NCBI GenBank assembly: GCA_949935795.1
Contig: CATLFX010000027.1
Coordinates: forward strand, 1 to 33,924
Reading direction: 5' to 3'
Source of the DNA: an uncultured Oscillospiraceae bacterium
GTDB taxonomy: Bacteria > Bacillota > Clostridia > Oscillospirales > Oscillospiraceae
DNA length: 33,924 nt
In this document: piece after piece, positions 1-33,924 of the stretch
Layout of the letters: every line of letters begins with the position of its first letter
How positions within the stretch are numbered: position 1 is the stretch's first letter
Translations under genes and position numbers: made by a program
The notes under the pieces: generated by a model
The model's input: the letters and a program-made list of their open reading frames with translations, nothing else
The model's database searches: none
Told to the model about the DNA's origin: nothing

Positions 1-168
1 AGGTTTGTCAAGCCCTTTTTTTCGATTCCCTCGAATGTTTCCTGACCGCCCCGCTTCCGCGGTGCCCCTCGCGTCGAGCGCTTTGCTAATATACCAGACC
101 TCAAGCCCTTTGTCAACACCTTTTTTCATCTTTTTTCGATTTTTTCCACCAGCCCTTTCTTAGGCGCT

Positions 169-193
169 CTGCTCACGACGGCTCAGCGCTTTT
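169..193 (+). repeat. Repeat family A, 3'-end remnant (A0)
   Basis: These 25 bases are identical to the 3' end of copy A1 (299-323), including GCTCACGACGGCTCAGCGCT. The distance between them is exactly 130 nt, the length of a full unit. This suggests that A1 once sat in tandem behind another copy of which only the right end survives. Confidence 0.7.
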
Positions 194-196
194 CCC

Positions 197-323
197 TTGT
201 TACGCTTCGCCTGTTCGCGACGCGCGGCTTCCCTCCGACTCGGGCTGGTCTCTGGGGCCTGCGGCCCCATCGCTCGCCCTCACTTCAGTCCATCCGCGCT
301 GCTCACGACGGCTCAGCGCTTTT
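197..323 (+). repeat. Repeat family A, full copy A1
   Basis: Matches copies at 2933-3064 and 27574-27700. The left part (TTGTTACGCTTCGCC, then CTGTTCGCGACGCGCGG) and right part (CATCCGCGCTGCTCACGACG, then GCTCAGCGCT) are conserved. The centre differs in sequence but again forms a hairpin: GGGGCC-TGC-GGCCCC inside GGGC/GCCC. It lies directly upstream of the metA promoter. Confidence 0.85.
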
Positions 324-328
324 TATAC

Positions 329-357
329 TTGCGAAACTGCCCCGCCTGTGTTACCCT
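329..357 (+). promoter_or_regulatory. Sigma-A-type promoter for metA
   Basis: A -35 box TTGCGA (329-334) and a -10 box TACCCT (352-357) are separated by 17 bp, and a TG lies one base upstream of the -10 box (extended -10). It starts just after repeat copy A1 and about 40 bp before the metA start. The -10 box is a weak match, so expression may depend on the extended element or on an activator. Confidence 0.45.
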
Positions 358-395
358 AGAATGTATCTACCATGTTTCCTTAAGGAGGTCTGACC

Positions 396-1328
396 ATGCC
401 CATCCGTATTCCCGACTCCCTCCCCGCCACCAGCGTGCTGGAGAGCGAAAACATCTTTGTCATGACGGAGCGCCGTGCCCTTCACCAGGACATCCGCCCC
501 TTGAACCTGCTCATCCTCAACCTGATGCCCACGAAGATCGTCACCGAGACCCAGCTGCTGCGCAAGCTTTCCAATACCCCCCTCCAAGTCAATGTCCAGC
601 TGCTCCAGACCAAGAGCCACACCTCCCAGAACACGGACGTGGCCCACCTGCAATCCTTCTACACCACCTTCGACCAGGTAAAGGACCAGCAGTTTGACGG
701 CATGATTATCACCGGCGCCCCGGTGGAGAACCTGGAGTTTGAGGAGGTGGACTACTGGGACGAGCTGTGCCAGATCATGGACTGGACCCGCTCCCACGTC
801 CACTCCACCTTCCACATCTGCTGGGGGGCCCAGGCGGGGCTGTACTACCACTATGGCATTGAGAAGCGCTCCCTGCCCCACAAGCTGTCCGGCGTTTTCG
901 AGCACACCATCATCCGCAAGCGCTCCCCGCTGTTCCGGGGCTTTGACGACAGCTTCCACGCCCCCCACTCCCGCTACACCGAGGTGACTATGGAGCAGCT
1001 GCTGGAGAAGCCGGAGCTGGAGATTCTGGCTCTGTCCCACGAGGCCGGGGTGTTTGGGGTGAAGAGCTCGGACAACCGTCGGTTTTTCGTGTTCGCCCAC
1101 CCGGAGTACGACGATGACACCCTGGCCCAGGAGTATTTTCGGGACGTGAAGCGGGGGCTGGACCCGGACCTGCCCGCCCACTACTTCCCCGGTGACAACC
1201 CCAGCCTGGCCCCCATCGTCAATTGGCGCAGCTCAGGCCAGCTGCTGTACACCAACTGGCTGAATTACTACGTCTACCAGACCACCCCCTACGACCTCAA
1301 CGAGATCTCCCGGGAACCCCAGGGCTGA
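396..1328 (+). CDS. metA: Homoserine O-acetyltransferase (MetA/MetAA)
   Basis: Transfers an acetyl group from acetyl-CoA to the hydroxyl of L-homoserine, the committed step of methionine synthesis. The 310-residue length is normal for the family. The catalytic cysteine is Cys142 in HICWGAQAG, and the His235 and Glu237 of the triad are in the FAHPEYDDD segment. Residue 111 is Glu (GAPVENLEF); in this family Glu111 is known to favour acetyl-CoA, whereas other residues there allow succinyl-CoA, so I call it an acetyltransferase despite the old 'succinyltransferase' family name. A metY gene in the same window (28865-30139) uses exactly this product. The start has an AAGGAGG ribosome site. Three bases separate it from the next gene, so the two are likely co-transcribed. 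Confidence 0.96.
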
Positions 1329-1331
1329 GCC

Positions 1332-2924
1332 ATGCTTCAGATATCCAATCTCAGCCTCCCAGTGGACGCGGACGGGATGGAGGACACACTCCGCCGAAAA
1401 GCCGCCAAGCTTCTGGGGGTCCGGCCCGCGGGCATTTTGGAGCTGTCCCTCCACCGCCAATCCATCGACGCCCGGAAAAAGAGCGATGTGCGTTTGGTGT
1501 GCACCGTCCGCGCTACATTAAATAAAGAAAAGGAGGAAGCCATCCTCCGCCGCGCCCCCAAGGGCGTGACCGCCGTGGACGACACACCTTATATACTGCC
1601 CCCGGTCCGCCGCGCCTCTCCCCTGCCCCCCGTGGTGGCGGGCATGGGCCCGGCGGGCCTGTTCGCCGCGCTGACCCTGGCCAGGGCGGGCCTGCGGCCC
1701 ATCGTGCTGGAGCGGGGCCGCGACGTGGACAAGCGCACAGCGGATGTGGAGCAATTCTGGCGGACCGGCCGTCTGTCCGCCGCCTCCAACGTCCAATTTG
1801 GCGAGGGCGGCGCGGGCACGTTCTCCGACGGCAAGCTGACCACCGGGGTCAACGACCCCCGCATCTCCCACATTTTCGACATTTTCGTATCCCACGGGGC
1901 CCCGGAGGACATCAAATGGTCCCATAAACCCCATATCGGCACCGATGTCCTGCGGAACGTGGTGAAATCCATCCGGCGGGAACTGCTCTCTTTGGGCGCG
2001 GACATTCGTTTTGAGGAAAAGCTCTGGGCTCTGCGTAGGGATGGCGGGCGGCTGTCCGGGATCACCGTGATGACTGAGCGCGGCCCTTACGATATTCCCT
2101 GCGACGCGCTGGTGCTGGCCCCCGGCCACTCCGCCCGGGACACCTTCCAAATGCTGCAAAAATTCGGCCTGCCCATGGAGCGCAAGAGCTTTGCCGTCGG
2201 CGTGCGCGTCGAGCACAGCCAGGAGGCGGTCAGCCGCGCCCAGTTCGGGGCGTTCTGGAACAAGCTTCCCGCCGCCGACTACAAGCTGGCCTGCCACCTG
2301 CCCTCGGGCCGGTCGGCCTTCACCTTCTGCGTCTGCCCCGGCGGGCAGGTGGTGGCCGCCGCCAGCGAATACGGCCAGGTGGTCACCAACGGCATGAGCC
2401 TCCGGGCCCGGGACGGCTCCAACATCAACGGCGGTTTTCTTGTCGGCGTGAACCCGGACGACTTCGGCGGGGACGATCCCTTGGCCGGGGTCCGTTTTCA
2501 GGAGAAGTGGGAGCGCGCCGCCTTTGACCGGGGCGGTGGAGATTTCCGCGCTCCCGCCCAGCTGGCGGGGGATTTCCTGGCGGGCCGCCCCTCCACGGGC
2601 CCCCGTTCGGTCCTCCCCACCTACCGCCCCGGCGTCACCTGGGACACCATGGACGGCCTCCTCCCCGGCTATGTGCTGGACACATTAAAGGAGGCCCTCC
2701 CCATATTCGACCGCAGGCTTCACGGCTTCGCCCATCCGGACGCGGTTCTGACCGGGGTGGAGACCCGCTCGTCCTCCCCTGTGCGCATCCTCCGAGACGA
2801 ATCGTTCCAGTCCCCCGCCCTGCCCGGCCTCTACCCCTGCGGCGAGGGCGCGGGCTACGCCGGGGGCATCACCTCCGCCGCGGTGGATGGCATCAAGGTG
2901 GCGGAGACTATTATTGCCAGCTGA
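1332..2924 (+). CDS. NAD(P)/FAD-dependent dehydrogenase, COG2509 type
   Basis: A 530-residue flavoprotein of the uncharacterised FAD-dependent dehydrogenase family (COG2509). The N-terminal ~95 residues form a family-specific lead domain. The dinucleotide-binding GMGPAG motif follows at about residues 104-109, with the acidic end of the second strand in VLERGRDVDKR. A glycine-rich FGEGGAGTFSDGKL segment and the C-terminal FAD contact region GLYPCGEGAGYAGGI (about 495-510) are typical. The substrate is unknown for the whole family. The ATG lies 3 bases after the metA stop and has only a weak ribosome site (AGGG), so translation may be coupled to metA. Whether it has any role in methionine metabolism is not shown by the sequence. 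Confidence 0.85.
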   Translation: MLQISNLSLPVDADGMEDTLRRKAAKLLGVRPAGILELSLHRQSIDARKKSDVRLVCTVRATLNKEKEEAILRRAPKGVTAVDDTPYILPPVRRASPLPPVVAGMGPAGLFAALTLARAGLRPIVLERGRDVDKRTADVEQFWRTGRLSAASNVQFGEGGAGTFSDGKLTTGVNDPRISHIFDIFVSHGAPEDIKWSHKPHIGTDVLRNVVKSIRRELLSLGADIRFEEKLWALRRDGGRLSGITVMTERGPYDIPCDALVLAPGHSARDTFQMLQKFGLPMERKSFAVGVRVEHSQEAVSRAQFGAFWNKLPAADYKLACHLPSGRSAFTFCVCPGGQVVAAASEYGQVVTNGMSLRARDGSNINGGFLVGVNPDDFGGDDPLAGVRFQEKWERAAFDRGGGDFRAPAQLAGDFLAGRPSTGPRSVLPTYRPGVTWDTMDGLLPGYVLDTLKEALPIFDRRLHGFAHPDAVLTGVETRSSSPVRILRDESFQSPALPGLYPCGEGAGYAGGITSAAVDGIKVAETIIAS

Positions 2925-2932
2925 ACACGCTG

Positions 2933-3064
2933 TTGTCACGCTGCGCCTGTTCGCGACGCGCGGCTTCCTTCCGACTCGGGCAAAACCCGCCTCCGCTGTG
3001 CGGCGGCTGGGCTTTTGCCCTCCCTCCAGTCCATCCGCGCTGCTCACGACGGCTCCGCGCTTCT
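2933..3064 (+). repeat. Repeat family A, full copy A2
   Basis: Begins TTGTCACGCTGCGCC and ends GCTCCGCGCTTCT, 8 bp after the stop of the FAD dehydrogenase gene. The central hairpin is GGGCAAAA...TTTTGCCC with inner GCC/GGC pairs. Its right end runs without a gap into the left end of repeat B1. Together with B1 and B2 it fills most of the 434-bp gap 2925-3358, in which I see no gene. Confidence 0.85.
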
Positions 3065-3148
3065 TTGAAAAGAAAAAGCGGGGCAAAAAGAAACTCTAAA
3101 CCGCTGACGTGAAACGGGCGGATGCTGAACCGCGCCCGCCCGGCAGCC
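3061..3148 (-). repeat. Repeat family B, copy B1 (reverse orientation, stem truncated)
   Basis: In reverse orientation it has the AGTTTCTTTTTGC core, a stem CTTTTTCTTTTCAAAGAAG that is incomplete on its outer side, and the conserved upstream motif CCGCCCGGCA (3136-3145 on the plus strand) 40 nt from the core. The bases CCGCTGAC next to the core recur in B6. The outer stem arm seems to have been replaced by the end of A2. Confidence 0.7.
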
Positions 3149-3197
3149 AAGTCTTGTGGCCGACGCAGTCTTTCAGACAACCGCCCTAATGGTAACG

Positions 3198-3252
3198 AGC
3201 CAAAAGTTTCTTTTTTCGCCTCCTTTTTTCTTTACAAAGAAAAAAGGAGGGC
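3198..3252 (+). repeat. Repeat family B, copy B2
   Basis: Core AAAAGTTTCTTTTTTCG is followed by a 15-bp perfect inverted repeat: CCTCCTTTTTTCTTT (3219-3233) and AAAGAAAAAAGGAGG (3236-3250). It faces B1 as an inverted pair. The preceding TAACGAGCC resembles the sequence before B3. It lies about 105 bp upstream of the XRE gene. Confidence 0.85.
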
Positions 3253-3358
3253 CCGCAACCGCAAATTTACATCCCGCAACCCAAACGCAACAGCAAATTG
3301 GTGGCCTGATAGGGTGCTTTTCCGTAAAATGGGGGCACCTTGAAAGGAGGTCATTGAC

Positions 3359-4243
3359 TTGACATTTGGAGAAAATCTGCAATTTTTGCGCAAGCGCGCC
3401 GGCCTGACCCAGGAGGATTTGGCGGAGAAGATGGAGGTCTCCCGCCAGTCGGTGAGCAAGTGGGAGTCCAACGCCGCCTACCCGGAGACGGATACCATTC
3501 TGCGCCTGTGCGAGCTGTTCCGCTGCGACATGGACACCCTGCTTCGCGGGGACGTGTCCCGCCGTTTCGGCGAGGATGCCGCCGACTACGACAGGCACAT
3601 GAACGGCTTTGCCGCCGCCATCGCGGCGGGGGTGGGGCTGGTGCTGCTGGGCGTCACCCTCATGCTGTTCGTGGGCGAGTTCTTTGGGCGTGAAATGGCG
3701 GCGGGCGTGGTCTTTTTCCTGTTCCTCATCGCCGCCGTGGCCATCTTCATCGTCTCCGGGATGAATCACGACATTTTTATACGCCAGCACCCCGGCTTTA
3801 CCCCCTGCTACGCCAAGGAGGAGATGGACCGCTTTGAGCGCCGCTATCCCTTCCTCATCGCCGTCCCCGTGGTCATCATCCTGCTGGGGCTCACCGCCGT
3901 CATTCCCATGGAGATGATGAGTATCCCCGCCCGCTTCAGCCAGAACCAGCGGGACGCCCTGTGCGGAACCCTGTTTCTGCTGTGCATCACCATTGCTGTC
4001 ACCGTCCTGGTCTGGGCGGGCATCCAGCACTCAAAATACGGCTTCCCGGAAGAAAAAATGACCCCGGCCCAGCGCCTGGTGGGCCGCATTTGGGGAGCGG
4101 GTATGGTGGCCGCTACGGCGCTGTATGTAGGTCTGGGCTTTGGGCTGGACCTGTGGGAGCAGGCCGCTCCCATCGTCTACACGGTGGCCGCCCTGCTGTG
4201 CGTAGCCGCCACCATTCTGGTGAAAAAAGACGACGAACCGTAA
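3359..4243 (+). CDS. XRE-family membrane-bound transcriptional regulator
   Basis: A 294-residue protein with an N-terminal helix-turn-helix of the XRE/Cro type (residues 1-65; LTQEDLAEKMEVSRQSVSKW is the helix-turn-helix core). It is followed by about six hydrophobic segments (about 82-103, 110-131, 160-180, 200-222, 240-258 and 266-285). Such proteins probably couple a membrane signal to control of nearby genes; the signal is unknown. The start is TTG, chosen because AAAGGAGG ends 8 nt upstream and the helix-turn-helix begins at once. The next gene starts 13 bp downstream and mtnA follows, so the three are probably one operon. No clear promoter is visible between repeat B2 and the start. Confidence 0.85.
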   Translation: MTFGENLQFLRKRAGLTQEDLAEKMEVSRQSVSKWESNAAYPETDTILRLCELFRCDMDTLLRGDVSRRFGEDAADYDRHMNGFAAAIAAGVGLVLLGVTLMLFVGEFFGREMAAGVVFFLFLIAAVAIFIVSGMNHDIFIRQHPGFTPCYAKEEMDRFERRYPFLIAVPVVIILLGLTAVIPMEMMSIPARFSQNQRDALCGTLFLLCITIAVTVLVWAGIQHSKYGFPEEKMTPAQRLVGRIWGAGMVAATALYVGLGFGLDLWEQAAPIVYTVAALLCVAATILVKKDDEP

Positions 4244-4256
4244 AGGAGCTCTATTT

Positions 4257-5318
4257 ATGATTTACCGCCGCCCAAGCTATTACGATACATTCCACTGCCT
4301 GGGCGGCGCCTGCCCGGACACCTGCTGCCGGGACTGGTCGGTGGTGCCCGATGAAGAGGCTCTGGCGGATTACGCCTCCGCCCCCTCTCCCCTGCGGGAG
4401 CGCATCGCCCGAAATCTGGTTGCCGACGAGGACGGGGACGTGTGCTTCCGGCTGGACGGGGAGGGGATGTGCACCCTTTTGACCCCTGACGGTCTGTGCG
4501 CCATCCAGCGGGACTGGGGGGAGGCGCACCTGTGCGCCCACTGCGCCGCCTATCCCCGCTTTATTGAGGAATACGGCTCTTTGACTGAATCCTCCTTGGC
4601 AATTTCCTGCCCGGAGGCGGCACGATTGCTCATCGAGGCCCCGCGCTTTGCGCTGATTGAAACAGACGACGGCCAAAACGAGCCGCCCTTCGAGGACATC
4701 AACCCGGACCTGCTGGCGGGCCTGGAGCACAGCCGCGCCCGGGTCCTGGCCCTGCTGGACGGGGGAGCGGGGACCATTTGGGAGAAGCTGCGGATTGTGC
4801 TGACCTATGCCCTGGACCTTGAAGGCTTCATTGGGATGGGTGAATATGGTCAAATAGCCTCCCCCTTCCCGCCCCTGCTCGAACCCGACCCCTCCCGGCG
4901 GCAGGGCCCCGCCGTCCGCCTTTTGAAGCTGCTCTCGGGCCTGGACCCTCTGCGCCCAAGCTGGCCCGAATTGTTGAAGGAACGGGCAAAACAGCTCTCC
5001 GCCCTGTCCCCGACGGAGTATCTCCAGCTCCGCGCCGGTTATGAACGCACCAACCCCCGCTGGGAGCGCCAGCTCACCAACCTGGCCTGTTATCTCGTGT
5101 TCCGTCACTGGCACAAGGCGGTAAACGACGACGATATCTATGGACGCGCCGCCTTTGTGTGCGCCGCCTGTACCGCCCTGTACCACCTGTCCCTGTTTCA
5201 GCCGGGAGAGGAGGCCGTCCTGTGGACCCAATTCAGCCGTGAGGTGGAGCACGACGAGGACAATTTGGCCCAGTTGACCTGGGCGCTGTCCCGCTGGATT
5301 CCGCCCGATTTTATTTGA
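4257..5318 (+). CDS. FliB-like (flagellin lysine-N-methylase family) Cys-rich protein
   Basis: A 353-residue protein. The N-terminus carries the family signature [21 protein letters not shown] with Cys14, Cys19, Cys23 and Cys24. A second Cys cluster follows at about residues 80-103 (GMC...GLC...HLCAHC), then a helical remainder. These cysteines probably bind a metal or an iron-sulfur cluster. Homologues are named after Salmonella FliB, which methylates flagellin lysines. No flagellin or other flagellar gene lies in this window, and the family is common in non-motile Firmicutes, so the flagellin role should not be assumed here. The start has AAAGGAG at a good distance. It sits between the XRE regulator and mtnA. 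Confidence 0.75.
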
Positions 5319-5334
5319 GAGAGGAGCCGGACCC

Positions 5335-6390
5335 ATGTCAGAATATCTCAGCGACCACGTCCGCCTGGGGGACGACCTGACCAGCGTGGTCATCCTGGAC
5401 CAGACCCTTCTGCCCAACCGGGCGGAATACCTCACCCTGCGGGAGCCCGAGGAGATGTTTGAGGCCATCCGGTTTCTGCGGGTCCGGGGGGCCCCGGCCA
5501 TCGGCATCTGCGCGGGGTACTGCCTGGCCGCCCTGGCGGAGCAGCGCAAAGATCTGCCCCCCGCCCAGTTTGGCGGGGAGCTCCACCGCCTGTCCGCCTA
5601 TCTCAACTCCTCCCGGCCCACGGCGGTGAACCTGAGCTGGGCGCTGAACCGCCTGGGAAACCGCGCCCATTCCATGTCCGGCGCTGCCCCGTCCGCCATC
5701 GCCGCCGCCCTGCGGGAGGAAGCCCTTGCCATCCACCGGGAGGACATCGCCATGTGCAGGGCTATCTCAGAATTTGGCCTCACGCTCATAAAAGACGGCG
5801 ACGGCGTTCTCACCCACTGCAATGCCGGACCGCTGGCCACCTCTCAGTACGGCACCGCCCTGGGCCCCCTGCTCCTGGGGACGGAGCGGGGAATGAAATT
5901 CCAGGTGTTTGCCGACGAGACCCGCCCCCTGCTCCAGGGGGCCCGGCTCACCTCCTACGAGCTGAACAAGGCGGGGGTGGACGTGACCCTGATCTGCGAC
6001 AATATGGCCTCCATGGTGATGAAAAACGGCTGGATCAACGCCTGTTTTGTGGGCTGCGACCGGGTGGCGGCCAACGGCGACGCCGCCAACAAGATCGGCA
6101 CCAGCGGCGTGGCCATCCTGGCCCGCCACTACGGCATTCCGTTCTACGTGCTGGGCCCCACCTCCACCATCGACCTGAAGTGTCCCACCGGGGACGATAT
6201 CAAAATCGAGCTCCGGGACCCGGAGGAGATCAAATCCAAATTCTACGCCCAGCCCATGGCCCCGGCGGGGGTGAAGTGCTACAACCCCGCCTTCGACGTG
6301 ACAGACCATACCCTGATCTCCGGCATCGTCACGGAGAAGGGCGTCTGCCGTCCTCCCTACGCCCAGTCCCTGGCGGCCCTGTTTCACTAA
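5335..6390 (+). CDS. mtnA: S-methyl-5-thioribose-1-phosphate isomerase
   Basis: Converts 5-methylthioribose-1-phosphate to methylthioribulose-1-phosphate in methylthioadenosine salvage. At 351 residues it is normal in length. Visible family motifs are RGAPAIG (51-57), the catalytic Cys162 in THCNAG, and the catalytic Asp242 in [17 protein letters not shown]. No mtnK, mtnP, mtnB or mtnN is nearby. In organisms without the oxygen-dependent salvage pathway, MtnA is known to feed an aldolase shunt, so its partner genes may lie elsewhere. A GAGGAG ribosome site precedes the ATG. It is 16 bp behind the FliB-like gene and is probably the last gene of that operon, ending at the terminator at 6491-6523. 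Confidence 0.95.
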
Positions 6391-6394
6391 ACAC

Positions 6395-6489
6395 CCGTTG
6401 CCGAGCGGAAATTGTGCGGTACTGCCCTGCCCCATAACGAGTCAAAGTTTCTTTTTCGGTTCCTTTTTCTTTTTCAAAGAAAAAGGAAC
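6395..6489 (+). repeat. Repeat family B, copy B3 (single, forward)
   Basis: Left flank CCGTTGCCGAGCGG (6395-6408) is the reverse complement of the flank beside B6, with one change. The core AGTTTC (6446-6451) follows 37 nt later. The stem is GTTCCTTTTTCTTT (6459-6472) and AAAGAAAAAGGAAC (6476-6489), 14 bp and perfect. It starts 5 bp after the mtnA stop codon. Confidence 0.85.
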
Positions 6490-6490
6490 A

Positions 6491-6523
6491 CGCCCCGTCT
6501 CCCCGGAGACAGGGCGGTTTTTT
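6491..6523 (+). terminator. Intrinsic terminator after mtnA
   Basis: Stem CGCCCCGTCTCC / GGAGACAGGGCG (6491-6502 and 6505-6516; one C-A mismatch) is followed by GTTTTTT. It directly follows the repeat B3 hairpin and closes the XRE-fliB-mtnA operon. Confidence 0.85.
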
Positions 6524-6542
6524 CCGTCCTCGTCAAACCCCG

Positions 6543-6571
6543 TTGACTTTTTCCCCGCAAACCAGTACAAT
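6543..6571 (+). promoter_or_regulatory. Sigma-A promoter for cysteine desulfurase / MATE operon
   Basis: TTGACT (6543-6548) and TACAAT (6566-6571) are spaced by 17 bp, a near-consensus promoter 35 bp before the start codon. Confidence 0.8.
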
Positions 6572-6606
6572 ACAAGGACTGCAATGCCGCCGGGAGGAGA
6601 AACGCT

Positions 6607-7746
6607 ATGGACAATCTCATCTATTTTGACTACGCCGCCACCACCCCTGTCCGCCCGGAGGCGGCGGAGGCGCTGACCGCCGCCCTGGGGCAGTTCGGCA
6701 ACCCCTCCTCCCGATACGGGTACGCCCGGCAGGCGGCCCAGCGGGTGAAGGAGGACCGGGAAACCGTGGCCCAGGCATTTGGGTGTTCTTCTGCCGAGCT
6801 GTTTTTCACCTCCTGCGGCACGGAGAGCGACAACTGGGCCATCCGCCGGGGGGTAGAACTCAACCACCGGAAAGGAACGCACATCGTCACCACCAACCTG
6901 GAGCACGCCGCCGTACTGGAGACCTGCCGGGACCTGGAGCGCCAGGGGTACGAGGTCACGTACCTGAAGCCGGACCGGGCGGGGCGGATCACGGTGGAAC
7001 AGCTGGCCACCGCCCTGCGGCCGGACACGGCGCTGGTGTCCATGATGCTGGTGAACAACGAGACGGGGGTGGTCCTGCCCGTGGCGGACTGCGTCAAGGC
7101 GGTGAAGGCCTTTGACCCCGCCATTCTGTTCCACTGCGACGCGGTGCAGGGCTTTTTGAAAACCCCGGAACCTCTGGCAAAGCTGGGGGCGGACCTCATC
7201 GCCGTCAGCGGCCACAAAATCGGGGCTCCAAAGGGGATTGGGGCGCTGTATGTCAAAAAGGGCGTCCGCCTGCGCCCCCTGCTCACCGGGGGCGGGCAGG
7301 AGGAGGGCCTGCGCTCGGGCACCGAGGCCACGGCGCAGATCGCCGCCTTTGCCGCCGCCGTCCGGGCCTGCGCTGCGGATTCCAGCCGCCTGGAGCGGAC
7401 CGCCGCCATCAAGGAATACACCCTGTCCAGGCTGAAGGAGGCCGTCCCCAAGCTGGAGGTCATCGACCCCGGAGACGCGCCCCACATCTGCGCCGTCACC
7501 CTGCCCGGCTACAAAAGCGAGGTCATCGTCCGGGTGCTGGGGGACCGGGGGGTGTGCGTCTCCTCCGGCTCCGCCTGCCACAGGGGGAAGCCCAGCCATG
7601 TGTTCGCCGCCATGGGCCTGCCCAAGCCCTGGCTGGACGGGGCCCTGCGGCTGTCCTTCTCGCCGGACTCCACACGAGAGGAGGCGGACGCGCTGGCGGA
7701 CGCCCTGCGGGACGCGGCGGACAGCCTGTTCACCACATTATCATAA
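6607..7746 (+). CDS. Cysteine desulfurase (NifS/IscS-like, class V aminotransferase)
   Basis: A 379-residue PLP enzyme that takes sulfur from L-cysteine to form an enzyme-bound persulfide and alanine. Visible are the N-terminal IYFDYAATTPVRP, the substrate-pocket LEHAAVLE (His100), the PLP lysine Lys204 in SGHKIGAPKGIG, and the persulfide cysteine Cys324 in SSGSACHRGKPSHV. The short loop before Cys324 and the overall motif set fit the group I (NifS/IscS) enzymes. No iscU, nifU, thiI or mnmA is adjacent, so the sulfur acceptor is not shown by context. A GGAGGAG ribosome site precedes the ATG. The MATE gene follows after 21 bp. Confidence 0.93.
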   Translation: MDNLIYFDYAATTPVRPEAAEALTAALGQFGNPSSRYGYARQAAQRVKEDRETVAQAFGCSSAELFFTSCGTESDNWAIRRGVELNHRKGTHIVTTNLEHAAVLETCRDLERQGYEVTYLKPDRAGRITVEQLATALRPDTALVSMMLVNNETGVVLPVADCVKAVKAFDPAILFHCDAVQGFLKTPEPLAKLGADLIAVSGHKIGAPKGIGALYVKKGVRLRPLLTGGGQEEGLRSGTEATAQIAAFAAAVRACAADSSRLERTAAIKEYTLSRLKEAVPKLEVIDPGDAPHICAVTLPGYKSEVIVRVLGDRGVCVSSGSACHRGKPSHVFAAMGLPKPWLDGALRLSFSPDSTREEADALADALRDAADSLFTTLS

Positions 7747-7767
7747 ACTAAAGGAGCATCCATAAAA

Positions 7768-9171
7768 ATGTTCACGCTGTTCCGGCGGGAGCCGGGTTTT
7801 TACCGCAGACTGCTGGCGCTGGCCCTGCCCATCCTGCTTCAAAACCTCATCACCAACTCCCTGGGCCTGGTGGACACCTTCATGGTGGGCACCATGGGCC
7901 AGGGCCCCCTGGCGGGGGTGACCCTGGCCAACATCCCGGTGTTTGTGGTTCAGATCACGATGTTCGGCATACAGAGCGGCTCCGCCGTCCTCATCAGCCA
8001 GTACCGGGGCAAGGGGGACACGGAGGCCATCAACCGGGTGATGGGCATCGGCATGTACGCCGCCGGATTCATCGGATTGGTATTTGCCCTCATCATGGGC
8101 TTCTTCCCCCTGCAGTTCATGTCCCTGTTCGGGGACGACCCCCAGGTGGTGGCCACCGCCGCCCAGTACGCCCGGATCGTAGGCTGGTCCTACTTCTTCG
8201 ACAGCTTTGTTCAGGTATATAACGGCGTCCACCGGGCCATGGGCAACCCCCAGCGGGGCCTGTACATCCTGGCCGTGTCCATGACCTGCAACACCTTCCT
8301 CAACTGGGTGTTCATTTTCGGCAATCTGGGCGCTCCCCGCATGGGGGCGGAGGGCGCGGCCCTGGCCACCCTGCTGGCCCGTGTGCTGGCCTGCGCCATC
8401 GCCGTGGGCTGGGCCGTTCTGGATCAAGAGTTCAAGCTGGACCCCGCCCTGCTCTTCCGCCCCGGCGGGGAGATGGTCCGCCGGTTTGTCCGCTTCGCCA
8501 CCCCGGTGATGTGCAACGAGACCTTCTGGGGCCTTGGGTCCTCCCTGTTCCCCACCATCATGGGCCACATGGAGGGCTCGGAGGAGATTCTGGCGGCCTA
8601 CGCCATCGCGGGCAATATCACCAACCTGTGCACGGTGGGCGTGTTCGCCATCGCCGGCACCGCCGCCATCCTGGTGGGCCAGGAGATCGGCTCGGGCCGG
8701 GCGGACCAGGTGCGCTCCCTGGGGGCGCTGCTGGACGCGCTGGCCTTCCTCTTCGGCGCGGCGGCAGGAGCGGCATTTTTGGCGCTGCTGCACCTGCTGG
8801 TGATCCCGGTGCTCTACCCTCTGTTCAAGCTCACCCCCTCGGCGGGAGACATCTGCACCATGATGCTCACCATGGTATTCGTCTTCCTGCCGCTGCGCTC
8901 CTTCGACACCACCAACATCGTGGGGGTGCTCCGGGGGGGCGGCGACGTGAAAATGGCCACCCTCATCGACCTGGCCCCCCTGTGGGTGGTGGCCCTGCCC
9001 ATCGCGGCCCTGTCAGGGTTGGTCTTTCATCTGGGCATCTTCTGGGTGTACCTGGGCATGATGAGCGAGAGCCTGGTCAAGAGCTTCGTGGGCCTGTGGC
9101 GGTTCAGGAGCGGGAAATGGATCCGGGACGTCACCCTCCCCGGCCTGCGGGAGGCCGGGCGGCAATCCTGA
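7768..9171 (+). CDS. MATE family efflux transporter
   Basis: A 467-residue membrane protein of the MATE (NorM/DinF) family, which exports cationic drugs or metabolites using sodium or proton gradients. The two-bundle layout of 12 hydrophobic segments is clear. The first contains ALPILLQNLITNSLGLVDTF, matching the family's opening helix; a GNPQRGLYI motif near residue 155 corresponds to the family's conserved loop, and its counterpart LRGGGDVK lies in the second half. The substrate cannot be read from the sequence. AAAGGAG precedes the ATG. It is probably translated from the cysteine desulfurase transcript. I see no strong terminator behind it. Confidence 0.93.
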   Translation: MFTLFRREPGFYRRLLALALPILLQNLITNSLGLVDTFMVGTMGQGPLAGVTLANIPVFVVQITMFGIQSGSAVLISQYRGKGDTEAINRVMGIGMYAAGFIGLVFALIMGFFPLQFMSLFGDDPQVVATAAQYARIVGWSYFFDSFVQVYNGVHRAMGNPQRGLYILAVSMTCNTFLNWVFIFGNLGAPRMGAEGAALATLLARVLACAIAVGWAVLDQEFKLDPALLFRPGGEMVRRFVRFATPVMCNETFWGLGSSLFPTIMGHMEGSEEILAAYAIAGNITNLCTVGVFAIAGTAAILVGQEIGSGRADQVRSLGALLDALAFLFGAAAGAAFLALLHLLVIPVLYPLFKLTPSAGDICTMMLTMVFVFLPLRSFDTTNIVGVLRGGGDVKMATLIDLAPLWVVALPIAALSGLVFHLGIFWVYLGMMSESLVKSFVGLWRFRSGKWIRDVTLPGLREAGRQS

Positions 9172-9189
9172 AAATTTTTAAAAAGGGTA

Positions 9190-9218
9190 TTGCTTTCCAG
9201 CCCACGGTGTGCTACTAT
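9190..9218 (+). promoter_or_regulatory. Sigma-A promoter with extended -10 for the Cys/His-rich protein
   Basis: TTGCTT (9190-9195) and TACTAT (9213-9218) are 17 bp apart, with TGC immediately before the -10 box. It lies 57 bp before the start codon. Confidence 0.7.
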
Positions 9219-9275
9219 GACGATGGCAATAGTCACAACAATTGATTGACAGCATTCTTTTGGAGGTCGGACATC

Positions 9276-9677
9276 ATGTTTGTCAAACGTATCTTGCTTT
9301 CCGCGCTGGCGGCGGTGTGCGCCGTCTCCCTGCTGGTCCCCGCCGCCTTTGCCCACGGCGGCTGCCGCAGCGGACGCGCTGTCCGCCGCGCCGCCCAGCC
9401 CTGCGCCGTGGAGGACTGCACCCTCACCGGCTGGCACTACCACGATCGGACCTTGTACTGCGGCCACACCCACAATGGCAGCGGCCTGTGCGACGGCAGC
9501 TGCTACCCCCTGTGCGAGGTGGAGGGCTGCACCCTCGCCGGCCGCCATGTCCACAACGGCGTGACCTACTGCGGCGCCAACCACGCCAGCGGCTACTGCG
9601 ACGGGAGCTGTCCCTATTATCAGGCCCCCGCCTCCTCCGGCGTTCGGTACGGCGGCCATCACGGCTGTCATCGTTAA
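9276..9677 (+). CDS. Secreted Cys/His-rich protein with two tandem repeats, probably metal-binding
   Basis: A 133-residue protein of unknown function. Residues 1-27 form a signal peptide (MFVKR, hydrophobic core, then AAFAHGG). The mature part has two copies of a unit of about 33-36 residues with the pattern C-x4-C-TL-x-G-x-H-x-H-x4-YCG-x2-H-x2-G-x-CDGSC; they start near residues 43 and 81 and are joined by PLCEVE. A short His-rich tail ends YGGHHGCHR. The dense, regularly spaced Cys and His residues suggest zinc or copper binding, or a disulfide-stabilised extracellular fold. I chose the ATG at 9276 because GGAGG ends 9 nt upstream and the signal peptide begins there. It has its own promoter and terminator, so it is a single-gene unit. 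Confidence 0.8.
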   Translation: MFVKRILLSALAAVCAVSLLVPAAFAHGGCRSGRAVRRAAQPCAVEDCTLTGWHYHDRTLYCGHTHNGSGLCDGSCYPLCEVEGCTLAGRHVHNGVTYCGANHASGYCDGSCPYYQAPASSGVRYGGHHGCHR

Positions 9678-9694
9678 GCCCCGTTTATACGCCA

Positions 9695-9728
9695 AGGGCG
9701 GACCTTGAAAAAGGCCCGCCCTCTTTTA
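9695..9728. terminator. Shared terminator between the Cys/His-rich gene and spoIIID
   Basis: AGGGCGG (9695-9701) pairs with CCGCCCT (9716-9722), and CCTT with AAGG inside. It is followed by CTTTTATT on the plus strand. The spoIIID stop codon (9726-9728) lies at its edge. Confidence 0.7.
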
Positions 9729-9974
9729 TTCCCCTTTGTACTTTTTCCTGGTGGCGATGCCCCCCCGGATGTGGCGCTCCGCCTTGTTCTCGTTGAGAAT
9801 CTCCTTCACCTGCTGGTACAGCCCCCGGTTGATGGAGGGCAGGCGTTCGCTCAGATCCTTATGTACGGTGGACTTGCTGATGCCGAAACGGGTGGCGGCG
9901 GCCCGGACGGTGGTCTTGTTCTCGATGATGTACAGCGCCAGCTCCTGGGCGCGCTCTTCCATGTTCCCCTTCAC
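9726..9974 (-). CDS. spoIIID: Stage III sporulation transcriptional regulator SpoIIID
   Basis: An 82-residue DNA-binding protein that controls mother-cell genes after engulfment and bridges the sigma-E and sigma-K programmes in endospore formers. The helix-turn-helix is TTVRAAATRFGISKSTVHKD, followed by LSERLPSINRGL and the basic tail RHIRGGIATRKKYK, all closely matching the Bacillus protein. I chose the GTG at 9974 because GGGGAG lies 8 nt upstream; a GTG three codons earlier would sit directly on that site, and an ATG lies at 9962. It shows that the organism is, or descends from, a spore former. It is on its own strand between plus-strand genes. Confidence 0.95.
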   Translation of the reverse strand: MKGNMEERAQELALYIIENKTTVRAAATRFGISKSTVHKDLSERLPSINRGLYQQVKEILNENKAERHIRGGIATRKKYKGE

Positions 9975-10011
9975 AAAAAACACTCCCCGTTGTGGTTCTC
10001 GTCACAGGGGA

Positions 10012-10040
10012 TGTATATGCGGCGGGAAGGGGCGATATGA
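10012..10040 (-). promoter_or_regulatory. Candidate sigma-E promoter for spoIIID
   Basis: On the minus strand TCATATC and CATATACA are separated by 14 bp. The known sigma-E consensus is KMATATT-N14-CATACAMT, so the match is 6 of 8 in the -10 box. Sigma-E dependence is known for spoIIID in Bacillus. This is a suggestion, not a firm call. Confidence 0.4.
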
Positions 10041-10095
10041 GGCACAGGGCCTGTCTGGAATCTTTATCTAAATAAAAAATTAACCTTCCACCGCC

Positions 10096-10124
10096 TTTAC
10101 AGCGCCGTGGAAAAAGGTTATAAT
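10096..10124 (+). promoter_or_regulatory. Sigma-A promoter for the XpaC-like gene
   Basis: TTTACA (10096-10101) and a perfect TATAAT (10119-10124) are 17 bp apart, 37 bp before the start codon. Confidence 0.8.
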
Positions 10125-10161
10125 GGGTTTCGTTCACCACACCAGGAGAGGGGGATCACCA

Positions 10162-11619
10162 ATGGCGGACCAATACGGTCCCGGCGGGCCTGACCCGCAG
10201 GGGGATTCACATCAGGACAACACCTACCGCTATAACTACAGCTACGGCTCCGGCTCGGGCCGGGGGACCGGCGGCGGAAGCAAACCGCCCAGAAACTCCA
10301 ACGACTGGGGCGAGTGGATCGGCATCGGCTTTCTGCTGTTCATCCTGCCCTTCTGGTTTTGCAAGGTCATCGGCGTAATCTGGCTGCTGAACAAGCTGGG
10401 CAAGATGACCGCCGGCGATAAGCGCCGCTACAAGCAGGAGGCAAAGAACGCGGCCAACCGGGCCAAAAACACCGCCCAGGACTTTTTCCGGCGGGCGGAC
10501 GCCTCCGCCAAGGCGGGGGCCCAGGAGTTTTTCCGACAGGCCGGCACGTACGCCCAGGAGGCGGAGAGCGCCCAGCGGCAGGAGCAGAGTGCGCCCTCCG
10601 GCGGCACAACCGGTAGCACCTATCATTACCAGTACGGCCAGCCCAAGCAGGAGAAGAAGGACAAGTCCGAGCCCTGGGAGCGCAAGGCCCAGCCCGACGC
10701 CTGGAACGTGCGCAATCCGGCGGAGAACAAGCGGCGGAAGGCCAAAAAGGAGGGGGGCGGCACCGGGCTCATGGTGGGCGGCGGTATTTTGACCGCCATC
10801 TTCGGATTCACCGTGTTTACTCTTGGCATCATCGGGGCGGTGGAGAACGTCGCGGAAATGCTGATCCCCATTGGCATCTGCCTGCCCTTTTTAGCGGGAG
10901 GCATTTGGATGCTCTTCTCCGGCATTGGCCGGAACCGCCGCGGCGAGCGCTACCTGAACTATCTGGCCTACATCGGCGCCAACCGGGAGGTGGACCTGGC
11001 CCCCATGGCCGCCAGCTTCGGCGTGCCCGTGTCCAAGCTGTGCAAGGACCTGCGGCGGATGCTGTCCAAGGGCATCCTGCCCACCGGCTATCTGGACCTG
11101 GCGGAGGGCAAGCTGTACCTCACCGAGATGGGCTACCACGCCCAGCCCCGGCGGGAGGCCCCGCCCGTCCAGGAGGAGACGGCCCAGGAGGCCGCCGCCC
11201 GGGAGGACGACATTCTGCGGGAGATCCGCCAGGTGAACGACGAGATCCCTGACGAGGCCATGAGCGCCAAGATCGACCGCATTGAGGAGATTACACGGAA
11301 AATTCTGAACTTCCAGAAGGCCCACCCCAACAAGGAGAGCCAGTTGCGCACCTTCCTGAACTACTACCTGCCCACCACCCTGAAAATCCTCCGGGCCTAC
11401 GCCCAGCTGGACGCCCAGGGCATTGAGGGGGAGAACATCTCCGCCGCCAAAAAGCGCATTGAGGACATGATGGACCAGGTGGTGTCCGGCTTTGAAAAAC
11501 AGCTCGACAAGCTGTTCCAGGACGACGCCATGGACATTACCTCCGACGTGGAGGTGCTGGAGAACATGCTCAAGAAGGACGGCCTGTCCGACGAGGGCGG
11601 CATCACCATGACGCTGTGA
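10162..11619 (+). CDS. XpaC-like (5-bromo-4-chloroindolyl phosphate hydrolysis family) membrane protein
   Basis: A 485-residue protein. Residues 1-45 are Gly/Tyr/Ser-rich and low in complexity. A hydrophobic segment follows (about 52-76), then an Ala-rich, basic, probably coiled region. Two more hydrophobic segments lie at about 205-255. The cytoplasmic C-terminal half is helical and matches the XpaC family, whose name comes from a colour assay; its real function is not settled. Homologues usually pair with telA, which is absent here. Residues 270-310 look like a small helical module (YLAYIGANREVDLAPMAASF). I chose the ATG at 10162 for its AGGAGAGGGGG ribosome site. The gene has its own promoter and terminator. 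Confidence 0.7.
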   Translation: MADQYGPGGPDPQGDSHQDNTYRYNYSYGSGSGRGTGGGSKPPRNSNDWGEWIGIGFLLFILPFWFCKVIGVIWLLNKLGKMTAGDKRRYKQEAKNAANRAKNTAQDFFRRADASAKAGAQEFFRQAGTYAQEAESAQRQEQSAPSGGTTGSTYHYQYGQPKQEKKDKSEPWERKAQPDAWNVRNPAENKRRKAKKEGGGTGLMVGGGILTAIFGFTVFTLGIIGAVENVAEMLIPIGICLPFLAGGIWMLFSGIGRNRRGERYLNYLAYIGANREVDLAPMAASFGVPVSKLCKDLRRMLSKGILPTGYLDLAEGKLYLTEMGYHAQPRREAPPVQEETAQEAAAREDDILREIRQVNDEIPDEAMSAKIDRIEEITRKILNFQKAHPNKESQLRTFLNYYLPTTLKILRAYAQLDAQGIEGENISAAKKRIEDMMDQVVSGFEKQLDKLFQDDAMDITSDVEVLENMLKKDGLSDEGGITMTL

Positions 11620-11651
11620 CAAAAGAGCCCCTCGCTCCATAGCTTTGCCAG

Positions 11652-11684
11652 ACGGACAGCCGCGCCCTGCGGCTGTCCGTTTTC
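11652..11684 (+). terminator. Intrinsic terminator after the XpaC-like gene
   Basis: A perfect 12-bp stem, ACGGACAGCCGC (11652-11663) and GCGGCTGTCCGT (11669-11680), with a 5-nt loop, is followed by TTTC. The T-run is short but the stem is very stable. Confidence 0.75.
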
Positions 11685-11713
11685 GCACCGCTCTGGCCGC
11701 GCAAAAATACCTC

Positions 11714-11741
11714 TTGACAAATAGAGCAGCCGTACTATAAT
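11714..11741 (+). promoter_or_regulatory. Full-consensus sigma-A promoter for the radical SAM operon
   Basis: TTGACA (11714-11719) and TATAAT (11736-11741) are both perfect and 16 bp apart. This is the strongest promoter by sequence in the window. An AT-rich initial region follows, then AAAGGAGG and the ATG at 11791. Confidence 0.88.
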
Positions 11742-11790
11742 AGAGATACAAATGTTTGATGGAACGTGCGGTTGAGAAAGGAGGGGCCCC

Positions 11791-13068
11791 ATGGAGGTCA
11801 TGGACAAGCTGACAATCTTAGCCGACGCCGCCAAATACGACGCCGCCTGCACCTCCAGCGGGGTGACCCGGGGCGGGAAACCAGGGACCATCGGCACCGC
11901 CGCCAACTCCGGCTGCTGCCACACCTTCTCCGCCGATGGCCGGTGCGTGTCATTGCTGAAGGTGCTGTACACCAACTACTGCTGCTACGACTGCGCCTAC
12001 TGCGTCAACCGCAGGTCCAACGACGTGCCCCGCACCGCTTTCACCCCCCGGGAGCTGGCGGAGCTCACCATCCAGTTCTACCGGCGCAACTATATTGAGG
12101 GGCTGTTTTTGTCCTCGGCGGTGCTGAAGGACCCGGACTACACCACCGAGCGGATGATCGAGACCCTGCGCCTGCTGCGCACCCAGTACCGCTTCAACGG
12201 CTACATCCACGCCAAGGCCATTCCAGGGGCGGACCCGGGGCTCACCTACGCCCTGGGGCTGCTGGCGGACCGGCTCAGCGTCAATATCGAGCTGCCCTCG
12301 GAGTCCTCCCTCCGGCTGCTGGCCCCGGACAAGAGCCGGACGGCCATCTTCAAACCCATGGCCCAGATCCGGGACGGAGCGGCCCAGTCCAAGGCGGAGC
12401 TGAAGCTGTACCGCCACGCCCCCCGGTTCGCCCCGGCGGGCCAGTCCACCCAGATGATCGTAGGGGCCACCCCGGAGAGCGACCGGCACATTTTGTCCCT
12501 GACCGAGGGACTCTACCACAAATACCGGCTGAAACGGGTCTTTTTCTCCGCCTATATGCCGGTGTCCGACCACAAGAGCCTGCCCGCTCCCGCCGGGTTT
12601 AAGCCGCCGCTGCTGCGGGAGCACCGGCTGTATCAGGCGGACTGGCTGCTGCGGTTTTACGGCTTCACCGCCGGGGAGATTCTGGACGAGGCCCACCCCA
12701 ACTTTGACGCCGCCCTGGACCCTAAGAGCGACTGGGCCCTGCGCCACCCGGAATTTTTCCCGGTGGAGGTAAACCGGGCGGATTACGAGGCCATCCTGCG
12801 GGTGCCCGGCATCGGGATGCGGGGGGCGGAGCGGATCGTGGCCGCACGGCGGTACGGCCCTCTGTCCTTCGAGGGGCTGAAGCGGCTGGGCATTGTGATG
12901 AAGCGGGCCCAGTATTTCATCACCTGCTCGGGGCGGATGCTCCCCGGCCTACGGTTCAGCCGGGACAGCGTATACCGCCGCCTGACGGGGCTGGAGCAGG
13001 CGGCCCTGGGCGGCGGGGAGAGCTGGCAGCAGCTGTCCCTGTTCGGGGGAGAGGGGGGAAGCGTATGA
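11791..13068 (+). CDS. Putative DNA modification/repair radical SAM protein (TIGR03916 type)
   Basis: A 425-residue radical SAM enzyme. The iron-sulfur cluster motif CxxxCxxC is Cys64, Cys68 and Cys71, within an unusually Cys-rich stretch (also Cys41, Cys42, Cys52 and Cys65). The barrel follows to about residue 300. The C-terminus has a helix-hairpin-helix DNA-contact motif (ILRVPGIGMRGAERIV, about 331-346). This family is known to occur next to a DUF4130 protein, sometimes fused to a uracil-DNA-glycosylase domain, hence the name; its reaction is undescribed. Here the partner gene overlaps by 4 bp (ATGA). A consensus promoter and AAAGGAGG ribosome site suggest steady expression. No glycosylase gene is adjacent. 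Confidence 0.9.
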   Translation: MEVMDKLTILADAAKYDAACTSSGVTRGGKPGTIGTAANSGCCHTFSADGRCVSLLKVLYTNYCCYDCAYCVNRRSNDVPRTAFTPRELAELTIQFYRRNYIEGLFLSSAVLKDPDYTTERMIETLRLLRTQYRFNGYIHAKAIPGADPGLTYALGLLADRLSVNIELPSESSLRLLAPDKSRTAIFKPMAQIRDGAAQSKAELKLYRHAPRFAPAGQSTQMIVGATPESDRHILSLTEGLYHKYRLKRVFFSAYMPVSDHKSLPAPAGFKPPLLREHRLYQADWLLRFYGFTAGEILDEAHPNFDAALDPKSDWALRHPEFFPVEVNRADYEAILRVPGIGMRGAERIVAARRYGPLSFEGLKRLGIVMKRAQYFITCSGRMLPGLRFSRDSVYRRLTGLEQAALGGGESWQQLSLFGGEGGSV

Positions 13069-13868
13069 CGGCCTACCGCTACGACGGCACCTTCGCCGGG
13101 TTCCTCACCTGCGTCTGGGACGCCCTGGAGCGCAAAACCGACCCGGAGGCCTTTCTGCTCCCCGACGGCGGGGCCAGCCTCTGGGAGGTGTGGGAGCCCG
13201 CCACAGACAGGGAGAAAGCCCGGCGGCTTTACACCGCATTAAAAAAGCGGGTCTCTCCCGCCTTTCAAAAGCTCATCGCCCGGGGGTTCCTCACCTGCCT
13301 GCCGGAGAAGGAGCTGGCCCTGCTCACCCTCATCCGCCGGGGGCTGGCGGAGGGGGGCCGGGTGCGGCTGGACCTCAGCGACCCGGTGATGGCCAGGGTA
13401 AACCTGGCGCTGACCAAAATGTGGACCGAGTGGGACCATTTGAAGGGCTTTGTCCGCTTTTCCGACCTGGACGGGGTGCTGGTGGGGGAGATCGAGCCCA
13501 AAAACCGGGTGCTCCCCCTGCTGGCGGGGCATTTCGCCGCCCGGTACTCCGGGGAGCGGATCGTCCTCTACGACCGCACCCACCACGAGGCCTTTCTGTC
13601 CGACCGGGGGCGGTGGAAGCTGGTCCCGGCGGAGGACTTCCGCATGGGCCCCGCCGGGGAGACGGAGCGCTCCTACCGGGCCATGTGGCGGAAATACTAC
13701 AAAACCATCGCCATTGAGGGGCGGACCAACCCCAAATGCCAGTCCACCCACCTGCCCAAGCGCTACCGCCATGTGATGACGGAGTTCCTCACCGATGAGG
13801 AGATGGAGGGCGCCCTGCCGGAGCGCTCCCCGGCCCGCCCCCTGGGAGATGGGACAAAAAAGGACTGA
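13065..13868 (+). CDS. DUF4130 / TIGR03915 DNA metabolism protein
   Basis: A 267-residue partner of the upstream radical SAM protein. The conserved C-terminal block includes WRKYYKTIAIEGRTNPKCQS and THLPKRYRHVMTEF (about 206-245), which is the DUF4130 signature. The N-terminal half holds YRYDGTFAGFLTCVWDALER and is also family-typical. The function is unknown; context in many genomes points to DNA base modification or repair. The ATG overlaps the stop of the radical SAM gene, so translation is coupled. The TGA stop (13866-13868) lies inside the shared terminator hairpin. Confidence 0.88.
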   Translation: MTAYRYDGTFAGFLTCVWDALERKTDPEAFLLPDGGASLWEVWEPATDREKARRLYTALKKRVSPAFQKLIARGFLTCLPEKELALLTLIRRGLAEGGRVRLDLSDPVMARVNLALTKMWTEWDHLKGFVRFSDLDGVLVGEIEPKNRVLPLLAGHFAARYSGERIVLYDRTHHEAFLSDRGRWKLVPAEDFRMGPAGETERSYRAMWRKYYKTIAIEGRTNPKCQSTHLPKRYRHVMTEFLTDEEMEGALPERSPARPLGDGTKKD

Positions 13869-13894
13869 GGACGGTTTTCGTCCTCAGTCCTTTT
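13858..13894. terminator. Bidirectional terminator shared by DUF4130 gene and luxC-like gene
   Basis: A perfect 12-bp stem, GGACTGAGGACG (13862-13873) and CGTCCTCAGTCC (13879-13890), is flanked by an A-run and a T-run, so it can end transcription in both directions. The stop codons of both convergent genes (13866-13868 plus, 13884-13886 minus) lie within the stem arms. Confidence 0.92.
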
Positions 13895-15149
13895 CCACGT
13901 CCACCACCCGCACATAGCGGCGCAGGGGGTATTCCCCGTCGTGCCCCTCCCCGGGAAAGGAGGCGGACATGGACCCCGCCCGGGTAACCCGGGTAACCCC
14001 GGCCCGGGCCAGCAGCCCGGTGAGGGCCGTCCGTTGTTCGGGGGCGCAGATCAGCCCCGCCGTCTGGAGCCGCCCTTTCTGACGGCGCAGGGCGGGGACC
14101 AGCTCCCTTTGGGGGAGCAGCTTCACCAGCACGTTGCCCTCCATGGGAGACAGCTCCAGCTCCCGGTCCGGGCGGAGGACCACCGAACAGCCCCTGCCCT
14201 GGAACAGGGCCTCCCCTTCCGCCTTTTCGTCCACGATCCGTTCCAGCAGGGCGGTAAAGCCACTGAGGGAGGATGCAGCCCCGCCGCCCGGACCGGGACG
14301 TTTTGCCGCCGCCCGCTCCAGATGGGGCAGGAATTCCCGGCAAAAAGCGATTCCCGCATCCTGATCCTCAGAGTCAAGGAAAATCACCTGACAGGAGGAG
14401 CACAGCCGCTGGCCGGTGTCCACGATGTGGGAGGCCAGGGCGGACAATTCCCTATCCTTGTCCTCATAGCCGGAGACATAGGCGAAGCTGAGCCGGTGGC
14501 CCCACTCGATCAGCTTGCATCCCGGCCCCGCCAAGGTCCGGGCGGAGGCGATGGCCCCGTCCCCGCCCCAGACCACCAGCCCGTCGGCCAGCCCGGACAG
14601 GGTTTTCAGCTCCTCCCGCCGCCCGGAGGGCAGGTCAAAGGCGTAGAGATAGGGGGCCAGCCGGGGCTCCTGTTCCGTCAGCAGCTGGAACGCCGCCAGG
14701 GACAGGCCCTTGTCCCCGTGGGGCAGCTTCACCAGATTGACGTTGCCGGTGAGCAGGCCCTCCAGGGCGGTGTACACCGGCAAGCCGGGCATATTGCCGG
14801 GGGCGATGTGGAACAGTACCCCCAGGGGCAGGACCTGGGCAGTGGTTTTGGCGTACTCTCTGGGGGCGAAGGGGTCCGGACCCAGCTCCGCGGCCAGCTT
14901 GGCCTCCAGGCTCTCCCGGCGCAGGAGGGGGAGCAGCTCCCCCAGCCCTACCCCTGCGGGGAGAAAACGGGCCAGCAAGTCGTCAAATTCCCCGCCCTCC
15001 AGCCGTCTCCCCAGGGCGTCCACGGCGGAAATTACCGTCTCCGCCTCCAGGGGTGGTCCGGCCCGGACCGCGTTCAACTGGGCTTCTAAGCCGTCCAGCA
15101 CGGTTTTGCGCTCCGTATCGGGCAGCAGCTTTCCCTGGGCGAAAATCAA
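13884..15149 (-). CDS. LuxC-like acyl-CoA reductase
   Basis: A 421-residue member of the LuxC acyl-CoA reductase family (related to aldehyde dehydrogenases). These enzymes use NADPH or NADH to reduce an activated acyl group to an aldehyde. The family's HIAPGNMPGLP segment is at 114-124, the KLPHGDKGL substrate/cofactor loop at 141-149, and the probable acyl-accepting nucleophile is Cys250 in QRLCSSCQ. I chose a TTG start at 15149, which overlaps the upstream luxE-like stop (TTGA) behind GGGGGAGG. An earlier start is possible in frame but would run far into the neighbour. No luxA, luxB or luxD is present, so this is not a light-producing system; the acyl substrate is unknown. Confidence 0.82.
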   Translation of the reverse strand: MIFAQGKLLPDTERKTVLDGLEAQLNAVRAGPPLEAETVISAVDALGRRLEGGEFDDLLARFLPAGVGLGELLPLLRRESLEAKLAAELGPDPFAPREYAKTTAQVLPLGVLFHIAPGNMPGLPVYTALEGLLTGNVNLVKLPHGDKGLSLAAFQLLTEQEPRLAPYLYAFDLPSGRREELKTLSGLADGLVVWGGDGAIASARTLAGPGCKLIEWGHRLSFAYVSGYEDKDRELSALASHIVDTGQRLCSSCQVIFLDSEDQDAGIAFCREFLPHLERAAAKRPGPGGGAASSLSGFTALLERIVDEKAEGEALFQGRGCSVVLRPDRELELSPMEGNVLVKLLPQRELVPALRRQKGRLQTAGLICAPEQRTALTGLLARAGVTRVTRAGSMSASFPGEGHDGEYPLRRYVRVVDVEKD

Positions 15150-16270
15150 AAGGCCTCCCCCTTTCCCAACAGCTCGGCGGCTCCCGCCGCACAGGTCTGG
15201 ATGCCGCTCATCCCCACCCGCCCCAGGATGGTGAGATAGGGGCTCTGGATGCCGCAGCCGCACCTCTCTCCCGGCGTGAGGCAACCCAGGTCGTCGGTCA
15301 TGACGCTGAGGGTGGGGGTGGCGCACATCAGGGGTGAGATCAGGTTAATCAGCCCCACCCGCCCCATGGGCAGGGGGGCCAGGGTGTCCGGGTCCCGGAT
15401 GATAATCCGGCCATAGGCCGGGATGTGGAAGTGGTGGCGCGGGCAGGTGTTGTAAAATACCGGGTGCTCCACCGCCCCGAACAGCTCGTTGACATGGTCC
15501 TCCTGGATGCCCAGCGTTTTTTCCGCCAGGGCGTAGAGGGCGGACTTGTCCACCTCCTGGTCGGCGTGCTGCTTCCAGCCCCCCGCCAGGATGATGCGGG
15601 ACCCCTTGGGCAGCTTCACCCGCAGCCCCAGCTCCTCCATCCGCTTCAGGCCGAACCACAGGTAGGAGGGAAAGCCGATAACCCGCGTGGGAAAATGGGA
15701 GCGCTCCAGCTTTTTCAGGGCCCGGACCACGGCGTCCAGGTCGGGGACGTAGCCTCCCGCCGCCATCTGGAGGGCGTAAATACGGCTGAGGGGCGGGGAG
15801 AAGTGGGTAAGGCCGAACATGGTCCGGGTGACCCCGGTGTGGTTGGATTTATGGGGCTTGTAGCCCAGAATGACGCAGTGGGCTGGCTTGGGCGACACCA
15901 GGTGGTGCCGGAAGCCCAGGTTCACCACCATAGGGGCCTCGGCCAGGATGGAGCCCCAGTCAAAGCCGATACGGCTGAATTTCCCGCTGGTGCCCGAGGA
16001 GGTGACCTCCATGGCCATCCGCCAGCGGGGCATGGAGAACAGGGTCCGGCGCTTGAAAAACAGGGTGGGTATGGGCGGAATCCTGGCCAGATCGTCCATG
16101 GTCCGGAGCTGGTCCGGGGAGAAACCCAGGCGCCGGCAGATGGCGGCGTAGCCGGGGCAGTGCCGGATGTGATAGGCGCAGTTGTCCCGGCAGGCCCGCA
16201 GGAAGGCCCGGTCGGAGCCGGGCGCATCGTAGGGCCGGAGCCGCCAGAACAGCCGCTGACGGGACAGCAT
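15146..16270 (-). CDS. LuxE-like acyl-protein synthetase
   Basis: A 374-residue member of the LuxE / acyl-adenylate-forming family. It would activate a carboxylic acid with ATP, hold the acyl group on a cysteine and pass it to the LuxC partner. Family features are the TSSGTSGKFSRIGFD ATP-binding loop (about 84-98), the ILAGGWKQH segment and ELFGAVEHPVFYNTCP in the middle, and a cysteine close to the C-terminus (Cys360, in QTCAAGAAE). LuxE is known to carry its acyl group on a cysteine about ten residues from its end, so the position fits. The ATG at 16270 has a full AGGAGGTGA ribosome site. It starts 16 bp after the MFS gene and overlaps the luxC-like gene. Confidence 0.85.
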   Translation of the reverse strand: MLSRQRLFWRLRPYDAPGSDRAFLRACRDNCAYHIRHCPGYAAICRRLGFSPDQLRTMDDLARIPPIPTLFFKRRTLFSMPRWRMAMEVTSSGTSGKFSRIGFDWGSILAEAPMVVNLGFRHHLVSPKPAHCVILGYKPHKSNHTGVTRTMFGLTHFSPPLSRIYALQMAAGGYVPDLDAVVRALKKLERSHFPTRVIGFPSYLWFGLKRMEELGLRVKLPKGSRIILAGGWKQHADQEVDKSALYALAEKTLGIQEDHVNELFGAVEHPVFYNTCPRHHFHIPAYGRIIIRDPDTLAPLPMGRVGLINLISPLMCATPTLSVMTDDLGCLTPGERCGCGIQSPYLTILGRVGMSGIQTCAAGAAELLGKGEAF

Positions 16271-16286
16271 GGCCCTCACCTCCTCA

Positions 16287-17474
16287 TCATTCCGCCTTGG
16301 CCCGGCGCACGCTGCACACGCTGAGCACAATGCTCACCAGCAGCAGGGCGGTGAGGGCGGCAACCACTCCCATACCGGCCTGGATGCCCGCCCGCTCGGC
16401 GACTTGACCCACCAGGAAGGGGGTGATGATGCCCCCCACGCTTCCGGTGAAGATCATGACGCTGCACCCCAGGTCGTTGCCCCGGATGCAGTCGCTGCCA
16501 AAGGCGAAGGCAGTGGGGTAGATGGTGGCCATGAACAGCCCCACCCCGATGAGCCCCAGGATGATGGGAGCGGGGGTCCGGCTGAAAAACATCACCAGGA
16601 AGCAGGCGAAGAAGCCCGCCCCATCCAGGAGCAGCAGCTTGTTCCGGGACACCTTCCCGGTGATGGCCGCGCCCACCATCCGGCCGATGAATATCACCAG
16701 CCACAGCAGGCTGTTCATCAGCTGGGACCAGCTGGCGTCCAGCACGCCGGTGTCCTGGAAGTAGGTCACCAGCCATCCCACGATGGCGTACTCCGTGGAG
16801 ATGTAGAACAGCAGCATGGCGCTGCCCAGCCAGAACTGCTTCACCTTCAAGAAGCTGTGGTCGGCGGAGCGCACGCCCTTCCGGGGCGGCTCCTCCGGCA
16901 GGGGCATTTTGGCGTACACCACCAGCTGGCTGATACACACCAGGCACAAAATCCCCGCCACCAGCCGCCAGCCGAAGGTGGGCCAGCGCCCGGCGCACAC
17001 CACCAGCAGGATGGGGGACAGCAGGGCCCCCACGGCGAAGGCCCCGTGGAGCAGGTTGTAGCCCTGGGCGGCCCTTTCCCCGGGGAGGGTGGAGATCATG
17101 GTGTTGGAGAAATTGGAGTTGCCGCCCCGGGCCACCCCGGTCATGAGGAAGGCGGCCACCAGCAGGGGGGCGCTGCCCAGCCCAGCGGCGAAGATGAGGT
17201 AGGCCGCCGTCATCCACACGGCGGTGAGCAGAATGGCCCGCCGCCGCCCCAGCCACAGGGGGAGAAAGCCCGCGATGAGCACGGAGATCAGGTTGCCCAC
17301 CGACTGGCAGGACAGCAGTACGCCGGACAGGTCATAGCTGAATCCGTAGGTCTCCCGGAGGAAGGGGATGAAGGACCCCAGGGGCTGGGAGGCGGCCCCG
17401 CTGACAAAAAAGGCAAACAAAACGCAGTACAAGAGCTGACTCTGCCGCTTTTCCAGCGGCGTTTGGGTGCTCAT
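16287..17474 (-). CDS. Major facilitator superfamily transporter
   Basis: A 395-residue transporter with about 12 membrane segments in two halves. The loop between segments 2 and 3 reads GFLPLWLGRRRAIL, the MFS motif A region. A central cytoplasmic loop (about 200-215, rich in Pro and charged residues) separates the halves. The sequence resembles the FucP-like / sugar-or-metabolite MFS groups, but the substrate cannot be told. It lies just upstream of the luxE-luxC pair with 16 bp between, so it may import the acid precursor or export the product. GAAGGAG precedes the ATG. The gap to the YcxB-like gene upstream is only 30 bp. Confidence 0.88.
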   Translation of the reverse strand: MSTQTPLEKRQSQLLYCVLFAFFVSGAASQPLGSFIPFLRETYGFSYDLSGVLLSCQSVGNLISVLIAGFLPLWLGRRRAILLTAVWMTAAYLIFAAGLGSAPLLVAAFLMTGVARGGNSNFSNTMISTLPGERAAQGYNLLHGAFAVGALLSPILLVVCAGRWPTFGWRLVAGILCLVCISQLVVYAKMPLPEEPPRKGVRSADHSFLKVKQFWLGSAMLLFYISTEYAIVGWLVTYFQDTGVLDASWSQLMNSLLWLVIFIGRMVGAAITGKVSRNKLLLLDGAGFFACFLVMFFSRTPAPIILGLIGVGLFMATIYPTAFAFGSDCIRGNDLGCSVMIFTGSVGGIITPFLVGQVAERAGIQAGMGVVAALTALLLVSIVLSVCSVRRAKAE

Positions 17475-17504
17475 GGAAATCGACTCCTTCTCACTATGAT
17501 ACCG

Positions 17505-18005
17505 TCATTGGGGCCCCTGGCTCAGCTGCTCCAGCCGCCGCGCCACGGCCTCCCCCTCCTCTCCGGCACAGGAGTAGGGGAGCAGGAAGGCCCGCTGGGG
17601 ATTGATATAGAGGTAGGCGGCGTCCGGGCGGCGGTAGACCCGGAATATCCGCCCCCAGGGATAGGAGGCCCGCTCATGCCCGTTGTCCACGGCCAGCTCT
17701 TTTTCCCCCAGGTCCAGGGTATAGACGTATTTTCCCCCCGCCAGCCCCTGGTCCCTGGCCTGGCGGCGCACGGAGAGGACAAAGCTCAAAAGCCAGGCCG
17801 CCGGGAGGCCCAGCGCCACCACCAGCAGGACCGCTCCCAGCAGGACCGCGCCCCGCCGCTCCCGCAGGAGGAAGCACACCCCCGCCGCCGCCCCCAGACT
17901 GGCGGCGAACAGGGCTGGGCGGAGCCAGCCCTTTTTGTGGACAAAGGCGTCAAACATGCTGAATTTGAGAAAATCCCGTTCACTGAGCCGGACTTGGACC
18001 TTCAT
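17505..18005 (-). CDS. YcxB-like membrane protein
   Basis: A 166-residue protein. Residues 1-27 are cytoplasmic (MKVQVRLSERDFLKF). Two hydrophobic segments follow (about 29-46 and 53-75), then a compact C-terminal domain (about 85-166) containing YTLDLGEKELAVDNGHERAS and the conserved WGRIFRVYRRPDAAYLYINP. This layout is that of the YcxB family; no function is known. GGGAGG lies before the ATG. It is probably the first gene of the minus-strand operon with the MFS, luxE-like and luxC-like genes, though whether it belongs functionally is not shown. Confidence 0.75.
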   Translation of the reverse strand: MKVQVRLSERDFLKFSMFDAFVHKKGWLRPALFAASLGAAAGVCFLLRERRGAVLLGAVLLVVALGLPAAWLLSFVLSVRRQARDQGLAGGKYVYTLDLGEKELAVDNGHERASYPWGRIFRVYRRPDAAYLYINPQRAFLLPYSCAGEEGEAVARRLEQLSQGPQ

Positions 18006-18035
18006 GGGGCAGACCTCCCATCAGAACTTCTTTTT

Positions 18036-18064
18036 AGCATACCACATCCGCCGCCGCCAATCAA
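18036..18064 (-). promoter_or_regulatory. Minus-strand promoter for the YcxB-MFS-luxE-luxC operon
   Basis: On the minus strand TTGATT (18064-18059) and TATGCT (18041-18036) are 17 bp apart, with TG before the -10 box, 31 bp before the YcxB-like start. It is back to back with the kinase promoter at 18077. Confidence 0.6.
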
Positions 18065-18076
18065 TATTCAAAATAC

Positions 18077-18105
18077 TTGCAAAAAACCAAAGGAAATGCT
18101 ATTAT
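18077..18105 (+). promoter_or_regulatory. Sigma-A promoter with extended -10 for the kinase operon
   Basis: TTGCAA (18077-18082) and TATTAT (18100-18105) are 17 bp apart and TGC precedes the -10 box. It lies 47 bp before the kinase start. Confidence 0.75.
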
Positions 18106-18152
18106 CAAAGCACTTCAACAGATGGCGGGAACAGCCGGGAGGGGGTGCTTTC

Positions 18153-19685
18153 ATGGGACCAGCCAGCTGGCCGCGGATGACGCTGCTGGGCCGGATCGTC
18201 CTGTTTCTGACGGCCTTTGGCGCGGCCATGGCCCTCCAGATCGGCATCGGCTACTACCAGAGCAAGTACGTGCTGGCCCCCCTGGAGCGGCGCAGCGAGA
18301 GCATCCAGACCATCAGCCGGTTTCTCAACGACGTGGAGTCCTGCATGACGGCGCTGGAAAACTACCGCTGGGACTATGGGGACGCCAGCGCGCTGGTCGA
18401 CGCCGTCCAGGCCGGTCAGGAGCGGTCCGCCGGCCACCTGGCCCGCATCGACTCCGACCTGCGCTCGGTGGGGGAGGAGCAGTACCTGCTGGCGGCGGCG
18501 GCCCGGACCACCTACGGCACCCTGGACCTCAAGCTGGACGCCATCGCCGCCCACCTCCAGGCGGGCCGGGCGGACCGGGCCTCCCAGCTGTATTACAATG
18601 AGGCCAAGCCCTGCGGCGCCTACCTGCGCCAGTACACCCAGCAGCTGCTGGAGCAGGCCTGCCTGGACAGCCAGGACGCCCACGCCCGGCTGTCCCAGCT
18701 CAGCGAAACCCTGAACCGGGCCCAAAACGCCGTGGTGCTGGTGTGCCTGGTCACGGGGTTTATGCTGGTGGTGTCGCTGGTCCGGCTGCTGCGGTCGGTG
18801 GCCGCCCTGGCCCAGGCCTCCCAGGCCATCAGCCGGGGGGAATTCGACACGCCGGACCTGGACGAGGGCCAGCGGGACGAGACCGGCCATATGGCCCGGG
18901 CCTTCAACGAGATGAAGCGCTCCATGCGGCGGCAGGTGGAGCTTTTGAACGAGAAAAACGCCATGGAGGGGGAGCTCCACGCCAAGGAAAAGGAGGCCCT
19001 GGAGCTGCAAAACCTGATGGAGCGGGAGAAGCTCCAGCAGCTGCGCAGCCAGATCAACCCCCATTTTTTGTTCAACACCCTGAACGTCATCCTGTACACC
19101 GCCCAGCAGGAGGGGGCGGAGCACACCCACGCCCTCATCGGCTCGCTGAGCCGGCTGTTCCGCTACGCCCTGGCCAGCAACGACAGCCAGGTGCCCCTGG
19201 CCCGGGAGGTGCGCATCGTGGACGAGTTCTACGCCCTGTACCGGGAGCGGTTCGGGGCGCGCATCCGGCTGTGCTGGCACATCGGGCCCGAGGTGGACCT
19301 GTCCGACGCGCTGGTGCCCTCCTTCATCCTCCAGCCCCTGGTGGAGAACGCCTTCAAGCACGGTTTGGCCCCCAAAGAAGAGGGGGGACAGGTGGACGTG
19401 ACCATCCGGCAGGAGGGGGGCGCCCTGGAGATCACTGTGGCCGACAACGGGGTGGGCATGGACCGGGCGGCGCTGGACGCCCTGCGGGACATCCTGAAAA
19501 ACCCGCCCACCACCGGGGAACACATCGGGGTGTACAACGTGGCCGCCCGCCTGCGGCTGTGGGGCAAAGAGTACGGCATGGACATCCAGTCCGAGCAGGG
19601 AAAGGGGACGGCGGCGGTGCTCCGCCTGCCCCTGGTTCTGTCATGGGAGGAGGACGGCGGCGATGATCAAAATTCTGATTGCTGA
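18153..19685 (+). CDS. LytS/YesM-type sensor histidine kinase
   Basis: A 510-residue membrane kinase. TM1 is at about 11-34, an extracytoplasmic helical domain at 35-190, and TM2 at about 193-212. A HAMP linker follows (to about 270), then a coiled coil. The His_kinase domain has the phospho-accepting His304 in QINPHFLFNTLN, the N-box FILQPLVENAFKHG, and the G-boxes VADNGVGMD and GVYNVAARL. Kinases of this class pair with AraC-type regulators and sense sugars or acids. The next gene encodes that regulator and overlaps by 23 bp; a DctP-like lipoprotein gene follows with another overlap. I chose ATG 18153 because GGGAGGGGG is 7 nt upstream; the same frame is open for 1.9 kb before it, but that stretch is antisense to other genes. 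Confidence 0.92.
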   Translation: MGPASWPRMTLLGRIVLFLTAFGAAMALQIGIGYYQSKYVLAPLERRSESIQTISRFLNDVESCMTALENYRWDYGDASALVDAVQAGQERSAGHLARIDSDLRSVGEEQYLLAAAARTTYGTLDLKLDAIAAHLQAGRADRASQLYYNEAKPCGAYLRQYTQQLLEQACLDSQDAHARLSQLSETLNRAQNAVVLVCLVTGFMLVVSLVRLLRSVAALAQASQAISRGEFDTPDLDEGQRDETGHMARAFNEMKRSMRRQVELLNEKNAMEGELHAKEKEALELQNLMEREKLQQLRSQINPHFLFNTLNVILYTAQQEGAEHTHALIGSLSRLFRYALASNDSQVPLAREVRIVDEFYALYRERFGARIRLCWHIGPEVDLSDALVPSFILQPLVENAFKHGLAPKEEGGQVDVTIRQEGGALEITVADNGVGMDRAALDALRDILKNPPTTGEHIGVYNVAARLRLWGKEYGMDIQSEQGKGTAAVLRLPLVLSWEEDGGDDQNSDC

Positions 19686-20451
19686 CGACGAGGGCTACCA
19701 GCGGGCGCTCTTGGCGGACATTGTGGACAAGCGCTTCGGCCGGGAGGCGGAGGTGCGCACGGCGGAGAACGGCCGTCTGGCGGTGGACGCGGCGGCGCTG
19801 TGGGCGGCGGACGTGGCCCTGATGGACATCGAGATGCCGGGGCTCAGTGGCATCGACGCCGCCCGGCAGATCCTGGCCCAGCGCCCAGCCTGCAAGATCA
19901 TTTTCATCACCGCCTACAGCCTGTTCACCTACGCCCACGAGGCGGTGAAGCTGGGGGCCTGCGACTATATCCTCAAGCCGGTGGACCCGGACGACGTGGA
20001 GCGGGCCGTCCGCCGGGCGGCGGCCCAGGGGGAGGCCCAGCGCCAGCTGGAGGCCATGGCGGCGGGCTCGGCGGACCTGCTGGACGGCGCGGAGGGCTAT
20101 GACAAGACCAACCTGCTCATGGGCAAGGTGAAAAAATACCTCCAGCACAATTATATGGCCTGCGACATCTCCCTGGATTCGGTGAGCGCCATGCTGAACC
20201 TGAGCGCCTCCTACTTCTCCGCCCTGTTCAAGCGAACCTTCCAGGTGAATTTCCTGGACTACCTCACCGAGCTGCGCATGGACGCGGCCAAGGAGCTGCT
20301 CCGGGACCCGCTGCGCTCCACGGCGGAGGTGGCGGGCATGGTGGGCTACGAGAGCGCCAACTATTTCACCCGGGCCTTTAAGAAAAAGGTGGGCATGACC
20401 CCCACCGATTACCGCCGGCGGGCCGCCCAGGGCCAGGGAGGCCCGCCGTGA
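19663..20451 (+). CDS. AraC-type response regulator (YesN-like)
   Basis: A 262-residue regulator. The receiver domain spans 1-120, with the acidic pair Asp8/Asp9, phospho-acceptor Asp55 in DVALMDIEMPG, and the conserved lysine in YILKPVDP. A linker of about 40 residues leads to the AraC-type DNA-binding domain (about 163-255), with its two helix-turn-helix units (SLDSVSAMLNLSASYFSALF and TAEVAGMVGYESANYFTRAF). It overlaps the kinase gene by 23 bp and ends in GTGA with the DctP-like gene, so the three are translated together. Its likely targets are the TRAP genes starting at 21667, whose promoter has inverted repeats. Confidence 0.94.
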   Translation: MIKILIADDEGYQRALLADIVDKRFGREAEVRTAENGRLAVDAAALWAADVALMDIEMPGLSGIDAARQILAQRPACKIIFITAYSLFTYAHEAVKLGACDYILKPVDPDDVERAVRRAAAQGEAQRQLEAMAAGSADLLDGAEGYDKTNLLMGKVKKYLQHNYMACDISLDSVSAMLNLSASYFSALFKRTFQVNFLDYLTELRMDAAKELLRDPLRSTAEVAGMVGYESANYFTRAFKKKVGMTPTDYRRRAAQGQGGPP

Positions 20452-21446
20452 GGCGGCGGCTGGCCCTTCTCCCCCTGTGCCTGCTGCTCCTGCTGTGCGG
20501 CTGCGGCGGGGCCCAGGAGCGCCGGGACCTGCCCCAGCTGATCCTGCGCTACGCCGACAACCAGCCGGAGGACTACCCCACCACGGCGGCGGCGGAGTAC
20601 TTCGCCCAACTGGTGGAGGAGCGCACCCGTGGCAGAATCCGCATCCGGCTGTACTGCAACGGGGAACTGGGCAACGAGAACCAGGTGCTGGAGCAGGTGC
20701 GGTTTGGCGGCATCGACATGGCCCGGGTGTCGGTGGGCACCTTCGCCGAGCCCTACCCCAAAATGGAGGTGCTCCTTCTCCCCTTTTTGTACGACGACGC
20801 CGCCCACATGTGGCGGGTGCTGGACGGCCCCATCGGCGATGAATTCCTCATCAGCGCCCGGCAGACCGGGGTGGTCGGGCTGAGCTGGTTCGACGCCGGG
20901 GCCAGGAGCTTCTACACCCGGGAGCCCATCGGCGGCCTGGAGGACCTGCGGGGGCTGACCATCCGGGTGCAGGAGTCGGCCTTCATGAGCCGGATGGTGG
21001 AGCTGCTGGGGGCCAAGCCGGTGCAGATCCCCTACAACGACGTGTACTCCGCCCTCCGGACCGGCAAGATTGACGGCGCGGAGAACAACTGGCCCAGCTA
21101 CGCCTTCACCGGCCACTACCAGGCCGCCCGCTACTGCCTCCAGGACGAGCACTCCCGGCTGCCCGAGATGCAGATCATGAGCACCGTGGCCCTGGACAAG
21201 ATCGCCGCCATCGACCCGGACTATGTGGCCATCATCCGCCAGTGCGCCCAGGAGTGCGCCCTCTATGAGCGGGAGCTGTGGCAGGCCCAGGAGGCGGAGT
21301 CCGAGCGGCTGGTGCGGGAGCACGGCTGCGTAGTCACCCAGCTCACCGGCGGCCAGCGGGAGGCGTTCCGCCGGGCGGTGGAGCCCATGTACCAGGAGTA
21401 TCCTCCGGAGGAGCAGGCGCTGATCCGGCGCATCCGGGAGAGCTGA
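20448..21446 (+). CDS. DctP-like TRAP solute-binding lipoprotein in the two-component operon
   Basis: A 332-residue protein of the DctP family. The signal peptide ends in a lipobox with Cys19 (LLLLLCGCGG), so the mature protein should be membrane-anchored. Family features are LRYADNQPEDYPTTAAAEYF, the conserved carboxylate-binding arginine in GLTIRVQES (about residue 173), and GKIDGAENNWPSYAF. The start is GTG, overlapping the regulator stop (GTGA). Because it is translated with the kinase and regulator and not with the permeases, I infer that it is a ligand-sensing accessory for the kinase, although it could also serve the transporter. A stable hairpin follows at 21457. Confidence 0.88.
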   Translation: MRRRLALLPLCLLLLLCGCGGAQERRDLPQLILRYADNQPEDYPTTAAAEYFAQLVEERTRGRIRIRLYCNGELGNENQVLEQVRFGGIDMARVSVGTFAEPYPKMEVLLLPFLYDDAAHMWRVLDGPIGDEFLISARQTGVVGLSWFDAGARSFYTREPIGGLEDLRGLTIRVQESAFMSRMVELLGAKPVQIPYNDVYSALRTGKIDGAENNWPSYAFTGHYQAARYCLQDEHSRLPEMQIMSTVALDKIAAIDPDYVAIIRQCAQECALYERELWQAQEAESERLVREHGCVVTQLTGGQREAFRRAVEPMYQEYPPEEQALIRRIRES

Positions 21447-21456
21447 CAGCGGCTCA

Positions 21457-21500
21457 GGCCCGGCTTTTCTGGTGAAACCGCCAAAAAAGCCGGGCCTCTA
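21457..21500 (+). terminator. Hairpin after the DctP-like gene, weak terminator
   Basis: GGCCCGGCTTTT (21457-21468) pairs with AAAAGCCGGGCC (21485-21496), with an inner GGT/ACC stem in the 16-nt loop. The T-run is poor (TCTAATT), so some read-through into the TRAP genes is likely. Confidence 0.6.
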
Positions 21501-21512
21501 ATTGTGCACATC

Positions 21513-21529
21513 TGACAAAAGTTGTGTCA
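21513..21529. promoter_or_regulatory. Palindromic operator candidate upstream of the TRAP genes
   Basis: TGACAAAAGTTGTGTCA is an odd-centred imperfect palindrome (TGACA and TGTCA outer arms, AA/TT inner). It lies 36 bp upstream of the -35 box, a usual place for an activator. An 8-bp perfect palindrome TGTGCACA is next to it at 21503-21510. Confidence 0.45.
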
Positions 21530-21546
21530 AATTTTTTGGATAAACA

Positions 21547-21600
21547 GCACATATTTTAAAATTGGTTGCATTGATTTTTGCGATATGTTACAATATGTGC
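21547..21600. repeat. 9-bp perfect inverted repeat enclosing the TRAP promoter
   Basis: GCACATATT (21547-21555) and AATATGTGC (21592-21600) are exact inverted repeats with 36 bp between. They enclose the -35 box and overlap the end of the -10 box. Confidence 0.6.
21566..21594 (+). promoter_or_regulatory. Sigma-A promoter with extended -10 for the TRAP operon
   Basis: TTGCAT (21566-21571) and TACAAT (21589-21594) are 17 bp apart with TGT before the -10 box. It lies 73 bp before the dctP start and gives the transporter its own start separate from the regulator operon. Confidence 0.78.
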
Positions 21601-21666
21601 GGACGGGATTGGCGGGGCCTTTTCCGCCGGTCCGTCAAAATCAGCAAAAATTGGAGGAAGATGAAC

Positions 21667-22749
21667 ATGAAAAAGTTTGTGTCCGCCCTGCTGGCAGCGC
21701 TCATGATCATGAGCCTGGCCGCCTGCGGCGGCCAGCCCAGCGGCGAGGCCAGCAAGGCCCCTGAGAACAACCAGACCCAGGCCCCCCAGGGCGGCTCCGA
21801 CGTGGGCGACGTGGCCAACGACCCCAAGGTGACCCTGGTGTACGCCGAGGTCAACCCCGAGGACACCATCGTGGGCCAGACCGGCGCCGAGTTCAAGCGC
21901 CTGGTGGAAGAGATGTCCGGCGGGTCCATTACCATTGACTTCCGTCCCAGCGGCGTGCTGGGCTCTGAGAACGACGTGCTGGACGCCATCATCGGCGGCG
22001 ACGACTCCATCGACATCAGCCGTATCTCCGCCTTTGCCCTGACCAGCTACGGCGCTGAGAAGTCCGTGCTGCTCTCCCTGCCCTTCACCTTTGAGAGCCG
22101 CGACCACTGGTGGGCCTTCGCCAACAGCGACCTGGCCCAGGAGTTCCTCAGCGAGCCCCAGGAGATCGGCCTGCCCCTGCGGGGCATCTTCTACGGTGAG
22201 GAGGGCTTCCGCCACTTCTTCGCCAACAAGCCCATCAACGGCATTGCGGACCTGGACGGCCTGAAGATCCGCGTGTCCAACGACCCCATCATGAACGGCA
22301 TGGTGGAGAGCCTGGGCGGCTCCCCCACGGTGGTCTCCTTCGGTGAGCTGTACTCCGCTCTGAACACCGGCGTGTGCGACGCCGCCGAGCAGCCCATCGC
22401 CAACTACAAGTCCAACGCCTTCCCCGAGGTGGCCAACAACCTGATCCTGGACGGCCACACCCTGGGCGCCATTCAGGCGGTCATCACCGACACCGCCTGG
22501 GCCAAGCTGACCGAGAACCAGCAGAAGGTCATCATGGAGGCCGGCAAGGAGGTCCAGAAGTTCAACCAGAACCTGTCCCAGTCCGCTGAGGACGAGGTCC
22601 TTCAGCAGCTGAAGGACGAGGGCTGCAACGTGGTGGACGTCACCGACAAGAAGCCCTGGCAGGACGCCTGCTCCAGCGCCCCCGCCATCAAGGAGGCCAT
22701 TGACAAGCAGGCCGACCTGTATCAGCAGATCCTGGACATGGCTCCCTGA
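21667..22749 (+). CDS. TRAP transporter solute-binding protein (DctP family)
   Basis: A 360-residue extracytoplasmic protein that delivers an organic acid to the DctQM permease. The signal peptide MKKFVSALLAALMIMSLAAC carries a lipobox with Cys20. A Gly/Ser/Gln-rich linker of about 30 residues follows, then the DctP fold from VTLVYAEVNPEDTIVG. The conserved ligand-carboxylate arginine is in LKIRVSNDP (about 201). Codon use is more uniform and GC-rich at wobble positions than in its neighbours, as in highly expressed genes. ATG 21667 is 9 nt from GGAGG; an ATG two codons earlier is only 3 nt away. The KdgF-like gene downstream makes a uronate the best guess for the ligand. Confidence 0.93.
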   Translation: MKKFVSALLAALMIMSLAACGGQPSGEASKAPENNQTQAPQGGSDVGDVANDPKVTLVYAEVNPEDTIVGQTGAEFKRLVEEMSGGSITIDFRPSGVLGSENDVLDAIIGGDDSIDISRISAFALTSYGAEKSVLLSLPFTFESRDHWWAFANSDLAQEFLSEPQEIGLPLRGIFYGEEGFRHFFANKPINGIADLDGLKIRVSNDPIMNGMVESLGGSPTVVSFGELYSALNTGVCDAAEQPIANYKSNAFPEVANNLILDGHTLGAIQAVITDTAWAKLTENQQKVIMEAGKEVQKFNQNLSQSAEDEVLQQLKDEGCNVVDVTDKKPWQDACSSAPAIKEAIDKQADLYQQILDMAP

Positions 22750-22780
22750 GGCAGCCGGTTAAACGCATCATCCGATCGGG

Positions 22781-22811
22781 ACGGGGGCGCGGGTCAGTCC
22801 CGTGCCCCCGT
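22781..22811 (+). other. Stable hairpin between the binding-protein and permease genes
   Basis: ACGGGGGCGCGGG (22781-22793) pairs with CCCGTGCCCCCGT (22799-22811), 13 bp with one G-T pair and a 5-nt loop. No T-run follows, so it is not a clear terminator. Such hairpins after binding-protein genes are known to protect the upstream mRNA and raise binding protein over permease. Confidence 0.75.
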
Positions 22812-22837
22812 TCATGATATGAGAGGGAGGGAACACT

Positions 22838-23407
22838 ATGCCAAAAATCTTTACGACCCTGGATAAGATCCGCCCCGCTTATGACATCACCTATAAAATC
22901 GTCATGCTCCTGTGCAAGATTCTGCTGGTCGCCGATATTTTGATCGCCTCTTACGCGGTCCTCGGCCGGTTCTGCCAGCAGTGGTCCAGGCAGTATGAAT
23001 TCCTCAGCTTCCTGGCTATCATCAAAGATCCGGCCTGGACCGAGCAGGTGGTGCTGACGTGCATGTCCTACATGGCGGTGCTGTCCGCCGCGCTGGCCAT
23101 CCGTACGGGCGGACATATCCGCATGACCGCATTCGACAACTATCTGCCCAAGAATGTAGTCAAGGTGCTGGACGTTGTGGCCGACATCGCCGTGATGGTG
23201 CTGGGCGTTATCATGGTGGTGGAGGGCTGGAACTACACCACCACCCTGGGCAGCAAGGGCTTTTATGAGTCCATCCCCTGGCTGAGCCGGTTCTGGATGT
23301 ACTTCCCGGTGCCTCTGGCCGGCATCGCCATGATCGTCTTTGAGCTGGAGGCGCTCTATAACCACATCAAATCGTTCTTCGTCGGGGAAGAGGAGGTGCA
23401 GAAGTAA
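22838..23407 (+). CDS. TRAP transporter small permease (DctQ family)
   Basis: A 189-residue membrane subunit with four hydrophobic segments (about 22-43, 70-88, 106-128 and 147-168). The family pattern is seen in the motif WTEQVVLTCMSYMAVL and the following AIRTGGHIRMTAFDNYLP. It partners the large permease in sodium-driven uptake. GAGGGAGG precedes the ATG. Its stop overlaps the start of the dctM gene (TAATG), so the two permease subunits are translated together. Confidence 0.93.
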   Translation: MPKIFTTLDKIRPAYDITYKIVMLLCKILLVADILIASYAVLGRFCQQWSRQYEFLSFLAIIKDPAWTEQVVLTCMSYMAVLSAALAIRTGGHIRMTAFDNYLPKNVVKVLDVVADIAVMVLGVIMVVEGWNYTTTLGSKGFYESIPWLSRFWMYFPVPLAGIAMIVFELEALYNHIKSFFVGEEEVQK

Positions 23408-24747
23408 TGGATGCCAATACCTTTGCGATTATCGTTCTGCTGGGCACCTTTGCCCTTATGATCTTCCTGCGCTTCCCCATCGCCTACGCCGTGGGCCTGT
23501 CCTCCGTGTTCTGCCTGATGGCCATGGGCAACAGCCTCAACGCCATCTGCCGTCTGATGGTGAAGGGTATCTCCTCCTTCTCCCTGATGGCCGTGCCTTT
23601 CTTCATCACCATGGGCGTGCTCATGGGCAAGGGCGGCATCTCCGATAAGCTCATCGCCCTGGCAAACGCCTGCGTGGGCTGGATGCGGGGCGGTCTGGCC
23701 ATGGTGAACATCGTGGCCTCCTACTTCTTCGGCGGCATCTCCGGCTCCGCCTCGGCAGACACCGCCTCCATCGGCTCCATCATGATCCCCATGATGGTGG
23801 ACCAGGGCTACGACGCCGACTTCTCCACGGCGGTCACCATCACCTCCTCCTGTGAGGGTCTGCTGGTGCCCCCCAGCCATAACATGGTCATCTACGCCAC
23901 CACCGCGGGCGGCATCTCCGTAGGCTCCCTGTTCCTGGCGGGTTACCTGCCCGGCGCCCTGCTGGCCGCGTCGCTGATGGTCGGCTCCTATATCATCTCC
24001 GTCAAGCGCAACTATCCCAAGGGTGATAGATTCAGCATCGTCAGCTTCTTTAAGCAGCTCGCCACCTCCATCTGGGCCCTGCTGGCCATCGTCATCGTCA
24101 TCGTGGGCGTGGTGGCCGGCTGGTTCACCGCCACCGAGTCCGCCGCCATCGCGGTCATCTACTCCCTGATCGTCTCCGTCTTCGTCTACAAGGGCGTGGA
24201 CTGGAAGGGCGTTTGGAAGGCCCTGGACGAGTGCGTCAACACCCTGGCCATCGTGCTCATCCTCATCGCCACCTCCGCGGTGTTCGGCGACTGCCTCACC
24301 AAGCTCCACGTGCCCGACCTGGCGGCCCAGGCCATCGTGGGCCTCACCGACAACCGCTATATCCTGATCCTCCTGCTCAACGTGATCCTGCTGGTGCTGG
24401 GCATGATTATGGACATGGCCCCCATCATCCTCATCGCCACCCCCATCCTGCTGCCGGTGGCCACCCAGTACTGCGGGCTGGACCCCATCCAGTTCGGCAT
24501 TATGGTGGTGCTCAACTGCGGCATCGGCCTGCTCACTCCCCCTGTCGGCGCGGTGCTGTTCATCGGCTCCGCCGTGGCCAAGCGGCCCATGGAAAAGGTG
24601 GTCAAGGCCACATTACCCTTCTATTTGTGCATGATTATCACGCTGCTGCTGGTCTCCTACTGGGCGGACGTGAGCCTGATTATTCCCAAGCTGCTGGGCG
24701 GCTATCAACCCGCTGTGGCCGGTCTGGCAGGACTTTTGACGCCGTAA
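23407..24747 (+). CDS. TRAP transporter large permease (DctM family)
   Basis: A 446-residue channel subunit with about 12 membrane segments. Typical family motifs are RFPIAYAVGLSSV (about 18-30), SYFFGGISGSASADTASIGS (about 110-129), VPPSHNMVIYA in the first half, and MDMAPIILIATPILLPVA with GLLTPPVGAVLF in the second half. It carries out solute movement driven by sodium after docking of the DctP protein. Its ATG overlaps the dctQ stop. It is followed by the cupin gene after 61 bp without a terminator, so the cupin is probably in the same transcript. Confidence 0.95.
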   Translation: MDANTFAIIVLLGTFALMIFLRFPIAYAVGLSSVFCLMAMGNSLNAICRLMVKGISSFSLMAVPFFITMGVLMGKGGISDKLIALANACVGWMRGGLAMVNIVASYFFGGISGSASADTASIGSIMIPMMVDQGYDADFSTAVTITSSCEGLLVPPSHNMVIYATTAGGISVGSLFLAGYLPGALLAASLMVGSYIISVKRNYPKGDRFSIVSFFKQLATSIWALLAIVIVIVGVVAGWFTATESAAIAVIYSLIVSVFVYKGVDWKGVWKALDECVNTLAIVLILIATSAVFGDCLTKLHVPDLAAQAIVGLTDNRYILILLLNVILLVLGMIMDMAPIILIATPILLPVATQYCGLDPIQFGIMVVLNCGIGLLTPPVGAVLFIGSAVAKRPMEKVVKATLPFYLCMIITLLLVSYWADVSLIIPKLLGGYQPAVAGLAGLLTP

Positions 24748-24808
24748 AATCCATATGGCCGGGGCTGTTGAGCGGCTCCGGCCATATCTCTGTAAGGGAG
24801 GCTTTGAT

Positions 24809-25165
24809 ATGTTTACCAAACAGGACCAGCGCTGGGTGTTCCACGGGGATACCCAGCCCCAGCAGGCCGGGGAGGGCGTGGTCCGCCGGGTGCTGGCCTA
24901 CAGCGGCCAGCTCATGTGCGTGGAGAACACCTTCGCCGCCGGGGCGGTGGGAGCGCTCCACAGCCACCCCCACACCCAGATCACCTATGTGGTCAGCGGG
25001 CGGTTCTCCTTCACCATCGACGGAGTGGTTCACGAGGTGGGCCCCGGCGACACCATGCTGAAAACAGACGGGGTGGTCCACGGCTGCACCTGCCTGGAGG
25101 CCGGCGTGCTGCTGGACATTTTCACCCCCATGCGGGAGGACTTCCTGCCAAAAGAGGACGCCTGA
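24809..25165 (+). CDS. kdgF: KdgF-like cupin (unsaturated uronate ring-opening)
   Basis: A 118-residue single-domain cupin. Motif 1 is GALHSHPHTQITYVVSG, with probable metal ligands His51, His53 and Gln57, and motif 2 gives His90 in GVVHGCTCLE. The C-terminal LLDIFTPMREDFL is typical of KdgF, which speeds conversion of 4,5-unsaturated uronates (from pectin or alginate) to linear keto sugars. Other small cupins share the fold, so the reaction is inferred from these segments and from position behind a TRAP transporter. I chose ATG 24809 for AGGGAGG 7 nt upstream. Its stop lies in the loop of the terminator at 25151-25182. Confidence 0.75.
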   Translation: MFTKQDQRWVFHGDTQPQQAGEGVVRRVLAYSGQLMCVENTFAAGAVGALHSHPHTQITYVVSGRFSFTIDGVVHEVGPGDTMLKTDGVVHGCTCLEAGVLLDIFTPMREDFLPKEDA

Positions 25166-25182
25166 CGGCGTCCTCTTTTTTT
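25151..25182. terminator. Bidirectional terminator after the TRAP/kdgF operon
   Basis: GAGGACGCC (25154-25162) and GGCGTCCTC (25167-25175) form a perfect 9-bp stem with a 4-nt loop, preceded by an A-run and followed by seven T. The kdgF stop codon (25163-25165) is in the loop. It can also end the minus-strand ABC operon. Confidence 0.93.
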
Positions 25183-25207
25183 CCTATATGCGGTCCGGCG
25201 GCGCCGC

Positions 25208-26800
25208 TCACAGCGCGCGCAGCATGGCCGGGCCTTTTTTCGCCAAAACGAAGACGCATCCCGCCGCGAACGCGGCCAGCAGAACCAGCGGCAGAGCCAG
25301 CGCCGCCCAGGGCGCCAGCATGTCCCCCAGCAGGTAGAGCAGGGCGCACACCCCCACCACCGCCATGGGGACGAACATCCCCAGCACAACGGCCAGAGAC
25401 TGCTTGACCACCACGGTTTCGTTCACCGCGTCCAGCTTGGGGAAGGCCAGGCCCATCAGCATGCCAAACGCGGCGTGGCCCAGGTTGAACAGCAGTGTGA
25501 CCAGCAGCAGGGCCGCCCCCTCCCACAGGGAGAGCTGGAGGGCGGCGGCCAGGCACACCCCGGCGATCACCGTGCAGGGCACGCTGAGCAGCAGCTGAAA
25601 ACCGGTCTTGATCCACAGCAGCTCGCCCTCTCTCACGGGGGCCTCCCGGAGAATCCATAGGTACTTGCCCTCCAGGCTGATAGAGGGCGCGGCGATGGCG
25701 CACATGGACAGGCAGAAGCCCATCACCGCCGCAGCCGCCAGCGCCGTGGGGAAGTCCCCGCCTACCATGGCGAGAAGGCTTTGCAGATCCCGTCTCATCA
25801 CCAGCGCCGCCACCCCCATGGCTACCAGCATCATCAGGCCGATGCCGGAGTTCCACATATACATGGGAGTGCCGAAAAACCGCCTGGCCTCCTTGGCCAG
25901 CAGGGCCTTTTTCTGCCCCGAGGCGGCCTGGGCGGACAGCTTGTAGTCGTTCCGGGCGGACCGGGCGGCAAAGGCGGTGACCGCCTGACGGTACACTTTC
26001 CCCAGGCCAAACACTACGACGGCAAAGGGGACGATACAACAGGCGGCGAAGGCCAGCAGCAGCCCCCAGTCCCCCATAATGCCGTCCGCCATCCACAGCA
26101 TGGGGGCGGCCCAGCTCAGGGACTCCTTCACCCCGGCGGCATTGGCGGCAAGCCCCTCGATCATGCCGTTGAGGTTGAACACAAACCAGACCACCGCCGC
26201 CATGTAGAGCGCCATGACAATGTTCTGCCCCAGCGCCCCCTTGGAAACCCTGGCGGACAGGAAAGCCACCAGCGCCCCCAGCAGCACGGACAGCGCCGTA
26301 TCCAGCAGAGGCAGGGCGAACACCGCCACAATGAGCCGCACCCAGAACAGCAGGCTGTGCCCCACGCCGCTCTGGGTCATAAAGGCGCACACCGCCCCGG
26401 CGGGGGCCAGCACGAAGAAGGAGAACAGCAGGTTCTCCAGGTAGATGGCCGACACCCGGCTGGCCATCAGCGCAGTGGTGGACACGGGCATGGACAGCAG
26501 CAGGTCGTTGTCCTTGCCGCCGAACACCACCCCCTTGACGGCGAAGGTGGTGAACATCAGGCCGCCCACCAGCGCCCCCATGCCCATGAAGATGAACACC
26601 AGCACCTCCATGTGGACGGGAGCCAGAACCTGCATCAGCATGGAGCTGTACAGCCCGGACATGTACAGACCCAAAAAGGCAATGAGCAGCATAGCCCCCG
26701 CGCCGGTGGCCGCTTTTTTACGGCTGTTTCCCCGGCTGTTGGTGGAGGACAGCAGCATGGATTTTACACTGACCTTCAACAGGGCAAAGAACTTTTTCAT
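25208..26800 (-). CDS. ABC transporter permease
   Basis: A 530-residue membrane protein with about 12 hydrophobic segments. It starts MKKFFALLKVSVKSML, followed by a Ser/Arg-rich stretch and TM1 at about 35-55. A VFGGKDNDLLLSMPVS motif near residue 93 is characteristic of the exporter-type ABC-2 / EcsB-like permeases of Firmicutes. The substrate is unknown. The ATG (26800-26798) overlaps the stop of the ATPase gene (ATGA), so the two are coupled. The GGAG ribosome site is modest, in keeping with coupling. A longer reading frame upstream is antisense overlap and not used. Confidence 0.88.
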   Translation of the reverse strand: MKKFFALLKVSVKSMLLSSTNSRGNSRKKAATGAGAMLLIAFLGLYMSGLYSSMLMQVLAPVHMEVLVFIFMGMGALVGGLMFTTFAVKGVVFGGKDNDLLLSMPVSTTALMASRVSAIYLENLLFSFFVLAPAGAVCAFMTQSGVGHSLLFWVRLIVAVFALPLLDTALSVLLGALVAFLSARVSKGALGQNIVMALYMAAVVWFVFNLNGMIEGLAANAAGVKESLSWAAPMLWMADGIMGDWGLLLAFAACCIVPFAVVVFGLGKVYRQAVTAFAARSARNDYKLSAQAASGQKKALLAKEARRFFGTPMYMWNSGIGLMMLVAMGVAALVMRRDLQSLLAMVGGDFPTALAAAAVMGFCLSMCAIAAPSISLEGKYLWILREAPVREGELLWIKTGFQLLLSVPCTVIAGVCLAAALQLSLWEGAALLLVTLLFNLGHAAFGMLMGLAFPKLDAVNETVVVKQSLAVVLGMFVPMAVVGVCALLYLLGDMLAPWAALALPLVLLAAFAAGCVFVLAKKGPAMLRAL

Positions 26801-27510
26801 TTGTCTCCCTCCAGCTCCAGGAACACGTCCTCCAGGGAGGAGTCGCCCACCAGCTGTTCGGTGGGGCCGCTTTTCACCAGCCGCCCGTCCTTGATGATGG
26901 CGATCTGGTGGCACAGCTTCTCCGCCACCTCCAGCACGTGGGTGGAGAAAAACACCGCCGAGCCGCCCTGGCAAAGCTCCGCCAGGTATCCCTTCATCAG
27001 GTGGGAGGCGGAGGGGTCCAGCCCCACGAAGGGCTCGTCCAGGATCAGCAGTTTCGGGCGGCGGATGAAGGCCGAGATGAGGGCCAGCTTCTGCCGCATC
27101 CCGTGGGAGTAGCTGCCGATGGGTGAACCCAGGCTGCCCGTCAGCTCAAAGGCATCGCCGAATCTGCCGATGTCCTTTGTACGCCGGTCCGCCGGGATGT
27201 CGTACAAATCGGCGATAAAATTCAGGTAGTCGATGCCCTTCATGAACTCGTACAGGTCCGGGTTGTCGGGCAGGAAGGCGGTGACCCGCTTGGCCCCCAC
27301 CGGGTCCTTTTTGATGTCGCGGCCGTCGATGGTGATGGTCCCTTCGGTGAAGTCCATCACCCCCGCCACCGCCCGCAGGGTGGTGGTCTTGCCCGCCCCG
27401 TTGTGGCCGATGAAGCCGTAGATCTCACCGGGGCGCACGTGGAGGGTCAGGTCGTCCACCGCCTTCTTGCCGCCGGGATAGGTCTTGGAATAGTGTTCAA
27501 TGCGAAGCAT
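26797..27510 (-). CDS. ABC transporter ATP-binding protein
   Basis: A 237-residue ATPase. Walker A is GHNGAGKTTT (about 38-47), the Q-loop region is TAFLPDNPDLYE, the signature is SYSHGMRQKLALI, Walker B is LLILDEPFVGLD, and the switch histidine is in STHVLEVAE. The class is that of two-component exporters (CcmA / EcsA-like). It powers the permease encoded immediately downstream. I chose ATG 27510, whose AAAGGAGAG site is well placed, over an in-frame ATG eight codons earlier. Upstream lies a 9-nt direct repeat and then repeat copy A3. Confidence 0.93.
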   Translation of the reverse strand: MLRIEHYSKTYPGGKKAVDDLTLHVRPGEIYGFIGHNGAGKTTTLRAVAGVMDFTEGTITIDGRDIKKDPVGAKRVTAFLPDNPDLYEFMKGIDYLNFIADLYDIPADRRTKDIGRFGDAFELTGSLGSPIGSYSHGMRQKLALISAFIRRPKLLILDEPFVGLDPSASHLMKGYLAELCQGGSAVFFSTHVLEVAEKLCHQIAIIKDGRLVKSGPTEQLVGDSSLEDVFLELEGDK

Positions 27511-27546
27511 ATTGGTCTCTCCTTTACAGCACAAATAGGTCTTATT

Positions 27547-27572
27547 TCAAAGGTTATAGCAGGTCAAAGGTT
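27547..27572. repeat. 9-nt direct repeat upstream of the ABC operon
   Basis: TCAAAGGTT occurs at 27547-27555 and 27564-27572, 17 bp apart, in the short promoter region of the ABC genes. It could be a regulator site. I could not find a convincing minus-strand promoter here. Confidence 0.4.
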
Positions 27573-27573
27573 G

Positions 27574-27700
27574 TTGTCACGCTTCGCCTGTTCGCGACGT
27601 GCGGCTTCGCTCCGTCTCGGGCAAACCCCATCCCCACTTTGCGGGTCTGGGTTTGCCCTCGCTCCGTTCCATCCGCACTGCTCACGACGGCTCAGCGCTT
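27574..27700 (+). repeat. Repeat family A, full copy A3
   Basis: Starts TTGTCACGCTTCGCC and ends GCTCAGCGCTT, directly touching the stop codon of the YbjQ gene. The centre is a perfect 10-bp stem GGGCAAACCC / GGGTTTGCCC. The outer stem reads GTGCGG / CCGCAC where the other copies have GCGCGG / CCGCGC, a compensated change. Confidence 0.85.
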
Positions 27701-28012
27701 CTACTTATACCGCACCGCGGTGCCGTACACGGTGATCTCCGCCGCCCCCTGCATGATGGACGCGGAGGCGTAGCGGATGTTCACCACCGCGTCCGCCCCC
27801 AAAGCCTCCGCCTCGTCCACCATCCGCTTGGTGGCCAGCTGGCGGGCCTCGGTGAGCATATCGGTATAGCTCTCAATCTCGCCGCCCACAAAGGTGTTCA
27901 TGAACGCCATAAAGTCCTTGCCAAAGCTCTTGCACTGGACCACCGAGCCTTTTACAATGGACAGCGCCTCGATCTCCCGGCCAGGGACATGGTCAATATT
28001 GAGCAGCAGCAT
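27701..28012 (-). CDS. YbjQ/UPF0145 family protein
   Basis: A 103-residue soluble protein of the YbjQ (UPF0145, 'heavy-metal-binding') family; its function is not established. Family features are IEALSIVKGSVVQCKSFGKD, GGEIESYTDMLTEARQLA, and LGADAVVNIRYASASIMQGA. Homologues assemble as rings of five. The ATG at 28012 overlaps the end of the merR gene by 20 bp and has GAGG upstream, so it is translated with the regulator and is probably its target or partner. The stop codon touches repeat A3. Confidence 0.88.
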   Translation of the reverse strand: MLLLNIDHVPGREIEALSIVKGSVVQCKSFGKDFMAFMNTFVGGEIESYTDMLTEARQLATKRMVDEAEALGADAVVNIRYASASIMQGAAEITVYGTAVRYK

Positions 28013-28643
28013 CTTCCTCGCCTCCCCTGATCTGCTTGATGCGCCGGTACAGCGCCGCCAGCACGCCGACGATGACCACCACCGGGATGGCCGCGATGGC
28101 GATGACAATACCGACAGGCGGCGCCTCCTCCGGCGCGGTGGTGAAGCCCCAGACGATGAGGGCTAAAAACGCCGCCATCATCACCAGCACCACGACAGCC
28201 GCCCCCACGGGGCTGACGTACCGGGTCAATTTGTCCTGTTTTCCCACGTTCATAAATTTTGTGCCCTCCTGTTCCTGCCGCTCCATGGATGCCAGCACCC
28301 CGTCGGCGTCCAGGCTGTCCAGCTGGCTTCTGCTCTCCCGGATCTGGGCGCACACGCCCTGGGCCGCCGCCAGATTGGCCTGCCTGCGCTCCAGCTGGAT
28401 GATGTGCCGCCCCATGGCGTCCTCCAGGGTCAGCGACCCGGATTTGAGGCGCAGGATCTCCTCAATGGGCACGTCCAGCATCCGCAGCAGCTTGATTTTT
28501 TTCAGCCACACCACGTCGGCGTCGCTGTAGTCCCGGTAGCCGTTTTCGTTGTTGCGCCCGGGAGTGAGCAGCCCCTCCTTTTCATAGAAGCGGATATTGC
28601 CCTTGGTGATGCCCACCAGCTGCTCCACCTGATTGATCTTCAT
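27993..28643 (-). CDS. MerR-family regulator with a membrane anchor
   Basis: A 216-residue protein. Residues 1-70 form the MerR winged helix (KINQVEQLVGITKGNIRFYE, then GYRDYSDADVVWLKKI). A coiled coil for dimer formation spans about 75-120. Two hydrophobic segments follow (about 138-161 and 172-193), with a basic end. Classic MerR proteins are soluble, so the membrane part is unusual and suggests response to an envelope signal. I chose ATG 28643, preceded by GGAGGGAGG. The promoter at 28668-28698 has a 19-bp spacer with a dyad, the known hallmark of MerR control, so it probably regulates itself and YbjQ. Confidence 0.9.
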   Translation of the reverse strand: MKINQVEQLVGITKGNIRFYEKEGLLTPGRNNENGYRDYSDADVVWLKKIKLLRMLDVPIEEILRLKSGSLTLEDAMGRHIIQLERRQANLAAAQGVCAQIRESRSQLDSLDADGVLASMERQEQEGTKFMNVGKQDKLTRYVSPVGAAVVVLVMMAAFLALIVWGFTTAPEEAPPVGIVIAIAAIPVVVIVGVLAALYRRIKQIRGGEEDAAAQY

Positions 28644-28667
28644 GGACTTGCCTCCCTCCTTGTTCTT

Positions 28668-28698
28668 GGTATACACCCTCCAGCAGGTGGAAGGTCAA
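28668..28698 (-). promoter_or_regulatory. MerR-type promoter and operator for merR-ybjQ
   Basis: On the minus strand -35 TTGACC (28698-28693) and -10 TATACC (28673-28668) are separated by 19 bp instead of 17. The spacer and -35 box hold the dyad ACCTTCCA-CCTGC-TGGAGGGT (28695-28675), 7 of 8 positions symmetrical. MerR-family activators are known to twist such over-long spacers to switch transcription on. Confidence 0.88.
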
Positions 28699-28725
28699 GG
28701 GGTTTTTGAAAATTTTTTAAGGGCC

Positions 28726-28779
28726 CGCCTTTTTTCTTTGAAAAGAAAAAAGGAAGCGAAAAAAGAAACTTTTAGACTG
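28726..28779 (-). repeat. Repeat family B, copy B4 (reverse)
   Basis: Stem CCTTTTTTCTTT (28728-28739) and AAAGAAAAAAGG (28742-28753), then the core in reverse orientation (GCGAAAAAAGAAACTTTT) and AGACTG. Forms an inverted pair with B5. Confidence 0.85.
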
Positions 28780-28805
28780 CCTCTATGAAAAACGGCAATT
28801 AGAAA

Positions 28806-28863
28806 CAGTCTAAAAGTCTTTCTTTTTGCTTCTTTTTCTTTCTTCAGAAAGAAAAAGAAGGCC
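28806..28863 (+). repeat. Repeat family B, copy B5 (forward)
   Basis: CAGTCTAAAAGT (28806-28817) is a perfect 12-bp inverted match to 28768-28779 in B4. The stem CTTCTTTTTCTTTC (28829-28842) and GAAAGAAAAAGAAG (28847-28860) is 14 bp and perfect. It ends 2 bp before the metY stop codon. Confidence 0.85.
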
Positions 28864-28864
28864 C

Positions 28865-30139
28865 TTACACCCGCTCCAGCGCTTGCGCCAGGTCGGCGAT
28901 GAGGTCGCCCAGGTCCTCGATGCCCACGGAGAACCGCACCAGGTCCGGGGACACCCCGGCGGCGGCCAGCTCCGCGTCGTTCATCTGCCGGTGGGTGGCG
29001 GAGGCGGGGTGGAGGACACAGGTCTTGGCGTCCGCCACGTGGGTGGCGATGGAGGCCAGCTTCAGCCCCGCCATGAAGCGCTCGGCGGCGGCCCGGCCCC
29101 CCTTCACCCCGAAGGATACCACCCCGCAGCAGCCGTTGGGGAGGTACTTTTGGGCCAGCTCATAGTATTTGTCCCCGGGCAGGCCCGCATACCGCACCCA
29201 GGCAACCTTCTCGTGCTTCTGGAGGAACTCCGCCACACCCTGGGCGTTGGCGCAGTGCCTGGCCATCCGCAGGGGAAGGGTCTCCATGCCCATGCCCAGC
29301 AGCCAGGCGTTCATGGGGGCGGGAGTGGAGCCGAAGTCCCGCATGAGCTGGACCACCGCCTTGGTGACATAGGCCCCGCCCAGGCCGAAGCGCTCGGTGT
29401 AGGTCACCCCGTGGTAGCTGTCGTCGGGGGTGGTGAGGCCGGGGTACTTGTCCGCGTGGGCGTTCCAGTCGAAGTTCCCGGAGTCCACGATGGCCCCGCC
29501 CACGGCGGCGGCGTGGCCGTCCAGGTACTTGGTGGTGGAGTGGGTGACGATGTCCGCCCCCCACTCGAAGGGACGGCACAGGGCCGGGGTGGCAAAGGTG
29601 TTGTCCACGATGAGGGGAACCCCGTGGGCATGGGCCGCCTTGGCAAACTTCTCGATGTCCAGCACCGTCAGGGCCGGGTTGGCGATGGTCTCGCCAAACA
29701 ACGCCTTGGTGTTGGGCTGGAAAGCGGCGTTCAGCTCCTCCTCGGTGCAGTCCGGGTCCACAAAGGTGAACTGGATGCCCATCCGCTTCATGGTGACGGC
29801 GAACAGGTTATAGGTGCCGCCGTAGATGGCGGAGGAGGCCACGATGTGGTCCCCGGCGGAGGCAATGTTGAACACGGCAAAGAAGTTGGCCGCCTGCCCG
29901 GAGGACAGCAGCATGGCCGCCGTGCCTCCCTCCAGGGCGCACAGCCGGGCCGCTACCATATCGCTGGTGGGGTTTTGCAGCCGGGTGTAGAAATAGCCCG
30001 ACGCCTCCAGGTCGAACAGCTTGCCCATGTCCTCGCTGGTCTCATAGCGGAAGGTGGTGGACTGGATGATGGGGATGTTCCGGGGCTCCCCGTTCCCGGG
30101 GCGGTAGCCCGCGTGGAGGCAGTTTGTGTCAAAATTCAT
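28865..30139 (-). CDS. metY: O-acetylhomoserine sulfhydrylase (aminocarboxypropyltransferase)
   Basis: A 424-residue PLP enzyme of the Cys/Met metabolism family. It replaces the acetyl group of O-acetyl-L-homoserine with sulfide (giving homocysteine) or methanethiol (giving methionine). Features are the opening FDTNCLHAGYRP, PLP phosphate contacts SSGQAANFFAV (79-89), the aspartate in IVDNTFATP (Asp179), and the PLP lysine Lys204 in THSTTKYLDGH. The insertion after Lys204 (FDWNAHADKYPGLT) is typical of MetY and not of MetB or MetC. ATG 30139 has AAAGGAAG 7 nt upstream. It completes the pathway begun by metA at 396. The promoter is unclear; TATACT at about 30158 could be a -10 box. Confidence 0.95.
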   Translation of the reverse strand: MNFDTNCLHAGYRPGNGEPRNIPIIQSTTFRYETSEDMGKLFDLEASGYFYTRLQNPTSDMVAARLCALEGGTAAMLLSSGQAANFFAVFNIASAGDHIVASSAIYGGTYNLFAVTMKRMGIQFTFVDPDCTEEELNAAFQPNTKALFGETIANPALTVLDIEKFAKAAHAHGVPLIVDNTFATPALCRPFEWGADIVTHSTTKYLDGHAAAVGGAIVDSGNFDWNAHADKYPGLTTPDDSYHGVTYTERFGLGGAYVTKAVVQLMRDFGSTPAPMNAWLLGMGMETLPLRMARHCANAQGVAEFLQKHEKVAWVRYAGLPGDKYYELAQKYLPNGCCGVVSFGVKGGRAAAERFMAGLKLASIATHVADAKTCVLHPASATHRQMNDAELAAAGVSPDLVRFSVGIEDLGDLIADLAQALERV

Positions 30140-30202
30140 GGTGCATCTTCCTTTCAAGTATATTCCCCGCGTGGTCCTTCCGTGGGAGGGCCCGCGCTGT
30201 GG

Positions 30203-31108
30203 TTATCTGTCCCCGAGGGGGTCCGCCGAGGGCCGCAGAGGGCCGGACAGGTCCAGCGCCCCAAATTGCCCCGCACCCTCGCCCTCCACCAGGAGCTGAA
30301 CCTGCTCCACCGCGTCCAGGCTGCGCAGGGTCTCCACGATGGAGGACGCCGCCAGGACCCGCTGGTCCTCCGGCAGGTCCAGCAGCTGGGCGGACAGGTC
30401 GGCGGTGCACAGCCCCTCTTCCACCCAGGCGGAGCGCACCGTCAGCCCCTCCGGCAGCAGGGGGACCAGCCCCTCGTCCTCCGGCCCGGCGATGAGGGCG
30501 TCCAGCACCTCCTTCACGGGGACCTTGTCCTCACTCAGCCGGAACCGGCGCAGCTCAAAGCCCAGCTGGTCTCCGCCCTCCCGGCGGAAGTAGAGGGCGG
30601 CGGTCACCTCCACCGGGGCCTCCTCCGCCCCGGAGAACAGCACGTCCTCGGGGTAGAGCACCCGGCGGTCCCGGTAGGACTGCCCGCCCCCGTTGACGGT
30701 GACCCGCACCCCCTCCACCCCCGGCAGCTGGGCCAGGGTGAGGGTGATACAGCAGTCCGCCAGGGTCAGGTCCACCCCCACCAGCCCGGCGTAGGCGGCG
30801 GACAGCTCCACGTTGGCCACCCCCTCCTCCAGGGACCAGCTGAGCACCCTGGTGCCCGCCGGGATCAGGGAGGTCAGCTCCAGCTCCTCCTCCGGGGGAC
30901 CCGCCAGCAGGGCGGACATCAGGGCTGGGATGGTGTGCTCCTCCCCCTGATAGGAGCAGGCGTCCAGGGCGGCGGACACCATGTTCAGCTCCGGGTCCAC
31001 CGGGAACCACAGCACCAGGCCCCGGTCCTCCTCCCGGGCGGGGGCGCAGCCTAAGGCCAGAGCCAGAGCCAGCGCCGCCAGCGCCAGCCGTCCCAGGGTC
31101 CTTCTCAT
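30203..31108 (-). CDS. GerMN-domain lipoprotein
   Basis: A 301-residue lipoprotein. The signal peptide ends at the lipobox ALALGC (Cys21). Two tandem GerMN domains follow, at about 35-155 and 165-285; each contains the pattern 'GP-E--GL--LIP-G' (LLAGPPEEELELTSLIPAGT and LIAGPEDEGLVPLLPEGL) and a later 'V-LS' strand. GerM in Bacillus is needed for sporulation and germination. Here it is translated with a sensor kinase (ATGA overlap), so it may modulate the kinase outside the membrane or be a cell-envelope target. The last about 15 residues are Pro/Gly/Asp-rich. Confidence 0.87.
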   Translation of the reverse strand: MRRTLGRLALAALALALALGCAPAREEDRGLVLWFPVDPELNMVSAALDACSYQGEEHTIPALMSALLAGPPEEELELTSLIPAGTRVLSWSLEEGVANVELSAAYAGLVGVDLTLADCCITLTLAQLPGVEGVRVTVNGGGQSYRDRRVLYPEDVLFSGAEEAPVEVTAALYFRREGGDQLGFELRRFRLSEDKVPVKEVLDALIAGPEDEGLVPLLPEGLTVRSAWVEEGLCTADLSAQLLDLPEDQRVLAASSIVETLRSLDAVEQVQLLVEGEGAGQFGALDLSGPLRPSADPLGDR

Positions 31109-32553
31109 GCGCCCTCCCCCTCTCGCAGCGCGGGGAACTCCGCCTCAAACCGGGTGCCCCGGCCGGCGGGGTTGGGCCCCGCGGTGATGTCCCCGCCGTG
31201 GAGGCGGGCGGTGTCCCGGGCGATGGACAGCCCCAGGCCAGTACCCCCGGCGGCCCGGGACCGGGCCTTGTCCACCCGGTAGAAGCGGTCGAAGATCCGG
31301 GGCAGGTCGTCCTCGGGTATGCCCAGTCCGGTGTCGGTGACGGTGAGGGCCACCTTCTCCCCCCGGCGGGACACCCCCACCTCCACCCGCCCTCCCGGCA
31401 GGTTGTATTTGATGGCGTTCTCCATCAGGTTGAAGGCCACCTGGTACACGTCGTCCTCGGTGGCCAGCAGGGCGCAGGCGGGCTCCAGGCTGCACTTCAG
31501 CTCCACCTGGGCCCGCTGGGCCACGGGGGTGAGCAGATGGGCCACCTTCTCCGCCACCCGCCCCAGCTCCACCGGCTCCAGGGGGCGCTCCTCCCCGGCG
31601 TCCAGCCGGGTGAGGGCCAGCAGGTGCTCGCTGATGCGGGTGAGGCGGTCGGCCTCCTCGCCGATGTCGGACACAAATTCCCGGACAGTGGCCATGTCCA
31701 CCGACTCGTTCTGCAAAATGGAGTCGGTGAGCAGCCGGATGGAGGCCAGGGGGGTCTTGAGCTCGTGGGAGGCGTCGGACACGAACCGCCGCCGGGCCTC
31801 CTCGGTGGTCTGGAGGCGGTCGGTGAGCTGGTTGAATTCGTCGGCCAGCTGGGCCATCTCGTCCTTCCCCTGGGACTCCACCCGGTGGCTGTACTCGCCC
31901 TCCCGGACGTGGCGGATGGCGGACAGCAGCCGCACCGTGTTGCGGGTCAGGGTCTTGGACAGCAGCACCACCAGCACCATGGCTGCCGCGCAGATAACGA
32001 TGGAGATATAGCGCAGGTTGGACAGGATGGACAGCAGCACCTCCGCCTGCTCGGTGTCGTACTCGTAGAGGTACACCGCCCCCAGGGTCATGCCGTGGTA
32101 CAGGATGGGCACCGCCGCCCGGGTGCGGATGGCCCCCTCCCGGTACTCGGCGCGGGAGGCGTCCCTGCCCCGGAGGGCCGCCGCCACCTCCCCGGTGAGG
32201 GCGTATTTCCCCACCCGGTTGTCCAGGGTGGAGCTGTCGTACAGGATCAGGCCGGAGGCGTCGGTGACCAACACCCGGGTGCCCTGTCCCTCCTCCAGCA
32301 GGGCCATGGTCTGCTCCACGCTCTCACGGGTCAGCGTCTCGGACACCGCCAGGGTGGAACCGATGACCAGGGCCTGCCGTTTCAGGGTGCTCTCCTTGGA
32401 GGTGAACACCATGTTCTCCGCCATCAGCAGGGGGTAGGTGTTGAGCACAATGAGGATGGCCGCCACCACCAGCAGATAGGTGAGGGCATATTTGGCCTGT
32501 ATGCTGCGGAAAAAGGGGACCCGGCCCTCCCTCTCCCTCTGCTTTTCCACCAC
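31105..32553 (-). CDS. Sensor histidine kinase (WalK/PhoR-like)
   Basis: A 482-residue kinase. TM1 is at about 22-42, an extracytoplasmic domain at 43-170, TM2 at about 178-200, and HAMP at about 200-252. His263 is the phospho-acceptor in FVSDASHELKTPLASIRLL. The ATPase part has NLMENAIKYN, DTGLGIPEDDLPRIFDRFYR and GTGLGLSIA. Its regulator is the gene at 32825-33523, 271 bp upstream, with repeats B6 and B7 in between. The start is GTG with a full AGGAGGTGA ribosome site 6-7 nt upstream. The stop overlaps the GerMN start. Confidence 0.94.
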   Translation of the reverse strand: MVEKQREREGRVPFFRSIQAKYALTYLLVVAAILIVLNTYPLLMAENMVFTSKESTLKRQALVIGSTLAVSETLTRESVEQTMALLEEGQGTRVLVTDASGLILYDSSTLDNRVGKYALTGEVAAALRGRDASRAEYREGAIRTRAAVPILYHGMTLGAVYLYEYDTEQAEVLLSILSNLRYISIVICAAAMVLVVLLSKTLTRNTVRLLSAIRHVREGEYSHRVESQGKDEMAQLADEFNQLTDRLQTTEEARRRFVSDASHELKTPLASIRLLTDSILQNESVDMATVREFVSDIGEEADRLTRISEHLLALTRLDAGEERPLEPVELGRVAEKVAHLLTPVAQRAQVELKCSLEPACALLATEDDVYQVAFNLMENAIKYNLPGGRVEVGVSRRGEKVALTVTDTGLGIPEDDLPRIFDRFYRVDKARSRAAGGTGLGLSIARDTARLHGGDITAGPNPAGRGTRFEAEFPALREGEGA

Positions 32554-32572
32554 GGATTCTCACCTCCTCGAC

Positions 32573-32670
32573 CGCTTTTGTTCTCTTTCTTGAAAGAAAG
32601 AGAACCAGAAAGAACTTTTAACCCGCTGACAGCCGCAGCCAAAATCTTTTAAATCTCCGCCCGGCAACGG
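32573..32670 (-). repeat. Repeat family B, copy B6 (reverse)
   Basis: Stem GTTCTCTTTCTT (32580-32591) and AAGAAAGAGAAC (32594-32605), then the core AGAACTTTTAACCCGCTGAC, and the flank CCGCCCGGCAACGG (32657-32670), 40 nt from the core. The flank matches B1 and (inverted) B3. Confidence 0.8.
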
Positions 32671-32756
32671 AATAATATTTCGTAAGAATATTATTTATTT
32701 TTACTATCCTCACTGTGTGGTCGGCACAACATGTGGATTCATTATCCGCATTGCAT

Positions 32757-32815
32757 CAAACTAAAAGTTTCTTTTTTCGCTTCCTTTTTTCTTTTCAAAG
32801 AAAAAAGGAAGACCC
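32757..32815 (+). repeat. Repeat family B, copy B7 (forward)
   Basis: Core AAAAGTTTCTTTTTTCG and a 15-bp perfect stem CTTCCTTTTTTCTTT (32780-32794) / AAAGAAAAAAGGAAG (32797-32811). It ends 14 bp before the response-regulator stop codon and makes an inverted pair with B6. Confidence 0.88.
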
Positions 32816-32824
32816 CCGTATTTC

Positions 32825-33523
32825 CTAGATGTTGTTCGCCAAATAGTACCCTACGCCCCACTTGGTCAAAATGTGCTCCGGGTTGGCGGGGTCGGGCTCC
32901 AGCTTCTCCCGCAGACGGCGGATGTGCACGTCCACGGTGCGGAACTCCCCGATATACTCGTACCCCCACACCAGGTTCAGCAGGTTCTCCCGGCTGTACA
33001 CCCGGCCAGGGTTCTGCATCAGCAGGGCCATCAGGTCGAATTCCTTGGCGGTGAGGTCCACCGGCTCGCCCTCCCGCCAGGCCGCCCGCTCGCTCAAATC
33101 CAGGGTAATGGACCCCTGGGTGAGCCGGTCGGCCTCACGCTGCTGCTGGGCGGCGGCCCCCGCCCGGCGCAGCAGGGCCCGTATCCGGGCCTTCAGCTCC
33201 AGAATGTTGAAGGGCTTGGTGATGTAGTCGTCCGCCCCGCACTCGAAGCCGATGATCTTATCCGCGTCCTCGCTCTTGGCAGTCAGCATGATGACGGGCA
33301 CATTGGAGAACTCCCGGATCTTCATGCAGGCCTGGAGACCGTCGATCTTGGGCATCATCAGGTCCAATATAATGAGGTCGAACTGGCCGGCCCGGGCCTT
33401 CTCCACCGCCTCCTCCCCGTCGGAGCCGGTCTCCACCTGGTAGCCCTCGTTCTCCAAATTGAATTTTATGCCCTTCACCATCACCCGCTCGTCGTCAACC
33501 ACCAGTATTTTGGGCAATTTCAT
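32825..33523 (-). CDS. OmpR-family response regulator
   Basis: A 232-residue regulator. The receiver (1-120) has Asp10/Asp11, phospho-acceptor Asp54 in LIILDLMMPKIDG, Thr in VIMLTAKSED and the lysine in ITKPFN. The OmpR-type winged helix (about 135-230) includes VDLTAKEFDLMALLMQNPG and RTVDVHIRRLREKLEPDP. It resembles WalR/PhoP-type regulators of cell-envelope functions. Its kinase is the gene at 31105-32553. The ATG overlaps the ComEA-like gene by 29 bp. AGGAGG is only 2 nt from the ATG, so a TTG two codons later (33517) may be the true start. Confidence 0.94.
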   Translation of the reverse strand: MKLPKILVVDDERVMVKGIKFNLENEGYQVETGSDGEEAVEKARAGQFDLIILDLMMPKIDGLQACMKIREFSNVPVIMLTAKSEDADKIIGFECGADDYITKPFNILELKARIRALLRRAGAAAQQQREADRLTQGSITLDLSERAAWREGEPVDLTAKEFDLMALLMQNPGRVYSRENLLNLVWGYEYIGEFRTVDVHIRRLREKLEPDPANPEHILTKWGVGYYLANNI

Positions 33524-33869
33524 CCCCTCCTGTCGTGATCTGGTCCAAAATACCCTCTAAAACGCCCTCTCCGATCCCCTTCACCCGAATCAAATCCTCG
33601 GGATAGCGGTAGGGCCCCTTTGACTCCCGGTCCTCCAGAATGGCCCGGGCGCGGACCTCCCCAATGCCGGGCAGGGCCATCAGCTCCTCCAGCCCAGCGG
33701 TGTTGACGTCCACCAGCTCCTCTTCCCGGACCTCCGCCGCAGGCGGCTCCCAGGGGAGCGGGTCGATACCGGCCTTTGTGGTGCTGCGCCGCGCGAACCA
33801 CAACACCATAGCGGCCCCGGCCGCTATCACCGCCGCCCACATCCGGCGGTCCGCACCTGTCCCCTTCAT
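33495..33869 (-). CDS. ComEA-like helix-hairpin-helix protein
   Basis: A 124-residue protein. A membrane anchor lies near the N-terminus (about 10-26, WAAVIAAGAAMVLWF). A Pro/Glu-rich linker follows, then a double helix-hairpin-helix domain (about 52-112: VDVNTAGLEELMALPGIGEV and DLIRVKGIGEGVLEGILDQI). ComEA binds incoming DNA outside the membrane during transformation. This form lacks the SLBB domain between anchor and helix-hairpin-helix that canonical ComEA has, so a competence role is open. Its end overlaps the response-regulator start by 29 bp. Confidence 0.85.
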   Translation of the reverse strand: MKGTGADRRMWAAVIAAGAAMVLWFARRSTTKAGIDPLPWEPPAAEVREEELVDVNTAGLEELMALPGIGEVRARAILEDRESKGPYRYPEDLIRVKGIGEGVLEGILDQITTGGDEIAQNTGG

Positions 33870-33924
33870 GTCCCCTCCAAAATTGTCGAAAAGGCGGTTT
33901 CTCCCAGTTGCGCCGGGAAAAGCT
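33870..33924. other. Window edge upstream of the ComEA-like gene
   Basis: GGAGGGGACATG supplies the ribosome site of the ComEA-like gene. No further feature can be supported in the remaining bases. Confidence 0.5.

Follow-up and report, generated by a model that had tools for sequence, protein, structure and literature searches.

Putative REP-like mobile repeats of about 130 nt at gene 3′ ends in Oscillospiraceae

The window analyzed in this study is the whole stretch of 33,924 nucleotides of contig CATLFX010000027.1 (assembly GCA_949935795.1) from an uncultured Oscillospiraceae bacterium. It contains three copies of an intergenic repeat that probably (we put the chance at roughly 60%) represents a new family of non-autonomous, REP-like mobile repeats of about 130 nt, which insert at gene 3′ ends in Oscillospiraceae and act in mRNA. 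This family of structured repeats from gut bacteria is large and, as far as searched, undescribed, with copies that sit within ribosomal-protein, RNA polymerase and tRNA-synthetase operons. Beyond the original prediction of a dispersed element with covarying stems, we report its placement at gene ends, its sense bias, its arrays, its insertion polymorphism and its distribution across the family.

The three full copies and the remnant that had been predicted are all present at the given places. We refer to the window minus strand as the sense strand of the element, on which its consensus starts with AGAAGCG (left end) and finishes with CGTGACAA (right end). Copy A1 (197..323, minus strand) has a central hairpin of the GGGGCC type and ends that are slightly off this consensus (AAAAGCG on the left, CGTAACAA on the right). 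It is antisense to metA (396..1328, plus strand), which adjoins it on the opposite strand with a start codon 72 nt from A1. The remnant (169..193, minus strand) is a truncated, 25-nt copy of the left end of A1 itself, located exactly 3 nt past the right end of A1 (spacer 194-196), an arrangement that recurs across the genus. Copy A2 (2933..3064, minus strand) is antisense to a plus-strand gene (1332-2924), and its right end lies 8 nt past the stop codon of this gene. Copy A3 (27574..27702, minus strand) is sense to both neighbors; while the coordinates of A1 and A2 stand as predicted, A3 reaches two bases beyond the end initially set at 27700. These first two bases of A3, AG at 27702-27701, finish the TAG stop codon of the upstream gene (27701..28030, minus strand), which ends within the element. 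The best NCBIfam matches of this gene, PRK03732 and a putative heavy metal-binding protein, are below the curated cut-offs, and ‘YbjQ-like’ is used as a working label. The gene downstream of A3 (26797..27534, minus strand) encodes a putative ABC transporter ATP-binding protein, as judged by eye from its motifs. Among the window copies, the main placement pattern described below fits A3 alone, A1 and A2 being antisense to their neighbors.

A second repeat family with a CTTTTTCTTGAAAGAAAAAG-like palindrome was noted by eye in the window (approximately 3062-3250) and in pheS/pheT spacers (L350, L351, L353, L354, L357, and L359). Several element copies in the window’s own genome abut this repeat or sit within it, and in G022 (L371) an element is nested inside it.

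The own genome (70% complete) holds 45 pieces found by BLAST with A3 (E ≤ 1) and at least 52 matches to a covariance model built from 49 copies (E ≤ 1e-3), hence the three window copies are not a chance finding. The covariance search of the genome and of related Oscillospiraceae suggested along with the original prediction thus recovered many copies, including at least 131 in G006, a genome of the same genus (both model counts derive from the best 150 candidates scored per genome and are possibly lower bounds). Within the genus, 29 out of 42 genomes match in a DNA search at E ≤ 1e-3. The distribution beyond the genus is patchy, with model matches in 61 out of 400 genomes (18 out of 106 genera) of a family sample, in 13 out of 394 genomes of an order sample, all 13 from Oscillospiraceae, and in two out of 391 genomes of a class sample, both from the own genus; these large searches used stricter filters, by which weak matches are lost. 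The plasmid, phage and E. coli collections gave zero matches to the element. One IMG/VR contig (L227:7380-7550), labelled viral but by eye resembling a bacterial chromosome, carries a full copy followed by a trailing left end. The covariance models of Rfam (release 15) yielded no match in the window at the gathering cut-off, none around A3 at E ≤ 1, none at E ≤ 5 for one G006 array, and a T-box leader alone in eight G006 loci. The early view that no named family has these motifs therefore holds as far as tested, and no such family was found in the titles and abstract openings retrieved by searches of the open-licence literature either.

The sampled copies are mostly located at gene ends and in sense with the surrounding genes. 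With the element masked in the gene calls, 91 usable loci were obtained from 166 arrays (18 duplicates, 27 arrays without a complete left end and 30 with short flanks were left out). A check for copies inside coding genes had been proposed at the outset, and none of the 91 loci falls within a called gene. The upstream gene is sense in 78 and antisense in 13 of these genus loci; taking both neighbors into account, 63 are sense, nine antisense, 15 convergent and four divergent. For 59 of the 78 loci with a sense upstream gene, the stop codon of that gene ends anywhere from 22 nt within the element to 9 nt ahead of it, meaning that the element often provides the stop codon. For the remaining 19, the stop codon is found 45 nt inside the element in one case, and the element starts 25-1113 nt past the stop codon in 18.

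A simpler test on 102 loci (out of 179 arrays, after removal of 29 duplicates, of 32 arrays whose left end is incomplete and of 16 with short flanks) gave upstream coding sequence in sense at 62, in antisense at six and none at 34 loci, and downstream coding sequence in sense at 44, in antisense at 10 and none at 48. The underlying coding-strand scoring put five out of five known window stretches on the correct strand. A sense stop codon occurs 0-9 nt upstream of the element in 22 of the 102 loci, versus 2.8% expected for a random intergenic position and orientation, and the stop codon lies within the element in 39 more. The loci were drawn from search matches, many of them in element-rich genomes (45 of the 128 units come from G006), so these proportions are not those of a random sample. 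Other genera were represented by 27 out of 29 elements (two from the own genus were left out), scored with the codon statistics of the genus: upstream coding sequence is sense for 15, antisense for three and absent for nine, and in 13 of the 15 sense cases the stop codon lies at most 17 nt from the first base of the element. The median gap between genes is 55 nt, and selection acting on such compact genomes, together with the stop codons offered by the left end, could account for part of the placement at gene ends instead of targeting.

Copies were found in the infA/rpmJ, rpoA/rplQ and pheS/pheT spacers and upstream of a pgk-like gene. Operons of the infA-rpmJ, rpoA-rplQ and pheS-pheT type are co-transcribed. 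Because of their position inside such conserved operons, from which we deduce cotranscription, the copies found there very likely belong to mRNA.

The stem switch from GCGCGG/CCGCGC to GTGCGG/CCGCAC and the varied central hairpins on which the original prediction was built are real in the sequence. The switched stem had been taken for the outer one, but it is itself enclosed by a basal stem that contains a tandem G-A. Compared to shuffled sequences, the sense strand has RNA folding z-scores of -4.0 (A1), -3.2 (A2) and -5.4 (A3), with weaker values of -1.8, -1.9 and -2.8, respectively, on the plus strand. Changes on both sides of a pair with pairing kept are seen for 22 out of 35 pairs in an alignment of 49 genus sequences, retained from 77 copies of 115-142 nt after type-2 stems, near repeats and others had been dropped by hand. 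This alignment contains 158 double-change cells, versus 39.7 ± 5 after shuffling of the 3′ letters and no more than 48 after sliding of the partners. Outside the genus (35 matches from 26 loci in 11 genera), 29 out of 35 pairs have changes on both sides, with 190 cells versus 52 ± 5, counts that lean towards structure as these sequences were both found by and aligned to the covariance model. A free alignment of 26 of these 35 sequences with its own predicted structure still gives 13 out of 29 pairs and 54 cells, versus 12 ± 3 (shuffled) and at most 15 (slid). The covariation is thus far above the shuffle and slide controls, and selection for structure is supported in the genus and separately in 11 other genera. 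Conserved purine-rich internal loops are present beside the covarying stems, and three units with other stem sequences share the fold outline (z-scores of -4.4, -5.5, and -6.7). Conserved structure is by itself no proof of a benefit to the host.

The basal pair is G-U in all sequences of the three alignments (49/49 in the genus, 35/35 in other genera, 26/26 in the free alignment). This pair would become A-C on the opposite strand, which identifies the minus strand as the folded strand. In line with this, 127 out of 127 units fold more stably on the sense strand than on the complementary one. Arms with 12 or more pairs form in 120 of the 127 units with RNA energies versus 89 with DNA energies, although the long hairpin also forms with DNA energies on the sense strand of all three window copies. 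RNA appears favored over single-stranded DNA as the folded molecule in these energy models, which narrows the initial ‘RNA or single-stranded DNA’ to one strand and a favored molecule without settling the choice. In two units (L261:4290-4423 and L269:4741-4869), the left arm of one stem type was observed by eye together with the right arm of another; their lower stem should no longer pair, and recombination in the core is possible.

Many copies are followed by the start of another. A left-end copy trails 26 out of 83 copies (score of at least 24), compared to one out of 83 for shuffled downstream sequence. Among 128 distinct full units, 74 have a left-end-like start within 24 nt downstream (a few of these being chance matches to a short pattern), and in 61 of them the spacer measures exactly 3 nt. 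For 20 of the 74, the spacer plus the next base is identical to the sequence that immediately precedes the unit. When the limit is set at 10 nt, 64 units with a trailing left end remain, of which 59 have the 3-nt spacer; the ungapped length of the trailing left end is at least 43 nt in 14, which corresponds to a full next unit, whereas 26 have 14-42 nt and the other 24 less. Nine out of ten trailing copies of 24-42 nt resemble their own unit more than the median unit, so that most look like local copies. Genome G006 has 69 model matches within 290 kb, many of them in arrays whose units differ in stems and cores. The joint triplet is constant in some of these arrays and not in others, and in the arrays examined the successive units have no genes between them. 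Tandem units are also found in other genera. The joint may be the product of an enzyme, of template switching at the hairpin or of unequal recombination. Folding of the joint as a hairpin of its own, formed by a right end and the next left end, was considered and rejected (unstable with DNA energies; z-score of +1.25 in the one case folded).

Several variant units were encountered. Another structured unit, about 190 nt long, has four hairpins but shares its left end with the element; it is present at 11 places in G006 (L261:10040-10230 and ten similar places in L259, L260, L261, L262, L264, L267, L269, L271, and L275), interspersed with the element in arrays. Its z-scores are -5.8 and -6.7 on its two strands, and an Rfam search gave no matches to it. 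A frame-only form, in which the ends are kept and the core is missing (about 39 nt), occurs in the own genome (L037, L038, L041, L044, and L046); the corresponding pattern matches 15 out of 42 genus genomes, with many of the G006 matches being a stem variant of the full unit. At a site where G039 (L170) carries a full element, a form of 32 nt is present in G037 (L169). In addition, an extra module GGCGCTGTGTGCC...CCAGCGCC is nested in some element copies (L032, L033, L034, and L035).

We propose that the unit would insert at gene 3′ ends, mostly in sense and at or just within the stop codon, and would be read out in mRNA as one long hairpin just past the stop codon and, in operons, ahead of the next start codon. 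By analogy with REPs, the hairpin would most likely work in the 3′-UTR or between cistrons, marking the end of a translated unit, and might shield or tune the upstream mRNA and uncouple the expression of neighboring genes. Copies would multiply through an activity acting in trans, and local copying might join a right end to a new left end via the 3-nt spacer, leaving either a tandem array or a truncated left end.

A possible though less favored explanation is that the hairpin is kept as the single-stranded DNA substrate, on the sense strand, of a transposase or recombinase of the REP/RAYT or IS200/IS605 type, the position in mRNA being a tolerated insertion. The strand-specific fold, the well-defined ends, the mostly fixed 3-nt spacer of the tandem joints and the hairpin that forms with DNA energies in the window copies are all consistent with it, whereas the less frequent pairing of the arms with DNA energies is not. 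The enzyme search also argues against it. The Y1 transposase (PF01797) was not found in the own genome, nor in any of the ten genus genomes with at least 20 DNA matches (drafts that are 70-95% complete, in each of which the gene may have been missed). It is present in eight out of 29 genus genomes with a DNA match and in eight out of 13 without one, although one of these 13, G005, does have covariance-model matches. RAYT/Y1, the sole enzyme family searched, was therefore rejected as mobilizer as far as PF01797 is concerned, given its absence from element-rich genus genomes.

A more speculative version, which we consider unlikely, takes the units as gene-less hairpin cassettes that an undescribed enzyme puts at gene ends and that are chained by a precise joint, in which three bases separate a right end from a left end. 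The left end would be common to different cassettes, among them the four-hairpin unit, and gene 3′ ends would act as docking sites for exchangeable RNA modules, in a non-coding counterpart of the integron.

Returning to the proposed family of REP-like repeats, mobility is suggested by orthologous sites that lack the element, which indicate that it was inserted where it is present. The A3 site between the ybjQ-like and ABC transporter genes is occupied both in the window and in G024 (L051), whereas the element is absent in L080, L081, and L082; L083 and L084 have a few bases resembling its right end. At a second gene pair, the element is found in three out of 18 readable genomes (30 fetched), with the common stem in G000 and another stem type between unchanged ends in G036 and G007. 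In four relatives (G008, G009, G013, and G023), TAA runs straight into GGAGG. The infA/rpmJ spacer is filled in the own genome and in four of the 30 genomes fetched for it; the right borders vary by a few bases. The pheS/pheT spacer of 28 readable genomes holds the element in five, another repeat in six, other long spacers in three and a short spacer in 14. A different insert of about 150 nt was observed in infA/rpmJ of L320, L321, L324, L325, L326, and L330, between a GGGGCCTTGCC-like and a GGGGCCAT motif; these motifs are near each other where the infA/rpmJ spacer is short.

Sites with and without the element, together with its short, non-coding, dispersed and imperfectly palindromic nature, would also suit a classical MITE, moved by a DDE transposase and bounded by terminal inverted repeats and a fixed target-site duplication. 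We regard this as very unlikely: the outermost bases (AGAA at one end, GACAA at the other) do not form an inverted repeat, the stem type differs between genomes at one orthologous site while both ends are kept, and no constant duplication was found across the compared orthologous sites listed, the clearest case being the clean infA/rpmJ pair of G008 versus G023, with GTAA at both sides, and others having none.

It is highly improbable that the element is a host cis-regulatory RNA, be it a riboswitch, an attenuator or a terminator, with copies at many genes: conserved purine-rich loops and covarying stems would fit such an RNA, but Rfam gave no match, the identified neighboring genes are unrelated (metA, infA, rpoA, pheS, and others), the element follows stop codons and has by eye no T-run after its right end, and its presence varies between close relatives. 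Equally hard to credit are integron-like cassette arrays of attC-type sites moved by a site-specific integrase, since the R′ (GTTRRRY) and R′′ (RYYYAAC) boxes of attC sites occur in zero and one of 128 units and no genes lie between the units of the arrays examined, in spite of imperfect single-strand hairpins of similar length, in sense after stop codons, and arrays with a mostly constant joint.

The family thus raises the questions of what moves these hairpins and whether the core genes adjacent to them change in expression. The latter is testable, as filled and empty sites are available in closely related operons.

Compared to known systems, the element is most akin to REPs and BIMEs, which PMC3733652 describes as non-coding imperfect palindromes that are mostly extragenic and near the 3′ end of upstream genes; according to the same source, the ends of GTAG REPs often provide the stop codon. 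The element, too, is extragenic and adjacent to gene 3′ ends (0/91 within genes, 59/78 at the stop codon). It differs from REPs in its size of about 130 nt versus 20-40 nt, in its tag (GTAG/CGTC starts none of 128 units, and GTAG lies within 6 nt upstream or in the first 4 nt of two) and in the lack of a RAYT in element-rich genus genomes, in addition to its sense bias (63:9), fixed-joint arrays and exchangeable stems. By size, tag and transposase it is not a REP, and it dissociates placement at gene ends and folding into a hairpin from RAYT/Y1, the machinery by which REPs are explained. ERIC and RU-1 are palindromic repeats, and the element shares their length class and intergenic location, while their hosts are different and the element has arrays and truncated left ends; a blastn search of 5,426 E. 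coli genomes with A3 (E ≤ 0.01) was negative. RU-1 is 127 bp long according to PMC2759123. PMC3049150 presents the pneumococcal BOX, RUP and SPRITE elements as structured small repeats that are expected to affect co-transcribed genes and are viewed as parasitic. The element is set apart from them, by their description, through its host and through its repetition as a whole unit, head to tail, with a 3-nt joint. With MITEs it has in common that it is non-autonomous, and not the matching outermost ends or fixed duplication. As far as searched, we class the element as a new family of a known, REP-like kind, with arrays and exchangeable stems as its unusual features.
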